A stretch of 64,000 nucleotides of DNA from Saprospiraceae bacterium (lineage in GTDB: Bacteria > Bacteroidota > Bacteroidia > Chitinophagales > Saprospiraceae). Shown piece after piece: positions 1-64,000 of the stretch (position 1 is its first letter; each line of letters opens with the position of its first letter). Location: NCBI GenBank assembly GCA_020848695.1, contig JADLHT010000044.1, forward strand, positions 60,514 to 124,513. Direction: 5' to 3'. A program made the translations under genes and the position numbers. Under the pieces are notes generated by a model. That model was not told the DNA's origin and searched no databases. It worked only from the letters and a program-made list of their open reading frames with translations.

Positions 1-300
1 AGTCTTCTCTATTTTATGCTTAATAAAATATTCTACAGCTTTAACATCATGTTTCGTAACTTTCTCTATTTCTTTAATTTGTATGAAATCTTTATCCTGA
101 AAATCGATATATAAACTATGTAAGTAATTCAGTTGATTTTTACTTATTTTAATCTTTAATACTTTCTGAAGGAAGTCGATAAAATAAAGTATTTCGACTT
201 TAATTCGATATTGAAACAAGGCATGCTCAGAAAAAAAATTTGAAAGCCTTTGAACCTTTTCCCGATATCTGCCATCAATTGGGCTTATTGCTCTGTTCAT
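1..300 (-). CDS. purB: Adenylosuccinate lyase, N-terminal part (runs off window)
   Basis: The gene is not in the ORF track because it is cut by the window edge. Reading the minus strand from the ATG at 300 gives 100 open codons beginning MNRAISPIDGRYREKV and containing EKVTKHDVKAVEYF. Both are hallmarks of the PurB/ASL fumarase superfamily: the SPxDGRY N-terminus and the TxHDVKAVE motif. The enzyme cleaves SAICAR and adenylosuccinate to release fumarate in purine synthesis. Only about the first fifth of the usual ~450-aa protein is visible. It starts 5 nt after the stop of the upstream 174-aa gene, so the two are probably co-transcribed. Confidence 0.93.
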   Translation of the reverse strand, partial: MNRAISPIDGRYREKVQRLSNFFSEHALFQYRIKVEILYFIDFLQKVLKIKISKNQLNYLHSLYIDFQDKDFIQIKEIEKVTKHDVKAVEYFIKHKIEKT

Positions 301-305
301 TACTT

Positions 306-830
306 CTATGCTTCAGATTTTTCACCAATAAAATTATGTTCCTTATACTTGAATAATATATTAAAAGTTGTTAAGCTTCCATATATTCGTGTCAAATACT
401 GTTGCAAATTTATTTTTTCTTCTTCTGAAATATTGCTGGCATTTATCTTTTGTTCCATTACTCTCAAACGATCTCGTGTCATGATAATTTTGTGAAAAAA
501 TGTTTCGATTGGAATTTCTTTTTCTTTCAATGAAGCATCATCAGGTTTTAATATCATTTTACCATTTTTCCATTTGTCATTTAAGGGAATAATCTCAGAT
601 ATATCTGACCAAGCCTTTAGAATCTTAGCAAGGCTTTTTTCCGCTTCTGTAAATGAAACAGTTTCTGAAGGGGCAATAGCTTCAATAATTTCCCATTGAT
701 TATATTCTTTGCCAACAGATTTAATTCCAAATTGTGTATAACACACTTTATATGCAGCTACATCAATTTCAATAATAACACCATCTCCAAAGGCAGGATG
801 CTTAATCCTGGAACCAACACCTAATATCAT
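306..830 (-). CDS. Conserved hypothetical protein with Tudor/SH3-like N-terminus
   Basis: This is a 174-aa protein I do not recognise by name. Residues 1-55 (MILGVGSRIKHPAFGDGVII...) resemble the small beta-barrel modules at the C-terminus of UvrD/PcrA helicases and in CarD-like proteins, where G-x-x-V/I-x-H-P-x-F-G-x-G-V is typical and the module often binds protein or nucleic acid. The rest is predicted mostly helical and charged, with a likely coiled coil near the end (residues 110-150). There is no signal peptide, so it is probably cytoplasmic. It lies directly upstream of purB with a 5-nt gap and has its own -7 box. A DNA- or RNA polymerase-associated role is only inference. Confidence 0.7.
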   Translation of the reverse strand: MILGVGSRIKHPAFGDGVIIEIDVAAYKVCYTQFGIKSVGKEYNQWEIIEAIAPSETVSFTEAEKSLAKILKAWSDISEIIPLNDKWKNGKMILKPDDASLKEKEIPIETFFHKIIMTRDRLRVMEQKINASNISEEEKINLQQYLTRIYGSLTTFNILFKYKEHNFIGEKSEA

Positions 831-856
831 AACTAATTATTGAGTTTAATATACTG

Positions 857-864
857 CAAATATA
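857..864 (-). promoter_or_regulatory. Bacteroidota -7 promoter box (TATATTTG)
   Basis: TATATTTG on the minus strand matches the Bacteroidota TAnnTTTG box. It lies 26 nt upstream of the ATG at 830, which predicts a leader of roughly 23 nt for the 174-aa gene and purB. No clear -33 TTG was identified. Confidence 0.5.
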
Positions 865-931
865 TTATTAATAATTAATATGCTTTAGAGTTCATAATCA
901 TTTCTAATCAATAAAAAGAATAGTTAAAAAA

Positions 932-1603
932 TCAATTTTTTATTGCTCTGGTCATCTCCCTTTTTCCAGGAGGTCCTGGTAGTTTCTCAACATAAAATCC
1001 TGCTTTCTTCAGATCTCTTCTGAACTGGCCTTGGGCACAAAAGGTTACAAGGCGTCCATTTGCTTCAAGTAAATTATAAAGTTTATTTAATGAATCTAAA
1101 TTCCATAATTCCGATTGAGCTTGCGGTCCAAATGCGTCAAAATATATTAAATCAAATTTTTCATTCGTTGAATAGTCACTCCAATTACAATGCCTCTTAA
1201 GTAAATTAAAATAGGGTGTAATTGATACTATTTTATCCCATTCTGATTTCTGAATAATATGAAGTATCTCCTTGGAATTCGGGAAATAATATTGCTCGGT
1301 ATAGTTTAGTTTTGAGAAAATTTGATCTGAAATTATAAAATTGTCAATCGAAGTGTATTGTATCTTTTTAAAATATTCTTCAGCAAGCTTTGAACTAAGC
1401 CAGGTATTTAATCCTGTGCCGAAACCAAATTCAAAAATTTTTATAGTTTCTGAAGTTTCTATTAAGGGTAATAGCCCATTCCGAATATAAATAAAGAGAC
1501 TTTCCTGAATTGCACCATGTTGAGAATGATAAGTAGTTTGTAATTTATCATTAAGCAAGGTGCTTGAACCATCGGAAGTAATAATATGCTTAAGCAAGGT
1601 CAA
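932..1603 (-). CDS. mnmD: tRNA 5-methylaminomethyl-2-thiouridine methyltransferase MnmD
   Basis: This 223-aa protein matches the methyltransferase half of MnmC, found alone as MnmD in Bacteroidota. It methylates the aminomethyl group on wobble U34 of tRNAs using SAM. Visible motifs are the SAM-binding FGFGTGLNT near residue 60, the diagnostic YFDAFGPQAQSELW near residue 155, and the terminal PGPPGKREMTRA. The start is a TTG at 1603; no in-frame ATG fits, and family alignments place the N-terminus within a few residues of here. A terminator-like hairpin with a U tract ends 2 nt before this start. The product could feed the 2-selenouridine pathway encoded by mnmH-selD at 48-50 kb. Confidence 0.93.
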   Translation of the reverse strand: MTLLKHIITSDGSSTLLNDKLQTTYHSQHGAIQESLFIYIRNGLLPLIETSETIKIFEFGFGTGLNTWLSSKLAEEYFKKIQYTSIDNFIISDQIFSKLNYTEQYYFPNSKEILHIIQKSEWDKIVSITPYFNLLKRHCNWSDYSTNEKFDLIYFDAFGPQAQSELWNLDSLNKLYNLLEANGRLVTFCAQGQFRRDLKKAGFYVEKLPGPPGKREMTRAIKN

Positions 1604-1604
1604 T

Positions 1605-1631
1605 AAAAAAGCCGATTCGAATTGAATCGGC
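1605..1631 (-). terminator. Rho-independent terminator-like hairpin abutting mnmD
   Basis: On the minus strand GCCGATTC-AATTC-GAATCGGC forms an 8-bp perfect stem with a 5-nt loop, followed by TTTTTT. It lies 25 nt after the stop of the small lipoprotein gene (1657-1824) and its U tract ends 2 nt before the TTG start of mnmD. It is either a plain terminator for the lipoprotein gene or an attenuator for mnmD. Confidence 0.75.
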
Positions 1632-1656
1632 TCATAATAATATTTCGAATAATTAT

Positions 1657-1824
1657 TTAAAATAAAAGACTAAAGAAGGATAGAGCATTCTTGAATAAGA
1701 TAGTAAGATTATCCATTATGCTAAAATCGTAAGGACATCCGTACCCTCTGTTACAAGAACTTAAACCAACCAAAACAAAGAATAACAAAACCAACTCTGA
1801 AGGAGAAATTTTTCTATTTTTCAT
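1657..1824 (-). CDS. Small lipoprotein, 55 aa, missed by ORF track
   Basis: The minus strand reads from ATG at 1824 to TAA at 1657, below the length cutoff of the ORF track. The N-terminus MKNRKISPSE is followed by a hydrophobic stretch LVLLFFVLVG and the lipobox LSSC with Cys24, giving a clear type II signal peptide. The mature part is only about 32 residues and carries a second Cys in the motif RGYGCPYDF, then a hydrophobic C-terminus. Short Bacteroidota lipoproteins with a YGCP motif are familiar to me, but no function is known. A -7 box lies upstream (1858-1865) and a terminator downstream (1605-1631), which makes this a complete single-gene unit. Confidence 0.72.
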   Translation of the reverse strand: MKNRKISPSELVLLFFVLVGLSSCNRGYGCPYDFSIMDNLTILFKNALSFFSLLF

Positions 1825-1857
1825 ATTACCTACGTTTTATTATTTATAAAACGGCGA

Positions 1858-1865
1858 CAAATATA
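1858..1865 (-). promoter_or_regulatory. -7 box (TATATTTG) of the small lipoprotein gene
   Basis: TATATTTG on the minus strand matches TAnnTTTG, with an upstream TTG separated from it by 17 nt. It is 33 nt upstream of the ATG at 1824 and supports that short gene as real. Confidence 0.55.
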
Positions 1866-1886
1866 CATTATTTTATCATTTTCAAG

Positions 1887-1894
1887 TATGTTTG
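1887..1894 (+). promoter_or_regulatory. -7 box (TATGTTTG) of mpl
   Basis: TATGTTTG on the plus strand matches TAnnTTTG and lies 25 nt upstream of the mpl ATG at 1920. The mpl promoter and the divergent lipoprotein promoter are about 20 bp apart. Confidence 0.5.
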
Positions 1895-1919
1895 TTTACA
1901 AATTATTATATATACTAAT

Positions 1920-3257
1920 ATGAATCAAAGAGTTCATCTTATTGCGATTGGAGGAAGTATTATGCATAATCTAGCCTTAGCGCTTCATTCTCAGGGTTTT
2001 ATAGTAAGTGGCTCTGATGATCAGATCTATGAGCCTGCCAGATCAAGACTGCAAAACAGAGGAATTTGTCCTGAAAAAGAAGGTTGGTATCCTGATAAAA
2101 TTAACAATGACTTAAGTTTTGTGGTATTGGGGATGCACGCAAAGTCTGATAATCCTGAGCTGATTCGAGCCCAAGAAATCGGATTAAAATTGTACTCTTT
2201 CCCTGAATTTGTAGCAATTCTGTATAGAGATTCATTCAAGATTGTTGTAGCTGGATCACACGGAAAGACAACGACTACATCAATGTTAATGCATGTATTT
2301 AAGTCACTGCAAATTGAATTTGATTATTTGGTAGGAGCACAGCTTGAAGGCTTTAATGAGATGGTAAGTATTAATCATGCAAAATATACTATTATAGAAG
2401 GAGATGAATATCTGAGTAGCTGTCTTGATTCCAGACCAAAATTTCTTCATTATAATCCTGAACTTGTTATTATTACGGGAATTGCATGGGATCACTATAA
2501 TGTCTTTCCAACTTTTGAATTGTATAAAGAATCATTTGTCTCACTACTTCAATCAATGAGACAAAACTCAGTTCTAATTTGGTACTCTGGCGATCCTGAT
2601 TTAGAAGAAATTGTAAGTAAGCATGGTTCTCATTTGAATTGTATTTCATACCAAGAACCGGAATATATTATTCGACAGAACAAAAGTTTTTTAGTAAACG
2701 AAGAGGCATGTTATTCACTTGAAATATTTGGAAAGCATAACCTTCAGAATATGAATTCAGTTATACAAGTTTGTAAATATCTGCAACTTGATCTTATTCA
2801 GACCTGTCTTTCTTTATCAAGTTTTAAAGGTGCTGCAAAACGATTACAAATATTGTTTAAAAATGATCAAATTACGATATTTCAGGATTTTGCCCATGCT
2901 CCATCAAAGGTCAAAGCAACTATACAAGCCTTACGGGAGACGTTTAAAAATCAGACCATAAAGTGTTTTTTAGAATTGCACACTTACAGCAGTCTAAATC
3001 ATAATTTCTTACCACAATACTATAACACTTGTGGAGATTGTAACACTTTAAATATTTATTATGATCCAAAAGCCTTGGAAATAAAGGGCATGCAGGCATT
3101 AGACGAAAATTTTATTAAACAATGCTTTGGAAGATCTGATATTAATATAATTACAAATTCTCATCAATTAGAACATGAAATCCAGGAGTCTTTAAAAGAA
3201 GAAGGTATAATAGCGTTTTTAGGATCTGGTAATTGGGGTGGGGTAAGTCTTTATTAA
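1920..3257 (+). CDS. mpl: UDP-N-acetylmuramate:murein tripeptide ligase Mpl
   Basis: This is a Mur-ligase family protein of 445 aa, the usual Mpl size. It reattaches recycled L-Ala-gamma-D-Glu-meso-DAP tripeptide to UDP-MurNAc in the cytoplasm. The N-terminal Rossmann-like domain has HLIAIGGSIMHNLALAL and GSDDQIYEP. The ATP P-loop is AGSHGKTTTTSM near residue 111, followed by EGDEYLSSC and the C-terminal domain with DFAHAPSKV. MHNLA and SDDxIYEP distinguish Mpl from MurC. It stands alone between a divergent lipoprotein gene and a convergent barstar gene. Confidence 0.9.
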   Translation: MNQRVHLIAIGGSIMHNLALALHSQGFIVSGSDDQIYEPARSRLQNRGICPEKEGWYPDKINNDLSFVVLGMHAKSDNPELIRAQEIGLKLYSFPEFVAILYRDSFKIVVAGSHGKTTTTSMLMHVFKSLQIEFDYLVGAQLEGFNEMVSINHAKYTIIEGDEYLSSCLDSRPKFLHYNPELVIITGIAWDHYNVFPTFELYKESFVSLLQSMRQNSVLIWYSGDPDLEEIVSKHGSHLNCISYQEPEYIIRQNKSFLVNEEACYSLEIFGKHNLQNMNSVIQVCKYLQLDLIQTCLSLSSFKGAAKRLQILFKNDQITIFQDFAHAPSKVKATIQALRETFKNQTIKCFLELHTYSSLNHNFLPQYYNTCGDCNTLNIYYDPKALEIKGMQALDENFIKQCFGRSDINIITNSHQLEHEIQESLKEEGIIAFLGSGNWGGVSLY

Positions 3258-3309
3258 AAAGTTATATTTTGGAAGGAATAAATTATACTTATGTAGGCGT
3301 TTGTATTGT

Positions 3310-3744
3310 CTAAAGTTGAGTATATTCAATTTCAGAAGTTTCCAGTATTTTTTGAGTTGAGTCTGCATGATTAATCAAAAAGTATAAGTTTTTTATATCT
3401 TCTGAATTGTTCGGGTCCGTTTTTTTAAATTGACATAGGTCGTTAATCAACAACAATAGTAATTCTTTATAATAAGATTTATCGGATTCTTCTGAAACTA
3501 TCTTTTCAAAATTGTCCATCCGAATAACAATATGATTATTTTCAATCCATTCCAGATCTAATAGACAATCAAACAATGAATCCAAATTTCGACCATAGTA
3601 TTGGGGAAAATTCAATGCGTTGGTTACTTCTGTATGAAAATCATATTCTGTTGTGCAACACTCTCCATTTATGTTTGCAATAAAGTAATTGTCAAGTTTG
3701 ATCTGAACATCGGCATTAAATAAATATATTGTAAATGGACTCAT
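3310..3744 (-). CDS. Barstar-family ribonuclease inhibitor
   Basis: This 144-aa cytoplasmic protein has a barstar fold. The signature NFPQYYGRNLDSLFDCLLDLEW (residues 45-66) aligns with the barnase-binding helix of barstar, and Asp55/Asp59 match barstar Asp35/Asp39, which contact the barnase active site. It is longer than classical barstar (~90 aa). Its ATG overlaps the TGA of the upstream ribonuclease gene by 4 nt (ATGA), so the two are translationally coupled. The expected role is to neutralise the partner ribonuclease before it leaves the cytoplasm. The partner assignment rests on adjacency and family knowledge. Confidence 0.88.
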   Translation of the reverse strand: MSPFTIYLFNADVQIKLDNYFIANINGECCTTEYDFHTEVTNALNFPQYYGRNLDSLFDCLLDLEWIENNHIVIRMDNFEKIVSEESDKSYYKELLLLLINDLCQFKKTDPNNSEDIKNLYFLINHADSTQKILETSEIEYTQL

Positions 3745-4217
3745 AGGTCTTTCCTGATTTTAATAAAAGTTTTATAATGATCTTTTGTATAGTATGCGGA
3801 AGAATCTGATCCTGTAATTAGTCTTTCTGCTCCGCGACTCTTTCCTGAAACTTTGGGATGTACGTCCCATTCCCTGTATTTTATTCTTCTATTGTAATCA
3901 TCAAATTGGATTAATCGTTTTTCACGATTACTGAATATCCGACCACCGATAAATCCATTCGGTGCCTTATTGTTTTTAGAAATGTATTCAAATGTTTTAT
4001 AGACATATTCCGGAATTGCATTGTTTTTTACCGCATTTTTATCTCCAAAAATGTTAGTTGTTGCCGTATCAAATCTTCCCTTATACTTTTCTTCATTCCT
4101 GGAATCAGAAGCTTTTTTTTCTTGTCTGTTTTGATAAAGTTTTAAACCAATAAGTCCTACCACCATCAAAGCGAGTAATACAAAATGTATCCATGCTCTT
4201 GATGTTTTGGAATTCAT
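3741..4217 (-). CDS. Membrane-anchored/secreted barnase-type ribonuclease
   Basis: This 158-aa protein has an N-terminal hydrophobic helix (residues 10-27) that acts as signal peptide or signal anchor, a charged linker, and a barnase/RNase Sa fold from about residue 66. GGRIFSNREKRL and KDHYKTFIKIR align closely with barnase. The three catalytic residues are present: Glu116 (YREWD), Arg132 (GAERL) and His147 (KDHYK), with barnase-like spacing. It should cleave RNA after G in the envelope or outside the cell. It starts 2 nt after the RND permease stop and overlaps barstar, so it is the third gene of an efflux-ribonuclease-inhibitor operon. Confidence 0.9.
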   Translation of the reverse strand: MNSKTSRAWIHFVLLALMVVGLIGLKLYQNRQEKKASDSRNEEKYKGRFDTATTNIFGDKNAVKNNAIPEYVYKTFEYISKNNKAPNGFIGGRIFSNREKRLIQFDDYNRRIKYREWDVHPKVSGKSRGAERLITGSDSSAYYTKDHYKTFIKIRKDL

Positions 4218-4219
4218 AC

Positions 4220-7200
4220 TTATTTCGAAATCAATTTATTAACAAAAGCACGTGTATTATAACCAAGCATATACATAGCCGGCACGGCTAGAAGAGTAAG
4301 GAAAGTTGAAACAATCAATCCGAAAATTATAGTCCAAGCCAAGGGACCCCAAAATGCAACATTGTCTCCACCAAGATAGAACTTAGCATCGAAATGAGTC
4401 AATAAGCTTTCAAAATCCATATTTAGCCCGATTGCCAATGGAATCAATCCAAGTATTGCGGATATTGCAGTTAGTATTACTGGGGTAATTCTGGTAGCAC
4501 CTCCTTCCACTACCGCATCTTTTAAACCTAGTCCTCGTTCTCTTAATTCATCAATAAACTCTATCAGCAATATACCATTTCTGACAACAATTCCTGCTAA
4601 AGAAAATATTCCAACTCCGGTCATTACAACACTAAATTTCATACTAAACAATCCAAATCCTAAAGCGATACCTATGAGTGAGAATAACACGGTGCTAAAA
4701 ATAATCAGTGGTTTAACCATTGAATTAAACTGAATTACCATGATTAGCAGCATGAGTGCCAAAGCGGCTCCGAAGGCTAGGCTAAGAAAATTGGCTGTTT
4801 CCTGTTGCTGTTCGAGTTCTCCGGTAAAAGAAATTTCGTATCCTTCCGGTAAATCAATTTTTGAAACTTCGTTTTTAATTTCCTCCACCACAGCATTTGG
4901 ACTAAAACCAACGGAAACATCTGAAGAAAGAGTAATTAATCTTTTTTGATTTTTTCGATTGATGCTGCTGATAGAATTACCATTTCTGATCTTGGCGAAT
5001 GCAGAAAGTGGAATTGATTTAAATTGTTGAGAAGCCATGTCCATGAATGAAACATTGAGGGACAATATTCTTTCCAATTCTGATCGATCATTTTCATTAA
5101 GTCTTAACTGAATTGGATATTCATCTTTTGAATCTCTATATTTTGATACTTCTTTTCCAAACAATGCTGTTCTTATTTCTGTACCGATTTGAGCCAGACT
5201 TACCCCTTCACGTTGAGCTTTTTCTTCATCCAGGTCAATGATAATTTCTGGTTTGCTGATTTGAAAATCTGAACTTAACCCAGCAACTCCTTTAATGTCT
5301 GAATTATTAATTGTGAATTCAATCTTTTTGACCAATTGATCCAATTCGTCAAAATCATCACCACTTACTTCCATGTTTATAGCTTTACCAACCGGTGGTC
5401 CATGATTTTCCTTTTCAACTTTAATTTCAGCTCCGGCGATTCCATCTTTAAATTCTGTTTTAAGATCTTCTAGAATTTTGGATGTTGAATGACCGTTTCG
5501 ATCCGCAAACTTTTTAAACGCAACAGTTACTTTGCTTTTGTTGGGAGTTGGTACTCGATCGGGATTGTCTTGAGTTCCGGCACCTAATCCTATATTTGAA
5601 ATTACAGAAGTAACAATTGGGTTATCTTTTCCAATTACTTTATAGACCTTATTTTCAATTTCTCGTGTTACAGAATCCGTCAGAAGAGCATCAGTGCCCA
5701 TTGGTAATTTGCAATATACAAATGCAAAATTAGGATCGCCTTCCGGAAAGGTTTCAATTCTTGGATTCGTACTAAAATACCAGATCCAAGAGAATATTAA
5801 TATAAGAAAAGAGGAAATAATTACCACAACAGGTTTTAATCCTCCCAGTAAATAGTTTAACAGTCTCCTGTAACCCAACAAAAAGTTTGCCCAAACAATA
5901 TTTTGAAATGAATGGATGAGCTTTTCGAAAATAAAATGATACAATAAAATTAGAATAATACATAGAACTGAAAAATTACCCAAACCCTTACCCGTTCCGA
6001 AGTATCCGACCAGTGCTAAAAATAGAAAGAAGATAAAGATTTTATAATAATCTTTAATAGACGATGAATTATTCGCGTGATCTTTTTTCATAAAAGAAAC
6101 GGCAAAAACTGGATTCATAACAAAAGCTACGAATAAAGATGCTCCTAAAGTAACAATTAATGTGACCGGTAAATTAGACATAAACTTTCCAATTATTCCG
6201 GGCCAGAATAATAAGGGAACAAAAGGCATTAAAGTAGTCAAAGTGCCTGTTAATACCGGAAGAAAAACTTCGCCAGCAGCTTCTTTTGCTGCTTGTACAA
6301 TACTTATGCCTGGTGTTTTAGTAAAAATACGATGTGTATTTTCAATAACTACAATTGCATCGTCCACAATAATACCCAATGCTAACAATAATGAAAACAA
6401 GACAATAACATTCATAGTTAAACCCATTGTTGGAAGAATTATAAAAGCTACCAAGCAAGAAAGAGGAACAGCAAGTCCTACAAAAAAAGCATTGGTAAAT
6501 CCCATAAAAAACATCAATACAAATACAACAAAAATAAATCCAAGTATTACAGTATTAAACAAATCATGCAATTGAACTCTGGTGTTATCTGAAGTGTCTC
6601 CCGTTGTTTTGATGGTTATTCCTTCCGGAAATTTATGAGTTTTGTATTCGTCAATAATTTTATAAATTTTGTCAGTGGCTTCGATAAGATTTTCGCCGCT
6701 TCTTTTAATAACATTGAGTGTTACAACAGGTTTATTGTCTAATCTTGCAAAATCTTGCTTTTCTTTAAATGCATCTTTGACTTCTGCAATATCTTTAAGA
6801 AAGACTTCATTTCCTTGAAAAGTTCTAACAATAATATTACCAATTTCTTCGGGTTTGTGAAATTCGCCTGTAACTCTAACGTTTCTTCTTAAATTCTGAA
6901 TATTTAATTCTCCACCTGAAATGTTCAGATTTTGTCTCTGAATTGCACCTTCAATATCATTGAAAGTCAAGTTGAGTAAATTCATTTTAGCAAGGTCAAC
7001 ATTAATTTGTATTTCTCTTTCGACTCCACCAATAATATCAACACGCGTTATTTCTTTTAAAGTTTCAATTTTGTCTTGAAGTTGTTCCGCATAAGCTTTA
7101 ATTCGATCTAAAGGAAAATCACCTGCAATATTGATATTCATTATCGGCATTTCTGAAAAATCGAATTCTTGAACCTGAGGATCAGTCTTCAAGTCATTAG

Positions 7201-7582
7201 GAAGGTCTTTCTTGGCTTTGTCAACAGCATCGGAAACGCGTTGTTTGCAAAGCTTAGGGTCCATATTGGTATTAAATTCTGCAATAACCATAGAGAAATC
7301 AGAAATCGAACTACTGGTTACTTTTTTAATGCCATTAATAGATTTTAATTGCTTTTCGATTTGCTTTGAAATAAGATTTTCAACATCCTGTGGTGTTGCT
7401 CCGGGATAAACAGTAGCAATGGAAACTGTTGGAATAACAATATCTGGAAATAACTCTTTAGGGGTTTGTTGATAAGCTACATAGCCGGTTATACAGATCA
7501 GGATTGTAAAAATATAAACAGCAGTTGCGTTTTTTATACACCAATTGGTAAATCCCAATTGCTTTGTTTTAATTGGATTCAT
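4220..7582 (-). CDS. RND-family efflux permease (AcrB/HAE type)
   Basis: This is an 1120-aa inner-membrane proton-driven exporter. The N-terminal TM1 is followed by the porter domain (TVYPGATPQDVENLI), TM2-6, and the proton-relay Asp pair in LGIIVDDAIVVIENTHR near residue 405. The second half repeats the pattern and ends with GGATRITPVILTAISAILGLIPL. Between the halves (about residues 505-570) are two extra hydrophobic segments compared with the 12-TM AcrB plan. The adaptor gene lies 18 nt upstream; no TolC-type outer-membrane gene is present in the window. The substrate cannot be told from sequence. Confidence 0.93.
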   Translation of the reverse strand: MNPIKTKQLGFTNWCIKNATAVYIFTILICITGYVAYQQTPKELFPDIVIPTVSIATVYPGATPQDVENLISKQIEKQLKSINGIKKVTSSSISDFSMVIAEFNTNMDPKLCKQRVSDAVDKAKKDLPNDLKTDPQVQEFDFSEMPIMNINIAGDFPLDRIKAYAEQLQDKIETLKEITRVDIIGGVEREIQINVDLAKMNLLNLTFNDIEGAIQRQNLNISGGELNIQNLRRNVRVTGEFHKPEEIGNIIVRTFQGNEVFLKDIAEVKDAFKEKQDFARLDNKPVVTLNVIKRSGENLIEATDKIYKIIDEYKTHKFPEGITIKTTGDTSDNTRVQLHDLFNTVILGFIFVVFVLMFFMGFTNAFFVGLAVPLSCLVAFIILPTMGLTMNVIVLFSLLLALGIIVDDAIVVIENTHRIFTKTPGISIVQAAKEAAGEVFLPVLTGTLTTLMPFVPLLFWPGIIGKFMSNLPVTLIVTLGASLFVAFVMNPVFAVSFMKKDHANNSSSIKDYYKIFIFFLFLALVGYFGTGKGLGNFSVLCIILILLYHFIFEKLIHSFQNIVWANFLLGYRRLLNYLLGGLKPVVVIISSFLILIFSWIWYFSTNPRIETFPEGDPNFAFVYCKLPMGTDALLTDSVTREIENKVYKVIGKDNPIVTSVISNIGLGAGTQDNPDRVPTPNKSKVTVAFKKFADRNGHSTSKILEDLKTEFKDGIAGAEIKVEKENHGPPVGKAINMEVSGDDFDELDQLVKKIEFTINNSDIKGVAGLSSDFQISKPEIIIDLDEEKAQREGVSLAQIGTEIRTALFGKEVSKYRDSKDEYPIQLRLNENDRSELERILSLNVSFMDMASQQFKSIPLSAFAKIRNGNSISSINRKNQKRLITLSSDVSVGFSPNAVVEEIKNEVSKIDLPEGYEISFTGELEQQQETANFLSLAFGAALALMLLIMVIQFNSMVKPLIIFSTVLFSLIGIALGFGLFSMKFSVVMTGVGIFSLAGIVVRNGILLIEFIDELRERGLGLKDAVVEGGATRITPVILTAISAILGLIPLAIGLNMDFESLLTHFDAKFYLGGDNVAFWGPLAWTIIFGLIVSTFLTLLAVPAMYMLGYNTRAFVNKLISK

Positions 7583-7600
7583 TGTGCTTCAAGTAAAAAA

Positions 7601-8728
7601 TTATAATTGAATTGCTTGTCCATCAACAATTTCGGAGTAACCTGTAGTTATTATAATATCTCCTTTTGATAAACCTTTTTCTACAACGATATTTCCGTCA
7701 TAGCTTGATCCTGTTTGGATAACTCGTTTTTTAGCTCTAAGCTGTCCATCAACATTTACTGCGACAAGAATATAGTCCTCTCCACTGACACTTCTTTGTA
7801 TATAATTGGAATTAACTGTAATTACATTGCTGTAGTTCGCGTCATTAATTTTTAGTTTTGCAGTTTGATTTGCTTTAAAACTATTTGAGCCTGGCAAGGG
7901 TGCTTCTATCAGAATTGTACGGCTTGAAGTATTAACGGATTGAGCTGTAAAGTTTAAAGTGGTTTCAATCTCCTTATCTATATCCGGAAAATACACTGTA
8001 ACCTTATCTCCTTTCTTAACTTTTCCAATATAAATATCACTCAGTTTTGCTTTAACCTTAAGTTTAGAATTATTTACTACTCTAATGCCATTAAAGCCTG
8101 GAGCAGCATTTTCACCAATTCTGACCTTTATTTCGTCAATAGTTCCATTCACTGGTGACTTAATATTGGTCATGTCTAGTTGAGAATGTAAGGTTGCTAA
8201 TTTCTTTTCAAGTTGATCTTTTTGATTTTTAGCCATTAGATACTGTGCTTCTGATCCAATGTTTTGTTCCCATAGAGATTTCTGCTTGTCATACATTGTA
8301 TGTGCTAAGGCAATGCTAGTTTTAAGTTCTTCAATTCCTTGATAAATAATATTGGCATCAAGCTTAGCAAGGGTCTGACCTGATCTAACATAATCTCCCT
8401 CTTTAACCAATATTTTCTTTACAACTCCTGGCATTTGAGGTGCTGCTAATACATTAAGTTCTGCATCAACCATTCCTTGTGCTTCAATAAAATGTTTGAA
8501 ATTTTGCAGGATCAAGGTATCTAAAGTAACTTTCTTTGATTTTATAACCCTTTGGTTTGTATCCGATTTCGAAATTATCAACTCCAAATCATTAATTCGT
8601 TCATTGGATTTTTTGACAAGTTCTTTAAGAGCTAGAATTTCATCCTGTGGGGACTGCTGTTTCTTGCTACAAGAAGCAGACAGACATAGTATTGGCAAGA
8701 TTAATAATATTGATCTAAGTAATGACAT
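7601..8728 (-). CDS. RND efflux adaptor (membrane fusion lipoprotein)
   Basis: This 375-aa periplasmic adaptor links the RND permease to an outer-membrane channel. The signal peptide ends in the lipobox LSASC (Cys about 20). A short coiled coil (residues 28-60) precedes the lipoyl/barrel-sandwich domain (PQMPGVVKKILVKEGDYVRSGQTLAKLD). An alpha-hairpin around residues 135-190 follows, then SPVNGTIDEIKVRIGENAAPG and the beta-barrel and membrane-proximal domains ending GLSKGDIIITTG. It is the first gene of a four-gene operon with the permease, a barnase-type ribonuclease and barstar. Confidence 0.92.
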   Translation of the reverse strand: MSLLRSILLILPILCLSASCSKKQQSPQDEILALKELVKKSNERINDLELIISKSDTNQRVIKSKKVTLDTLILQNFKHFIEAQGMVDAELNVLAAPQMPGVVKKILVKEGDYVRSGQTLAKLDANIIYQGIEELKTSIALAHTMYDKQKSLWEQNIGSEAQYLMAKNQKDQLEKKLATLHSQLDMTNIKSPVNGTIDEIKVRIGENAAPGFNGIRVVNNSKLKVKAKLSDIYIGKVKKGDKVTVYFPDIDKEIETTLNFTAQSVNTSSRTILIEAPLPGSNSFKANQTAKLKINDANYSNVITVNSNYIQRSVSGEDYILVAVNVDGQLRAKKRVIQTGSSYDGNIVVEKGLSKGDIIITTGYSEIVDGQAIQL

Positions 8729-8837
8729 AATAATTTGTAGGTATTAGCTTCGAAAGCAACAATAAAATTTTTAATAGGTTGAAATAAGTATTTAACTACA
8801 GCGTAGCGTTCACATTTTATTAATAAAAAAATAAAAC

Positions 8838-11444
8838 CTAATGGTTTTCTCTTAATTTTGTCTGAAGTTCATGGATTTTTAGAAGTGCTTCTATTGGACT
8901 TAGGCTTTGAGTATCAATGGACAAAATTTCTAATGTAATAAAACTATCTCTTGAGTCAACTTCTTCCTGAGGTATGGAATCAATCTGCAATTGAATACGA
9001 TTGTCCCTTTGAGCTTCTAGAAATTTTAATTTATGTTGTGCATTTTTAACAATTGAATCTGGCATTCCAGCCATTATTGCAACATGTATTCCAAAGGAAT
9101 GCTCACTACCGCCCCTCATTAATTTACGTAGAAAAACAACAGACTTATCTAATTCTTTGGTGGCAACATGAAAATTTTTTATTCGAACATGTTTCTTTTC
9201 GAGTTCGTTTAATTCATGATAGTGAGTAGCAAATAATGTTTTAGGTCTTTCATTTGCATTGTGTAAGTATTCGGCTATTGACCAGGCAATTGAAATTCCA
9301 TCATAGGTACTCGTTCCTCTTCCAATTTCATCCAATAGTATTAATGACCTTGCAGATAAGTTATTAAGAATTGATGCAGTTTCGTTCATTTCAACCATAA
9401 ATGTTGATTCGCCGGAAGAAATATTATCACTGGCTCCAACACGTGTATAGATTCGATCTAAATATCCAATGGATGCGCCTTCAGCAGGTACAAAGGAACC
9501 TATTTGCGACATTAGACAGATTATAGCGGTCTGCCGTAATATTGCAGACTTTCCACTCATATTGGGTCCTGTAATCATTAAGATTTGCTGATTTTCAATG
9601 TTAAGCTCAACATCATTTGGAATATATGGATCAGAGACAGGAAGCTGAGTTTCAATAACGGGATGTCTCCCATTTTTTATGCTTAAATTATAGGATTCAT
9701 CTACTTCTGGTTTGCTGTAATTATATATTTTGGCAGCATTGGCAAGACTTACCAGACAATCTATTCTTGATAGGTTTTGAGCATTATTTTGCAATGAAGT
9801 TAAGTATTCCTGGATATCCAGAACAAAGCTTTTATACAACTCTTCTTCGAGAATAATTAACCTTTCTTCTGCTCCAAGAATCTTAGATTCAAGATTCTTC
9901 AACTCTTCAGTTACGAATCGCTCGCCGGTTGACATAGTTTGCTTCCGAATCCAATGAGAAGGAACCAGGTCAGAATTTTTATATTTGTTGGTTACTTCTA
10001 AAAAATATCCAAAAACTGAATTAAATCCAATTTTTAAATTTGGTATTCCTGTTTTTAATACTTCCTCTTTCTGAATTTCAATGAGCAAATCTTTACTATG
10101 GTTAAGGATATATTTTAATTCGTCTATTTCATTGTGAAATCCATTTTTGAATATTCCCCCTTTATTGATTGCATTAGGTGGGGTATCATCAATTTCATTG
10201 TATATTCTCTTAATGAGTTCTTCACAAGGATTAAGAACATCGCAAAGATTCAATAAATACGAAGAATCAGATAAATTCAGAAGTATTTTAATATCTTTTA
10301 TTCTTTCAAGAGCTTTTCCAAGCTGTTTTATTTCTCTAGGATTTACTCTTAGTAAGGGTATTTTTGAAACGAGTCTTTCAAGGTCGCCAATAATCTTTAA
10401 ATGTTCTGAAAGCTCCTGAATAATATGCGAATTTTGATAGAAATATTCAACAGCATTTTGTCTTTGTTGAATTTTTGTGATCGAAATCAAGGGCATGAGA
10501 ATCCACTTTCTTAACAACCTGGACCCCATCGGAGTGTTACAAAAATCAAGAACATTAAGTAAAGACTTGCCATCAGGATGAATCGAATCGATCAATTCTA
10601 AATTTCGAATAGTGAAACGGTCCATCCATAAAAATTCTTCATTAGTTAGTCTGGATATTTGGTTCAGATGATTGGAATTATAATTTTCAGTGCTTTCGAG
10701 ATAGTACAAAATTGAACCTGCAGCAATTAAGCCACACTTATAATCCTGAACGCCAAACCCTTTTAGGTTAAGTACGTTAAAATGGCCTAGCAACTTTTTA
10801 TTGGTATAGGTTTCGGTATAAATCCAATCTTCTAAATAATAGGTATAATATTGCTCGCCAAAAAGTTCATTAAACTGATTCTTGCGTGATCTAGGTAGAA
10901 GAATTTCTGAGGGAGACAAACTTTGCAATACCTTATTTATATATTCAAATGTTCCTTCAGTAACATAAAATTCGCACGTTGACACATCTGCCAACGAGAT
11001 ACCTATTAAGTTATTCTCACTGAAAAAAACAGAGGCAAGAAAATTATTTTTTTTATGATCCAATAAATGTGAATCCAAGGTCAAGCCTGGAGTAATTACA
11101 TCTGTAATTCCTCTTTTGACTACCTTTTTACCCTTCATTGGTTTTTCTAATTGTTCACAAATTGCAACTCTGTAACCGGCTCTTACTAATTTTGGTAAAT
11201 ATGCGTCAACGGAATGATGCGGGAAGCCGGCTAATTCAATATTGTTGCCTCCATTGTTTCGGCTAGTCAATGTAATTCCAAGTACATTAGAGGTTTTTAT
11301 AGCATCCTCTCCAAACGTTTCATAGAAATCCCCAACACGATAAAGCAATATAGCATCCGGGTGCTTTGCCTTCATCTCATAATATTGTTCCATTAAAGGC
11401 GTAAGTGACTTTACTTCAAACAATAGATTTGGGCCTGACACCAT
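8838..11444 (-). CDS. mutS: DNA mismatch repair protein MutS
   Basis: This is an 868-aa MutS1. The mismatch-binding domain contains RVGDFYETFGEDA (the Phe-x-Glu that wedges at mismatches). The connector, lever and clamp domains follow. The ATPase has Walker A GPNMSGKSAILRQ near residue 625, then SSGESTFMVEMNETASIL and LLDEIGRGTSTYDG. Length and domain order are normal. The start at 11444 is supported by a -7 box TACCTTTG 11 nt upstream, implying a very short leader. Its N-terminus has a few extra residues (MVSGPNLLFEVKS) before the conserved TPLMEQYYEMKAKHPDA. Confidence 0.97.
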   Translation of the reverse strand: MVSGPNLLFEVKSLTPLMEQYYEMKAKHPDAILLYRVGDFYETFGEDAIKTSNVLGITLTSRNNGGNNIELAGFPHHSVDAYLPKLVRAGYRVAICEQLEKPMKGKKVVKRGITDVITPGLTLDSHLLDHKKNNFLASVFFSENNLIGISLADVSTCEFYVTEGTFEYINKVLQSLSPSEILLPRSRKNQFNELFGEQYYTYYLEDWIYTETYTNKKLLGHFNVLNLKGFGVQDYKCGLIAAGSILYYLESTENYNSNHLNQISRLTNEEFLWMDRFTIRNLELIDSIHPDGKSLLNVLDFCNTPMGSRLLRKWILMPLISITKIQQRQNAVEYFYQNSHIIQELSEHLKIIGDLERLVSKIPLLRVNPREIKQLGKALERIKDIKILLNLSDSSYLLNLCDVLNPCEELIKRIYNEIDDTPPNAINKGGIFKNGFHNEIDELKYILNHSKDLLIEIQKEEVLKTGIPNLKIGFNSVFGYFLEVTNKYKNSDLVPSHWIRKQTMSTGERFVTEELKNLESKILGAEERLIILEEELYKSFVLDIQEYLTSLQNNAQNLSRIDCLVSLANAAKIYNYSKPEVDESYNLSIKNGRHPVIETQLPVSDPYIPNDVELNIENQQILMITGPNMSGKSAILRQTAIICLMSQIGSFVPAEGASIGYLDRIYTRVGASDNISSGESTFMVEMNETASILNNLSARSLILLDEIGRGTSTYDGISIAWSIAEYLHNANERPKTLFATHYHELNELEKKHVRIKNFHVATKELDKSVVFLRKLMRGGSEHSFGIHVAIMAGMPDSIVKNAQHKLKFLEAQRDNRIQLQIDSIPQEEVDSRDSFITLEILSIDTQSLSPIEALLKIHELQTKLRENH

Positions 11445-11455
11445 CTTGGTTTTCG

Positions 11456-11463
11456 CAAAGGTA
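11456..11463 (-). promoter_or_regulatory. -7 box (TACCTTTG) of mutS
   Basis: TACCTTTG on the minus strand matches TAnnTTTG, with its last G 12 nt before the first base of the mutS start. If transcription starts about 4 nt after the box, the leader is only about 8 nt. Confidence 0.55.
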
Positions 11464-11578
11464 GAAACATCTTCCTGTTTTTCTTACTCATTTTAAGCTT
11501 TTTAGTATTGCACTAAAAGATTTAGTTTAATAAATAAAATTAAATTTCTTTTTTGGAAATATTTATTGACTTTTATAA

Positions 11579-11586
11579 TAAATTTG
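11579..11586 (+). promoter_or_regulatory. -7 box (TAAATTTG) of the TerB-like gene
   Basis: TAAATTTG matches TAnnTTTG and lies 17 nt upstream of the ATG at 11604. A TTTTG at 11551-11555 could be the -33 element, but the 23-nt spacing is slightly long. Confidence 0.5.
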
Positions 11587-11603
11587 AGACTTAAACTTTT
11601 GCC

Positions 11604-12089
11604 ATGTCAAATGTATATTTATCTTTAAGTAATGAAGAATATCAACAAATCATTGATGCGGTTCCTCTGATCGCAATTCTTGTTGGTGGTTCAGATGGTA
11701 ATTTTGACCAACACGAGAAAGAATGGGCGAAAAAAATTGTTCATATAAGAACATTTGCACATGATATAGATCTAAAACCAATATATCAGGAACTTGAGCC
11801 TGTATTTGAAAAGAAATTGTCAGAATTCATTCGGACCCTGCCTGATAATTCATCAGCCAGAAACAAAATTATCAGTTCCAAACTTTCTGGACTAAACGTA
11901 ATATTGCCTAAACTTAAGATTAAAATTGCTTCCAGAATTTATGAAGGTTACATAGATTTTGCAGAGCAAGTAGCAAAGGCTAGTGGTGGATTTCTAAGGA
12001 TGTTGGCTGTTTCTGAGGAAGAAAATGAATGGATAGGCTTGCCTATGCTAGATCCGATTTTTAATGTAGATGAAGATGAAGAAGAATAA
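11604..12089 (+). CDS. TerB-like helical protein, function unknown
   Basis: This is a 161-aa, apparently soluble, helical protein. The N-terminal VGGSDGNFDQHEKEWAKKI matches the acidic metal-binding pattern of TerB/DUF533-type domains (AxADGxxxxxE). A C-terminal segment KASGGFLRMLAVSEEENEW looks conserved, and the tail is strongly acidic (DEDEEE). TerB-like domains bind divalent cations and are often linked to membrane or stress functions, but nothing here fixes a role. It is a single-gene unit with its own promoter box. The family assignment is tentative. Confidence 0.6.
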   Translation: MSNVYLSLSNEEYQQIIDAVPLIAILVGGSDGNFDQHEKEWAKKIVHIRTFAHDIDLKPIYQELEPVFEKKLSEFIRTLPDNSSARNKIISSKLSGLNVILPKLKIKIASRIYEGYIDFAEQVAKASGGFLRMLAVSEEENEWIGLPMLDPIFNVDEDEEE

Positions 12090-12150
12090 TCGGATAATTG
12101 ATTTGTGGTTAATAAATTTTTTAAATGAATATTCAAATTAAACTTTATTC

Positions 12151-13206
12151 TTAACGGAGTCCTATTCCAAATTTAAAATAATTAAAAGACTTATCTGAAT
12201 TGGAATTAAGAATACTATTCAGAGAATGTTCAGCAAATATGAAAAACCTTTTAGTTCCAATCTGATAATTCATTCCAATTAAATTCTTATTCATTCCTAA
12301 ATTTTGTTTGATCGTTGTTTTTGAAGAGATTTCACCATCATCTACTTTGTATATCTGTTTTTGAGTTAGCAAAATATTATAAAAACCATTGACCTGAATA
12401 TCCCAATTTTTGAAAAATTTAAAGTTCAAACCTAAAGGGATTCGTAAGTAGTTCATTTTTAATTTTATGGATTTGAATTTACCGCTTATGGGTACAGCAT
12501 CACTGAAAACGGGTTTGTCATTAATCAAATTAAGGGCTTTAAAATCTTTGGTCTGCTTAAGGCTTAGAAAGTCTAATGAAATTCCATATACCAATCCTAA
12601 TTTACTTTTTTGCCCACCTAATCGGGTTTTAAAATTTACAATTCCCCAGTTTTGACAATAGAAATTATTGAATAATGGATATGAGGGACTAAGATTGCCA
12701 TTTAGGTAATTGCCTGAAGTAAATCCAAAAGATAAGCTCATTCCAAATTTGGTACGTTTCTCTGAGCCAGAAACGATTGCGCTTGCAATTTTAGCAGACA
12801 ATGGCATTTTAATATCCGGTGAATGATCTTCAGTCGAAATGTCATTATACATACTGTCATTTGGATGATTAAATTGATGATAAGATGAATCTGTTTGACT
12901 ATTCTGAAAATCAGAAATATCGCCCTCAGTCATTCCAGCAGATAATACTGAATCTACAAGAGAATAAGTTGCGCCTAAGCTATAACCTACGATGTTAGAT
13001 AATTCTGAAGCAATTCTGTTAGTTGCGATTTGAAATTCCGTATCGGTTATTTTTTTATCTAAATAAATATTTTGAAAGTACTCAAGACTATCATACCAAT
13101 AACGGATCAGTTTATTGTTTTCGATTAGGTATTCAGATGTTCCCTGACTTCTTACTGAACAAAAGCTAAAAGTCAGGATAAGTAGGAGAATTTGTTTGAT
13201 TTTCAT
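12151..13206 (-). CDS. Outer-membrane beta-barrel protein, unknown function
   Basis: This 351-aa exported protein has a signal peptide (MKIKQILLLILTFSFCSVRSQ). After a helical, acidic region (residues 25-130) comes a C-terminal region of alternating amphipathic strands (for example KFGMSLSFGFTSGNYLN and NWDIQVNGFYNILL), ending in ...FNYFKFGIGLR. That ending, with its aromatic and glycine-rich last strand, is typical of Bacteroidota PorT-type or OMP_b-brl_2 barrels of about 8 strands. It is divergent from thyA, and both promoters carry the same TACATTTG box. No specific function can be assigned. Confidence 0.7.
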   Translation of the reverse strand: MKIKQILLLILTFSFCSVRSQGTSEYLIENNKLIRYWYDSLEYFQNIYLDKKITDTEFQIATNRIASELSNIVGYSLGATYSLVDSVLSAGMTEGDISDFQNSQTDSSYHQFNHPNDSMYNDISTEDHSPDIKMPLSAKIASAIVSGSEKRTKFGMSLSFGFTSGNYLNGNLSPSYPLFNNFYCQNWGIVNFKTRLGGQKSKLGLVYGISLDFLSLKQTKDFKALNLINDKPVFSDAVPISGKFKSIKLKMNYLRIPLGLNFKFFKNWDIQVNGFYNILLTQKQIYKVDDGEISSKTTIKQNLGMNKNLIGMNYQIGTKRFFIFAEHSLNSILNSNSDKSFNYFKFGIGLR

Positions 13207-13221
13207 TTTGAATTATAGAAA

Positions 13222-13229
13222 CAAATGTA
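13222..13229 (-). promoter_or_regulatory. -7 box (TACATTTG) of the beta-barrel gene
   Basis: TACATTTG on the minus strand lies 15 nt upstream of the start at 13206. It is identical to the box of the divergent thyA promoter 65 bp away. Confidence 0.5.
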
Positions 13230-13293
13230 AATGGATTTAGTCCGCTAAAGTAATAAATCTATTTTTTATATTAGAATATTTGTAATATGTATT

Positions 13294-13301
13294 TACATTT
13301 G
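13294..13301 (+). promoter_or_regulatory. -7 box (TACATTTG) of thyA
   Basis: TACATTTG matches TAnnTTTG and overlaps the GTG that the ORF track uses as start (13301). The functional start must therefore be the ATG at 13313, with a leader of about 8 nt. Confidence 0.55.
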
Positions 13302-13312
13302 TGCTGTATAAA

Positions 13313-14107
13313 ATGAAAGCCTATCTTGATTTATTACAACATGTGTATGATAATGGTGTGCTAAAATCTGACCGAACAGGGGTTGGTACCAAATCTGTGT
13401 TTGGTTATCAATTTAGACATAAGCTCACAGATGGTTTTCCGCTTTTAACTACAAAAAAGCTTCATACAAAATCTATTATTCACGAATTGCTTTGGTTTAT
13501 TAAAGGCGATACGAATATACAATATCTTAAAGATCATGGCGTGAGTATTTGGGATGAATGGGCGGATTCTAATGGCGACCTTGGTCCCGTTTATGGCAAA
13601 CAATGGAGATCGTGGTCAAGTCCCAGAGGAGAAACCATTGACCAACTTTTACAATTAATACAACAAATAAAATCCCATCCTGACTCAAGACGATTAATTA
13701 TTTCTGCTTGGAATGTTGCCGATTTACCTAAAATGGCCTTAAGCCCATGTCATTGTTTATTCCAATTTTATGTTTTGAATGGTAAGCTTAGCTGTCAACT
13801 TTACCAAAGGAGCGCAGATGTGTTTTTAGGAGTACCCTTTAATATTGCTTCTTATGCACTCTTTACCCACATGATTGCACAGGTTTGTGGACTTGAAGTA
13901 GGTGATTTTGTACATACATTCGGTGATGTGCACTTGTATTTGAATCACGAGGAACAAGCGAAAGAGCAACTTAAAAGAACTCCATTAAGTTTAGCTAAAT
14001 TGTTGCTCAATCCGGAAATAAAGAACATCGAAGAATTTGGTTTTAATGATATTAATATTATTGATTATCAAGCACTTCCAACAATAAAAGCGCCAATAGC
14101 AATCTAA
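13313..14107 (+). CDS. thyA: Thymidylate synthase ThyA
   Basis: The enzyme converts dUMP to dTMP using methylene-tetrahydrofolate. From the ATG at 13313 the protein is 264 aa, exactly the length of the E. coli enzyme; the GTG at 13301 in the ORF track is rejected because it lies inside the promoter box. Visible motifs are [15 protein letters not shown] at the N-terminus, the catalytic Cys in [12 protein letters not shown], the dUMP-binding [18 protein letters not shown] and the HTFGDVHLY segment. No folA is adjacent, although the window encodes another folate enzyme (fhs). Confidence 0.97.
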
Positions 14108-14222
14108 TTCATTTATATGTTTTTAACTTGTATACTTATTGATTGAATCCTAAATCTTAAAAAATGTTTAAAGTTTTTAATAAATACTATCTTCAAAATG
14201 AAGAGGTTTTCAGGATTACTTA

Positions 14223-14230
14223 TAATTTTG
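14223..14230 (+). promoter_or_regulatory. -7 box (TAATTTTG) of the act-cox operon
   Basis: TAATTTTG matches TAnnTTTG in the 192-bp gap before actA. It lies inside the ORF-track version of actA (start 14198) and 69 nt upstream of the ATG at 14300, so it supports the later start. No good -33 element was seen. Confidence 0.4.
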
Positions 14231-14299
14231 CGGCAACCAATTTGTCTTCTTTCAAATAAAACAAATCTAAATTTGTATTTCACTTTATATCAATTAGTT

Positions 14300-15709
14300 A
14301 TGTTAAGGATTCGCATAAACAGTTCGTTTTTGTTGATTCTGCTTACCGGCTTTATACTTCAGGCAGCCCCAAGCATTGAATCTGGAAAAACTCTTTTCAA
14401 AAATAATTGTGCCAGTTGTCATAACAAAAATATGAAAGATAAGCTTACTGGTCCGGCACTCGGAGGAGTTCAAGATCGTTGGGCAGCTTATCCTAAAGAA
14501 GATTTAGTCAAATGGATACAAAACTCTCAGAGTCTAATAGCTGCGGGACATCCTGAAGCAACTAAACTATGGGCTGAATGGAAGCCTACACAAATGCAAG
14601 CATTCCCTAGTTTAACCGATGAAAATGTTGAAAGTATTTTAATGTATATTGATTGTACTTTCAAGGGGACTTGTGGTGGAGCAAGTGTTGCCGTTGTTCC
14701 AGGTGCTAATGCCGCCGGTTCTAAAAATGAAGGAATTTCACCAATTTGGATATATGTAGCTTTTGGAATTCTACTAATGCTTGCACTTTTTCTGTGGAAT
14801 GTCATGTCAGACATGAGCTATACCAGAAAACTTGCACTAGGTGAGAAAAATGCGGTTAGACAAAGCATTTGGGACAAACTTTCAAGCAAAGGAGTGATCA
14901 GTCTAGTCCTATTTGGCTTGATATTATTTGGAGGGTATACTACAGTAAATAATGCTATTTCTTTAGGGCGACAACAAAATTATGCACCTGATCAACCCAT
15001 AAAATTTAGTCATGAAATTCATGCTGGAGTAAATAAGATAGATTGTAATTATTGTCATGATGGCGCAAGAAGATCAAAGCAATCCATAATTCCCGGGGCA
15101 TCTACATGTATGAACTGTCACACTGCAGTTAAAAAAGGTACACAGACAGGAACTTCTGAGATTACTAAAATATATACATCTATAGGATTTAATCCAATTA
15201 CGGGTAAGTATATCGAGAATTACGATCAACTCGAAGCTTCTGATATAGAGAAAATTTTTAAAAAATGGATTGAATTTAATTATAAGGAAGATAATGAGCT
15301 AAAAGAATTATCAAACGAAGCACAAACTATAGTTGATAATCAATGGAAGGATATTGTTTCAAGTATGACAGGCCCAAACAAGCCTAAAATACAGGGGCCT
15401 ATCGAATGGATTAGGATTCATAATTTACCGGATCATGTTTATTTTAATCACTCTCAACACGTTACAGTAGGAAAAATTGCTTGTCAAAAATGTCACGGAA
15501 ACGTTGAGGAAATGGCAACCGTTCGGCAATATGCACCATTATCTATGGGCTGGTGTATCAACTGTCATCGTCAGACTGATGTAAAATTTGCGGACAATAA
15601 GTATTATGATAGCTATAAGATTTATCATGATGAACTTAAAGCAGGAACCCGAACAAGCGTAAAAGTAGCCGATATTGGAGGTTTAGAATGTCAAAAATGT
15701 CATTATTGA
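14300..15709 (+). CDS. actA: Alternative complex III subunit ActA, multiheme cytochrome c
   Basis: ActA carries the heme chain of alternative complex III, the menaquinol:cytochrome c oxidoreductase. From ATG 14300 the protein is 469 aa with signal peptide MLRIRINSSFLLILLTGF; the extra residues from 14198 do not look like a signal peptide. There are six CxxCH motifs: CASCH (Cys37) in an N-terminal class I cytochrome c domain, then after a membrane helix (around residues 150-175) CNYCH, CMNCH, CQKCH, CINCH and CQKCH in the pentaheme domain. Characterised ActA is described as pentaheme, so the N-terminal heme domain is extra or lineage-specific. It is the first gene of the respiratory operon. 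Confidence 0.93.
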   Translation: MLRIRINSSFLLILLTGFILQAAPSIESGKTLFKNNCASCHNKNMKDKLTGPALGGVQDRWAAYPKEDLVKWIQNSQSLIAAGHPEATKLWAEWKPTQMQAFPSLTDENVESILMYIDCTFKGTCGGASVAVVPGANAAGSKNEGISPIWIYVAFGILLMLALFLWNVMSDMSYTRKLALGEKNAVRQSIWDKLSSKGVISLVLFGLILFGGYTTVNNAISLGRQQNYAPDQPIKFSHEIHAGVNKIDCNYCHDGARRSKQSIIPGASTCMNCHTAVKKGTQTGTSEITKIYTSIGFNPITGKYIENYDQLEASDIEKIFKKWIEFNYKEDNELKELSNEAQTIVDNQWKDIVSSMTGPNKPKIQGPIEWIRIHNLPDHVYFNHSQHVTVGKIACQKCHGNVEEMATVRQYAPLSMGWCINCHRQTDVKFADNKYYDSYKIYHDELKAGTRTSVKVADIGGLECQKCHY

Positions 15710-15729
15710 TTTTTTAATAGAAATAGAAA

Positions 15730-18700
15730 ATGAGAAAAATAGATCAACAAGTTTGGATTAGTCAAGAAGACCTTACCAATGATCCTGCATTAATAAATCA
15801 ATTAGATTCAGAAAGATCTGATATTAATATCTCTTCTCTTTTAGAAGATGATCAAACAGTAGGAGTTCAAGCTAATCGTAGAGATTTCCTAAAATTATTA
15901 GGCTTTGGATTTACAGCTGCTACTTTAGCGTCTTGTGAAACACCTATAAAAAAGGCTATTCCGTACACAGTAGCAACAGATGAAATTATCCCGGGGATCG
16001 CTAATTATTACGCTTCAACATTTGTAAATGGAGGAGATGTATGTCCGGTTCTGGTAAAAACCAGAGAAGGAAGACCTATAAAGATTGAAGGAAATTCACT
16101 TTCCTCTATGACTCAGGGGGGTACCTCTTCGAGAGCACAGGCATCAGTACTTAGTTTATATGATATTAGCAGACTAAAAAATCCAGGAACGATATCTGGA
16201 GATTCAATAACAGAAATGTCATGGGCTGATCTTGATGCAACTTTAGGATCAAAATTAAACACAGGTTCAAGAATTCGAATTGTCAGCTCAACGATTATGA
16301 GCCCATCAGCTAAGAAGACATTGCGCGAGTTTACAACTCAATTTCCAAATACAAAACATTTAATGTATGATCCGATCTCAAGTGCGGCTTTATTACAGGC
16401 AACTCAAAATTGTTTTGGAATAAAGGCAATTCCGGATTACAAATTTGATCAAGCGGAGACTATTGTAAGTTTTAATGCGGACTTTCTCGGAACATGGATT
16501 TCTCCAGTAGAGTATGCAGCTCAATTTGTTAAAGGAAGAAAGGTTAATCCTCAGAATCCGAAAATGAATCGTCTTTTCCAAGTTGAGTCTCAGATGTCAC
16601 TTACAGGATCCAACGCAGATCACAGAATATTGGTCAAACCATCTGAACAAGGTTCCTCAATTATAGCTCTGTACAATTTAATTGCATCTAAAACTGGTGC
16701 ATCAAGTATTTCTGGAGGAGAGGTCAATGAAAAAGCAAAAGCAATGCTTTCCAAAGCTTCCGATATGTTAATTGCTAATAAAGGAAAATCCTTGGTTGTT
16801 TGCGGAAATAATAATCTTGACCAACAAGTTATAGTATATGGAATTAATCAGCTATTAGGTAATATTGGTACAACCGTAAACTTTAACAGAGTATCCTATC
16901 AAAGACAAGGAAACGAAACTGAAATCAACGGTTTGATTAGCGAAATGTCTTCCGGTCAGGTTGATGTTTTAATTATTTGGAATGCAAATCCTTGTTATGA
17001 TCTTCCAATGGCAAATGCATTTAAGGATGCAATGTCGAAAGTGAGCACTCGAATCAGTTTAAATTATATTATGGATGAGACAACGACAAATTGCTCTCAT
17101 TCTGCACCCGTTCATCATTATTTGGAGTCTTGGGGTGATGTTGAAGCTAAAACCGGGATTTTTTCATTAATTCAACCTACCATAAATCCAATTTTTAATA
17201 CCCGACAAGCGGAGCATTCTATTTTGACCTGGTGTAAATCACAAAAACTGGATACAAAAGCAGAACAGCCATATTATGAATATTTAAAATCATCTTGGAA
17301 AGAAATGTTTCCTTCACTAAGTTGGGATGAAACATTGCACAATGGGGTATATGAAGTACCTAGTGGTAATGCACTTAATTCCAACTTTAATGGTAATCCT
17401 GCTTCGAGCGCATCTAAAATTAATTCAACTTCGAACTCAGGACTAGAGTTAAGTTTTACTGAATCAGTTAATATTGGTGGTGGTCAATATGCTAACAATC
17501 CATGGCTTCAAGAAATCCCTGATCCAATTTCAAGATGTTCTTGGGGAAATCATGTAGGAATACCAATCACATTTGATGGCGACAGAAGATTTATAGCTTT
17601 AGAAAATATTGAAACAGATGGTACGATCGTAAATCTTGTCATAAATGGACAGAACACTGGTATTTCATCTATTAGACAATTTGGACAAATGCAAGGTACA
17701 CTTTCAGCAGCGTTAGGGTATGGAAGAATTCAAGGAGGCGTTTGTGGAACGGGTATTGGAGTTAACCTTTACCCTTATTTAAAAACTGATGAGAATGGAT
17801 TTACACAATATTACATTGATGGGATTGACTTAAAAAATGCACAAGAAGGAATTGAAAAATCTTTTGCCTGCGTTCAGCATCATCACACTATCGGCGTTAC
17901 TGCAATTGAAAAATCATCAGGTAGCAAGATAAATGCAGATGAAGCTGCACTTGTTGATGACTTTTTCAAACCTATTATTAAAGGATATCAAGGCTCGTTG
18001 ACAGATAGATCTATTTTGAGAACTTCAAATCTTTCTAATCTGAAGGAAAATTTAGAGCATAATAAAGAGAAAAGAGAAGAAGCACAGAATTTAAATTCAA
18101 AGTCATTATATCCAGGTTTTGATTATAATTATAATTCTGGACATCATTGGGGACTACACATCGATATGAATTCATGTATTGGATGTAGTTCATGTGCAGT
18201 GGCTTGTATGTCCGAAAATAATGTACCAGTTGTGGGCAAACATGAAGTTGCAAGACATCATGAAATGACATGGTTGAGAATTGATCGTTATTATTATGGA
18301 GATGTAGAAAATCCAAGTGTTGCTTATCAACCAATGATGTGTCAACATTGCAATAGTGCACCCTGTGAAAACGTTTGCCCGGTAAATGCAACTAATCACT
18401 CTTCGGACGGATTGAACCAAATGGCTTATAATCGTTGTGTCGGAACACGATATTGTGCAAACAACTGCCCTTATAAGGTTAGGAGATTCAATTGGTATGA
18501 CTATACCGAATCTGATCTTTTTCCTTGGAATTCAAGAATGATGGCTTCTGAAAAGGATAAGCCATATTATGCGGAAAATCTTGTTAGAATGGTATTAAAT
18601 CCAGACGTTACGGTTAGGTCCAGAGGAGTTATTGAAAAGTGTTCTTTTTGTATTCAAAGAATTCAGGAAGGCAAGTTAAATGCTAAAAAAGAAAATCGCC

Positions 18701-18909
18701 AATTACATGCTAATGAGGTAAAATCTGCTTGTCAAACAGCTTGTCCGACCGGAGCAATCACATTTGGAGATATGAATAATCCTGAAAGTGATCTAAGTAA
18801 AAAATTAAATAATCCATTGAATTATATTGTACTGGAGGAAATCGGTGTAAAGTCTGTGGTTAATTATTCCATGAGAGTAACAAACAAAGATGAATCCATT
18901 GAATCTTAA
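15730..18909 (+). CDS. actB: Alternative complex III subunit ActB, Fe-S/molybdopterin-like
   Basis: ActB is a 1059-aa fusion of a molybdopterin-oxidoreductase-like part, which binds no Mo cofactor in known ACIII, and a C-terminal ferredoxin-like part. A Tat motif RRDFLKLLGFG near residue 50 is followed by LASC, a lipobox, so the protein is probably Tat-exported and lipidated. Cysteine clusters CIGCSSCAVAC, CQHCNSAPCENVCP, CVGTRYCANNCP and CSFC...CQTACP fit one 3Fe-4S and three 4Fe-4S clusters. It transfers electrons between quinol oxidation in ActC and the hemes of ActA. It starts 20 nt after actA. Confidence 0.96.
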   Translation: MRKIDQQVWISQEDLTNDPALINQLDSERSDINISSLLEDDQTVGVQANRRDFLKLLGFGFTAATLASCETPIKKAIPYTVATDEIIPGIANYYASTFVNGGDVCPVLVKTREGRPIKIEGNSLSSMTQGGTSSRAQASVLSLYDISRLKNPGTISGDSITEMSWADLDATLGSKLNTGSRIRIVSSTIMSPSAKKTLREFTTQFPNTKHLMYDPISSAALLQATQNCFGIKAIPDYKFDQAETIVSFNADFLGTWISPVEYAAQFVKGRKVNPQNPKMNRLFQVESQMSLTGSNADHRILVKPSEQGSSIIALYNLIASKTGASSISGGEVNEKAKAMLSKASDMLIANKGKSLVVCGNNNLDQQVIVYGINQLLGNIGTTVNFNRVSYQRQGNETEINGLISEMSSGQVDVLIIWNANPCYDLPMANAFKDAMSKVSTRISLNYIMDETTTNCSHSAPVHHYLESWGDVEAKTGIFSLIQPTINPIFNTRQAEHSILTWCKSQKLDTKAEQPYYEYLKSSWKEMFPSLSWDETLHNGVYEVPSGNALNSNFNGNPASSASKINSTSNSGLELSFTESVNIGGGQYANNPWLQEIPDPISRCSWGNHVGIPITFDGDRRFIALENIETDGTIVNLVINGQNTGISSIRQFGQMQGTLSAALGYGRIQGGVCGTGIGVNLYPYLKTDENGFTQYYIDGIDLKNAQEGIEKSFACVQHHHTIGVTAIEKSSGSKINADEAALVDDFFKPIIKGYQGSLTDRSILRTSNLSNLKENLEHNKEKREEAQNLNSKSLYPGFDYNYNSGHHWGLHIDMNSCIGCSSCAVACMSENNVPVVGKHEVARHHEMTWLRIDRYYYGDVENPSVAYQPMMCQHCNSAPCENVCPVNATNHSSDGLNQMAYNRCVGTRYCANNCPYKVRRFNWYDYTESDLFPWNSRMMASEKDKPYYAENLVRMVLNPDVTVRSRGVIEKCSFCIQRIQEGKLNAKKENRQLHANEVKSACQTACPTGAITFGDMNNPESDLSKKLNNPLNYIVLEEIGVKSVVNYSMRVTNKDESIES

Positions 18910-18930
18910 TTAATTTAAAAAAGGAAAAAA

Positions 18931-20358
18931 ATGTCAGGAGGAGTTGTTGCGCCGGTAAGAAGACCTTTAATCGAAGGGCATAAGACCTATCACCAGATAA
19001 CTGAAGATTTATGTTCTCCAACAGAGAAGGCACCTTCAAAAGCTTGGATTATAGCTTTCATCATATCTGTTTCTGTACTTGCATTTGGATTGTTCTGTAT
19101 TTTCTGGACTATCTGGATGGGAATTGGAACTTGGGGATCTAACAGAACGATTGGTTGGGCATACGATATTACCAATTTCGTATGGTGGATTGGTATTGGA
19201 CATGCAGGAACACTTATTTCTGCAATCTTACTTCTATTTAGGCAACGCTGGCGAACCGGTGTTAACCGTGCAGCGGAAGCCATGACCATATTTGCGGTAA
19301 TTTGTGCTGCTTTATTCCCTGCTATTCACGTAGGAAGAATTTGGGTTGTATTTTACTTTTTTCCATATCCCAATACAAGAGGTTCGATTTGGCCTAATTT
19401 TAATTCGCCTTTGTTATGGGACGTTTTTGCCATATCAACCTATTTCTCAGTTTCACTTTTATTCTGGTACACAGGATTGGTTCCCGACTTTGCCAGTATT
19501 AGAAACAGAGCCAGCGGTCTAAGAAAAAAAATATACAATTCCTTATCATTCGGTTGGACTGGTTCGGCTAAACATTGGCAACGTTGGGAATCTCTTTCTT
19601 TAGTTTTGGCAGGATTATCCACACCCTTAGTTCTGTCAGTTCACACTATAGTTAGTTTTGATTTTGCTACTTCTGTCATTCCAGGCTGGCATACAACAAT
19701 CTTTCCTCCATACTTTGTTGCTGGTGCGATATTTTCAGGTTTTGCTATGGTTCAGACCCTTATGGTAATGACCCGAAAAATTCTAAAACTACAAGAGTAT
19801 ATTACGATTGAGCATATTGAATCCATGAATAAAGTTATTCTTGTAACCGGTACTATAGTTGGTGTTGCTTATTTGACCGAACTTTTCATAGCATGGTACT
19901 CAGGTTATGTTTATGAGCAATTTGCTTTTTTCAATCGAGCTACAGGAATATATTGGTGGTCCTATTTTGGGATGATGACTTGTAATGTAATATCTCCTCA
20001 AATTTTTTGGGTTAAGAAACTCAGGAGGAGTGTTTTTGTAACATTCTTTATGAGTATATTTGTAAATATCGGAATGTGGTTTGAAAGATTTGTAATCATT
20101 GCGACAACTTTAGCAAGAGATTATCTTCCTTCATCCTGGTCATACTATCGACCTACCTGGGTTGAAATTGGAATTTTTATAGGTACAATTGGTCTTTTCT
20201 TTACATTTTATATGATTTTTACCAGAGTAGCTCCCGTAGTTGCTATTGCAGAAATCAAACACATCTTAAAAGTCGGAGGAGATCAATATATTGGCGAGAA
20301 CGCTACTCATAAAAATCAACACGATACTCATTCATTATCATCAACTAATCATCATTAA
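18931..20358 (+). CDS. actC: Alternative complex III subunit ActC (NrfD-like)
   Basis: This 475-aa polytopic membrane protein of the NrfD/PsrC family has about ten hydrophobic segments and an N-terminal cytoplasmic stretch (RRPLIEGHKTYHQITEDL). It holds the menaquinol oxidation site of ACIII; the family's quinol-site residues are expected in the first helical bundle (FVWWIGIGHAGTLISAIL). The C-terminus is His-rich (HKNQHDTHSLSSTNHH). The gene lies 21 nt after actB and 23 nt before actD, in the standard order. Confidence 0.96.
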   Translation: MSGGVVAPVRRPLIEGHKTYHQITEDLCSPTEKAPSKAWIIAFIISVSVLAFGLFCIFWTIWMGIGTWGSNRTIGWAYDITNFVWWIGIGHAGTLISAILLLFRQRWRTGVNRAAEAMTIFAVICAALFPAIHVGRIWVVFYFFPYPNTRGSIWPNFNSPLLWDVFAISTYFSVSLLFWYTGLVPDFASIRNRASGLRKKIYNSLSFGWTGSAKHWQRWESLSLVLAGLSTPLVLSVHTIVSFDFATSVIPGWHTTIFPPYFVAGAIFSGFAMVQTLMVMTRKILKLQEYITIEHIESMNKVILVTGTIVGVAYLTELFIAWYSGYVYEQFAFFNRATGIYWWSYFGMMTCNVISPQIFWVKKLRRSVFVTFFMSIFVNIGMWFERFVIIATTLARDYLPSSWSYYRPTWVEIGIFIGTIGLFFTFYMIFTRVAPVVAIAEIKHILKVGGDQYIGENATHKNQHDTHSLSSTNHH

Positions 20359-20381
20359 TAAATTTTACTTCAAAGAAGATC

Positions 20382-20903
20382 ATGAGAAAATATAATGTAG
20401 ATGTTGTTTATGGAATTTATGATGACGAAGAGAAATTGCTTCATGCAGTCCGTCAAGCCAAAAGCAAGCATTTAGAAATATTTGATGTTTACTCTCCGTT
20501 CCCTGTTCATGGAATGGATAATGCATTGGGTCTGAGTGAATCAAGATTGCATATTGCCGGCTTCGTGTATGGTGCCATTGGAACACTTGTTGCTTTTCTA
20601 GGGATGACCTGGATATTTACAAGGGATTGGCCAATAATTTTCGGAGGTAAACCTTATTGGGCAGTTCCTTCCTTTATTCCAATTACCTTTGAATTGACTG
20701 TTCTTTTTTCTGCCTGGGGCATGACCCTAACTTTTTATACTATTTGTGGATTGTGGCCGGGTGTTGAAAATCCACAATTAGATTTACGAACTACAGATGA
20801 TAAATTTTGTCTGGCTTTTAATACTAAAGATGTAAGTATTTCCGATGCAAATAGTTTTTTTTCTGAGTCAGGAGCTGAAGAAGTTAACACAAAATCCATC
20901 TAA
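20382..20903 (+). CDS. actD: Alternative complex III subunit ActD (DUF3341)
   Basis: This 173-aa protein has a soluble N-terminal alpha/beta domain (residues 1-55, including DVYSPFPVHGMDNALGL) and two membrane helices (about 60-80 and 100-125). This is the DUF3341 architecture of ActD. It has a structural role in ACIII and binds no cofactor. The PFPVHG motif is characteristic. It ends 2 nt before actE. Confidence 0.95.
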   Translation: MRKYNVDVVYGIYDDEEKLLHAVRQAKSKHLEIFDVYSPFPVHGMDNALGLSESRLHIAGFVYGAIGTLVAFLGMTWIFTRDWPIIFGGKPYWAVPSFIPITFELTVLFSAWGMTLTFYTICGLWPGVENPQLDLRTTDDKFCLAFNTKDVSISDANSFFSESGAEEVNTKSI

Positions 20904-20905
20904 CC

Positions 20906-21661
20906 ATGAATTACCAATTTCTTTTTTTAATAACCATAGCAATTCTTTCGAAATCTTGTTCTCCAGCGGAAGGCAATTTTCCCGGAAGCGAGTACATGAT
21001 GGATATGGGACATGCAGTGTCTTATGAAGCTAACTCTCAACAATACTATTCATACCATCATTGGGACGGAATAGATGATTATCGAAAGTATGCAATTCCT
21101 AGAAATGCTGTGAAAGGCACGATTGCTCGTGGAGCAGTTATTTCTAAGCTGACTGATTCATTAAATACAATTTCATACACTCCAAGTGGACATAGAGATT
21201 ATCTCTATTCTAACACAGAAGAAGAAAGAATCAGAGCAAGCAAAGAAATCACTACAAATCCTATTGCTTTATCAAAAGAAGCTCTGGATCATGGTAAGTC
21301 CAATTATATGATTTACTGTGGAATCTGTCATGGTGAAAAAGGGGATGGATCTGGATATTTAGTAAGAGATGAGGGTGGAAAATACCCTGCACAACCCGCT
21401 AATTTTTTGACTGACGAATTTATTTCAGCCACTGAAGGTCGATTTTATCATGGAATAATGTATGGTAAAAATGTTATGAACGGCTATAGTAATAAGTTAT
21501 CATATTCTGAAAGATGGGAAGTTATTCATTTTATAAGATCTCTACAGGCAGCATCAAAAAATTTGAAATATACGGAAACTGAAAATACATTTTCTGCTTC
21601 TAGAGCTGCAGTAAATTCAAATACTACACAAGCTTCCGAAACGAGTACTATCAAAAAATAA
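20906..21661 (+). CDS. actE: Alternative complex III subunit ActE, monoheme cytochrome c
   Basis: This is a 251-aa lipoprotein cytochrome c. The signal peptide ends in a lipobox-like ILSKSC (Cys18). The N-terminal region contains the ActE hallmark YMMDMGHAVSYEA and PRNAVKGTIARG. The heme site is CGICH near residue 146 with a downstream Met ligand candidate in the MYGKNVMNGYS segment. It accepts electrons from the ActA heme chain and passes them on towards the oxidase. The C-terminal ~30 residues are low-complexity. Confidence 0.95.
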   Translation: MNYQFLFLITIAILSKSCSPAEGNFPGSEYMMDMGHAVSYEANSQQYYSYHHWDGIDDYRKYAIPRNAVKGTIARGAVISKLTDSLNTISYTPSGHRDYLYSNTEEERIRASKEITTNPIALSKEALDHGKSNYMIYCGICHGEKGDGSGYLVRDEGGKYPAQPANFLTDEFISATEGRFYHGIMYGKNVMNGYSNKLSYSERWEVIHFIRSLQAASKNLKYTETENTFSASRAAVNSNTTQASETSTIKK

Positions 21662-21688
21662 AGATTGTTGGTTATAAAATAAAAAAGG

Positions 21689-22972
21689 ATGAATTCTGAA
21701 CACATTCAATTACCAAATAAAGACAAAATAATTCTTTCCATATTGGGAATTATCGGTTTAATTTCATTACTTTATATTGGAGCTAATGATGATCTTGGGC
21801 ACACAAGACTTTGGACAAACCTGCTTCATAATAGTGTCTACTTTACCTTAGTAGCCCTTATGGCTATATTCTTCTTGTGTGTAAATGTCACAGCCTATGC
21901 AGGTTGGGATGTTGTATTTAGAAGAGTCTGGGGCAGTATGTCTTATTTTCTAATAGTTGGTCTGTTGTTGATGGGAATTATTGCGTTGGGAGTTTATTTT
22001 GGATGGCACAATCTTTATCATTGGGCAGATCAACACACTGCTGAAACCGATACAATAATAAAAGGAAAATCAGGATTCCTTAATAAAAATTTTTACACAA
22101 TAGGGGGATTGGGCTTTATCGTTCTATGGTTCTTTTTTGCTAAGAAAATGAGAGATTACACAATTGCAGAGGATGATCATGGAGATGGACGATGGGCTCA
22201 TTATAAATCTATGAAGTTCTATGCTGCACTGTTTTTACCTATCGCTGGATTTACCAGTGCCGCTGCAGTATGGTTGTGGATTATGTCTGTCGATCCGCAT
22301 TGGTATAGCACAATGTTTGCATGGTATGCAACTGCTTCTTGTTTTGTAAGCATGATTGCATTAACTATTCTTATTTTAATTTATCTTAAGAGCAGAGGGT
22401 ATTATCATGGAGTAACTTCGGAACACTTTCACGATTTAGGTAAATATATGTTTGCCTTTACTATTTTTTGGACTTATCTGTGGTTTGATCAGTATATGTT
22501 AATATGGTATGGAAACATTGGTGAGGAGACCATATATTTTCAGACTAGAATCCAAGAATATCCAATCTTGTTTTATGGCAATCTAGTTATTAACTTTGTT
22601 TTGCCTTTTTTAATTTTAATGAGAAATGACACTAAAAGAAAATATGGAACTTTAATTATTGTAGGTATTCTTGTTTTTGTGGGTCACTGGATCGATCTTT
22701 TTCAAATGATTAAGCCCGGAACTTTACATACTGCCATGGAATTGGGTGATCATGCATCAGCAGCAGCAACACATGGACATGAGGCAGGAACACATGGAGC
22801 TCATGGCCATGAGTTTAAAATGGGCTTTACTATTCCCGGGATACCAGAAATTGGGTTAATGTTAGGATTTGTAGCATTATTTGTAGCAACAACCTTGCAT
22901 TTTCTATCTAAAGCGTCATTAACTCCGAAACAAGATCCATTCTTACAGGAAAGTTTACATCATCATGTTTAA
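21689..22972 (+). CDS. actF: Alternative complex III subunit ActF
   Basis: This 427-aa polytopic protein with about ten helices is related to ActC but lacks an active quinol site in known complexes. It shows typical ActF sequence such as YAGWDVVFRRVWGSMSYF and SVDPHWYSTMFAWYA. A His/Gly/Ala-rich loop near the C-terminus (ATHGHEAGTHGAHGHE) precedes the last helix and could bind metal, which is inference. It ends the act set, 27 nt before coxB. Confidence 0.95.
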   Translation: MNSEHIQLPNKDKIILSILGIIGLISLLYIGANDDLGHTRLWTNLLHNSVYFTLVALMAIFFLCVNVTAYAGWDVVFRRVWGSMSYFLIVGLLLMGIIALGVYFGWHNLYHWADQHTAETDTIIKGKSGFLNKNFYTIGGLGFIVLWFFFAKKMRDYTIAEDDHGDGRWAHYKSMKFYAALFLPIAGFTSAAAVWLWIMSVDPHWYSTMFAWYATASCFVSMIALTILILIYLKSRGYYHGVTSEHFHDLGKYMFAFTIFWTYLWFDQYMLIWYGNIGEETIYFQTRIQEYPILFYGNLVINFVLPFLILMRNDTKRKYGTLIIVGILVFVGHWIDLFQMIKPGTLHTAMELGDHASAAATHGHEAGTHGAHGHEFKMGFTIPGIPEIGLMLGFVALFVATTLHFLSKASLTPKQDPFLQESLHHHV

Positions 22973-22999
22973 TTTATTATTTAAAAAACTATAGACGTA

Positions 23000-24505
23000 A
23001 TGACTTCATTAATTATAATTCTATCTGTAATACTACTTTTTGTAGTTCTTATTCAGATTGCGAAGATTTACGAAATTGCAGAAGAAATAAAAGGAGAAGA
23101 ATATTCTGAAATTACCTCAGCAGATTCCAATTCAAAGGGATTACTAATATTTTGCGTTGTATTTTTTGCTTCTTTTATCTGGGGCTGTTTGTATTATGCA
23201 AATTATATGTTGGGATATGGGCCTTTGAAATCTGCTTCTGCACATGGAGGAGCAATTGACTCCATGTTTAATGTTACAGCATTTTTTACAATAATTGTAT
23301 TTGTCATTTGTCATATAGCATTATTTTGGTTTGCCTATCAATTTAGATATAGACCGGGAAGAAAAACACTTTTTATTCCTCATAATGATAAATTAGAGTT
23401 AATCTGGACAGGAGTTCCGGCCTTCGTTATGGTTATTCTGGTTGTAAAGGGATTAATAGCCTGGAATGAGATTATGGCCGACACAAAAAAAGGAGAAGAA
23501 CATATATCCATTGAAGCAACTGCTTGGCAATTTGCATGGAATTTAAGATATCCCGGAGCTGATAGCGAACTTGGGGTAAAAGATTTTAGGTTAATCAAAC
23601 CTGGAATTAATGAGTTAGGGCAGGATTGGAATGATGAAAGAAATTTAGATGATTTCAATGCGGATGAATTAGTATTACCTAAAGGGAAAAAAGTTAGAAT
23701 CAGTATTGTAGCCAGAGATGTTTTACACGCATTTTATCTCCCTCATTTCAGAGTAAAAATGGATGCTGTTCCGGGGATTCCAACCTATTTTGTTTTTACT
23801 CCTACTAAGACTACTGAAGAATTCAGACAAGAACTTAAAAAATATAAAGAATATCAAGGTCCGTCGGATCCTTCTGATCCAAATAGTCCTCCTAAATGGA
23901 AAGCTTTTAATTATGAATTGGCGTGTGCAGAATTATGTGGAAAAGGACATTATAGTATGCGAAGATTGGTTAAAGTAGTTAGCCCTGAAGAATATGAAAA
24001 ATGGTTAACAACTCAAAAATCTTATTATTTAAGCAGCATACGAAATACTGAAGAAGACCCGTTCAAAGGCAAACCAATTGGAATTGAATTGAAATCAGAA
24101 GCAATAAAACTTGAGAGTGCGCTTGCCAAAGCTTTGGATACAAGCAACACCAACTTGGCTGACAGGACTTTAAATCTTAATAATATTTATTTTGAAACCG
24201 GATCTGCGACTTTATCGAAAGAATCAGAGATGGCTTTAAATATTCTTAAAAATGCTTTTGAAAAATATCCAAAATTAAAAGTTGAGATTTCTGGACATTC
24301 AGACAATGTAGGTGATGCAAATGTAAATCTGATCTTGTCGCAACAAAGAGCAGCAGCTGTTAAAACCTATTTGAAGAATAATGGAATTGATGAATCAAAG
24401 ATTTCAACCAATGGATATGGAATGAGCAAACCGATCGAGTCCAATGAAAAAGAAGAGGGGAGAGCTAAAAACAGAAGAATAGAATTCAAAATATTATCAT
24501 TTTAA
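23000..24505 (+). CDS. coxB: Cytochrome c oxidase subunit II fused to an OmpA domain
   Basis: The protein has 501 aa, far longer than a plain subunit II. Four hydrophobic segments lie in residues 1-155 and the cupredoxin CuA domain follows. CuA ligands are intact: His in VLHAFYLPHF, then CAELCGKGHYSM with Cys309, Cys313, His317 and Met320. After a linker (about 335-389) comes a complete OmpA C-terminal domain (about 390-501): IYFETGSATL, ISGHSDNVGD, LSQQRAAAV and GRAKNRRIEF. The peptidoglycan-binding Asp/Arg positions appear preserved. This should place a peptidoglycan anchor on the periplasmic side of the oxidase, where caa3 oxidases carry a fused cytochrome c. No frameshift or stop separates the parts. 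Confidence 0.95.
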   Translation: MTSLIIILSVILLFVVLIQIAKIYEIAEEIKGEEYSEITSADSNSKGLLIFCVVFFASFIWGCLYYANYMLGYGPLKSASAHGGAIDSMFNVTAFFTIIVFVICHIALFWFAYQFRYRPGRKTLFIPHNDKLELIWTGVPAFVMVILVVKGLIAWNEIMADTKKGEEHISIEATAWQFAWNLRYPGADSELGVKDFRLIKPGINELGQDWNDERNLDDFNADELVLPKGKKVRISIVARDVLHAFYLPHFRVKMDAVPGIPTYFVFTPTKTTEEFRQELKKYKEYQGPSDPSDPNSPPKWKAFNYELACAELCGKGHYSMRRLVKVVSPEEYEKWLTTQKSYYLSSIRNTEEDPFKGKPIGIELKSEAIKLESALAKALDTSNTNLADRTLNLNNIYFETGSATLSKESEMALNILKNAFEKYPKLKVEISGHSDNVGDANVNLILSQQRAAAVKTYLKNNGIDESKISTNGYGMSKPIESNEKEEGRAKNRRIEFKILSF

Positions 24506-24525
24506 TATTTAAAAAGTAAAAACAT

Positions 24526-26370
24526 ATGTCATCAGTACATCATCAAGAACAAGATCAACTAATTGAGAAGTATGGTTATGATGATCATTTTCATGAACAT
24601 CATGAAGGTGATAAGTTTCAATTTAACTTTCTAACAAAATATATTTTTAGCATGGATCATAAGATTATTGCTAGACAGTTCCTGTTTACAGGAATTTTCT
24701 GGGCAATAATTGGTTCGGCTATGTCAATTATTTTTAGATTGCAATTGGGCTTTCCTGACGCTAGCATTGCATGGCTAAAACCACTATTGGGGAAATGGAT
24801 AGTGTTAAACGATGCCGGTGTAGGAACTTTAGAACCAGAATTTTATTATGCTCTCGTAACTATGCATGGGACCATAATTGTATTTTTTGTTCTTACAGCC
24901 GGATTAAGTGGTACATTTAGTAATTTTCTGATCCCTCTGCAAATTGGTGCTAGAGATATGGCTTCGCCATTTTTGAACATGCTTTCCTATTGGTTTTTCT
25001 TCTTGTCGAGTGTAGTTATGTTTTATTCGTTATTTCTAAGTACAGGACCCTTTTCAGGAGGCTGGACTGCATATCCTCCATTAAGTGCCTTGCCACAAGC
25101 TTCCATAGGATCAGGTGCCGGAATGACTTTATGGCTGGTTTCTTTAGCGTTATTTGTTGTTTCTGTTCTACTCGGTGGTATGAACTATATCACTACAGTT
25201 TTAAATCTTAGAACAAAGGGAATGAGTTTGTGGAGAATGCCTTTAACCATTTGGGCATTTTTAGTTACAGCTATTATTGGACTACTTTCATTTCCTGTAC
25301 TATTCTCAGGATTTTTACTTCTTATTTTTGACAGAAGCATGGGGACAAGTTTTTATTTGTCTGACATTTTTGTAAATGGAATGGCGCTTGACAGAATAGG
25401 AGGTTCGCCAATACTTTATCAGCACATTTTTTGGTTTCTTGGACATCCGGAGGTTTACATTATAATTTTACCTGCTATGGGAATTGTATCAGAGGTGTTA
25501 TCTGTACATGCCAGAAAACCCATATTTGGTTATAGAGCAATGGTTTATTCAATTCTTGCCATCGCCTTCCTATCCTTTATTGTTTGGGCTCACCACATGT
25601 TTATGTCTGGTGTAAATCCATTTCTATCTAATTTCTTTGTTGTATTTACTTTGATTATTGCTGTTCCCTCAGCGGTTAAAGTATTCAATTGGATTAGTAC
25701 CTTGTATGGGGGAAACATTAGGTTGAACACTCCAATGTTATTTTGTATAGGTTTTATTTCGATGTTTATTTCTGGAGGACTTACAGGAATATTTTTAGGA
25801 AATTCAGCAATTGATATTCAGCAACACGATACTTATTTCGTGGTTGCCCATTTTCATATTGTAATGGGTGTAGCTGCATTCTTTGGAATGTTTGCAGGAG
25901 TATATAATTGGTTTCCAAAAATGTTTGGAAGATACATGAATGACACATTAGGCAAAATACATTTCTGGGTTACTCTGATTGGTGCGTACGCAATTTTTGG
26001 CCCAATGCACTTCTTAGGTATGGCTGGAGTTCCCAGACGATATTATTTATTTGACAAATTTGATGCCTTTAGTGGTTTCGATACTATGAATAAATTTATT
26101 ACGATCGCAGCGATCATCAGTTTCTTTGCGCAAATTGTTTTTGTGATTAATTTCTTCTGGTCAATGTATAAAGGCAAACGGGTGACTTCTCAAAATCCTT
26201 ATGGATCGAATTCATTGGAATGGACCACACCAATAGATGCTGGACATGGAAACTGGCCTGGAAAAATTCCAACGGTACAAAGATGGTCTTATGATTACGG
26301 GAAAGACGGAATTGAATTTACTCAGCAGCATGTTCCCTTACGCGAAGGTGAAACTCCAAGTGATCATTAA
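24526..26370 (+). CDS. coxA: Cytochrome c oxidase subunit I (aa3-type)
   Basis: This is the 614-aa catalytic heme-copper subunit. It contains the heme a His in TMHGTIIVFFVLTAG, the CuB/His-Tyr element GHPEVYIIILPAMG, the paired CuB His in WAHHMFMSG, and the heme ligands in QHDTYFVVAHFHIV. The Tyr in HPEVY marks it as an A-type oxidase. The His-rich N-terminus (HHEGDKF) is on the cytoplasmic side. It reduces oxygen to water with proton pumping, receiving electrons from CuA of the adjacent CoxB. Confidence 0.97.
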   Translation: MSSVHHQEQDQLIEKYGYDDHFHEHHEGDKFQFNFLTKYIFSMDHKIIARQFLFTGIFWAIIGSAMSIIFRLQLGFPDASIAWLKPLLGKWIVLNDAGVGTLEPEFYYALVTMHGTIIVFFVLTAGLSGTFSNFLIPLQIGARDMASPFLNMLSYWFFFLSSVVMFYSLFLSTGPFSGGWTAYPPLSALPQASIGSGAGMTLWLVSLALFVVSVLLGGMNYITTVLNLRTKGMSLWRMPLTIWAFLVTAIIGLLSFPVLFSGFLLLIFDRSMGTSFYLSDIFVNGMALDRIGGSPILYQHIFWFLGHPEVYIIILPAMGIVSEVLSVHARKPIFGYRAMVYSILAIAFLSFIVWAHHMFMSGVNPFLSNFFVVFTLIIAVPSAVKVFNWISTLYGGNIRLNTPMLFCIGFISMFISGGLTGIFLGNSAIDIQQHDTYFVVAHFHIVMGVAAFFGMFAGVYNWFPKMFGRYMNDTLGKIHFWVTLIGAYAIFGPMHFLGMAGVPRRYYLFDKFDAFSGFDTMNKFITIAAIISFFAQIVFVINFFWSMYKGKRVTSQNPYGSNSLEWTTPIDAGHGNWPGKIPTVQRWSYDYGKDGIEFTQQHVPLREGETPSDH

Positions 26371-26385
26371 GTTATAAAATTTATT

Positions 26386-27282
26386 TTGAATACACAAACA
26401 AAATCTATAGCCCTTAAGACCAATTCCTTTATTAAGGATTTTGGAATGTTGATTAAGTTCAAGCTTAGCTTAATGGTAGTATTTAGTTCTATGGCGACTT
26501 ATTTTATTTTTTCAGCACAGAACTTTAATACTTCTGTTTTTGTATTTCTAACATTTGGTGGAATGTTAATAACTTTTGCTGCCAATTCGTTAAATCAAGC
26601 CTTAGAAAGAGATTATGATAAGCTAATGGAACGGACATCCAATCGTCCTTTAGCATCGGGAAGAATGAATCTCTCGACTGCGGTATTAATTGCGGGTATT
26701 TGCATGATACTTGGTATTTTTCTCTTACTTGCTATAAGTCCGATTTGCGCAACTCTTGGAATGTTGAGTCTCGTGCTTTACTCTTTTATCTATACACCGG
26801 TTAAGCGATTTTCAACTCTTGCAGTTCCAATCGGAGCTATACCGGGCGCATTACCAACACTAATAGCAGCAGTTGCTGCTCAGCAAACTATAACTTTGGA
26901 AGCATTATGTTTTTTTGGAATTCAATATCTATGGCAATTTCCGCATTTTTGGGCCATTGCATTTTTAGGGCATAAAGATTACATCAATGCAGGGTTCAAA
27001 CTTATTAATGATATAGATGGGAACCCAGATCCTAAGTTTGGAGTATATTCTTCTATTTACGCCTTAATTGGAATATTTTTTTTAATACCTCTTATCCAAA
27101 TATTGACTATTAATCCAATGGTTATTGCTTTACTAATAGTTAGTATGATGCTTTTTGCTTACTATGGATGGAATTTATATCGAGTTAATAACAGAAATGC
27201 AGCAAAGAAATTGATGTACTATTCAATAATATACTTGCCTTGGATTTTTTTCTTATTCATTCTTAACAATCATTTGAATTAA
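26386..27282 (+). CDS. ctaB: Protoheme IX farnesyltransferase (heme O synthase)
   Basis: This is a 298-aa UbiA-family membrane enzyme that farnesylates heme b to make heme O, the precursor of heme A for CoxA. The Mg-diphosphate motifs are NQALERDYDKLMERTSNRP and a second DIDGNPDP region; about eight to nine membrane helices are seen. The start is a TTG at 26386; the next ATG (residue 21, in FGMLIKF) would cut into the conserved N-terminal region. No ctaA (heme A synthase) is in the window. Confidence 0.95.
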   Translation: MNTQTKSIALKTNSFIKDFGMLIKFKLSLMVVFSSMATYFIFSAQNFNTSVFVFLTFGGMLITFAANSLNQALERDYDKLMERTSNRPLASGRMNLSTAVLIAGICMILGIFLLLAISPICATLGMLSLVLYSFIYTPVKRFSTLAVPIGAIPGALPTLIAAVAAQQTITLEALCFFGIQYLWQFPHFWAIAFLGHKDYINAGFKLINDIDGNPDPKFGVYSSIYALIGIFFLIPLIQILTINPMVIALLIVSMMLFAYYGWNLYRVNNRNAAKKLMYYSIIYLPWIFFLFILNNHLN

Positions 27283-27283
27283 A

Positions 27284-27865
27284 ATGCCATTTGTTCAAAT
27301 TTTTAATAAGGAACTTGCACCCAATAAAGCACAAGCATTGAGGTTTGCGCTTTGGATTGGAATGGCAACAATTGTGATGTTTTTCGCAGCAATTACAAGT
27401 GCCTATTTAGTTAGAAAACCAGCAGGTAATTGGTATGAATTTAAATTACCTATTCAGTTTTTTTATAGTACAATAATTATATTTAGTTCATCCTTGTTTT
27501 TAGAATTATGTTACAGAAGCCTTAAAGGAAAAAATGAATCTAAATACAAACTATACTTATTATTAGCGTTTCTAACTGGAATTGGTTTTGTCATCAGTCA
27601 GATATTTGCATTTAAAAACATGGTGAATCAGGGTCTATTTATTGATCTCAATGTTTCAGTGTCATTCATTTTTGTAATTGCGGGTATGCATATATTACAC
27701 ATCTTGGGTGGACTAATTGCATATTTAATAAGTATTACAATTGCGTTTACAACTTTGTTTAAAATTGATGAATTGCGAATTTTAAAATTTGATCTATTAA
27801 GGCAGTATTGGCATTTTATTGGAATACTGTGGATTTATTTATTAGTATTTTTAATCTTACAATAA
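27284..27865 (+). CDS. Heme-copper oxidase subunit III-like protein (first copy)
   Basis: This 193-aa membrane protein with five hydrophobic segments belongs to the COX3 superfamily (ALRFALWIGMATIVMFFAAITSAYLV at the start, LRQYWHFIGILWIYLLVFLIL at the end). Bacteroidota cox operons often carry two tandem subunit III homologues, a short one like this and a longer one. It starts 1 nt after the ctaB stop. Whether it is a structural subunit or an assembly protein is not known from sequence. Confidence 0.9.
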   Translation: MPFVQIFNKELAPNKAQALRFALWIGMATIVMFFAAITSAYLVRKPAGNWYEFKLPIQFFYSTIIIFSSSLFLELCYRSLKGKNESKYKLYLLLAFLTGIGFVISQIFAFKNMVNQGLFIDLNVSVSFIFVIAGMHILHILGGLIAYLISITIAFTTLFKIDELRILKFDLLRQYWHFIGILWIYLLVFLILQ

Positions 27866-27880
27866 GAAATAATTAGAGTT

Positions 27881-28717
27881 ATGTCTTCAGAACATACAGC
27901 ACAGATACATCATTCGGAAGGAAATCATTGGAATGGAGCCAGCGAGCCTTTTAAGGCAAGTTACGGTAAACTTATGATGTGGTATTTTCTTCTATCAGAT
28001 GCTTTTACTTTTTCTGCATTTTTAATTGCTTACGGGACCTTGAGATTTAGTATGCCTACCTGGCCGGTTCCCGACTTTGTGTTTTCAGGATTACCTGGAG
28101 GCATTCATCATAAACCATTGATTTTCGTTACAATCATGACTTTTGTTTTGATAGCCAGTTCAGTGACAATGGTAAGAGCAGTACAGGAAGGTCATCGCGA
28201 AAACAAGAAAGGAGTTGTATTCTGGATGGTATTGACAATTCTAGGTGGACTAGGGTTCTTAGGTTGTCAAGCATGGGAATGGACAACTCTGATTGGAGAG
28301 GAAAAAATGTCAATTACTCGTAATCCTTTTGGGACACATACCGAAAATGGGACTTATTTGGATGGAGACGGTCATGATATAAAAGCAGGTGACTCTTTTA
28401 AAGCCGGACAATCGTATCTTATACATTATCATGACGGACAGTTCCATCCCTTAAAATTTAAAACTGAATCCGGTGATGTAAAAACGCAACAAATGGGGCC
28501 AAAATCTTTTGGCGCATTATTCTTTTTTATTACGGGATTTCATGGTTTTCACGTTTTTAGTGGAGTTTTATTTTTAATTATTATCGCTCTAAATGTGGCC
28601 AGCGGATTGTATGCAAGAAGAAATAATCATTACGAAATGGTTGAGAAAATAGGATTGTATTGGCACTTTGTCGACTTAGTGTGGGTATTTGTATTCTTGG
28701 TATTTTATTTATTATAA
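27881..28717 (+). CDS. coxC: Cytochrome c oxidase subunit III (second copy)
   Basis: This is a 278-aa subunit III. The usual helices are recognisable (KLMMWYFLLSDAFTFSAFL, FGALFFFITGFHGFHVFSGV, LYWHFVDLVWVFVFLVFYL). Between them, at about residues 140-207, is a hydrophilic insertion rich in Gly, Asp and His (YLDGDGHDIKAGDSF). Such an insertion is common in Bacteroidota subunit III. Subunit III stabilises the catalytic subunit and the oxygen channel. It sits 15 nt after the short subunit III gene. Confidence 0.94.
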   Translation: MSSEHTAQIHHSEGNHWNGASEPFKASYGKLMMWYFLLSDAFTFSAFLIAYGTLRFSMPTWPVPDFVFSGLPGGIHHKPLIFVTIMTFVLIASSVTMVRAVQEGHRENKKGVVFWMVLTILGGLGFLGCQAWEWTTLIGEEKMSITRNPFGTHTENGTYLDGDGHDIKAGDSFKAGQSYLIHYHDGQFHPLKFKTESGDVKTQQMGPKSFGALFFFITGFHGFHVFSGVLFLIIIALNVASGLYARRNNHYEMVEKIGLYWHFVDLVWVFVFLVFYLL

Positions 28718-28741
28718 ACATCGATTTGAATTTTATTAATT

Positions 28742-29251
28742 ATGGGTCATTTATCTTACGAAGAAAGTAAAAAGGTTGTTTTACGCGGGTTGTTAATTCT
28801 TGCAATTGTTACCTTGTTAGAAGTTTTTGTAGCCTTAATTGGAAAAGGATATATTATAAATGGATTCCATCTGCCTATATGGATAATGTATGGAGCTATG
28901 ATCAGTATGAGTTTATACAAAGCATATTTCATTGTGTATTATTTTATGCATATGAAATATGAAGTTCCAGGCTTGGTTAAATCGGTTCTATTACCAACGA
29001 TGTTATTGCTTTGGGCGGTCATTGCTTTTTTTACAGAAGGTAGATCATGGCATGACTGGAGAGCGCAAAAAAATGATAGACCAATTGCTTCTCTAACGGG
29101 TGTTGTAAACGAAAAAGAATCTAAAATGGAGACTAAGCATGGTCAAGTGGAAGAACAAAAAAATGAACAGATGACTAAGGATTCCACCTTGCAAACTGAT
29201 GGAAATACTCATGATGAGGAATCTACATCTGAAGAGACTCAACATCATTAA
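28742..29251 (+). CDS. Cytochrome c oxidase subunit IV (CyoD/CtaF-like) with long tail
   Basis: This 169-aa protein has three membrane helices in residues 15-105 (ILAIVTLLEVFVALIG; YGAMISMSLYKAYFIVYYFMHMKYE; VLLPTMLLLWAVIAFF), the prokaryotic COX4 arrangement. The remaining ~65 residues form a charged, Glu/Lys/Thr-rich, probably disordered tail ending HDEESTSEETQHH. The tail is longer than in the classical ~100-aa subunit. Confidence 0.85.
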   Translation: MGHLSYEESKKVVLRGLLILAIVTLLEVFVALIGKGYIINGFHLPIWIMYGAMISMSLYKAYFIVYYFMHMKYEVPGLVKSVLLPTMLLLWAVIAFFTEGRSWHDWRAQKNDRPIASLTGVVNEKESKMETKHGQVEEQKNEQMTKDSTLQTDGNTHDEESTSEETQHH

Positions 29252-29274
29252 TACCTTTCGTTTTTGGTATTTGG

Positions 29275-29862
29275 ATGAGAAATAAACTTCGAGTATTTGT
29301 TGTATTTGTTATACTTATTGGACTTCCAATTTTTGCTTGGTATTTTCTGCAGAAAGGTTCCACGATGAGAAAAGATGCTTTGTTTCAATTACAAGCTAAG
29401 GATGTAATTGATGAGTTTGAAACATCTACAGAAAATGATATCATTGTAAGACAGAGTTTTCTAAAAGGGAAGAGATGGCTCATTTCAATACTTGGAAATG
29501 ATGAAAGAAGATTTTTGAATTCTGCAACAGTTCTTAATCTATATCATCAAAGTAAGCAAGAATTTAAACCATTTGTAATGAATATTACCGGACTGGTTGC
29601 CGGAGAATCCATGCCCCAGATAACTCAATTGCTTAAGTTTAAATCATCCGATTCTACCTGGCTAAATTGTTATATGGCAGATAATCATTTGTTTCCCTTT
29701 ACTCAGGAAGTATTTAATATTCCGGATCACTTTAGAAATCATCCGTGCGTAATCCTATTAGATGAAAATTTACAGATTAGAAATTATTACAACCTGGACA
29801 GCAAAGATGAAATTCAAAAATTGGTTTGGCAATATCCAGTGTTCTTAAGCTTAAAAAAATAA
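29275..29862 (+). CDS. SCO-like protein lacking the CxxxC copper site
   Basis: This 195-aa protein has an N-terminal membrane anchor (VFVVFVILIGLPIFAWYF) and a thioredoxin-like fold by position and spacing. Family-level SCO1/SenC assignment rests on operon position (after subunit IV, before DUF420) and the FNIPDHFRNHPCVILLDEN segment, which resembles the region after the SCO His ligand. The usual CxxxC copper motif in the first strand-loop is absent: the matching place reads GKRWLISILGNDER. It cannot bind copper or reduce disulfides like normal SCO, so a chaperone-scaffold role or loss of function is likely. Confidence 0.65.
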   Translation: MRNKLRVFVVFVILIGLPIFAWYFLQKGSTMRKDALFQLQAKDVIDEFETSTENDIIVRQSFLKGKRWLISILGNDERRFLNSATVLNLYHQSKQEFKPFVMNITGLVAGESMPQITQLLKFKSSDSTWLNCYMADNHLFPFTQEVFNIPDHFRNHPCVILLDENLQIRNYYNLDSKDEIQKLVWQYPVFLSLKK

Positions 29863-29863
29863 T

Positions 29864-30391
29864 ATGCAGACTTCTATTGAGAAGAAGTTAAATCTATCCG
29901 CAAGTATTTTAAGTATTCTTGGTTTGTTAATTATAGGAGGAATGCGAAAAATTAAAATTGAAACAGACCTCGATTTTTCCTTTTTACCGGCTGTATATTC
30001 AAGTTTGAATGCTATTTGTGCAATAGTACTTATTATTGCATATATACATATCAAAAACAAAAGGGTAGCACAACATCGAAAATGCATGATAAGTGCTATG
30101 GTGATTTGCATGCTGTTTTTAATAGGTTATGTGATTTATCATGTTACAACTTCTGAAACTAAATACTGTGGAGTCGGAATTCTAAGAACAATTTATTTCC
30201 TTTTATTAATCTCTCATGTTGTATTAGCAGCTATTAGTTTTCCATTTATTTTATTTACATTTGTAAGAGGGTATCTCTTAAAAGTAGAACAACACAGGAG
30301 GTTAGCAAAATGGATATTTCCGATTTGGTTATATGTCTGTATCAGTGGACCTTTATGCTATTTAATGTTGTACCCATGTTATCCTAAATAA
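29864..30391 (+). CDS. DUF420 family membrane protein
   Basis: This 175-aa protein has five hydrophobic segments and is of the DUF420/YozB type, which is regularly found in cox operons and thought to aid oxidase assembly. Diagnostic parts are NKRVAQHRKCMISAMV, ISHVVLAAISFPFILFTF and RRLAKWIFPIWLYVCISGPLCYLML. It starts 1 nt after the SCO-like gene. The precise biochemical role is unknown. Confidence 0.88.
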   Translation: MQTSIEKKLNLSASILSILGLLIIGGMRKIKIETDLDFSFLPAVYSSLNAICAIVLIIAYIHIKNKRVAQHRKCMISAMVICMLFLIGYVIYHVTTSETKYCGVGILRTIYFLLLISHVVLAAISFPFILFTFVRGYLLKVEQHRRLAKWIFPIWLYVCISGPLCYLMLYPCYPK

Positions 30392-30399
30392 TTTAAAAT

Positions 30400-30660
30400 A
30401 TGAATTCCTTTTTTCATTATAAATTTTTGGTAAAACTCACTTTAAATGTTTTTCTTATTTTTTTTGTAATTGGATTCAGTTCTGTGATAGCTCAATGTCC
30501 AATGTGTCGAATGTCTGCTGAGTCCAATATGGCTAATGGGGGGAATGCAGGGCAGGGTCTTAATTCTGGAATACTATACTTATTGGCGTTTCCATATCTT
30601 ATTGCAATGATCATGATTTATTTGTATCGAAAAAACAGGAATAAATTGGAACAAGGCTAA
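30400..30660 (+). CDS. Small membrane protein with CPMC motif, end of cox operon
   Basis: This 86-aa protein has a hydrophobic signal/anchor (LTLNVFLIFFVIGFSSVIAQ), a short exposed segment CPMCRMSAESNMANGGNAGQGLN, and a second membrane helix (GILYLLAFPYLIAMIMIYLY). Bacteroidota cox operons commonly end in such a protein. The CPMC pair sits just outside the membrane and would be suited to thiol or copper chemistry, although no function is established. It is noteworthy beside a SCO homologue without its cysteines. Confidence 0.8.
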   Translation: MNSFFHYKFLVKLTLNVFLIFFVIGFSSVIAQCPMCRMSAESNMANGGNAGQGLNSGILYLLAFPYLIAMIMIYLYRKNRNKLEQG

Positions 30661-30678
30661 ACTTGAATTTATAAAATA

Positions 30679-31707
30679 CTACTTTAATCCATTTAGCCAT
30701 TTTTGATACTTTCTGGCATTCTCTGAGTGTTGTTTAAGTGTACTTGCAAAAGAGTGTGAACCGTCTTGTCCTTCTTTAGCACAAAAGAATAAGTAATCGT
30801 GTTTTTCTGGATTTAAAACGGCATCAATGCTATTTATACTTGGCATATAAATCGGTCCGGGCGGTAATCCTTCAACCATATATGTGTTATATGGTGATTC
30901 ATAAGCCAGATGCGCTAATAATACTCTTCTTAAGCCGGTAACCCCTAAAGCAAATACTACTGTTGGGTCAGCTTGTAGCTTCATATTCTGGTTCAGACGG
31001 TTTAGGTAAACTCCTGCGATTATCGGTCTTTCGGCTTCATAATTGGTTTCCTTCTCAACTATTGAAGCTAAAATGTAAACTTGTTTCTCTGTTAAATGCT
31101 GTTCTTTTGCCTTAATGTTTCTTTCGTTTTGTGACCAAAACTTGTTGTTTTCTGACTGCATTCTCTGGATGAATTTTTCAAATTTTATATTCCAATACAT
31201 TTCATAAGTATTGGGAATAAACAAGGTCATAATATTATCTCGATTATAACCAAGTTGTGCTAAGTAGTTACTATCAGAAAGCATTTCAAAAGTCTTAGTT
31301 GAATCTAACAAAAGATATTCTGAAAGTTTTGAGCACATCTGCTGTATATTCCTGACATTATTTATTGTTACTTTAATTGCATCCTGATTACCAGACCTGA
31401 GTTTTTTAACAATTGAATAATTGTTCATTCCGGCTTTAAAAAGATATCTTCCTTCCTTTACTGTTTGATCATTGTATCCAAGAATTTTACAGATATTGGC
31501 TAAATTAGCTTTTGTAATCAATATTTTCTTTTCTGCTAGGGAATCTATAACTTGATTTACAGAATATCCTTGTCGTATGTATAATTCATTTGTTTTTGTT
31601 TCAGGATTGACATTATCTAAAAATACACCTTGATATATCAAAAAGCATATCAATAGAACAATGCCACAAAAAACTGATAGTAGAATCCAGTACTTCTTTC
31701 GCATCAA
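30679..31707 (-). CDS. mltG: Endolytic murein transglycosylase MltG
   Basis: This is a 342-aa inner-membrane YceG/MltG protein that cuts nascent glycan strands. The N-terminal anchor [22 protein letters not shown]-like helix is followed by a LysM-like region ([17 protein letters not shown]) and the catalytic domain with [21 protein letters not shown]; the Glu near residue 216 matches the active Glu of E. coli MltG. The C-terminal [10 protein letters not shown] and [16 protein letters not shown] motifs are present. Its start overlaps the panB stop by 4 nt. Confidence 0.95.
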
Positions 31708-32519
31708 TACTGCTCCGAATTATTTGGAAAATCTTTGGATTTAACGTCTAGCGAATATTTTTTCACAGCATCCAGAATCATATCGTGAAGATGCAAATAT
31801 CTTCTTAAAAAGCGTGGTGAAAATTCATTATTTAAACCTAAAAAATCGTGAGTAACTAAAACTTGTCCGTCTGCTAAAGCTCCGGCACCAATACCGATTG
31901 TAGGAATTGTAAGTCTCTGACTTACTTCTCCTGCCAGTTGAGCAGGTATTTTCTCCAGGACAATGGCAAAACATCCTGCTTGTTCAAGCTTAATAGCATC
32001 TTTTCGCAATTTATCAGCTTCTTCTTCGTCCTTCGCCCGAACGGTATATGTTCCAAATTTATAGATAGATTGCGGTGTAAGTCCAAGATGTCCCATAACC
32101 GGTATTCCAGCGGAAGTAATCCTCTTTATTGAATCAGATACTTCTGAGCCACCTTCAAGTTTAACAGCATGGGCACCACTTTCTTTCATTATTCTTATAG
32201 AAGACTCAAGCGCTCTTTTGGAATTTCCTTGATAAGATCCAAAGGGCAGATCGACAACAACTAAAGCATGATTAACTCCTCTAACAACTGACTGGGCATG
32301 ATAAATCATCTGATCCAGTGTTATTGGAAGCGTGGTCTCATGACCGGCCATAACATTAGAAGCAGAATCACCTACTAACAGGACATCAATTCCAGCTTTG
32401 TCGAGAATACTGGCAATCGTAAAGTCATAAGCTGTTAACATGGCGATTTTTTCGCCTTTCTGCTTCATGTCCAATAAAGTCCGTGTTGTCGTTTTTTTGA
32501 TTTCTTTTTGTACAGACAT
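31704..32519 (-). CDS. panB: 3-methyl-2-oxobutanoate hydroxymethyltransferase PanB
   Basis: The enzyme makes ketopantoate from ketoisovalerate and methylene-tetrahydrofolate for pantothenate/CoA. The 271-aa TIM barrel shows [33 protein letters not shown] (metal Asp), [30 protein letters not shown] and [16 protein letters not shown]. It is the first gene of a two-gene unit with mltG. Confidence 0.97.
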
Positions 32520-32607
32520 AGTGTAAAATTAGAAAATCAACTGAATAATCAGACAACAGTTTTTATTTCTTGTGCGTTATATTCAATATTTTTTATAACA
32601 AGCTTAC

Positions 32608-32615
32608 TATCTTTG
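32608..32615 (+). promoter_or_regulatory. -7 box (TATCTTTG) 4 nt before the start codon
   Basis: TATCTTTG matches TAnnTTTG exactly; only CTTT separates it from the ATG at 32620. With initiation about 4 nt after the box, the mRNA would begin at or one base before the AUG, which predicts leaderless translation. Confidence 0.6.
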
Positions 32616-32619
32616 CTTT

Positions 32620-33600
32620 ATGAAAGCTGTTCTTTATTCTATATTATTGTTAATCTTCTTGATATTTATTAAATGTTCTGAAGATTTCCAACTTACTGAA
32701 CCCTATAAAGATGTTCCGGTAATCTATGGTTTTATAAAAGATGCAGATACTGCACAGTATATACGTGTTGAAAAATTATTTGTTGATGAGAATGTTTCTG
32801 CCGTTGAACTCGCCAAAAATCCGGATTCCATTTATTATAAAAATGCCGTTGTAAAATTTATAAATCTTACTACAAACAAGACTTTTAATCTTCATAAAGT
32901 TAATATGGTTGATGAGGGCTACATTAGAGATACCGGAAATTTTGCAACAAGCCCCAATTATATGTATAAAATAAAGACAGTCGATTTTAAATACACTCCT
33001 GGCGATCGCATTATGCTTACGGTCAACAGAGGGGATGGAAGTGCTGATGTTACTTCTACAATAAAATTAATAAGCAGCTTTGGTTTTACTTCTCCGCCCG
33101 ATGATTTTAGAGAATTGGAAATATTGCCAGCCAGTGTTACCGGTTATTCCTGGAAAAAAACCAATGACGTTGGAATTTATAATTTCGAAATGAACATTCT
33201 CTTGAATGAAAAAGATAAATCGACGAATAAATTAATTTCAAAGAAATTAAATTGGAAGTTGGGCAAAGATTTAACAGGTTCCATTCAGTCATTTAAAACT
33301 GACGAATTCTATCTTTTTTTAAAAGAAAATTTAGAAGAAGATATAAAATATGAACGAGAGATTACCGGAATTGAACTTATTGTGCTTGCTGCCGGATTAG
33401 AATTAAAATCATTTAATGATATTCGTAATGCTAATCTTGGAATTACAGCCTCTCAAGAAATACCCAGATATACAAACTTGTCCGAAGGATTTGGACTTTT
33501 CACACATATTCATGAGTTGAAAAAGTTTTTCTTCCTAGGACCTAAAACCAGAAAAGCTTTATCCGAAAATGAATTTACAAGGCTATTGGGTTTTATTTAA
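32620..33600 (+). CDS. Putative lipoprotein, DUF4249-like
   Basis: This 326-aa protein has a hydrophobic N-terminus ending in a Cys (IFLIFIKCSEDF), consistent with a type II signal peptide although the lipobox is weak. The body is beta-rich with motifs seen in Bacteroidota DUF4249-type lipoproteins (PVIYGFIKDADTAQYIRVEKLF, then conserved extracellular-like domains). Similar proteins often accompany TonB receptors, but none is adjacent here. It is a single-gene unit with an apparently leaderless promoter. The family call is tentative. Confidence 0.6.
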   Translation: MKAVLYSILLLIFLIFIKCSEDFQLTEPYKDVPVIYGFIKDADTAQYIRVEKLFVDENVSAVELAKNPDSIYYKNAVVKFINLTTNKTFNLHKVNMVDEGYIRDTGNFATSPNYMYKIKTVDFKYTPGDRIMLTVNRGDGSADVTSTIKLISSFGFTSPPDDFRELEILPASVTGYSWKKTNDVGIYNFEMNILLNEKDKSTNKLISKKLNWKLGKDLTGSIQSFKTDEFYLFLKENLEEDIKYEREITGIELIVLAAGLELKSFNDIRNANLGITASQEIPRYTNLSEGFGLFTHIHELKKFFFLGPKTRKALSENEFTRLLGFI

Positions 33601-33727
33601 GCTATTTCTATAGATCTAAATATTTGAGTCTTAAAACCTAAATAATGCAAGCTACTTAAAGTGTAATCAGTACACTTTTCGAATAAATTAGAGTTATGCA
33701 TTTTTCTATTTAAAATTGACGCTATAA

Positions 33728-33802
33728 TGACATTGTGTCAGTATGTCTTATAAAAAATTGTCATATTTACTCATAAATACTTGGATTTAATAACATTTGT
33801 CA
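33728..33802 (+). promoter_or_regulatory. Repeated TGTCA elements upstream of dnaK
   Basis: The 13-bp palindrome TGACATTGTGTCA is at 33728-33740, followed by further TGTCA copies at 33759-33763 and 33798-33802, all within 130 bp of the dnaK start. No exact TAnnTTTG is present; the closest is TAACATTTG with one extra base at 33791-33799. A role as heat-shock operator is inference. Confidence 0.35.
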
Positions 33803-33859
33803 GGTTTTATGCAGTGGCACAAGTATTGATAAATGCTTACTATAAATAATTAAAAAATT

Positions 33860-35776
33860 ATGGGCAAAATAATCGGAATAGACTTAGGAACAACCAATTC
33901 ATGTGTAGCGGTCATGGAAGGAAATGAACCAACTGTAATTGCAAATGATGAGGGAAGAAGAACAACACCTTCCATTGTCGCATTTTTAAGTAATGGGGAG
34001 ATAAAAGTTGGTGACCCTGCAAAAAGACAGGCTATTACAAATCCTAAAAACACGGTTTACTCTATTAAGAGATTTATGGGTCATCGTTTTGATGAAGCAG
34101 GTTCAGAAGTATCTAAAACTCCCTACACCGTAATAAAAGGAGACAACAACACTTGTCGTGTTGATATCAACGGAAGATTATATACACCTCAAGAAATTTC
34201 AGCAATGGTTCTTCAAAAAATGAAGAAGACTGCAGAAGACTTTTTAGGTCAAGAAGTTACCGAAGCTGTTATTACAGTTCCTGCATACTTTAATGATTCA
34301 CAAAGACAAGCAACAAAAGAAGCAGGAGAGATCGCAGGACTTACTGTTAAACGAATTATCAATGAACCGACAGCAGCTGCGTTAGCTTATGGTCTTGATA
34401 AAAAACATAAAGACAGTACCATCGCAGTTTTTGACCTGGGAGGTGGAACTTTTGATATCTCAATTCTCGAATTAGGAGACGGTGTATTTGAAGTAAAATC
34501 TACTAATGGGGATACGCACCTAGGTGGCGATGATTTTGATCAGGTATTAATCGACTATCTGGCGGAAACTTTTAAATCTCAAGAAAACATCGATCTTAGA
34601 AAGGATCCGATGGCTCTTCAACGACTTAAAGAATCTTCTGAAAAAGCAAAAATAGAATTGTCTTCTTCAAATGAGACAGAGATAAATCTTCCGTATATTA
34701 CAGCAGTAGATGGTGTTCCAAAGCATTTAGTATTAAAGCTTACTAGAGCAAAATTCGAACAATTATCTGATCAACTTATACAGCGAACACTAAAACCTTG
34801 TGAAGCAGCTTTAAAGGATGCGGGTTTGAATAAATCTGATATTGATGAAATAATCATGGTTGGAGGCTCTACCAGAATTCCAAAAATCCAACAAATTGTT
34901 GAGGATTTCTTTGGTAAAAAACCAAATAGAGGAGTTAATCCTGACGAAGTTGTTGCAATCGGCGCATCCATTCAGGGAGGAGTTTTAACTGGAGAAGTGA
35001 AAGATGTTCTACTTCTTGATGTTACTCCTTTATCAATGGGAATCGAAACAATGGGTGGAGTATATGATGTTGTGATTGAGTCAAACTCTACAATTCCTAC
35101 TAAAAAATCAAAAGTATATTCTACAGCAGCCGACAGCCAGCCTTCAGTTGAGATACATATTCTTCAGGGGGAAAGACCAATGGCAAAAGATAATCGAACG
35201 GTAGGTAGATTTATTCTAGATGGAATACCACCTGCACCCAGAGGTGTGCCTCAAATTGAAGTTTCTTTTGATATTGATGCAAACGGAATTTTAAATGTAA
35301 GTGCTCTTGATAAAGGTACTGGTAAAAAGCAAAATGTAAGAATAGAAGCTTCTACAGGCTTGAGTAAAGAGGAAATTGAAAAAATGAAAAATGAAGCATC
35401 TGCCAATGCAGAAATGGATAAAAAGACAAGAGAGAGAGTAGATGCTTTGAACGAAGCAGATTCACTGATCTTTCAGACAGAAAAACAGATGAAGGAATTT
35501 GGAGATAAAATACCTGCTGAGAAAAAATCTGCAATAGAAACAGAGTTGACTAATTTAAAAAATGCACATCAGTCACAAGATATGGATGCTATATCCAAGT
35601 ATAAAGAAACATTAAATTCAGCATGGATGGCTGCATCACAAGATATGTACAGCGCAACACAAAACTCGGGTTCTTCAGAACAACATAATACAGAATCAAA
35701 TAATGGCTCTTCACAATCAAATGGAAATTCTGAAAATGTAACAGATGTTGAATTTGAAGAAGTAAATAAAAATTAA
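33860..35776 (+). CDS. dnaK: Chaperone DnaK (Hsp70)
   Basis: This is a 638-aa Hsp70 of normal length. The nucleotide-binding domain has [30 protein letters not shown] and [12 protein letters not shown]; the substrate-binding domain has [12 protein letters not shown] and [17 protein letters not shown]; the lid and a Ser/Asn-rich tail ending [11 protein letters not shown] follow. It folds and disaggregates proteins with DnaJ and GrpE, whose genes are not in the window. A strong terminator lies directly downstream. Confidence 0.98.
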
Positions 35777-35800
35777 TCGGATATCTATAAAACTTGTTAA

Positions 35801-35836
35801 AAATAGAGGGCAGAATATTTTCTGCCCTCTATTTTT
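35801..35836. terminator. Bidirectional terminator between dnaK and fhs
   Basis: AAATAGAGGGCAGAA-TATT-TTCTGCCCTCTATTT forms a perfect 15-bp stem with a 4-nt loop and T-rich flanks on both sides. It separates the convergent dnaK (plus) and fhs (minus) genes and can serve both. Confidence 0.9.
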
Positions 35837-35886
35837 AATTGAAAAAATCATGTTGCAAATATTGCGCATGATTATTTTGAATTTCA

Positions 35887-37557
35887 TTAAAACAATCCAT
35901 CAATTTTACCAAAATTATCAATGTCAATATTCTCTGAAGCTGGGGAGTCCGGTAATCCGGGCATTCTCATCATCTCGCCGGTAATTGGAATTATAAAACC
36001 AGCACCGGCAGCAATTTCTATTTCACGAACCTTTAAAGTAAAATCTTTTGGTCGTCCAATTAATTCCGGATTATCGGATAGAGACTTTTGTGTTTTAGCT
36101 ACACAAATTGGCAAGTGAGACAGACCCAAAGTATTAATTCTCTTGATATCAGCTTTAGCGTCAACTGTGTATTCTACATTTTTAGCCCCATAGATGTTAG
36201 TTGCAATTGCATTAATTTTCTCCTCAACACCCCAGTTCCACTCATAAGTTGGAACAAAAGGTTTGTTCCAGTTATCTGCAAGACTTGCTACTGTTTCAGC
36301 CAATTGCAAAGCACCCTCGCCTCCTTTCGCCCAAACATCTGAATCAATTGCAGATACTCCTAATGTTTTACATTTATCTCTTATGATTTGTAATTCCTCT
36401 TCCGTATCGGCTACAAATCGATTTATAGCCACGACAGCCGGAAGTCCGAAGTGTTGAGCATTTTCCAAATGCTTTTCAAGATTTGAACAACCTTTGGCTA
36501 CCGCTTTTGGATTGGGTTCTCCCAGTGCTTTTAGTGATTGACCTCCATGATATTTTAATGCTCTTACCGTTGCCACAATAACAACTGCATTTGGTGAAAT
36601 TCCTGCAGTTCGACACTTAATGTTTAAAAATTTTTCTGCTCCTAGATCAAAGCCAAACCCTGCTTCAGTAACAACATAATTAGAAAGCGACATCCCCATC
36701 TTAGTTGCAAGAATGGTATTGGTTCCCTGGGCTATGTTTGCAAATGGACCTCCATGAATAATAGCTGGATTACCTTCAATCGTTTGAACCAAATTGGGTC
36801 TAATGGCATCCTTGAGTAAGGCTGCCATGGCTCCCTGAGCTTTTAAATCTCGTGCATATATCGGTTTTTTATCCATCGTGTACCCGATAAAAATATTACC
36901 CATTCTATTTTTAAGATCTTCTAAATCTTTGGATAAACAGAGAATAGCCATAATCTCTGATGCTGCAGTAATATCAAATCCTGTCTCTCTGGGTATCCCA
37001 TTAGCAGTTCCACCAAGACCAACAACAATTTTTCGAAGGGAACGATCATTCATATCCATTACCCTTTTCCATTCAATAGTTCTTGGATCCAGATTTAGAC
37101 TGAATTTTTTGTTTTGAAGGTTATTGTCAATTAATGCCGATAAAAGATTGTTTGCTTTTTCAACTGCCGAAAAATCACCCGTGAAATGCAAATTGATTTC
37201 TTCCATGGGTAGAACCTGAGACCATCCTCCACCGGCAGCACCTCCCTTAATACCAAAAATAGGACCGAGAGAAGGCTCTCTAAGTACTACAGTAGTTTTT
37301 TTACCAATTCTGTTTAATCCTTCTGACAGCCCAATAGATGTTGTTGTTTTACCTTCACCCGCAGGAGTAGGGGATATAGCCGACACAAGAATTAGTTTAC
37401 ATTTTGCAATCTTTTCCTCATTAATAAGTTCCAAAGGAAGCTTCGCTTTATATTTCCCATATAAATCAAGTGAATCCAGATTGATATTAAGCTTTTCTGC
37501 AACCTTAGTAATTGGTTGTTGTTTAACTGATTGTGCGATTTGAATATCCGATTTCAT
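35887..37557 (-). CDS. fhs: Formate-tetrahydrofolate ligase
   Basis: This 556-aa enzyme makes 10-formyl-THF from formate, THF and ATP. The P-loop ISPTPAGEGKTTTSIGL is near residue 65; GPIFGIKGGAAGGGWSQV and the conserved FTGDFSAV(EKA)NNLL follow. The length is typical. It supplies one-carbon units for purine, thymidylate and pantothenate steps also represented here (purB, thyA, panB), which is context rather than an operon. Its ATG is 17 bp from the divergent TolB-like gene start. Confidence 0.97.
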   Translation of the reverse strand: MKSDIQIAQSVKQQPITKVAEKLNINLDSLDLYGKYKAKLPLELINEEKIAKCKLILVSAISPTPAGEGKTTTSIGLSEGLNRIGKKTTVVLREPSLGPIFGIKGGAAGGGWSQVLPMEEINLHFTGDFSAVEKANNLLSALIDNNLQNKKFSLNLDPRTIEWKRVMDMNDRSLRKIVVGLGGTANGIPRETGFDITAASEIMAILCLSKDLEDLKNRMGNIFIGYTMDKKPIYARDLKAQGAMAALLKDAIRPNLVQTIEGNPAIIHGGPFANIAQGTNTILATKMGMSLSNYVVTEAGFGFDLGAEKFLNIKCRTAGISPNAVVIVATVRALKYHGGQSLKALGEPNPKAVAKGCSNLEKHLENAQHFGLPAVVAINRFVADTEEELQIIRDKCKTLGVSAIDSDVWAKGGEGALQLAETVASLADNWNKPFVPTYEWNWGVEEKINAIATNIYGAKNVEYTVDAKADIKRINTLGLSHLPICVAKTQKSLSDNPELIGRPKDFTLKVREIEIAAGAGFIIPITGEMMRMPGLPDSPASENIDIDNFGKIDGLF

Positions 37558-37574
37558 TCTTTAAAATTACTATT

Positions 37575-38675
37575 TTGAATCTAACAAAAATTAATCCAGT
37601 TTTGATAATAGGCCTTTGTTTGATGGCCTGTAATCAAAAATTGTCCAAAAGTAATACTCTGAAGCCTATTCATGATACTCTAAAAATTGAGGGGGAAAAA
37701 CATCTTAAAAACATAAAACAATTGAGCTTTGGGGGCAATAATGCTGAGGCCTATTGGAGTTTTGATGGGCGCAAATTATCTTTTCAATCTGACAATCCGG
37801 CTTGGGGAAACAGTTGTGATCAAATTTATTATTTTGATATAGAAAAAGATAATCTTCAAAAAAAACCTCCACATTTAATTTCTAAAAATCAAGGAAGAAA
37901 CACTTGCTCTTATTTTATGCCTGGGAACAAACAGATTATATTTGCTTCTACCTGTGGAAATTCAAAGAACTGTCCTTTGGTGCCGGAAAGAAAGCCGGGT
38001 GGAAAGTATGTGTGGCCTATTTACGATACCTATGAAATTTACATTTCAGACCTGAATGGTAAAGTACTAAGACAATTGACAAATAATCATTACTACGATG
38101 CAGAAGCTACTGTTTCTCCACGGATGGATAAAATTGTTTATACTTCAACAAAATCAGGTGATCTTGAATTGTATGTTTGCGATTTGGATGGGAAAAATGA
38201 AAAACAGGTAACGAATCAGTTGGGATATGATGGTGGTGCATTTTTTTCACCTGATGGGAATAAATTGGTGTTTAGAGCTTCCAGACCAACCACAGAAAAT
38301 GAAATTTTGGAATACAAACAATTATTAGCCCAGGGTTTGGTTCAGCCTACAAATATGGAAATTTATACCTGTAATATTGATGGGTCTGATCTCAAGCAAA
38401 TTACGCATTTAGGTAAAGCAAATTGGGCCCCATTTTATCATCCGTCTGGTAAAAAAATAATATTCTCTTCGAATCACCAGAGTTCAAGAGGCTTTCAGTT
38501 TAATCTTTATATGATTGAAGCTGACGGAACATCTTTAGAGCAAATTACTTTTGACAAAGTGTTTGCTTCGTTTCCAATGTTTTCGCCCAACGGCAAGCAA
38601 CTTGTTTTCTCTTCAAACAGAAATAATGGAGGAACACATGATACCAATCTTTTTGTAGCTGACTGGATTGATTAG
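37575..38675 (+). CDS. TolB-like beta-propeller lipoprotein
   Basis: This protein has about 366 aa if started at the TTG at 37575, which gives a proper lipoprotein signal peptide (MNLTKINPVLIIGLCLMAC). The GTG at 37533 of the ORF track would overlap fhs and add a poor N-terminus. Six or so WD40/PD40-like blades are seen, with motifs such as FSPDGNKLVFRASRP, ISDLNGKVLRQLT and FSPNGKQLVFSSNR, as in TolB/DPP propellers. It probably sits on the periplasmic face of a membrane and binds protein or peptide ligands. No specific function is evident. Confidence 0.85.
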   Translation: MNLTKINPVLIIGLCLMACNQKLSKSNTLKPIHDTLKIEGEKHLKNIKQLSFGGNNAEAYWSFDGRKLSFQSDNPAWGNSCDQIYYFDIEKDNLQKKPPHLISKNQGRNTCSYFMPGNKQIIFASTCGNSKNCPLVPERKPGGKYVWPIYDTYEIYISDLNGKVLRQLTNNHYYDAEATVSPRMDKIVYTSTKSGDLELYVCDLDGKNEKQVTNQLGYDGGAFFSPDGNKLVFRASRPTTENEILEYKQLLAQGLVQPTNMEIYTCNIDGSDLKQITHLGKANWAPFYHPSGKKIIFSSNHQSSRGFQFNLYMIEADGTSLEQITFDKVFASFPMFSPNGKQLVFSSNRNNGGTHDTNLFVADWID

Positions 38676-38685
38676 AATTGAAGGA

Positions 38686-39033
38686 TTAGTTTAATATATT
38701 ATCGTAGAAAAGTATTCCTTTTTTTGCATCGTAGCTCGCGACTTTAGAGTGCAAATACAGATCTTTTTTATAATTATATTTTCTTGCATCTATGATGTAA
38801 ACTTTGCAACCTAGTGCATCTGATAATTCTTTATTGCTATTTTTCCAACATTTTGCAATTTCTTCAGTAGTCTGGTCATAATTTTTAGTCCATTTTCCAG
38901 TAAACATCACTTCAATATACAATATTCCATTCTTGTAATTAACAAGCTTGCTGCACAATCCGTGATTTACTCTATATACGACATCTGAGTTGAGTAAGTG
39001 TTTCCTATTGATTTCCTGCAAATTGATTCCCAT
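38686..39033 (-). CDS. Hypothetical protein, 115 aa
   Basis: I do not recognise this protein. It is soluble, basic and mixed alpha/beta by inspection, with no signal peptide (MGINLQEINRKHLLNSDVVY...). It may have a beta-rich first half (GILYIEVMFTGKWTKNY) and the stretch LGCKVYIIDARKYNYKKDLY near the end. It lies convergent to the TolB-like gene and next to a very AT-rich intergenic region and a tRNA, a place where acquired genes often settle. No promoter box was found. Confidence 0.55.
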   Translation of the reverse strand: MGINLQEINRKHLLNSDVVYRVNHGLCSKLVNYKNGILYIEVMFTGKWTKNYDQTTEEIAKCWKNSNKELSDALGCKVYIIDARKYNYKKDLYLHSKVASYDAKKGILFYDNILN

Positions 39034-39256
39034 ACTTTATCCGATGCAGAAATTGTGCCAGTATTTGAAAGCATTGAAATATTATATATTTTTATATTCT
39101 TTCATTGTAAAATTCTTAAATATAAAATATCATAATTATATATTATTACGAACTATAATATTGAAATATTTAATATATTCAAATTATATAATTATTAAAT
39201 CATATTATAAAATATTGTAATATGAAGATTGCTGCGAGCGATGTGCAAGAGGGTAG
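39034..39256. other. AT-rich intergenic region without recognisable gene
   Basis: About 220 bp of extremely AT-rich sequence (runs such as ATATTATATATTTTTATATTC) separates the 115-aa gene from tRNA-Arg. The 76-aa plus-strand ORF of the track here is low-complexity and not credible. I see no RNA gene, repeat array or clear promoter in it. Confidence 0.5.
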
Positions 39257-39328
39257 TAGTCCCGACAGGAATCGAACCTGTATCAAAAGTTTAGGAAACT
39301 TCTATTCTATCCATTGAACTACGGGACC
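39257..39328 (-). tRNA. tRNA-Arg (anticodon CCU)
   Basis: The minus strand folds as a 72-nt cloverleaf: acceptor GGTCCCG/CGGGACT, D-arm GTTC...GAAT, anticodon stem GAAGT/ACTTT with loop TTCCTAA (anticodon CCT), T-arm ACAGG-TTCGATT-CCTGT, discriminator A. CCA is not encoded and must be added by the cca product at 51.5 kb. It decodes AGG. Confidence 0.95.
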
Positions 39329-39434
39329 AAGGTTTTTCAAAATTTTATCCAAGATTATTAATCTGTGAATATTTTGAACTTGTCAATTCGAAAATTTTAT
39401 CAACAAAGAATAGAAGTAGCAAAAATAAAGGAAT

Positions 39435-40352
39435 TCAGATACTTTTTAGAATTGATTTTTTCTTTCTCCTATACTCAAAATAATTTACTAAGAATATTCC
39501 AATGAGTGTTATGAATCCGCCAAAATAAATTTTAGAACTTAATTTTTCATTCAATAAAATATATCCTAACAATACGGCAATGATTGGATTTGCATATGAT
39601 TGAATACTTACAATTGGTGCAGGCAAATGTTTAAGTGCATAAATATAAGCAGAGTAGGCAATCAAAGATCCAAAAACAATAACATATAACCATATAGCAA
39701 TAGATTTTATATCCACACGATAAGAGTTATAATCTTCAAACATTAAACAATAAGCAGCTAGTGGAATACTTGCAAATATCATTTGAAACCCTGCTGCCAT
39801 TAAGGGTGTATTGGAAAATTTTTTAGTCTTTGAGAAGACAGAGCCAATTGCCCACGCCATGATAGAAATTAGAGTGAGAAAAATTCCCTTGAAGTTATTA
39901 TCAAAATTAAAAGGTAAATTGATCTTGTCAGAACAGATGATTAAAAGACCTATAAAACCAAACAAAATTCCCAGCCAGGCCATCTTTCCTATCTTGTCCT
40001 GCGGATGGTAAAGATGGGTTAGAAAAGATATAACAATGGGAGAGGCTGCTGCAAGAATTGCGCTTAGACCGCTATCAATATATTTCAGTCCCAATACTCC
40101 GATTCCATTTCCTATACTTAACAACAGCAGGCCCAGAACTGCCTGAAAAAGCAAAAACTGTTTATCCGGAAATTTTTCTTTCCTAATCACAAAAAGATAA
40201 AACAATAAAATGATACCGGCTACAAGATGTCTTATAGTTGCAAATAGCATCGCTGGGATATGGCTGACTCCGATTTTATTAACTAAATAAGTAGTGCCCC
40301 AAATAAGACAGGTTAGACTTAATGCTATATATGGTCGCGAAATCGAATTCAT
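39435..40352 (-). CDS. EamA/DMT-family transporter
   Basis: This 305-aa inner-membrane protein has ten hydrophobic helices in two repeats, the EamA (DMT superfamily) pattern: SLTCLIWGTTYLVNKIGV at the start and AYIYALKHLPAPIVSIQSYANPIIAVLLGYILLNEKLS in the second repeat. Such proteins export small metabolites or amino acids; the substrate is unknown. Its start overlaps the ferredoxin stop by 4 nt, so it is the third gene of a reductase-ferredoxin-exporter operon. Confidence 0.9.
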   Translation of the reverse strand: MNSISRPYIALSLTCLIWGTTYLVNKIGVSHIPAMLFATIRHLVAGIILLFYLFVIRKEKFPDKQFLLFQAVLGLLLLSIGNGIGVLGLKYIDSGLSAILAAASPIVISFLTHLYHPQDKIGKMAWLGILFGFIGLLIICSDKINLPFNFDNNFKGIFLTLISIMAWAIGSVFSKTKKFSNTPLMAAGFQMIFASIPLAAYCLMFEDYNSYRVDIKSIAIWLYVIVFGSLIAYSAYIYALKHLPAPIVSIQSYANPIIAVLLGYILLNEKLSSKIYFGGFITLIGIFLVNYFEYRRKKKSILKSI

Positions 40353-40672
40353 TGATCAGGAGCTATTCTCACCTTTAATCCATTCAATTTATTATTAAGT
40401 TTAATCTGACATGCTAAACGGCTATTTGATTTAACATACATCAAGTTGTCTAACATGCTTAGTTCATCATTTGAGCAATCCGTCAATTCATGATCAGATT
40501 CAATATACACCTGGCAGGATCCGCATAAGGCAATTCCACCACATATACCCATTTTGGAAATTTCAGAAGAATTACAAAGCTCCATTAAATTCATTCCAAT
40601 ATCAGAAGGAACTTCTAACATATGTGTCTTATCGTTACGATCCGTAATCGATATTTGAATATCGCTGTCCAT
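40349..40672 (-). CDS. 2Fe-2S ferredoxin (adrenodoxin type)
   Basis: This 107-aa cytoplasmic electron carrier has cluster ligands in CGGIALCGSC (C-x5-C-x2-C) and a fourth Cys in SRLACQI, the adrenodoxin/ISC-type pattern. It is acidic overall. The gene lies 5 nt after the ferredoxin reductase gene, so it is likely the redox partner of that enzyme. Confidence 0.92.
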   Translation of the reverse strand: MDSDIQISITDRNDKTHMLEVPSDIGMNLMELCNSSEISKMGICGGIALCGSCQVYIESDHELTDCSNDELSMLDNLMYVKSNSRLACQIKLNNKLNGLKVRIAPDQ

Positions 40673-40677
40673 TGAAC

Positions 40678-41691
40678 TTAATTAATGCCTTTAATTCCTG
40701 TGACGGTAGTATACTTAAAACTTGGATCTTTCCCTTCGTGAATAATCCGATATGCAGATTGAACCATAAGTGTTGCTTCATGAAATCCACAAAGAATCAA
40801 TTTTAATTTACCGGGATAAGTATTAATATCTCCTATGGCAAAAATTCCTTTAGAGTTTGTAGAATAATCCAAAGTATTGACCTCAATTGCCTGTTTATCG
40901 ATGTTCAAGCCCCAGGTAGCTATCGGACCTAATTTTGGTACCAGTCCAAACAGTGGAATAAAAAAGTCCAAGGATTTTGAGATCGTTTCTGAATTATCGA
41001 TTTTAATTTCAATGTTTGTTAAATGTGAATTTCCAATCAATTTATTAACTTCTGCATTGGTAATGAGATCAATTTTCTTCTGTTGAACGAGTCTCATAAC
41101 CTTACTTACTGATTCAGGCGCTCCGCGAAATCCTGTCCTCCTGTGAATCAATGTAACTTGATTTGCTACTTCAGTAAGGTAAATTGCCCAATCCAAGGCA
41201 GAGTCACCTCCTCCGGATATTACTACTTTCTTATTTCTGTATTTTTCGGGATCTTTTATAATGTAATCAACACCACAATTTTCATACTGTATCAAATTTT
41301 CAATTTGTGGTTTTCGAGGCTCAAAATTTCCTAGACCTCCTGCGATAGCAACTACTTTTGATCGGATCACACTATTTTGGTTAGTTTCCAATTCAAATTT
41401 TCCATCTTCTTTTTTAGAAAGTCCAATCACGGTCTCGCCAAGGGTAAACGATGGATTGAAAGGAGCAATTTGTAGCATTAGATTCTTAATAAGATCTCCG
41501 GCTAATATTTCTGGTATTCCAGGAATATCGTAAATTGGTTTTTTTGGATATATCTCGGAAAGTTGTCCTCCTGCCACAGGAAGGGAGTCAATTAAATGAC
41601 ATTTCAATCCTAATAAACCGGCTTCAAATACAGAAAACAAGCCACAGGGTCCAGCCCCAACAATAGCTATGTCTGTATTAAAAATTTTCAT
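40678..41691 (-). CDS. Ferredoxin/flavodoxin-NADP+ reductase, thioredoxin reductase-like
   Basis: This 337-aa flavoprotein has FAD-binding IVGAGPCGLFSVFEAGLLG at the N-terminus and the NAD(P)H-binding motif VVISGGGDSALDWA in the middle. The second FAD motif SKGIFAIGDINTYPGK follows, then a C-terminal extension. The thioredoxin-reductase CxxC is absent, and IYDIPGIPEILAGDLI is typical of type 2 FNR (YumC-like). It moves electrons between NADPH and ferredoxin. It is the first gene of the operon with the ferredoxin and the EamA transporter. Confidence 0.9.
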   Translation of the reverse strand: MKIFNTDIAIVGAGPCGLFSVFEAGLLGLKCHLIDSLPVAGGQLSEIYPKKPIYDIPGIPEILAGDLIKNLMLQIAPFNPSFTLGETVIGLSKKEDGKFELETNQNSVIRSKVVAIAGGLGNFEPRKPQIENLIQYENCGVDYIIKDPEKYRNKKVVISGGGDSALDWAIYLTEVANQVTLIHRRTGFRGAPESVSKVMRLVQQKKIDLITNAEVNKLIGNSHLTNIEIKIDNSETISKSLDFFIPLFGLVPKLGPIATWGLNIDKQAIEVNTLDYSTNSKGIFAIGDINTYPGKLKLILCGFHEATLMVQSAYRIIHEGKDPSFKYTTVTGIKGIN

Positions 41692-41798
41692 ACTGTAAAG
41701 ATAATGCTTAAAAGATTATTTTGTTTTATATAATGAATAAAAGAATATTAAAATTATATTACGCTAATTAATACATTATATCATTTATATTTTGATGA

Positions 41799-43412
41799 TT
41801 ATGATGAAACCAAAAGGGCTGTTGCCTTAAACTTGTGACTGTAATTTTTAATTAGAAAATCTACAAAAGCTGAACCATAAGTCAAATAGAATTGGACGCC
41901 GGAATCAACTCTTTCTTGCAAATTGTTCTGAGGAAATAACTGCTCTTTGAGTTTTTGAATTTTTACAATAGACTGGTCGTGTCTGTTCCGATCTGTTTTT
42001 AGAACTTTCGCATGAAGATGGTTAAGTTGTGCTTTCAATTTGTTCATTTCGGACAATATAGAATTATAAAAGGATTGCTCTAGCTCCGAGGCTAAATCTG
42101 AATAATCATCTAAGCTTTTTGTAATATTACTTAAAGCTGAATTGATAGTTGAATCAAACACGGAATGAGTTGAAATGAATTTGTGTATAATATCTTCTAT
42201 GGGTCTTATAAATTCTATTGCCGATAAATTCAATTCAGTGATCTTTCTTAAAGTCTGAGCTGTGTAAATTATTGATGAAAATCTTCTCCACAAAATAGGA
42301 TAGGGCAAATTGCATTGCTCAAACACTTTCTTTAATTGCATCCAATAGGCGATTTCTGCGCCTCCACCAACAAAAATAATATTTGGGAAAAGTAACTCTT
42401 GATACATTGGTCGCAATACTACATTTGGGCTAAATCTCTCAGGATGTGAATAAACTTCTTCTTTTAGTGATGCACTCGTCCAGCTGTATAAATTATCTTT
42501 TGTAATAAACTGATCATCCTTTTTCTGAATTAGTGTCCTATAGTGATCAACTAAATAAAACAGATTGATATCATGTACATAAGCCTGTGGTTTATAACCT
42601 AATTGAATCAAATGACTTATGGTATTAGCGCTTGCTACTTTAACAATCTGGCTATTAATTTCTTTAAGTATGTATGGAATAAATAGTTCTTTAGCTTGAC
42701 TATCATCAGGGTTAAAATATACGATATTATAGTCTTTAAAAATGCTGTAAAAAAATTTGAAATAAAAGTCCCCATAATCAGAGGAGTCTTGTAATAAATC
42801 TTCCCAACGAGAAATTATATTCTGCGATTCCGAATCATTAGTGAATGTTTTTTTTAAGTCAATAAACACCTCCTTTAGTCCCAATGTAGACCTTCTTCCA
42901 TTTGCGCCAGAGGATTGTTCTGAAGAATTATTCCATTCAACATTTTTATTAAAAATCTGAAAATGATTTATTTCTTCAAAGTCGTGATCCTCTGAGCCTG
43001 AATAATAAATTGCAACGAAATTAAATTCAGGGAAAAGTAAATTTAGTTCATTACACAATCCTATGGTATGAGCTATTTTATACCACCAATACAATGGGCC
43101 TCCAAGCAATAAAGGTTGATGTGCGCAAATTATTGTATAGGTGTTATCATTAAGTAAACATCTTATTCGTGAGTTAACAATTTCAGAATTGAGAGGAATA
43201 TGCTGATTTAATAAAATATCAACCAACTTTGTTCTATCAATTGATGTCGATTTTCGACTTTCGATATGATTCTTAATCTGATCTATCGTTGGTAAGTGAG
43301 AAATAAATTCCTGAAAATCTTTTGTTCTTAACCAATAATCTAGATCTATACTTTTAAATCCTTTTATTAATTCGGGATTTAATTGCTGAATTTCCGCTTG
43401 AAATAATTTCAA
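41799..43412 (-). CDS. bshC: Putative cysteine ligase BshC (bacillithiol biosynthesis)
   Basis: This 537-aa protein matches BshC in length and motifs: AHQPLLLGGPLYWWYKIAHTI for the family's GQQ-LLGGPLY motif, YYSGSEDHDFEEINH, and RPMYQELLFPNIIFVGGGAEIAYW. It has a Rossmann-like core and a long C-terminal coiled coil (about residues 425-480). It adds cysteine to GlcN-malate to finish bacillithiol. The start is a TTG at 43412. bshA and bshB are not in the window. Confidence 0.92.
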   Translation of the reverse strand: MKLFQAEIQQLNPELIKGFKSIDLDYWLRTKDFQEFISHLPTIDQIKNHIESRKSTSIDRTKLVDILLNQHIPLNSEIVNSRIRCLLNDNTYTIICAHQPLLLGGPLYWWYKIAHTIGLCNELNLLFPEFNFVAIYYSGSEDHDFEEINHFQIFNKNVEWNNSSEQSSGANGRRSTLGLKEVFIDLKKTFTNDSESQNIISRWEDLLQDSSDYGDFYFKFFYSIFKDYNIVYFNPDDSQAKELFIPYILKEINSQIVKVASANTISHLIQLGYKPQAYVHDINLFYLVDHYRTLIQKKDDQFITKDNLYSWTSASLKEEVYSHPERFSPNVVLRPMYQELLFPNIIFVGGGAEIAYWMQLKKVFEQCNLPYPILWRRFSSIIYTAQTLRKITELNLSAIEFIRPIEDIIHKFISTHSVFDSTINSALSNITKSLDDYSDLASELEQSFYNSILSEMNKLKAQLNHLHAKVLKTDRNRHDQSIVKIQKLKEQLFPQNNLQERVDSGVQFYLTYGSAFVDFLIKNYSHKFKATALLVSS

Positions 43413-43483
43413 ACCATTTATTTTTACAGCTATTAAATGATTTTTATAAGAAATTGTTTAATTATTTGTCAATTGGATTATTT

Positions 43484-44542
43484 ATGATTTGGTTCATTTT
43501 AAAAAAGTTAACTCATGGTTTAGGGTCAATTATTCTCATCATTCTGGTTCTCTCTTTTATACTTTTTTATGCTCCAATTGATCCTGTAAGAATGAGTTTT
43601 GGACAAAGGAGTGATGAGGAAACGATTAACTTATTTAAGCAAAAGTATTATCTGGACAAAAGTTTAGGCATTCAGATTTTTCATTTTTTTGAAGACTTAA
43701 GTCCTTTGCAATGGGTTAAAAATAACGACCTAAGACTTGAGGACTATAAGAAGCAATTTATTTTCAAAGGAGAATTCTCGTCTTTAATCATTAAAAAACC
43801 TTATTTTAGAAAATCGTTTGCTAATGGAAGGCCAGCTTGGGATTTGTTAATTGAAGCTTTTCCCAGCACCTTAGTTTTAGCCATCTCGAGTATACTTATT
43901 GCAATAATTCTTGGTCTGTGCCTGGGGTTTATTGCAAGCATACATGTTAATTCGATTTGGGATCGTCTAATTCTGGCTTTTTGCTCTATAAGCTATTCTA
44001 TTCCGAGCTATGTGAGCTCATTGTTGGTTGTTGTATTTTTCGCATATTGGTTAGGTGATTATACCGGCTTGCCGATTCAAGGTAGTCTTTATGAATTTAA
44101 TGATGAGGGAGACCTCCGATTAGAATTAAAAAATCTAATACTTCCGGTAGTAGCGCTAGGAATAAGACCAGTAAGTATGATCGCTCAGATGACACGCGTA
44201 TCTTGTCTTGATGTTTTAAGTTCTGATTTTATTCGAACTGCACGTTCAAAAGGTATTACTAATATCAGATTAGTTCAAAAACATTTAATTCCTAACTGTA
44301 TTAATCCCATTCTAACCACGATAAGTTCGTGGTTCGCTTCATTACTTGCAGGGTCGTTTTTTGTTGAGTTTGTTTTTAATTACAAAGGCCTGGGTTTGCT
44401 TACCATCACTTCGCTCAATCAATTTGATATACCCTTAATAATGGCATGTTGTGTTATGATAGTTATTCTGTTTGTAATTGTTAACTTAATAACTGATTTT
44501 CTATACAGTTTTTTTGATCCAAGAATAAAGTTTTACGATTAG
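43484..44542 (+). CDS. ABC transporter permease, DppB/OppB type
   Basis: From ATG 43484 (the TTG at 43454 in the track adds a poor extension) this is a 352-aa inner-membrane permease of peptide/nickel ABC importers. The N-terminal helix LGSIILIILVLSFILFYA and a periplasmic stretch (about residues 40-125) come first. Then come five helices with the ATPase-contact EAA-like loop TRVSCLDVLSSDFIRTARSKGI and a C-terminal LITDFLYSFFDPRIKF. No OppC, ATPase or binding-protein gene is adjacent, so its partners lie elsewhere. Confidence 0.9.
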   Translation: MIWFILKKLTHGLGSIILIILVLSFILFYAPIDPVRMSFGQRSDEETINLFKQKYYLDKSLGIQIFHFFEDLSPLQWVKNNDLRLEDYKKQFIFKGEFSSLIIKKPYFRKSFANGRPAWDLLIEAFPSTLVLAISSILIAIILGLCLGFIASIHVNSIWDRLILAFCSISYSIPSYVSSLLVVVFFAYWLGDYTGLPIQGSLYEFNDEGDLRLELKNLILPVVALGIRPVSMIAQMTRVSCLDVLSSDFIRTARSKGITNIRLVQKHLIPNCINPILTTISSWFASLLAGSFFVEFVFNYKGLGLLTITSLNQFDIPLIMACCVMIVILFVIVNLITDFLYSFFDPRIKFYD

Positions 44543-45177
44543 AATTTCAATCCAACAGTTCCAAGAAGCCGGTTTTCTGCTTTATCAAAATTTACCTTGT
44601 GATTAAAAAAGTAGATATGATCACCAAATTTTGTAAAATTGCCTTCATGTCTAAGATCAAATGTCAATAAACCAAAATCAAATCCCAATCCTAGTTGATA
44701 TCCATAGGTTGCTGATTTGAATTTATCAGAATAACCGCTTACGTTAAAAAGATCTGACTTGTTATTTAGAAAAATATGCGCAACTGGTCCTGCATTAATT
44801 CTGAAAATACCAAATTTAACTCCTAGCATTAAAGGAATATCAAGCTTTTGATATCTTTCATCAAGTAAAGAGTCTGAGGTTTGGAATTGTCCAAATTGTT
44901 TAAGTTTAAAAGTTGTTTTATTGGAATTAAAAACCAATTCTGGTTGTAAATAAAATTTATTCATGGAAAGTCTGACAAATCCACCTATGTGAAATCCATA
45001 ATTAGCTTCTTTAAAAGATAAGTTGAAAGAATCTAATTGATTATCATTTTTGATAATAAATGATTTGGGTTCAATATCCACACTCGAACCACCAATTATA
45101 ATTCCCCATTCGAATTGTGCATTCAATGAAGAAAAACTCGAAACCCATACAAAAATTGCGAGATAAATATACTTCAT
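44539..45177 (-). CDS. PorT-like outer-membrane beta-barrel protein
   Basis: From ATG 45177 the protein has 212 aa with signal peptide MKYIYLAIFVWVSSFSSLNAQ; the ORF-track start 30 nt upstream would spoil that signal. The mature part is a series of amphipathic beta strands (FRINAGPVAHIFLNN, YGYQLGLGFDFGLLTFDLRHEG) ending in NRLLGTVGLKF, typical of eight-stranded Bacteroidota OMP_b-brl_2 barrels. The gene overlaps the permease gene tail-to-tail by 4 nt. Function unknown. Confidence 0.75.
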   Translation of the reverse strand: MKYIYLAIFVWVSSFSSLNAQFEWGIIIGGSSVDIEPKSFIIKNDNQLDSFNLSFKEANYGFHIGGFVRLSMNKFYLQPELVFNSNKTTFKLKQFGQFQTSDSLLDERYQKLDIPLMLGVKFGIFRINAGPVAHIFLNNKSDLFNVSGYSDKFKSATYGYQLGLGFDFGLLTFDLRHEGNFTKFGDHIYFFNHKVNFDKAENRLLGTVGLKF

Positions 45178-45261
45178 ATTAAAAATTTTCACAAAATAAC
45201 GATGCAATTTAATGAGAAGTTATAACTTACGCTCTTGTTAGCAGAATCTTAACGTCTTTAT

Positions 45262-45864
45262 ATGATTATCCGTTCAGCCGAATACATTGGATCATTTCCC
45301 AAATTTTCCTCTCTACCAAATGAAAACATTGCCGAATTCTGTTTTTGGGGAAGGTCAAATGTTGGGAAAAGCTCGTTAATCAATTCGATTTGCAACAGAA
45401 AAGAACTTGCATTGATTTCTTCAACGCCTGGAAAAACAGTAAACTTCAATTTCTTCAAAATCAATGGTGAATTCAATATTATTGATTTACCGGGATATGG
45501 ATATGCTCAAGTATCTAAAAAGCAAAGAGCGTTTTGGAGTGTTGAAATCAATAAATATTTACTTGAGCGAAACCAATTGATATGCATTTTTCTTCTGGTA
45601 GATATTTCAATTTCTATTCAAAAGGCTGATCTTGAAAAAATACTATTTATGGGGAATAATGAAATCCCATTTATGATTGTTTGTACTAAATCTGATAAAA
45701 TAAAAAAAACAGAACTTAATCATAATATTCAAAAATATAAATATGCATTAAAAGAATATTGGGAAGAGTTTCCAGAGTTTATTATTACATCTTCTATTGA
45801 AAATACAGGTAAGTCAGATCTGTTAAATTGTATATCTTCGCAACTCAATACCATTCAGAAATAA
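45262..45864 (+). CDS. engB: Ribosome biogenesis GTPase EngB/YsxC
   Basis: This is a 200-aa TrmE-Era-EngA-like GTPase involved in 50S subunit assembly. G1 is GRSNVGKSSLINSI, G2 includes STPGKTVNFNFF, G3 DLPGYGYAQVSKK, G4 TKSD and G5 around TSS. The length and the N-terminus AEYIGSF are typical. It is the first gene of a plus-strand run with an acyltransferase, an exonuclease, mnmH and selD. Confidence 0.96.
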   Translation: MIIRSAEYIGSFPKFSSLPNENIAEFCFWGRSNVGKSSLINSICNRKELALISSTPGKTVNFNFFKINGEFNIIDLPGYGYAQVSKKQRAFWSVEINKYLLERNQLICIFLLVDISISIQKADLEKILFMGNNEIPFMIVCTKSDKIKKTELNHNIQKYKYALKEYWEEFPEFIITSSIENTGKSDLLNCISSQLNTIQK

Positions 45865-45877
45865 TACAACCAAAAGG

Positions 45878-47521
45878 ATGAAGCTTCCATTGATTGAAGA
45901 CCTGCGCAATTGGCCTGTGTTTAAGCTTAGTGAGCATAGAAAATCTTTTGTTAATGAGGTTATTAAAGATGTAGAATCTCAATACGAACAACTGGGATCC
46001 ATGGAATTGGATCAAGCATTATCCAAAACTATTTTTCAAGAAAGACAAAGAGTAAAGTCAAATCCTTGGAAAGCGGATCCGCCTAATGAAAATATATTCT
46101 TTAAAAAATTATTGAAAGAATATAATGAAAATAAGGAATCTTCTATTAGTTTCCAAAAAAATAAAGAATCTGTACATCGCCTTATTCATAGATATGTTGA
46201 AGAAATTTCAGGGTCATTCAATATTGCTACTTTTCTTTTTGCAAGAAGAATTTTAACGCGTTTCTTTTATGTGCTTTTTTATAAGTTGAATTTCAATTTA
46301 TTATTGCGAACCAAAAACTTGCAGTCTAAACTTGCCAAAAGAATGGTTGTTAACGGAGAAATTGATCTTGTTCGAAAAATATTTCCAAACAATACCGTTA
46401 TTCTTGTTCCTACACATTCCAGCAATCTGGATTCTATATTAGTGGGCTATATGGCTGATGCTTTTGCCGGATTGCCTGCTTTTACTTATGGAGCCGGACT
46501 GAACCTTTATGATTCAGAATTTTTTGCATTCTTTATGAATAGATTAGGAGCTTACCGTGTTGATCGACGTAAGAAAAGTCCAATTTATTTGCATACACTT
46601 AGTACTTATTCAAGATTAGTGGCTGAAAAAGGAGTAAATACAATATTTTTTCCGGGTGGAACCAGATCAAGATCCGGACAAGTTGAAACTAAATTAAAAC
46701 TAGGTTTGCTCAACTCCGTTCTATTAGCGCAAAGGAATCTATTAATGAGAAATGAACCTAGAAAAATAGTAATAGTTCCGGTGGTTATTGGTTATGAATC
46801 TGTCTTAGAAGCCAGAAGTCTTATATTTCAGCATCTGAAACTTACAGGTCAGGAAAAATTTATCGTTAGAGAAAGAACTTCGTCATTTAATGAATATGTG
46901 AAATTTATTTTTGGAATTGCTAGAAAGGAATCCAAAGTATATTTGACTTTTGGTACTCCGATGGATGTATTTGGAAACCGATTAAATGAAAATTGTGAGA
47001 GCTTAAACCATCTTGGATCATTGGTTCAATTAAAAGATTATTTTATAAGAGAAGGTAATTTTATTCTTGATTCTCAAAGAGAAAGTATTTATACGAAGGA
47101 GTTGGCAGATGCCATTATTGCTCAGTATAAGAGATATAATCTGATTTTGCCTAGTCACTTAACGGCTTATTGCGCTTTTAATCATTTTAAATTAACTCAT
47201 CCAGGAATTGATGATATTGCTTTAGTACAGTTGCCTGAAGAAGAATTTTTTATTCCTTTAAGCCAATTTAAGGATATTTTTACCAAAACACTGAAAAGAT
47301 TAATTGATCTCCATAACGAAAATAAAGTGATGCTTTCTGATTATCTTTTAGGAGCCTCATTTGATAATTTGATTGAAGAATCAGTAAAAGCAGTTGGAGC
47401 ATTTCATAATAAAAAAATCTTGGCTATTGAAAACGGCAATTTAGTGTCTGACGATTTATTTGGTTTGTATTTCTATTATAACAAATTGGTAAATCTTGAA
47501 TCTGAAATTATTGAAAGATAG
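45878..47521 (+). CDS. PlsB-like glycerol-3-phosphate/1-acyl-G3P acyltransferase
   Basis: This 547-aa protein has a PlsC-type acyltransferase core at about residues 165-370. Motif I is VPTHSSNLDSILVGY (HxxxxD with His/Asp), motif II GAYRVDRRKKSP, motif III FFPGGTRSRSGQ, and motif IV IVPVVIGYE. The long N-terminal helical region and C-terminal ~180 residues make it closer to PlsB/mitochondrial GPAT than to PlsC. It would acylate glycerol-3-phosphate at the inner membrane. Substrate specificity is inferred from family resemblance. Confidence 0.85.
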   Translation: MKLPLIEDLRNWPVFKLSEHRKSFVNEVIKDVESQYEQLGSMELDQALSKTIFQERQRVKSNPWKADPPNENIFFKKLLKEYNENKESSISFQKNKESVHRLIHRYVEEISGSFNIATFLFARRILTRFFYVLFYKLNFNLLLRTKNLQSKLAKRMVVNGEIDLVRKIFPNNTVILVPTHSSNLDSILVGYMADAFAGLPAFTYGAGLNLYDSEFFAFFMNRLGAYRVDRRKKSPIYLHTLSTYSRLVAEKGVNTIFFPGGTRSRSGQVETKLKLGLLNSVLLAQRNLLMRNEPRKIVIVPVVIGYESVLEARSLIFQHLKLTGQEKFIVRERTSSFNEYVKFIFGIARKESKVYLTFGTPMDVFGNRLNENCESLNHLGSLVQLKDYFIREGNFILDSQRESIYTKELADAIIAQYKRYNLILPSHLTAYCAFNHFKLTHPGIDDIALVQLPEEEFFIPLSQFKDIFTKTLKRLIDLHNENKVMLSDYLLGASFDNLIEESVKAVGAFHNKKILAIENGNLVSDDLFGLYFYYNKLVNLESEIIER

Positions 47522-47542
47522 ATTCATTTTGCAATAATTTTT

Positions 47543-48082
47543 ATGAAATTTTTTGTATTTGATTTAGAAGCAACTTGTTGGGAGTATCAAACAAACAATC
47601 AACAAGAAATTATTGAAATTGGAATATGTATTGTTGATGAATATGGAAGGCTATCGAAATCATTTTCATCATTTATTAAACCTGTTTTGAATCCAAGTTT
47701 AAGTAATTATTGTAAAAATCTTACCGGGATTAATCAAAGTGACGTTGAGAAGGCAAAAATATTTCCGATAGTAATTGAGCAAATTTTGGATTGGGCAGAA
47801 ATACCTGATGAAGAATATGTATTTTGTGCATGGGGCACAAAAGATTACAAATTAATTGAAAGCGACGCCCGGTTACATCGTATTGATATTGATTGGTTAA
47901 GTCCATATATTGACGCCAAGTCACAATATCATCAAAACCGAGAATTGGAAAATAAGAGTGGATTATATAAAGTATTAAAAAAAAATGGGTTCGAATTCGA
48001 TGGTCCTCAGCACAGAGCGCTTTCTGATGCTTCCAACCTCGCAAAAATTATCTCTAAGTATATAGACGAATGGGTTTTTTAA
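47543..48082 (+). CDS. 3'-5' exonuclease, DEDDh family (ERI-1/KapD-like)
   Basis: This 179-aa protein has exonuclease motifs FVFDLEATCWE (Exo I, Asp and Glu), a middle CAWGTKDYKLIESD (Exo II) and PQHRALSDASNLAKI (Exo III, His and Asp). The sequence is closer to the KapD/ERI-1 group than to DnaQ. It probably trims RNA or short nucleic acids. It sits between the acyltransferase and mnmH genes with short gaps (21 and 23 nt). Confidence 0.88.
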   Translation: MKFFVFDLEATCWEYQTNNQQEIIEIGICIVDEYGRLSKSFSSFIKPVLNPSLSNYCKNLTGINQSDVEKAKIFPIVIEQILDWAEIPDEEYVFCAWGTKDYKLIESDARLHRIDIDWLSPYIDAKSQYHQNRELENKSGLYKVLKKNGFEFDGPQHRALSDASNLAKIISKYIDEWVF

Positions 48083-48105
48083 TGTCAAAATAAGATCTCA
48101 TTCTG

Positions 48106-49140
48106 ATGGAAAGAATTTCTATTGAAAATTTTATATCAAAAACATTAACCGGGACTGAAATTATAGATGTTCGTTCGCCGGCTGAATTTGACAACGGACA
48201 TATTCCTCGGGCTCTGAATCTCCCATTGTTTAATGATGAAGAACGTGCCAAAATAGGAATAATATACAAGCAGCTTGGTAAGCATCAGGCAATTGACTTA
48301 GGTATTGATATAGTAGGATTAAAGCTTTCGATGTTTAAAGATTCCATTCGTCAAAAATTTAGTAATCCTGAGCTATTAGTTTATTGTTGGAGAGGAGGAA
48401 TGCGCAGTGCAAGTATGGGATGGCTAATAGAAATATTAGGTAAAAAAGTTTATGTATTAGAAAATGGTTATAAATCTTTTCGAAATTATATTAAGAATTA
48501 TTTGAATACGATCCAATTAAATCTTTTAGTTCTCGGAGGAAAAACGGGGACAGGAAAAACTACGATTTTAAATTTATTAAAAGATAAAGGAGAACAAATA
48601 ATAGATTTTGAAAAACTTGCTGACCACAAAGGCTCTGCATTCGGAAATATTACCTCAATGAAAAGAGTCGGAACAGAAGAGTTTGAGAATAACTTATTCT
48701 CAGAGCTAATTCGTTTGGATTTAAGTAAACCAATTTGGGTAGAAAATGAAAGTAGGGGAGTAGGTCTTGCTCAAATTCCGGAAAATATTTGGACCCAAAT
48801 GCGTGCTGCTCAAGTTTTTCAAATCGAAATTGGATTAGAAAACAGATTAAAAAATTTGCTGACTGATTATTCTACTGATCAAGTTCAAAAATTAATTTTA
48901 GGATTCGAAAAAATCAGAAAAAGATTAGGGCATAAAAATACGGATTGTGCAATTGATTTCATTCAAAATGGTAATTTGAAAGAAGCTGCAAAAATTGCAT
49001 TGTTGTATTATGATAAAACATACCTATATGGATCATTGCTTAGAGAACCACATAAAATATTAACTTTAGAATTTGAACATCGGGATTTTGAAATAATAAC
49101 TGAAAAGATTATAAAATTGAAAAATGAATGGGAAAGGTAA
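48106..49140 (+). CDS. mnmH: tRNA 2-selenouridine synthase MnmH (SelU)
   Basis: This 344-aa protein has an N-terminal rhodanese domain ([16 protein letters not shown]; catalytic Cys in [17 protein letters not shown]) and a C-terminal P-loop domain ([13 protein letters not shown] near residue 146). It replaces sulfur by selenium in mnm5s2U34 of tRNAs using selenophosphate, via a geranylated intermediate. It overlaps selD by 13 nt, so donor synthesis and use are coupled. Confidence 0.95.
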
Positions 49141-50186
49141 GATTAACTCAATATAGTCACGGCGCCGGTTGTGGTTGTAAGATAAGTCCAGCTGTTTTAG
49201 ATGAAATATTAAAAACAGATGTCAAAAATACATTTCCGGGCTTACTTGTTGGATATGACCATAAGGATGATGCTGCAGTATTAGATCTTGGAAATGGATC
49301 TGCATTAATAAGTACAACTGATTTTTTTATGCCAATAGTTGATGATGCTTTTGATTTTGGAAGAATTGCATCCGTAAACGCAATAAGTGATGTTTATGCA
49401 ATGGGTGGAAAACCACTTATGGCTATCGCTATTCTTGGTTGGCCGATAGATAAACTTTCAGCATCTGAAGCTGCAAGTGTTATTCAAGGCGCACGTTCTG
49501 TCTGCAAGGAAGCCAATATTCCATTAGCAGGAGGTCATAGTATTGATAGTCCAGAACCTGTTTTTGGATTAGCAGTTAGCGGAATGGTAGAAACTAAACA
49601 TTTGAAAACTAATGCGAATGCAAGGTCCGGTGATTTAATATACCTAACTAAACCCTTAGGTGTAGGTATATTAACAACCGCGGAAAAAAAAGGATTACTC
49701 AAAGAAGAGCATCGAAACTTGGCTAAAGAAAGCATGCTTAAATTAAATGTAATTGGTTCATTAATTTCAAATTACTCATTCGTACATTCTATAACTGATG
49801 TTACCGGCTTTGGGCTTGCAGGGCATCTTTTAGAAATGGCTGAAGCATCTAATCTTAACTCATTATTACATTATGTTAAGTTGCCGCTTATTGATAAATC
49901 TGTTTTAAATTACATTCAAGATAAATGTGTTCCGGGAGGAATGCTTAGGAATTGGAAATCTTATGGTCACAAAGTATTAATGAATTCTAATATGGATCAT
50001 ACAATTATAGCGGATCCTCAGACCAGCGGTGGACTATTAATTGCAATAGATCCAAATCACCAAGTAGAATTTGAAAATATACTGAGAGCCTATAACTGTC
50101 CTGTATTCTGTATAGGAAGTTTTATAGATAGGGAATCAGGAGCTAATTCGAATCAAAGATTAATAGTTCAAGAGTTTGGAGGCTAA
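49128..50186 (+). CDS. selD: Selenide, water dikinase SelD
   Basis: This 352-aa enzyme makes selenophosphate from selenide and ATP. The N-terminal active site [13 protein letters not shown] has Cys17, not selenocysteine, so the Cys form is used. AIR-synthase-fold motifs [31 protein letters not shown] and DPQTSGGLL are present. The start at 49128 lies inside mnmH. No selA, selB or selC is in the window, so within this region selenium is directed to tRNA only. Confidence 0.96.
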
Positions 50187-50268
50187 TGTTGAAAAGATTC
50201 AACTTAACATAATATAAATTATCGGAAACATTAAGATCGTGCAAAGACCTAAAATATTGATTTTTAAT

Positions 50269-50276
50269 TAACTTTG
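50269..50276 (+). promoter_or_regulatory. -7 box (TAACTTTG) of LEA-like gene pair
   Basis: TAACTTTG matches TAnnTTTG and lies 16 nt before the ATG at 50293; the predicted leader is about 13 nt. Confidence 0.5.
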
Positions 50277-50292
50277 CCATAAATAATAAAAG

Positions 50293-50895
50293 ATGTCTAT
50301 TCTAAATTGGTTAAAGTCGTTGATTTCTTCTAATGATAAGGAGAATGAGAAAAAGGAGCCAGTTCTCGACTTTGAAATTTCAAATACAAATAACAGTTTG
50401 CCAAAAACCGAAAAAGCTCAAGCAGAAATTTCGAATAACCATTCAGAATCATCTGCAAGAGTAAAGTTGGAGGAAATTAAAGATCAAGCAGTTGAGTTTG
50501 CTAAAAATACTGCTGATGAAGTTAAAACTCAAGGGCAGGCAGTATGGGATTCTGTAATCGAGAAGGTTGATGAACTTAATGAAAGTACAAAATCATTGCG
50601 GGAAAATATCAAAAATAAAGCTAGTGAGACTTTAGAATCAATAAATCAAACGGTTGATGATTTTATTGAAAAAGAGAAGTCAATTGAAGAGAAAGAATCA
50701 CAAGTGGATGTTAATAATGATGGTTATACAGATTCAAAAATTGACTTCGGGAAACCAGTTCAAGAGGCCCATTCTGATTTTTTCCAAAAAGCAGAAAAAT
50801 GGTTAGATAAAAATGAAAATACCACTTCTCATGTAGAGTCTGACAACAAAAGTCAAGAAAATATTACACCAACATTGGAACTTCCTAAGGAATAA
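50293..50895 (+). CDS. LEA/YtxH-like helical protein (first of pair)
   Basis: This 200-aa hydrophilic protein begins with a short amphipathic segment (MSILNWLKSLISS). It continues with Ala/Lys/Glu-rich helices (residues 55-125, for example VEFAKNTADEVKTQGQAVWD and NIKNKASETLESINQTVDDF). Near residue 140 is DVNNDGYTDSKIDFGKP, a DxNxDGxxD pattern resembling calcium-binding loops. No membrane helix or signal peptide is seen. It resembles LEA group 3 or YtxH-like stress proteins, and it is probably paralogous to the next gene (similar layout, shared acidic D-I/F-x-K-P near the end). Function unknown. Confidence 0.65.
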   Translation: MSILNWLKSLISSNDKENEKKEPVLDFEISNTNNSLPKTEKAQAEISNNHSESSARVKLEEIKDQAVEFAKNTADEVKTQGQAVWDSVIEKVDELNESTKSLRENIKNKASETLESINQTVDDFIEKEKSIEEKESQVDVNNDGYTDSKIDFGKPVQEAHSDFFQKAEKWLDKNENTTSHVESDNKSQENITPTLELPKE

Positions 50896-50937
50896 TCGAG
50901 TTATAAATATTTATTCATTTAGCAAATACATACACAT

Positions 50938-51438
50938 ATGTCTAGTATAAAAAATTTCTTTAATAATCTTTTTTTCAAAACAAAAACAGAAGCAATTGAA
51001 TTAAAAGAAAAAGCACAAAAGCTTTCTGTCGAAGCTAAAGAAGAGTTCAAAGAGTCAACGTCAGAACTACAAGAAGAAGCAGCTGAAGCTATTCAAAAGG
51101 CTAAGGCTTTTAGTCAATCTGCTATTCAGGAAATTAAAGAAACAGCTTCAGAATTAAAAGAAGATGCTGAAGAAGGTCTTGCTAAAATGAAAGAATTTGG
51201 ATCTCACCTCGTAAATGAAGTTAAAGAAATAAAGAATGAAGTAATTGAAGAAGCTAAAGAAACTTTGGAAGAGATCAAGCAATCAGATTTAGTAAAAAAA
51301 ATCAACGAGGTTAAGGAATCGTTTGGTAATAAAGATCAAGATTCAAGGTCGAATAGCGATTCAAATGTTGTCAAGGATGGGATAGTTGATATTGACAAAC
51401 CTGATGCAGATGACAACAATTCTAATAAACCTAATTAG
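50938..51438 (+). CDS. LEA-like helical repeat protein (second of pair)
   Basis: This 166-aa, highly charged protein begins with an amphipathic MSSIKNFFNNLFF. Residues 36-123 are three back-to-back repeats of 29, 29 and 30 residues, each starting E-(F/I/V)-K-E, followed by the start of a fourth (EVKESF). The repeats are Ala/Glu/Lys-rich and should form a long helix or coiled coil, like LEA group 3 or apolipoprotein-type proteins. The tail is Asp/Asn/Ser-rich (GIVDIDKPDADDNN). A membrane-surface or desiccation/osmotic stress role is inference. Confidence 0.7.
   Translation: MSSIKNFFNNLFFKTKTEAIELKEKAQKLSVEAKEEFKESTSELQEEAAEAIQKAKAFSQSAIQEIKETASELKEDAEEGLAKMKEFGSHLVNEVKEIKNEVIEEAKETLEEIKQSDLVKKINEVKESFGNKDQDSRSNSDSNVVKDGIVDIDKPDADDNNSNKPN
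51043..51306 (+). repeat. Three tandem 87-90 bp coding repeats
   Basis: Units at 51043-51129, 51130-51216 and 51217-51306 encode helical repeats beginning EFKESTSELQEEA, EIKETASELKEDA and EVKEIKNEVIEEA. The protein repeat is clear; at the DNA level the copies have diverged, so this is an old internal duplication. Confidence 0.7.
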
Positions 51439-51477
51439 AAGTTCGGGTCTCTCCCCTATTATGGTCATTAAAAACTC

Positions 51478-52917
51478 TTAGTTCGAATTTCTTTCAGGGC
51501 TTGAAATACCTATCTCTGCTGCTTTCTCCATCATAAGTTCATAAGCAGCCTGATAATCATTCGGGATTTTGCCGTCAAGGATTGCTTCTTTAATTGCATT
51601 TTTAATGATGCCAATTTTTGGGGAAGGTTTAAGTTGAAAAATCTTCATAATTTCTTCGCCTGAAATGGGAGGTTGCCAATTTTTTAAACGATCACTTTCT
51701 TCAACCTCTTGAAGTTTTTGTCGCACAGTATTATAATTATCAAGATACTTTCTAACCTTTTCCGGATTCTTCGAAGTGATATCAGCTTCGCACAACAAAA
51801 GTAAATCTTCGATGTCATCACCGGCTTCAAACAACAATCTCCTTAACGCTGAATCAGTGATGACTTCTTGAGTAAGTGCAATTGGTCGAAGGTGAAGTTT
51901 AACTAATTTTTGAACATACTTCATCTTATGATCTAGAGGTAAACGTAAGTTTTTAAATATCCTTGGTACCATCGCAGCTCCAAGGGCTTCATGTCCATGA
52001 AATGTCCAGCCTTGTTCTGGAATATACTTCTTTGTCTGAGGTTTAGCAATATCATGTAACAAAGCCGACCACAACAACCAAATATTGTTAGTCTTCATGG
52101 CGAGATTATCTAATACTTGCAAGGTATGATAAAAATTATCTTTGTGTGACTGTCCCTCCTGATGTTCTACACCATGCAGAGCGCATAGATCCGGAAATAT
52201 AATTTGTAAAATTCCACTTTGAAAAAGCAATTTAAACCCATGCGAAGGAATGGGACTTAGAATTATTTTTTCAAGTTCAGAAGTGATTCTCTCTTTCGAT
52301 ACAATTCTAATCCTATCTTTATTATTGCAAATACCAATCCAGGTTGGATCATCGATATCATAATCAAGTTGGCTTGAGAATCTTATTGCACGCATCATTC
52401 TTAAAGGATCATCAGAAAAAGTAATATCTGGATCATTATGAGTTCGAATTATCTTTAAATTCAAATCATTTAATCCATCAAAAGGATCAATTACTTCGCC
52501 ATAATTTTGCTTATTAAGACTTATTGATATAGCATTTATAGAGAAATCTCTTCTCAGCTGATCATCTTCAAGAGTACCTGGACTTATTTCGGGTTTTCTC
52601 GAATCCAGTATATAAGATTCTTTTCGCGCACCTACAAATTCAATATCCCAATCTCTGTGCCGGATCATAGCAGTACCAAACCTTTGAAAAAAATTGACTT
52701 GAGGAATAGGCCGAAAGTCAGAAGCTACTTCATGGGCTAAAGTAATGGCATCCCCAATACAGACTATATCAATGTCCTTACAATTTCTTCCGATTAACTT
52801 ATCCCTTACATAACCTCCAACCGCATATACCGGATAATTCAATCGAAGTGCTGCGTCAGATATAATTTCAAATATTTTCCTTTCGGATTCATTTAGACTA
52901 AAAAGTAATCCACTCAT
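51478..52917 (-). CDS. cca: CCA tRNA nucleotidyltransferase with HD domain
   Basis: This is a 479-aa class II nucleotidyltransferase. The head has YAVGGYVRDKLIGRNCKDIDIVCIGDA (GG-x-V-R-D and D-x-D metal site), then RRDFSINAISISL and DDPLRMMRAIRFSSQLD. A central HD phosphohydrolase motif LLHDIAKPQTKK follows, and the C-terminal tail has a metal-dependent-like helical region. It adds or repairs the 3'-CCA of tRNAs, which is needed for the two tRNA-Arg genes here that lack encoded CCA. Its start overlaps dusB by 4 nt. Confidence 0.93.
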   Translation of the reverse strand: MSGLLFSLNESERKIFEIISDAALRLNYPVYAVGGYVRDKLIGRNCKDIDIVCIGDAITLAHEVASDFRPIPQVNFFQRFGTAMIRHRDWDIEFVGARKESYILDSRKPEISPGTLEDDQLRRDFSINAISISLNKQNYGEVIDPFDGLNDLNLKIIRTHNDPDITFSDDPLRMMRAIRFSSQLDYDIDDPTWIGICNNKDRIRIVSKERITSELEKIILSPIPSHGFKLLFQSGILQIIFPDLCALHGVEHQEGQSHKDNFYHTLQVLDNLAMKTNNIWLLWSALLHDIAKPQTKKYIPEQGWTFHGHEALGAAMVPRIFKNLRLPLDHKMKYVQKLVKLHLRPIALTQEVITDSALRRLLFEAGDDIEDLLLLCEADITSKNPEKVRKYLDNYNTVRQKLQEVEESDRLKNWQPPISGEEIMKIFQLKPSPKIGIIKNAIKEAILDGKIPNDYQAAYELMMEKAAEIGISSPERNSN

Positions 52918-53921
52918 TCAACGGTGTCTAAAACATTATTATTAATCTCAGCTTTAATTCTTTCTAGAATTTCAAACAAAACTGAAGGATTTGATTCTGT
53001 AACTAAAAGGGTTCTGAAATCTTTAATTCCAGGATAGCTCTTAAAATAATTGGTATAATGTCTTCTCATTTCTAAGACTCCAAGTTTTTCTCCTTTCCAT
53101 TTAATAGAATTTAGAAGATGAATTGAAGCTGCTTCTACTCTTTCTTCAATAGTAGGAGGATCAAGTTTCACTCCAGTATTAAAAAAATGCTTGATCTCTC
53201 TAAAGATCCAAGGATTGCCAATACTAGCTCTTCCAATCATTATTCCATCTACTTTATATAAATTTTTATATTCCAGAGCTTTTTCCGGAGAGTCAATATC
53301 TCCATTTCCGAAAATAGGAATTTTAATTCGTGGATTTTCTTTTACTTTACGAATCCATTCCCAATCAGAATGACCCTTATACATCTGAGCCCTCGTTCTT
53401 GCATGAATGCTAAGAGCTTTGATTCCTACATCTTGAAGTCTTTCCGCCACTTCTTCTATGTAAATTGAATTTTCATCCCATCCTAATCTTGTCTTAACCG
53501 TTACCGGTAATTTTGTGCTTTTTACTACTGCTTCAGTTAAAGAAATCATTTTGGGAATATCTTTGAGTATGCCTGCACCGGCCATCTTACATACAACTTT
53601 TTGAACAGGACAGCCATAATTGATATCAAGAATTTCAGGAGCTGCTCTTTCGACGATTTCAGAAGCTTTCATCATGGATGAATACTCAGCTCCAAAAATT
53701 TGAACTCCTATAGGTCTTTCTTCATCATAGATATCCAGTTTTTGAACACTCTTGGTTGCATCACGAATCAAACCTTCAACTGAGATGAACTCTGTATAGA
53801 GAAGGTCGCAACCAAAGCTTTTGCACAAGGCTCTGAAAGGAGGATCGCTAACGTCTTCCATTGGTGCTAAAATCAATGGAAAGGATTTTAGTTTTACATT
53901 GCCGATCTCAATACTATTCAC
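52914..53921 (-). CDS. dusB: tRNA-dihydrouridine synthase DusB
   Basis: This 335-aa FMN enzyme reduces uridine to dihydrouridine in the tRNA D-loop. The N-terminus is IGNVKLKSFPLILAPMEDVSD, the active site DINYGCPVQKVVCKMAGAGIL contains the catalytic Cys of the GCP motif, and VKTRLGWD, SIHARTRAQMYKG and IFGNGDIDSPEKAL follow. The start is a GTG at 53921; a -7 box ends 4 nt before it, so the mRNA is predicted to be leaderless. It is co-transcribed with cca. Confidence 0.94.
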   Translation of the reverse strand: MNSIEIGNVKLKSFPLILAPMEDVSDPPFRALCKSFGCDLLYTEFISVEGLIRDATKSVQKLDIYDEERPIGVQIFGAEYSSMMKASEIVERAAPEILDINYGCPVQKVVCKMAGAGILKDIPKMISLTEAVVKSTKLPVTVKTRLGWDENSIYIEEVAERLQDVGIKALSIHARTRAQMYKGHSDWEWIRKVKENPRIKIPIFGNGDIDSPEKALEYKNLYKVDGIMIGRASIGNPWIFREIKHFFNTGVKLDPPTIEERVEAASIHLLNSIKWKGEKLGVLEMRRHYTNYFKSYPGIKDFRTLLVTESNPSVLFEILERIKAEINNNVLDTVE

Positions 53922-53925
53922 GCCG

Positions 53926-53933
53926 CAAAATTA
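53926..53933 (-). promoter_or_regulatory. -7 box (TAATTTTG) 4 nt before dusB GTG
   Basis: On the minus strand TAATTTTG-CGGC-GTG places the box exactly 4 nt from the dusB start codon. The predicted transcript starts at the base before GTG or at it. The alignment of DusB N-termini leaves no room for a later start. Confidence 0.55.
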
Positions 53934-54000
53934 ATAAAATAACACATTAAATTTATAGATCAGCTTTTAGTTAAGTTTCTTAGAATAAATTCAATAAACG

Positions 54001-54008
54001 TATTTTTG
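54001..54008 (+). promoter_or_regulatory. -7 box (TATTTTTG) 4 nt before the RluE-like GTG
   Basis: TATTTTTG-TATT-GTG has the same 4-nt spacing as the divergent dusB promoter. The predicted mRNA is leaderless. The two promoters share an intergenic region of only about 90 bp. Confidence 0.5.
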
Positions 54009-54012
54009 TATT

Positions 54013-54588
54013 GTGTCAAAACATTATTACATAGTTCATAAGCCTTATGGTTATTTATCTCAGTTTACAAAAGAGCAAGATTCAGATTTGACCTTAAAAG
54101 ATTTGGTTAAAGTTGAAAAGGATGTTTATCCGGTTGGAAGGTTAGATAAAGATAGTGAAGGAATTCTTCTACTAACTAATGATAAGAGATTGAATTTTAG
54201 ATTGCTTGATCCTTCTAATCATATTCAAAAAACATATTGGGTACAAATAGAAGGTGTAATATCAAATGATGCAATTCAATCACTTACAAGTGGAGTTGTT
54301 ATCCTAATCAATAAGAAAGAATTTCGAACTGCCCCTGCTCGATTAAAACTATTATTACATCCGAATATTGAAGATCGAAGTCCGCCAATTCGTTTTCGGA
54401 ACCAGATTCCAACATCATGGGTTCAAATAATAATTCATGAAGGGAAGAATCGCCAAATTCGTAAGATGTTTTCAAAAGTAGGCTACCCGGTGTTGCGATT
54501 AATCCGAATGGGAATAGGAAAATACTTGATCAATGAATTTGTGCCTGGTAAATTTTATAAAATTATGATAGAAGAAATTATCAAATAA
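54013..54588 (+). CDS. Pseudouridine synthase, RsuA/RluE family
   Basis: This 191-aa, single-domain RsuA/RluB/E/F-family enzyme has the N-terminus YYIVHKPYGYLSQFT, the catalytic Asp in VGRLDKDSEGILLLTND, and the C-terminal EGKNRQIRKMFSKVGYPVLRLIRMGIG. It lacks an S4 domain, like RluE, which modifies 23S rRNA U2457 in E. coli. The start is GTG. It makes pseudouridine in rRNA; the exact site is inferred from family. Confidence 0.9.
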   Translation: MSKHYYIVHKPYGYLSQFTKEQDSDLTLKDLVKVEKDVYPVGRLDKDSEGILLLTNDKRLNFRLLDPSNHIQKTYWVQIEGVISNDAIQSLTSGVVILINKKEFRTAPARLKLLLHPNIEDRSPPIRFRNQIPTSWVQIIIHEGKNRQIRKMFSKVGYPVLRLIRMGIGKYLINEFVPGKFYKIMIEEIIK

Positions 54589-54691
54589 TAACAAAATATT
54601 AGCATAAATTTATTTTATAGTTTAATTTGTGAATTTAATCTGGAAAGATTCACTGTTCATAGAATTTATATACTTCCATGTTTGATTTAGT

Positions 54692-54699
54692 TATCTTTG
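54692..54699 (+). promoter_or_regulatory. -7 box (TATCTTTG) of lepB operon
   Basis: TATCTTTG followed by CCGCGG is a textbook Bacteroidota -7 box 22 nt before the lepB ATG. It should drive the lepB and three downstream genes. Confidence 0.6.
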
Positions 54700-54721
54700 C
54701 CGCGGAATTTAAAGCAAGTCT

Positions 54722-56296
54722 ATGTGGTTATTATATTTTATCATTTTTGAATATCTTTTACTTTGTCTTAGCTTAAGTTGGTTATTCCCAAAGATGGGAA
54801 TTGATTCAACCAAAGCTTGGATTCCTGGAGTAAATTTCAAAGAATGGGCTGTTGCCATTGGTCATCATAAATATCACTGGTTATGGATTCTGTTTCCAAT
54901 AGTTAATATATTTATAATTGCTGCTATGTCGGTTGATTTAGTTAGGTCATTTGGCAAAATGCAATTCTGGCATTCCGCATTGGCTGTTATTTTTCCTCCT
55001 GCAATATTTGCAATTATTGCTAAGAGCAAGGATGACAAGTGGATTGAACCCGCCTATATAAATGAAAAAAAATATCTTGAAGAATTATTAAGTGCCCGAA
55101 AATCTAAAGATGCAAAGAAACTAAAAAGATTGGGCGAGTCTAGTCGCTATGCCAAATCTAGTGTCAGGGAATGGGCTGAGTCGTTGATTTTTGCAATTTT
55201 TGCAGCCTCTTTCTTGAGAATGTTTTTGCTCGAAGCATTTATTATTCCAACACCAAGTATGGAAGGTACTTTAAAAGTTGGAGATTTTTTATTAGTTAGT
55301 AAAATACATTATGGGATTCGAACTCCGATGACTGTAATTATGCTTCCCTTATTGCATAATACTATTCCTAAAATAGGTAATGAATCTTATATTTCCAAGC
55401 CAAGTCTACCCTACTATCGATTGCCTAAAATTTCTGTAGTTCAAAGAAATGATCCATTTGTATTTAACTGGCCTGTTGGCGATTCAGTTTATTTAAGTTC
55501 TGATCGATCCTGGACAGCTCATCAAGTTCAAAGCATACCACAAGCTGCAATGGAGACTAAAGGCAGCAGTCTGCGGGTTCGACCCGTTGATAAAAAAGAT
55601 CATTATATAAAAAGATGTGTTGGAATACCCAATGACATTATAGAATTGAAAGACAGACAACTTTATGTAAATGGAATTCCTGCACTCAATCCAACTCATT
55701 TACAGTACGGATATTTGTTAAAAGGCAATAGTTCAATGGATTCTCAACTTGCAAAGTTCATGGATAAAATTGGTGTAAATATGAATTTTGTAAACTACGA
55801 TGCAAGTTATGATTTATGGATTATGTTTTTAGAAGGACCTCAACTTGAAAAAATGAAAAGTTTCCGTCCGAACCTTAGCTTCTTACCCTATCAGGGTCCT
55901 GTAGGTAATGTTTTTCCTTATGACAACAAGACCTGGAGTTTTGATAATTATGGTCCGGTATGGATTCCTAAAAAGGACACAACGATTAACTTAAATCTTG
56001 ATAACCTTAGTTTGTACACAAGGATTATTAATGTATATGAACATAATAAAATTGAAGTAAAAGATTCAATAATTTACATAAATGACCAGCCTGCTACAAC
56101 TTACACTTTTAAACAAGATTATTACTGGGCGATGGGAGACAATAGACACAATTCCGAAGATTCTCGTGCTTGGGGATTTGTTCCTGAGGATCATGTTGTC
56201 GGTAAGCCCGTTTTGATATGGATGAGTTTAAAAAATGCGAGTTTGAAAGATGGTGTAAATTGGTCTAGAATTTTTACTTCACCCAATAAATTTTAA
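54722..56296 (+). CDS. lepB: Signal peptidase I (LepB) with extra N-terminal region
   Basis: This 524-aa protein removes signal peptides at the inner membrane. An N-terminal part (residues 1-105) with three membrane helices, similar to DUF5684-like regions in Bacteroidota LepB, precedes the peptidase membrane anchor (about 155-172). The catalytic Ser is in IPTPSMEGTL near residue 179 and the Lys in YIKRCVGIPND near residue 296; the last box is GDNRHNSEDSRAWGFVPEDHVVGKP. A long insertion (about 320-450) separates boxes, as usual in this phylum. It heads a four-gene operon. Confidence 0.95.
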   Translation: MWLLYFIIFEYLLLCLSLSWLFPKMGIDSTKAWIPGVNFKEWAVAIGHHKYHWLWILFPIVNIFIIAAMSVDLVRSFGKMQFWHSALAVIFPPAIFAIIAKSKDDKWIEPAYINEKKYLEELLSARKSKDAKKLKRLGESSRYAKSSVREWAESLIFAIFAASFLRMFLLEAFIIPTPSMEGTLKVGDFLLVSKIHYGIRTPMTVIMLPLLHNTIPKIGNESYISKPSLPYYRLPKISVVQRNDPFVFNWPVGDSVYLSSDRSWTAHQVQSIPQAAMETKGSSLRVRPVDKKDHYIKRCVGIPNDIIELKDRQLYVNGIPALNPTHLQYGYLLKGNSSMDSQLAKFMDKIGVNMNFVNYDASYDLWIMFLEGPQLEKMKSFRPNLSFLPYQGPVGNVFPYDNKTWSFDNYGPVWIPKKDTTINLNLDNLSLYTRIINVYEHNKIEVKDSIIYINDQPATTYTFKQDYYWAMGDNRHNSEDSRAWGFVPEDHVVGKPVLIWMSLKNASLKDGVNWSRIFTSPNKF

Positions 56297-56300
56297 TCAT

Positions 56301-57179
56301 TTGCTCAATAGATTTATTTTTCTTTTATTACTATTTATAGCAAATTGTACAACGGCTCAAGTATTACCCAGGACAGACCTATATTACATTCAACTGTCTA
56401 ATGACCAACAATGGAAGGTAGAAAAAATTGAATTTTTAAATTCATTCAATTTTAATTCTTACAACAATCAGCCCTTCTTTATTAATGATTTTGAAATACT
56501 ATGTACCGCCAAACTTAATAGCGTTACTAATACGGATATTTATAAAATGAACCTGAAAGACCACATTCTTGAAAATGTTATAGATAATCCAGCTAATGAC
56601 TACAGTCCCAGGTTAGTCCCTGAAATTAGTGATGGTATTTTTTGTGTTCATATTAATCCAAATGATACAATTCAGTATTTAGTCAATTATGATACCCTGC
56701 CAGATCAAACCTACAAAATACAACTTCAGAATCCTGGACAGGTTGGGTATTTTCGTTACTTTGACCGGAATTCCTGGATTTGCTTTCTGGTTGATCAACC
56801 GAATAATTTATTAGCGGTTTCATCAAATAAAAGCAACAAAATATTTGCTTCCAATATTGGAAGAACATTTGAAATAACCAGTGCAAAAGAAGTTTTATTT
56901 GTTCAAAAATCAGATAGTAAGTTGAATTTATTAAAAGCCTACAACCCCAGTACCGGAAAGATGTCAATCATAGCAGAAATGCCTGAAAATTCGGAAGATT
57001 TTGTTATCCAAAATAACAACTCTGTTTTGTGTTCAAGTGGTTCCAGATTGCTTCAGTATTCCTATGAAAAAAATATGTGGAAGGTTTTACTTGATTTGTC
57101 TAAATACAATTTACATCATATTGGAAGATTTGCTTTAAGAAAGAACAGACTTGTTCTTGTAAATGAAGTAAAAGATTAA
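56301..57179 (+). CDS. Exported beta-propeller-like protein, unknown function
   Basis: This 292-aa protein with signal peptide MLNRFIFLLLLFIANCTTAQ starts at a TTG 4 nt after lepB. The Cys in ANCTTAQ could be a weak lipobox or part of a normal signal. The mature part is beta-rich and repeats a pattern of about 40 residues (for example FEILCTAKLNSVTNTDIYKMN, YSPRLVPEISDGIFCVHIN) like TolB-type propeller blades. Its stop overlaps the next start (TAATG). Function unknown. Confidence 0.7.
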   Translation: MLNRFIFLLLLFIANCTTAQVLPRTDLYYIQLSNDQQWKVEKIEFLNSFNFNSYNNQPFFINDFEILCTAKLNSVTNTDIYKMNLKDHILENVIDNPANDYSPRLVPEISDGIFCVHINPNDTIQYLVNYDTLPDQTYKIQLQNPGQVGYFRYFDRNSWICFLVDQPNNLLAVSSNKSNKIFASNIGRTFEITSAKEVLFVQKSDSKLNLLKAYNPSTGKMSIIAEMPENSEDFVIQNNNSVLCSSGSRLLQYSYEKNMWKVLLDLSKYNLHHIGRFALRKNRLVLVNEVKD

Positions 57180-57961
57180 TGCCTATCTACGAGTCTTTAG
57201 ACAAAAACTTTCAATTATTAATTTCTTCTCCTCGAATTATCTCACTTGTTCCGTCTCTAACTGAGACAATTGTTGACTTAGGCTGCGAAGAACAATTGGT
57301 TGGAATTACAAAATTTTGTGTTAACCCTGGCCACTTAAAAGGCAAAATACCAATTATTGGAGGAACAAAGAACTTGAATTTAAACAAAATCATTAGTTTG
57401 AACCCAGAATTAATTATTGCCAATAAAGAAGAAAATGTAAAATCTGATATATTATTATTAGCAAATAACTTTCCGGTCTTACTAACCGATATAAAAACTC
57501 TTGATGATTCACAAAGGACAATAGACTACATTGGCTATATTTTAGATCGAGAAAAAGAATCTGGGAAGATCAATGTAGATATTTCAAATTCAAGAGAAAG
57601 TTTTCGAAACACAATGCCGAAAGCTGGACAATTGAAAAAAGTCTGTTACTTAATTTGGAAAGATCCATATATGACTATTGGCTTCGATACCTTTATTCAT
57701 TCTATGCTTACTGAACTAGGATTTGTCAATGTATTTGGAAACAAAGAACGATATCCCGAAGTAAGTCTGTCTGAAATTTATAATGAGAATCCGGATTATG
57801 TTTTCTTATCCTCAGAACCTTACCCTTTTAAGGAAGTCCATTTTTTCGAACTAAAGGGATTAAATCCTATTTTGGTTGATGGAGAAGCATTTAGCTGGTA
57901 TGGAAGTCATATAATTAAATCTTTTGACTATCTTTGTAAACTAATTAATAAGTTAGTTTGA
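57179..57961 (+). CDS. BtuF/FhuD-like helical-backbone metal-receptor protein
   Basis: This is a 260-aa substrate-binding protein fold (periplasmic-binding-protein type 2 class III). The first lobe has ISLVPSLTETIVDLGCEEQLVGIT and the second VFGNKERYPEVSLSEIYNENPDYVFLSSEPYPF. Relatives bind cobalamin, siderophores or heme for ABC importers. There is no signal peptide: the protein starts directly MPIYESLDKNF. It therefore looks cytoplasmic, or it is a detached receptor domain; no permease or ATPase is nearby. It overlaps its neighbours on both sides. Confidence 0.82.
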   Translation: MPIYESLDKNFQLLISSPRIISLVPSLTETIVDLGCEEQLVGITKFCVNPGHLKGKIPIIGGTKNLNLNKIISLNPELIIANKEENVKSDILLLANNFPVLLTDIKTLDDSQRTIDYIGYILDREKESGKINVDISNSRESFRNTMPKAGQLKKVCYLIWKDPYMTIGFDTFIHSMLTELGFVNVFGNKERYPEVSLSEIYNENPDYVFLSSEPYPFKEVHFFELKGLNPILVDGEAFSWYGSHIIKSFDYLCKLINKLV

Positions 57962-59544
57962 AAAATTTAGTTTATTTTTTTGTATTTTTTTTACACATTA
58001 GTTCTTTTAGTGCTTCAGAGATCGATATAGACAATGAATATATTATTAAACTCAGTAAAAAACTAAGCTTATTGACTATTAAGAAAGGTAATTCTGATGT
58101 TATATCAGGAGCAGAAGTACTTAATCATGATCTCAATATTTATTTATTAAAATTTAATAAAACACTCAAAGAAGATAAAATCATTCAATTTATAAATCAC
58201 ATACCAAATCTCATCCACTATTATAAAAATACAAAACTTAATACAAGGTCATGTCCGCCGGATGATCCTAGTTATTTCCAACAATGGAATTCAAAGTTTA
58301 TGGGATTTGAAGATGTATGGTGCTATGATTTAAAAGGAGTCTCACCTCTGGGCGATACTATTGTTTTAGGGGTAATTGATAATGGATGCAATTGCGATAA
58401 TCCGGATATAAATCCAAATCTATTTGTAAACAGAAAAGAAATTCCGGACAATGATCTTGATGATGACAATAATGATTATGTAGATGATTACAGAGGCTTT
58501 AATGCTGCGATTGGTAAAGGGGATAAACATTTTGTCGAAAATCACGGAACCAATGTATTAAGCATTGCAGGAGCTGTTGGCAACAATAATAATTTTATCT
58601 CAGGAGCTGCTCCCCATATTAAGATGCTGATGTGCACCGCAACAGATGTTTCAGATTTAATAAAATGCTATAGTTATTTTATTAAAATGAAGAAAGATTA
58701 TTTGTCTTTCAACGGAAAATCCGGCGCATATATCAATGTTGCGACCTTGTCACAGGGTTTAGATAATGCAATGCCTGATGATTATCCGGATTGGTGCTCG
58801 ATGTACGATCTTTGTGGAGAGCAAGGAATCTTGTGTTTTGGAGCAACTACAAATAACAATGAATTCATTGATGAAGTCGGAGATTTACCCGGATTATGTC
58901 CAAGTAACTATTTAGTCATTGTAACAAATACCGACAGATCAGATACCAGAGCATATTCAGGATATAGCAAAATTAATGTTGATATTGCCGCAAGTGGGGA
59001 ATTAGTCCCTGTAATAGATTTAAATAACAATGTACAATTAAGCAGTGGTACCTCATTATCAACTCCACAAGTAGCTGCCGGAGCTGCATTTCTAAATCAA
59101 TTCTGTGAAAAATATAATGCAGTATGTAAAAGTAATCCAGTCCAATCTGTACTGGAAATGAAAAATATTATTTTACAAGGTGGTAAAAGCAAACCAGAAC
59201 TAGCTAATGAAATTTCTTCAGGTAAGCGGTTCGATGTTATGGGTTCATTTAATTTGTTATTAGAATATTGTGGTGTAATCTCAGCGAAGAATGACATAAT
59301 AATTAGTAGTTTTAATACACATGGTATACTTCAATATGATCTTAAATTAAGACAATTCGGGGTGTATTCTGTGGATATTGTAAACCTCTTGGGAAAACGA
59401 GTTTTTTCTCAAAGTTTCAATTATAACGGCCAGCCAATTCTTGACCAAAAAATTGAGGTTTACGGCCTGCAGTCCGGGCAATATTTAGTTGTATTACGAG
59501 TTGAAGATGAGGCAATTGCGAAGAAGTTTATTTTAATAAATTAG
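57958..59544 (+). CDS. Secreted subtilisin-like serine protease with T9SS sorting domain
   Basis: This 528-aa protein starts at a TTG overlapping the previous stop (TTGA), with signal peptide MKNLVYFFVFFLHISSFSAS. The S8 catalytic triad is visible: Asp near 141 in GVIDNGCN, His near 196 in ENHGTNVLSIAG, and Ser near 365 in SSGTSLSTPQVAAGA. An N-terminal propeptide-like region precedes it. The C-terminal ~75 residues (VDIVNLLGKRVFSQ...GLQSGQYLVVLRVED) form a T9SS type A sorting domain. It should be exported across the outer membrane by the T9SS and attached to the cell surface. Confidence 0.92.
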   Translation: MKNLVYFFVFFLHISSFSASEIDIDNEYIIKLSKKLSLLTIKKGNSDVISGAEVLNHDLNIYLLKFNKTLKEDKIIQFINHIPNLIHYYKNTKLNTRSCPPDDPSYFQQWNSKFMGFEDVWCYDLKGVSPLGDTIVLGVIDNGCNCDNPDINPNLFVNRKEIPDNDLDDDNNDYVDDYRGFNAAIGKGDKHFVENHGTNVLSIAGAVGNNNNFISGAAPHIKMLMCTATDVSDLIKCYSYFIKMKKDYLSFNGKSGAYINVATLSQGLDNAMPDDYPDWCSMYDLCGEQGILCFGATTNNNEFIDEVGDLPGLCPSNYLVIVTNTDRSDTRAYSGYSKINVDIAASGELVPVIDLNNNVQLSSGTSLSTPQVAAGAAFLNQFCEKYNAVCKSNPVQSVLEMKNIILQGGKSKPELANEISSGKRFDVMGSFNLLLEYCGVISAKNDIIISSFNTHGILQYDLKLRQFGVYSVDIVNLLGKRVFSQSFNYNGQPILDQKIEVYGLQSGQYLVVLRVEDEAIAKKFILIN

Positions 59545-59653
59545 AACTCAAAATTAAAAAATCAATCTAGTTTTTACCTAACTAGCTGATTATCAAAACT
59601 ATAATGCCTTCTTTTTTCTTTACTATTTTTTGAAATTGTATCTTAAATGAACG

Positions 59654-59661
59654 TATCTTTG
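59654..59661 (+). promoter_or_regulatory. Promoter of tRNA-Arg-rpmB operon (TATCTTTG)
   Basis: TTG at 59630-59632 and TATCTTTG at 59654-59661 are spaced by 21 nt, a good match to the TTG/TAnnTTTG consensus. The tRNA begins 17 nt downstream. Confidence 0.65.
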
Positions 59662-59677
59662 CGCCCTTGAAATCAAT

Positions 59678-59751
59678 GGCTCCGTAGCTCAACTGAATAG
59701 AGCACTTGACTACGGATCAAGAGGTTTAAGGTTTGAATCCTTACGGAGTCA
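59678..59751 (+). tRNA. tRNA-Arg (anticodon ACG)
   Basis: This is a 74-nt cloverleaf: acceptor GGCTCCG/CGGAGTC, D-arm GCTC...GAGC, anticodon stem CTTGA/TCAAG with loop CTACGGA (anticodon ACG), T-arm TAAGG-TTTGAAT-CCTTA, discriminator A. CCA is not encoded. It decodes CGN codons, presumably after A34 is deaminated to inosine. It lies 39 nt before rpmB on the same strand, with no other promoter seen between them. Confidence 0.96.
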
Positions 59752-59789
59752 CAAATTATAAAATCAGAATTACATAATAATTTAGGGAT

Positions 59790-60029
59790 ATGTCAAAAGT
59801 TTGCGAATTAACAGGAACAAAGCCACTTTATGGTCACAAGGTTTCACACTCGAACCATAAGACCAAAAGAAGATTTAATCCAAATCTTCAGAAGAAAACA
59901 TTTTTTGTTCCGGAAACAGGAGATTGGGTTGAAATGAAGATTACTGCCAAGGCAATTAGAACAATCAATAAGCTTGGTTTGTATGATTATTTGAAGAAGT
60001 TGGATAAAAAAGCACTCATTAATAAATAA
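59790..60029 (+). CDS. rpmB: 50S ribosomal protein L28
   Basis: This 79-aa basic protein has the L28 N-terminus SKVCELTGTKPLYGHKVSHSNHKTKRRFNPNLQ and a C-terminal segment with TAKAIRTINKLG. The length is normal for Bacteroidota. It follows a tRNA-Arg and precedes rpmG by 17 nt. Confidence 0.97.
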   Translation: MSKVCELTGTKPLYGHKVSHSNHKTKRRFNPNLQKKTFFVPETGDWVEMKITAKAIRTINKLGLYDYLKKLDKKALINK

Positions 60030-60046
60030 GGTAAATAATTTTTATC

Positions 60047-60235
60047 ATGGCAAAGAAAAGTAAAGATAACAGATCTCAAATTATTTTAGAATGTACCGAG
60101 CATAAAGAGTCCGGAATGCCTGGTACTTCACGTTACATTACTGAAAAGAACCGAAAAAATACTCCTGATAGATTGGAATTAAAAAAGTTCAACCCAATCT
60201 TAAAAAAATATACAATTCATAAAGAAATAAAATAA
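60047..60235 (+). CDS. rpmG: 50S ribosomal protein L33
   Basis: This 62-aa protein matches L33: [52 protein letters not shown]. Only one Cys is present instead of the two CxxC pairs, so it is the zinc-free form, and a SGMPGTSR insertion typical of Bacteroidota is seen. It precedes the DUF4295 gene by 2 nt. Confidence 0.97.
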
Positions 60236-60237
60236 TC

Positions 60238-60414
60238 ATGGCAAAAGTATCAAAAAACGCTAAGGTTGCACAAAGAGCAGCAAATGTCGGTTCAGGAAGA
60301 GATTTTGTTAAAGTTATTAAGTCTATAAAAGATCCTGTATCCGGAAAGTACACATTTAAAGAGCTTATTGTTCACAAGGATAAAGTGAAAGACTTTTTTG
60401 AACAAAGTAAGTAA
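60238..60414 (+). CDS. DUF4295 family small basic protein
   Basis: The gene is absent from the ORF track because it is short. It encodes 58 aa beginning MAKVSKNAKVAQRAANVGSG and ending KVKDFFEQSK. It matches DUF4295, a basic protein encoded directly after rpmG in Bacteroidota and probably ribosome-associated. The start is 2 nt after the rpmG stop. A terminator-like hairpin follows. Confidence 0.93.
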   Translation: MAKVSKNAKVAQRAANVGSGRDFVKVIKSIKDPVSGKYTFKELIVHKDKVKDFFEQSK

Positions 60415-60435
60415 TTAATTTTCTAAATTATATAG

Positions 60436-60472
60436 AATGAGAGGTTTCTTTAGAAGTCTCTCATTTTTTATT
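60436..60472 (+). terminator. Terminator-like hairpin between DUF4295 and ftsY
   Basis: ATGAGAGGTTTC-TTTA-GAAGTCTCTCAT forms a 12-bp stem (two G-U pairs) with a 4-nt loop, followed by TTTTTT. It begins about 20 nt after the DUF4295 stop and ends only about a dozen nt before the ftsY ATG, with no -7 box between. It may terminate most transcripts and attenuate ftsY. Confidence 0.8.
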
Positions 60473-60483
60473 TATACAAAAAC

Positions 60484-61440
60484 ATGGGATTTTTTGACAA
60501 ACTATTTCATCCTGATAGAAAAGAAGTACTGGATAAAGGATTAGTCAGTACCAAAAAAGGATTTTTTGAAAAGATTGGAAAAGCTATTGCGGGTAAATCA
60601 AAAATTGATGATGAGATTCTTGATGAACTTGAACAAATTCTAATTACTTCAGATGTTGGTTTGGATACTACTGTAAAAATTATTGACCGAGTAAGTAAGC
60701 GGGTATCCATTGATAAATATTTAAATACTGAAGAACTGACAGTAATTCTAAAAGATGAGATCAGTAAAATTTTATTAGAGAATAATACGGAGGATCTTTT
60801 AGACTTTGAGTGTGGACCTCAAAAACCATACATCATTCTTGTAGTTGGAGTCAATGGAGTCGGAAAAACGACATCCATTGGAAAGCTTGCTTACCAATTT
60901 ACTCAAAAAGGAAAGAAAGTACTGATAGCAGCCGGTGACACTTTTCGCGCAGCAGCGGATGATCAGCTAAAAATATGGTCAGAAAGAGTTGGATGTCAGT
61001 TCTTTTCAAAAGGTATGGGAGCTGATCCTTCGGCGGTCGCTTATGAAGCCACTCAATTTGCTCAGAAAAATAACATAGATATTGCAATCATCGATACAGC
61101 TGGACGATTGCATACCAAGATTAATCTTATGAATGAACTTTCTAAGATTGAAAGGTCTATTCAAAAAGCATTGCCTGGAGCACCTCACGAAGTATTGCAA
61201 GTACTTGATGCAACTACCGGACAAAATGCAATTGAACAGTGCAGACAATTCACAGAAGTCGCTAAAGTTACCGGGCTAATATTAACGAAGCTGGATGGAA
61301 CTGCCAAAGGTGGAGTTGTCTTTGGAATCTCTGATCAATTTAAAATACCTATTAAATATTTGGGACTAGGAGAACGAATCGATCAATTGCAAATATTTAA
61401 CCGAATGGAATTTATTGATTCCTTTTTTAAAAGAAATTAA
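60484..61440 (+). CDS. ftsY: Signal recognition particle receptor FtsY
   Basis: This is a 318-aa SRP-GTPase receptor that docks translating ribosomes to SecYEG. The N domain has LDELEQILITSDVGLDTTVKII; the G domain has G1 VVGVNGVGKTTSIGKLA, the insertion-box AAGDTFRAAADDQL, G3 IDTAGRLHTK, G4 LTKLDGTAKGG and the closing GLGERIDQLQIF. The acidic A domain is missing, as in many Bacteroidota. It follows the ribosomal protein cluster behind a hairpin. Confidence 0.97.
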   Translation: MGFFDKLFHPDRKEVLDKGLVSTKKGFFEKIGKAIAGKSKIDDEILDELEQILITSDVGLDTTVKIIDRVSKRVSIDKYLNTEELTVILKDEISKILLENNTEDLLDFECGPQKPYIILVVGVNGVGKTTSIGKLAYQFTQKGKKVLIAAGDTFRAAADDQLKIWSERVGCQFFSKGMGADPSAVAYEATQFAQKNNIDIAIIDTAGRLHTKINLMNELSKIERSIQKALPGAPHEVLQVLDATTGQNAIEQCRQFTEVAKVTGLILTKLDGTAKGGVVFGISDQFKIPIKYLGLGERIDQLQIFNRMEFIDSFFKRN

Positions 61441-61526
61441 TATTCTTTATAATATAAGTTGCAGTTTTAGTTCCAATTATTACCTAATTTTACTGTGACT
61501 TTCTTAAAATCAATAAAAATAAACTA

Positions 61527-63743
61527 ATGAATCATAAACTGTATCCAGTTTTTGTTTTACTCGCTAGTATAATACTTTTAGCTAATTCAGGCAATCCACC
61601 TAACGGCAATACAGGAGCGCCAGGTGATGGAGTCTGTTCAAATTGTCACAGTGGAAATCCAGGCGGACTAGATGGAAGCATTACTATTGCAGGCTTACCT
61701 TCAAATATTAATACTAATACTAAATATACTTTGACAGTTACCGTAGAGAATTTAACAACTGCGGCAAAAGGAGGTTGCCAGATAGTTGCTCTGGATCAAA
61801 ATAACAATAATATAGGAACTTTTTCAAATCCCGGGACAAGCTCTACTCTTCAAACCTCCGGTGGAAGAACATATTTCGAACATAATCCGGCAAAATCATT
61901 TGCAGGACCAGGTTCTGTTAGTTATACTGTAGATTGGACTTCCCCAACCAATGCCGCAGGGCAAACTGTGACGATTTATGGTGCGTGCATCCTTGCAAAT
62001 GGTAATAGTAGCAGTAGTAATGATTTAATGAAATTGGATAATGTTGCAGGCAATATGCCAGGACCTCCTCCTTTGGGTGGATTGATATCTGCTTTCAAAA
62101 ATATAAGCTGCAATGGAGGAGTTGATGGAAGTATAACAGCAATGGCAACTAATGGTGTTCCTCCTTATTCATATCTGTGGAGTGATGGACAGACAACTTC
62201 AACTGCTATCGGACTTTCCGCAAAAATGTATAGTGTTACCATCTCTGATAATTTGAATGCAATGGTTGTTTTAAGTAAATTATTAACCGAACCACCAGCA
62301 ATAAATATTGCAGCAACCGGAAAAAAAGCTTTATTGTGTTTTGGAAACAAGGATGGTAATTTGAATGTAAATAGCAGTGGTGGAACCGGAATACATTCTT
62401 ATAAATGGAATACCGGTGCAATCACAAAAAATATTGCGAATTTAGTTGCTGGTGATTATACAGTAACGGTTACAGATGGAAGCAATTGCACAACCAGCGA
62501 AACTTACTCAATAACTCAACCGGATGAAATTTCAATTGAAACTAAAATTATATCCTATCCAAATTGCAGTAATGATCCCGCTGGCGGATGTGAAGCAAAT
62601 GCGGATGGAGGCTCTGGAAGCCTTAAATATAAATGGTCATCCGGCGAGGTATCATCTATTATAACCGACAAATTACCCGGAATTTATTCAGTTACCGTAA
62701 CAGACGCGAACAATTGCACAAAGACCAAATCGATAAACATTATAGTCAAAGATTTAATTCTTCCTCAACTAAGTATTCAGCAAGATACATTCTCTTATCA
62801 TTGCAATTATGTTGCAGTAATGCCTAAAGTTTTTGATAATTGCGGAATAAAAAGTATTCAACAACTTGAGGGTATTCCCGTTGGTGATACTTTTAAAATA
62901 GGAGTTACCAGAATGAGATTTAAAGCAATAGACAGCAGTAACAATGAAGTTGAATTAAGTTATAATATTGAAGTTAGAAATCCATTGAAATTATCAGTTG
63001 ATACATTTACTTATGATTCATGTAAACGAGATATCAACATAATACAGTTTACAATGGAGAATATCAGCAACTCCTGGTATGAATTACTTTATAACGGCGA
63101 TAAAAAACAAAGATATGACTCCAATCAAACAGTTGTGTTTTTACAGCATCAATTTGAAGATACCTTAATTAGTCTGATTGATTCTTTTAATTGTACGATA
63201 GATACAGTTGTAAAATTTGACACTACCCTACCTGATTACTTTAACCTGAACTCAGTAGAAATCAAAGATGCGAGTGAATGTAAAATAAATGATGGCTCTA
63301 TTATTATTGTAATTGACGGCAAAATTGAATTTTCAAGATGGCTAGATAAAGACGGTATAGAAATATCAAATCAATCCGGAAAGCAATTATATGCAGGTAC
63401 TTATTATTACGAAGTTTCTTCCGGCGATAAAGATGATACCCTTGCGTGTCGATCTGTATTTGGACCTTTTGAAATAAAGTGTACAACCGGTTCTCAAGCT
63501 GAATTATTGAAGAAATTAGATATTTTTCCGAATCCTGTTTCTGATAATTTATTAATAGAAAACAGGCTTGGTTTAAAGCTGAATATTCGAATTTACTCAA
63601 TTACCGGAGCTATTCTATTTAGTACTGCTTCAGATTTCAATTCAATTCTGATTGATGCTAGCTCATTTTCATCCGGCTTTTACTTTATTGAGTTTCAAAC
63701 TGAAAATCTCAAAGCGAGATCTAAAATTATGATTGTTAAATAA
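61527..63743 (+). CDS. T9SS-exported protein: choice-of-anchor V domain plus SprB repeats
   Basis: This is a 738-aa surface protein. After the signal peptide (LYPVFVLLASIILLANS) comes a choice-of-anchor V/Reeler-like domain (residues 23-175) beginning GAPGDGVCSNCHSGNPGG with a CxxCH motif that could bind heme. Two or three SprB-type repeats follow (ISAFKNISCNGGVDGSITAMATNG; CFGNKDGNLNVNSSGGTG; YPNCSNDPAGGCEANADGGSG), then beta-sandwich regions. The last ~75 residues (DIFPNPVSDNLLIEN...SSGFYFIEFQTEN) are a T9SS type A sorting domain. A surface-adhesion role is inference. Confidence 0.88.
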   Translation: MNHKLYPVFVLLASIILLANSGNPPNGNTGAPGDGVCSNCHSGNPGGLDGSITIAGLPSNINTNTKYTLTVTVENLTTAAKGGCQIVALDQNNNNIGTFSNPGTSSTLQTSGGRTYFEHNPAKSFAGPGSVSYTVDWTSPTNAAGQTVTIYGACILANGNSSSSNDLMKLDNVAGNMPGPPPLGGLISAFKNISCNGGVDGSITAMATNGVPPYSYLWSDGQTTSTAIGLSAKMYSVTISDNLNAMVVLSKLLTEPPAINIAATGKKALLCFGNKDGNLNVNSSGGTGIHSYKWNTGAITKNIANLVAGDYTVTVTDGSNCTTSETYSITQPDEISIETKIISYPNCSNDPAGGCEANADGGSGSLKYKWSSGEVSSIITDKLPGIYSVTVTDANNCTKTKSINIIVKDLILPQLSIQQDTFSYHCNYVAVMPKVFDNCGIKSIQQLEGIPVGDTFKIGVTRMRFKAIDSSNNEVELSYNIEVRNPLKLSVDTFTYDSCKRDINIIQFTMENISNSWYELLYNGDKKQRYDSNQTVVFLQHQFEDTLISLIDSFNCTIDTVVKFDTTLPDYFNLNSVEIKDASECKINDGSIIIVIDGKIEFSRWLDKDGIEISNQSGKQLYAGTYYYEVSSGDKDDTLACRSVFGPFEIKCTTGSQAELLKKLDIFPNPVSDNLLIENRLGLKLNIRIYSITGAILFSTASDFNSILIDASSFSSGFYFIEFQTENLKARSKIMIVK

Positions 63744-64000
63744 ATATTGTTGCTGGCTTATCATTCCTTGCTTTTACTACAAATCGTCAATGAGTCAAGA
63801 AGCACATAAAGATTAAGAAGTCTGAATCTAAGTAATTTGGCTTTACAGGAAAATTTAATAATTTTCAGATTATATAGGCTAATTCGGTAAAAGAATAGAT
63901 TTGATTTTTGAATATTGATTTTCAGAATAAAATTCTGTCTTTAGAATAGAAAAACGATATTGCCAAGCAATTTGAGTGTTAATAAAGTGTGGAAAACTCA
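63744..64000. other. Intergenic tail of the window, no supported gene
   Basis: About 257 bp follow the T9SS gene. There is a short inverted repeat CAGAAT-AAA-ATTCTG near 63926-63940 and an open minus-strand frame from the window edge to a TAG at 63879 (39 codons), which could be the end of a truncated gene but has no recognisable motif. No promoter box or RNA gene was identified. Confidence 0.4.

Follow-up and report, generated by a model that had tools for sequence, protein, structure and literature searches.

Many Saprospiraceae carry a C-terminal OmpA domain, predicted to bind peptidoglycan, on subunit II of their cytochrome c oxidase (COX2). In other lineages Pfam finds a domain of this type at the C-terminus of ActE, which is encoded two genes upstream, often where COX2 itself has none. 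The interpretation that we regard as probable is that a flexible OmpA leash at the C-terminus of COX2 or ActE ties the supercomplex of alternative complex III (ACIII) and the oxidase to peptidoglycan. Such tethering had been proposed in an earlier note for the window, i.e., the whole stretch of 64,000 nucleotides of Saprospiraceae DNA that was analysed. It is kept here as the best inference, and it is strengthened because ActE bears the OmpA domain in lineages with an unfused COX2.

The fusion gene and its protein

The fusion gene occupies positions 23000..24505 (+) of the window as one frame of 501 codons with no internal stops. Three Pfam families match the 501-aa protein above their gathering cut-offs: COX2_TM (residues 77-149), COX2 (213-263) and OmpA (PF00691, 397-492), the last with an E-value of 6e-23 and with profile positions 1-98 covered in full. 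The AlphaFold model, for which 66 orthologues served as input, has a mean pLDDT of 87.5 and folds into four transmembrane (TM) helices (2-31, 33-65, 83-114 and 130-158), followed by the CuA beta domain and by an OmpA domain that is predicted well. The protein thus begins with two extra N-terminal TM helices (residues 2-65; 23003..23194, +), which are followed by the canonical COX2 TM hairpin (residues 83-158; 23246..23473, +) and by the CuA domain (residues ~169-338; 23504..24013, +), delimited by Pfam, alignments and the model. A linker of variable sequence (residues ~339-390; 24014..24169, +), in which the model places a helix at 361-378, leads to the OmpA peptidoglycan-binding domain (residues 391-501; 24170..24502, +). 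The pocket alignment places the predicted pocket residues D435 and R450 of this domain at 24302-24304 and 24347-24349 (+).

The CuA ligand set of the window COX2 is complete (H243, C309, E311, C313, H317 and M320) and invariant in alignments of 15 and of 66 rows. In Foldseek comparisons the model matches the COX2 chains 6hu9_b, 2yev_B and 1ar1_B, and the C-terminal domain of OmpA (5wtp) with a TM-score (target) of 0.84-0.85. Pfam, ligands and model therefore agree on what the earlier note had read from the sequence, a single-frame fusion with four TM helices and a complete CuA site, and the segment 24169-24502 that it had singled out corresponds to residues ~391-501, the OmpA domain. In canonical COX2 the CuA domain is periplasmic and the C-terminus follows it; the OmpA domain, being C-terminal to CuA, should thus lie on the wall side, and this topology of the COX2 family supports the periplasmic location assumed earlier.

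The NCBIfam CoxB model matches the window COX2 with 124.7 bits, short of the 147.7 bits that the model requires. An insertion of ~35-40 residues in the CuA domain (~267-305; 23798-23914), which precedes the CxExC motif and aligns family-wide, breaks up both the Pfam and the CoxB matches. The two extra N-terminal helices correspond to a Pfam SecG match above cut-off (41 bits) in Lewinella cohaerens (L090), which could reflect a real hairpin relative or a compositional similarity. The 501-aa translation contains no Pfam match to a cytochrome c domain and no CxxCH motif, and MotB models cover only residues ~366-499, far under their cut-offs, so that no MotB identity was found outside the OmpA domain.

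The operon

The gene order around the fusion is actA(candidate)-B-C-D-E-F-cox2-cox1-ctaB-cox3-cox3, all on the + strand. The candidate actA (14198..15709) encodes a multiheme cytochrome c, as judged from CxxCH motifs in its translation, and is followed by actB, the iron-sulfur subunit of ACIII (15730..18909, domain search), the NrfD-like actC (18931..20358, Pfam NrfD) and actD (20382..20903, Pfam ActD, E 4e-58). The monoheme cytochrome c gene actE (20906..21661) has no OmpA domain in the window according to domain search and orthologue comparison, and actF (21689..22972) was assigned by position and similarity across loci. Downstream of the fusion lie cox1 for subunit I (24526..26370, Pfam COX1, E 4e-145), a ctaB-like gene whose operon position is conserved across loci (26386..27282) and which we take to encode heme o synthase, and two COX3-family genes (27284..28717, domain search). 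The ActB-F genes are thus co-encoded with the oxidase, and the placement of the fusion gene in an ACIII-aa3 operon, claimed earlier, is borne out by the ActB-C-D-E-F-COX2-COX1 cluster. By analogy with Flavobacterium johnsoniae, the protein would be the catalytic subunit II of an aa3-type oxidase that works within an ACIII supercomplex in the Saprospiraceae source organism. In several Saprospiraceae (L047, L144, L148, L152-L155 and L157) ActF reaches 516-565 aa and has an insertion that divides the profile match into two parts.

Distribution of the COX2 fusion

Full-length COX2-OmpA was found in 86 of 112 Saprospiraceae genomes within an order-wide sample of 349, and in 7 of the 237 non-Saprospiraceae genomes of that sample, one of these seven being truncated where its contig stops. 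Outside the family, none of 297 genomes sampled across the phylum yielded a full-length fusion. A search of 61 relatives recovered it in most Saprospiraceae genera, and the named records belong to Saprospiraceae and allies, type strains among them. The cultured carriers include Lewinella cohaerens DSM 23179, Neolewinella persica DSM 23188, N. aquimaris DSM 105137, N. xylanilytica DSM 29526, Portibacter marinus and Membranihabitans marinus. The domain, whose phylogenetic spread the earlier note had proposed to map, is dispensable: about one quarter of Saprospiraceae have no OmpA domain on COX2, and in most other Chitinophagales neither COX2 nor ActE carries one.

An assembly join or frameshift between the CuA and OmpA parts would produce the same frame by error. 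This explanation has a negligible probability, as the ~500-aa architecture is repeated in many independent assemblies, including the one-contig genome G199 and those of type strains; full-length orthologues in dozens of other genomes rule out chance or misassembly, and nothing in favour of a join was found. A 5.6 kb contig with COX2-OmpA, 54% identical to the window protein, is present in a metagenome-assembled genome titled Thermoanaerobaculia (Acidobacteriota; L070), and is probably a mis-binned Saprospiraceae contig.

The second placement on ActE

ActE-OmpA occurs in families f13 and f2, in early-branching Saprospiraceae and, outside the order, in families f125 and f115. Among 143 operons with the three genes readable, 74 have COX2-OmpA, 23 have ActE-OmpA, 46 have neither and none has both; the sample is enriched for odd cases, so these counts are not frequencies. 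The f115 locus, without a readable COX2, stands outside this count, and its ActE-OmpA copy has lost the pocket Asp. Two counted ActE-OmpA genes (L169 and L172) are broken by N runs in the assembly, which accounts for the apparent solo OmpA genes beside ActE at these loci. The gapped ActE gene of L172 has a long Ala/Lys/Glu-rich spacer that looks, from its composition, like a single helix. At another locus (L184:3163, -; genome G733), an ActE of 341 aa carries a second C-terminal cytochrome-c-like domain with a CxxCH-type motif in place of OmpA.

On a tree of ActF and the COX2 core, the three states (COX2-OmpA, ActE-OmpA, neither) need 23 changes, and parsimony assigns nine losses of the OmpA domain to COX2 and four to ActE. 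The absence of double carriers was considered as statistical proof of function and was set aside: with only ~3 COX2/ActE switches, the pair test lacks power and the exclusivity is not significant on the tree. Within Saprospiraceae the ActE-OmpA lineages branch around a nested COX2-OmpA clade, and one parsimonious reading is that the domain moved from ActE to COX2 there. For ActE-OmpA, the AU test did not reject one common origin of all the domains (p 0.57).

Repeated origin and probable donor of the domain

Scattered COX2-OmpA fusions are found in three other families, f19 (L161), f20 (L039) and f9 (L160, L159). Their OmpA domains are 72-77% identical, whereas their COX2 cores share 44-55%; between L161 and L039 the values are 77% for the OmpA domain, 44% for the COX2 core and 35% for ActF. 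The congener of L161 (L053, COX2 core 76%) has no OmpA domain, and neither do the congeners of L039 (L192, L193), of which L193 is complete and L192 breaks off with its contig close to the C-terminus of COX2. Such patterns indicate more than one independent origin of the COX2-OmpA fusion. The AU test weakly rejected one shared origin for all COX2-OmpA domains (p 0.0235), but it used 111 columns and a noisy search in which some constrained trees scored above the free tree; the case for repeated origin therefore rests on the contrast between OmpA and COX2-core identities.

The linkers of the f19, f20 and f9 fusions share the motif NG(I/V)E(N/S)KLV.FI.D....(V)DK.TWFSFDR, or one near it. The same motif recurs in DUF937-TM-OmpA proteins from the genome of L039 (L218, 441 aa, 765-2090, -) and from the window's own genome (L004, 429 aa, 529-1818, +). 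This recurrence points to linker and domain having been taken from the DUF937-TM-OmpA family, or to one fusion end having spread horizontally. Two Lewinella/Neolewinella OmpA domains are 40-45% identical to those of f19, f20 and f9, and the linker motif is absent from them. The DUF937-TM-OmpA proteins are probably a family of inner-membrane-anchored wall-binding proteins; we know of no function for DUF937.

The predicted peptidoglycan pocket and its constraint

Both D435 and R450 are kept in 83 of 83 COX2 fusions, in which the linker ahead of the domain is variable; the ActE fusions keep the Asp in 23 of 24 and the Arg in 24 of 24. The two residues are 15 positions apart, the same spacing as in what we take to be the diaminopimelate-binding pair of Acinetobacter baumannii OmpA, D271/R286. 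With the pocket invariant in the COX2 fusions and the domain well folded by AlphaFold, the predicted wall-binding site is complete, as the earlier note had supposed. Amino-acid change is faster in the OmpA domain than in the COX2 core (pN 0.22-0.27 vs 0.06-0.16), and the domain's pS of 0.63-0.83 lies far above its pN; silent sites are near saturation in this comparison, and dN/dS is not given. In genus g73 (L139, L140, L141) COX2 ends in an OmpA-like tail of ~135 aa from which the pocket residues are gone, probably a decayed fusion.

A proposed leash between respiration and the wall

In the proposed mechanism, a linker of about 40-50 residues, most of it variable, would hold the OmpA domain in the periplasm past CuA, where D435 and R450 would make a non-covalent contact with the diaminopimelate stem of peptidoglycan. 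From the conserved pocket we infer that the COX2-OmpA domain binds the wall in the cell. The supercomplex would be leashed to the wall with the domain taking no part in electron flow. Other lineages would mount this leash on ActE, a neighbouring monoheme cytochrome c subunit of the supercomplex. The spacer between core and OmpA domain measures 27-63 residues on COX2 and 36-171 on ActE, and this range of 27-171 residues suggests a leash that can reach peptidoglycan rather than a fixed ruler for electron transfer. On the earlier note's idea that the tether may set the width of the electron-transfer gap, the sequence gives no other indication. Candidate benefits are a fixed position under the wall, envelope stability, or an inner-membrane-to-wall anchor on an abundant complex.

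The last of these benefits may also be stated as an explanation of its own, in which the wall link is real and serves envelope mechanics between inner membrane and wall, the oxidase being merely an abundant anchor. It overlaps with the tether as a variant and is possible, though not likely. Placement on COX2 or on ActE would give the same mechanical link, and the donor family is itself a probable membrane-to-wall linker; against it, the placements were found on subunits of ACIII and the oxidase, the complexes covered here. The domain might instead be an assembly or docking module that binds a protein, be it a subunit of ACIII or a partner in the outer membrane. OmpA-like domains do bind proteins in some systems, e.g., YfiB, and here the domain is found on two subunits of one supercomplex, but docking has no need of the essentially invariant peptidoglycan-pocket residues, and one fusion group probably owes its module to a DUF937-TM-OmpA protein that has no link to respiration, which makes this reading unlikely.

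A near-neutral passenger, fused by chance, kept for a while and lost in many cases, would account for the patchy spread with its parsimony losses (nine on COX2, four on ActE), for the decayed remnant in g73 and for the faster evolution of the domain relative to the COX2 core. Yet a pocket-intact fusion is kept in 86 of 112 genomes of a diverse family, pN is well under pS, and the same operon acquired the domain several times and from more than one donor; we consider the passenger quite unlikely. Beyond the tether itself, we lean slightly towards a more general view, in which selection has time and again equipped the supercomplex with one peptidoglycan-binding leash, on COX2 or ActE interchangeably and from varied donors, in Chitinophagales and some relatives, so that wall-anchored respiration would be a general device.

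The usual picture of respiratory complexes is one of free diffusion or of clustering in the membrane. If the tether holds, the complex would be held under the wall instead of diffusing, and leashing the terminal oxidase to the wall, on the side where its electron donors are, would make position and mobility a selected trait. Cultured Lewinella and Neolewinella would then offer a testable case of energy metabolism physically coupled to the cell wall.

Comparison with known systems

No description of OmpA domains on COX2 or ActE was found in the open-access papers searched, and the novelty claimed earlier for the COX2 fusion stands to that extent. Literature matches for COX2 or ACIII with OmpA came down to a promoter of ompA (PMC8552683) and a methane paper on another subject. 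Each domain type is known; their combination, the alternation between COX2 and ActE and the repeated origin are new as far as found.

In Flavobacterium johnsoniae, ACIII and cytochrome aa3 act together as a supercomplex with the same ActA-F and aa3 partners as the window operon (PMC8552683). Loss of ActE there leaves electron transfer to aa3 intact and slows growth (PMC8552683), so a non-redox role for ActE is possible, as ActE-OmpA also suggests. That paper makes no mention of a wall-binding domain, and all its passages that name OmpA concern the promoter (PMC8552683).

The MotB/PomB stators, Pal and the C-terminal domain of OmpA have the same OmpA-type fold and pocket as COX2-OmpA, but their hosts are stators or outer-membrane proteins, whereas the host here is a redox enzyme subunit. 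The caa3-type oxidases, to which the earlier note had compared the fusion, likewise extend subunit II into the periplasm after CuA (2yev_B). The likeness holds for the position of the C-terminal extension and fails for its type, which is cytochrome c in caa3 and a predicted wall-binding domain without a heme motif in the window COX2.

The nearest solved precedent is PsaB of the Gloeobacter violaceus photosystem I (PDB 7f4v), likewise a core electron-transfer membrane subunit with an OmpA-like end. Residues 754-864 of its 872-residue chain match the window OmpA domain (E 3e-13), and the published model covers only residues 3-727 (PMC9000952), as would be expected if the missing end were a flexible leash. 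PsaB belongs to a photosynthetic complex of one cyanobacterial lineage, whereas COX2-OmpA belongs to a respiratory oxidase, extends across a bacterial family and has a counterpart on a second subunit.
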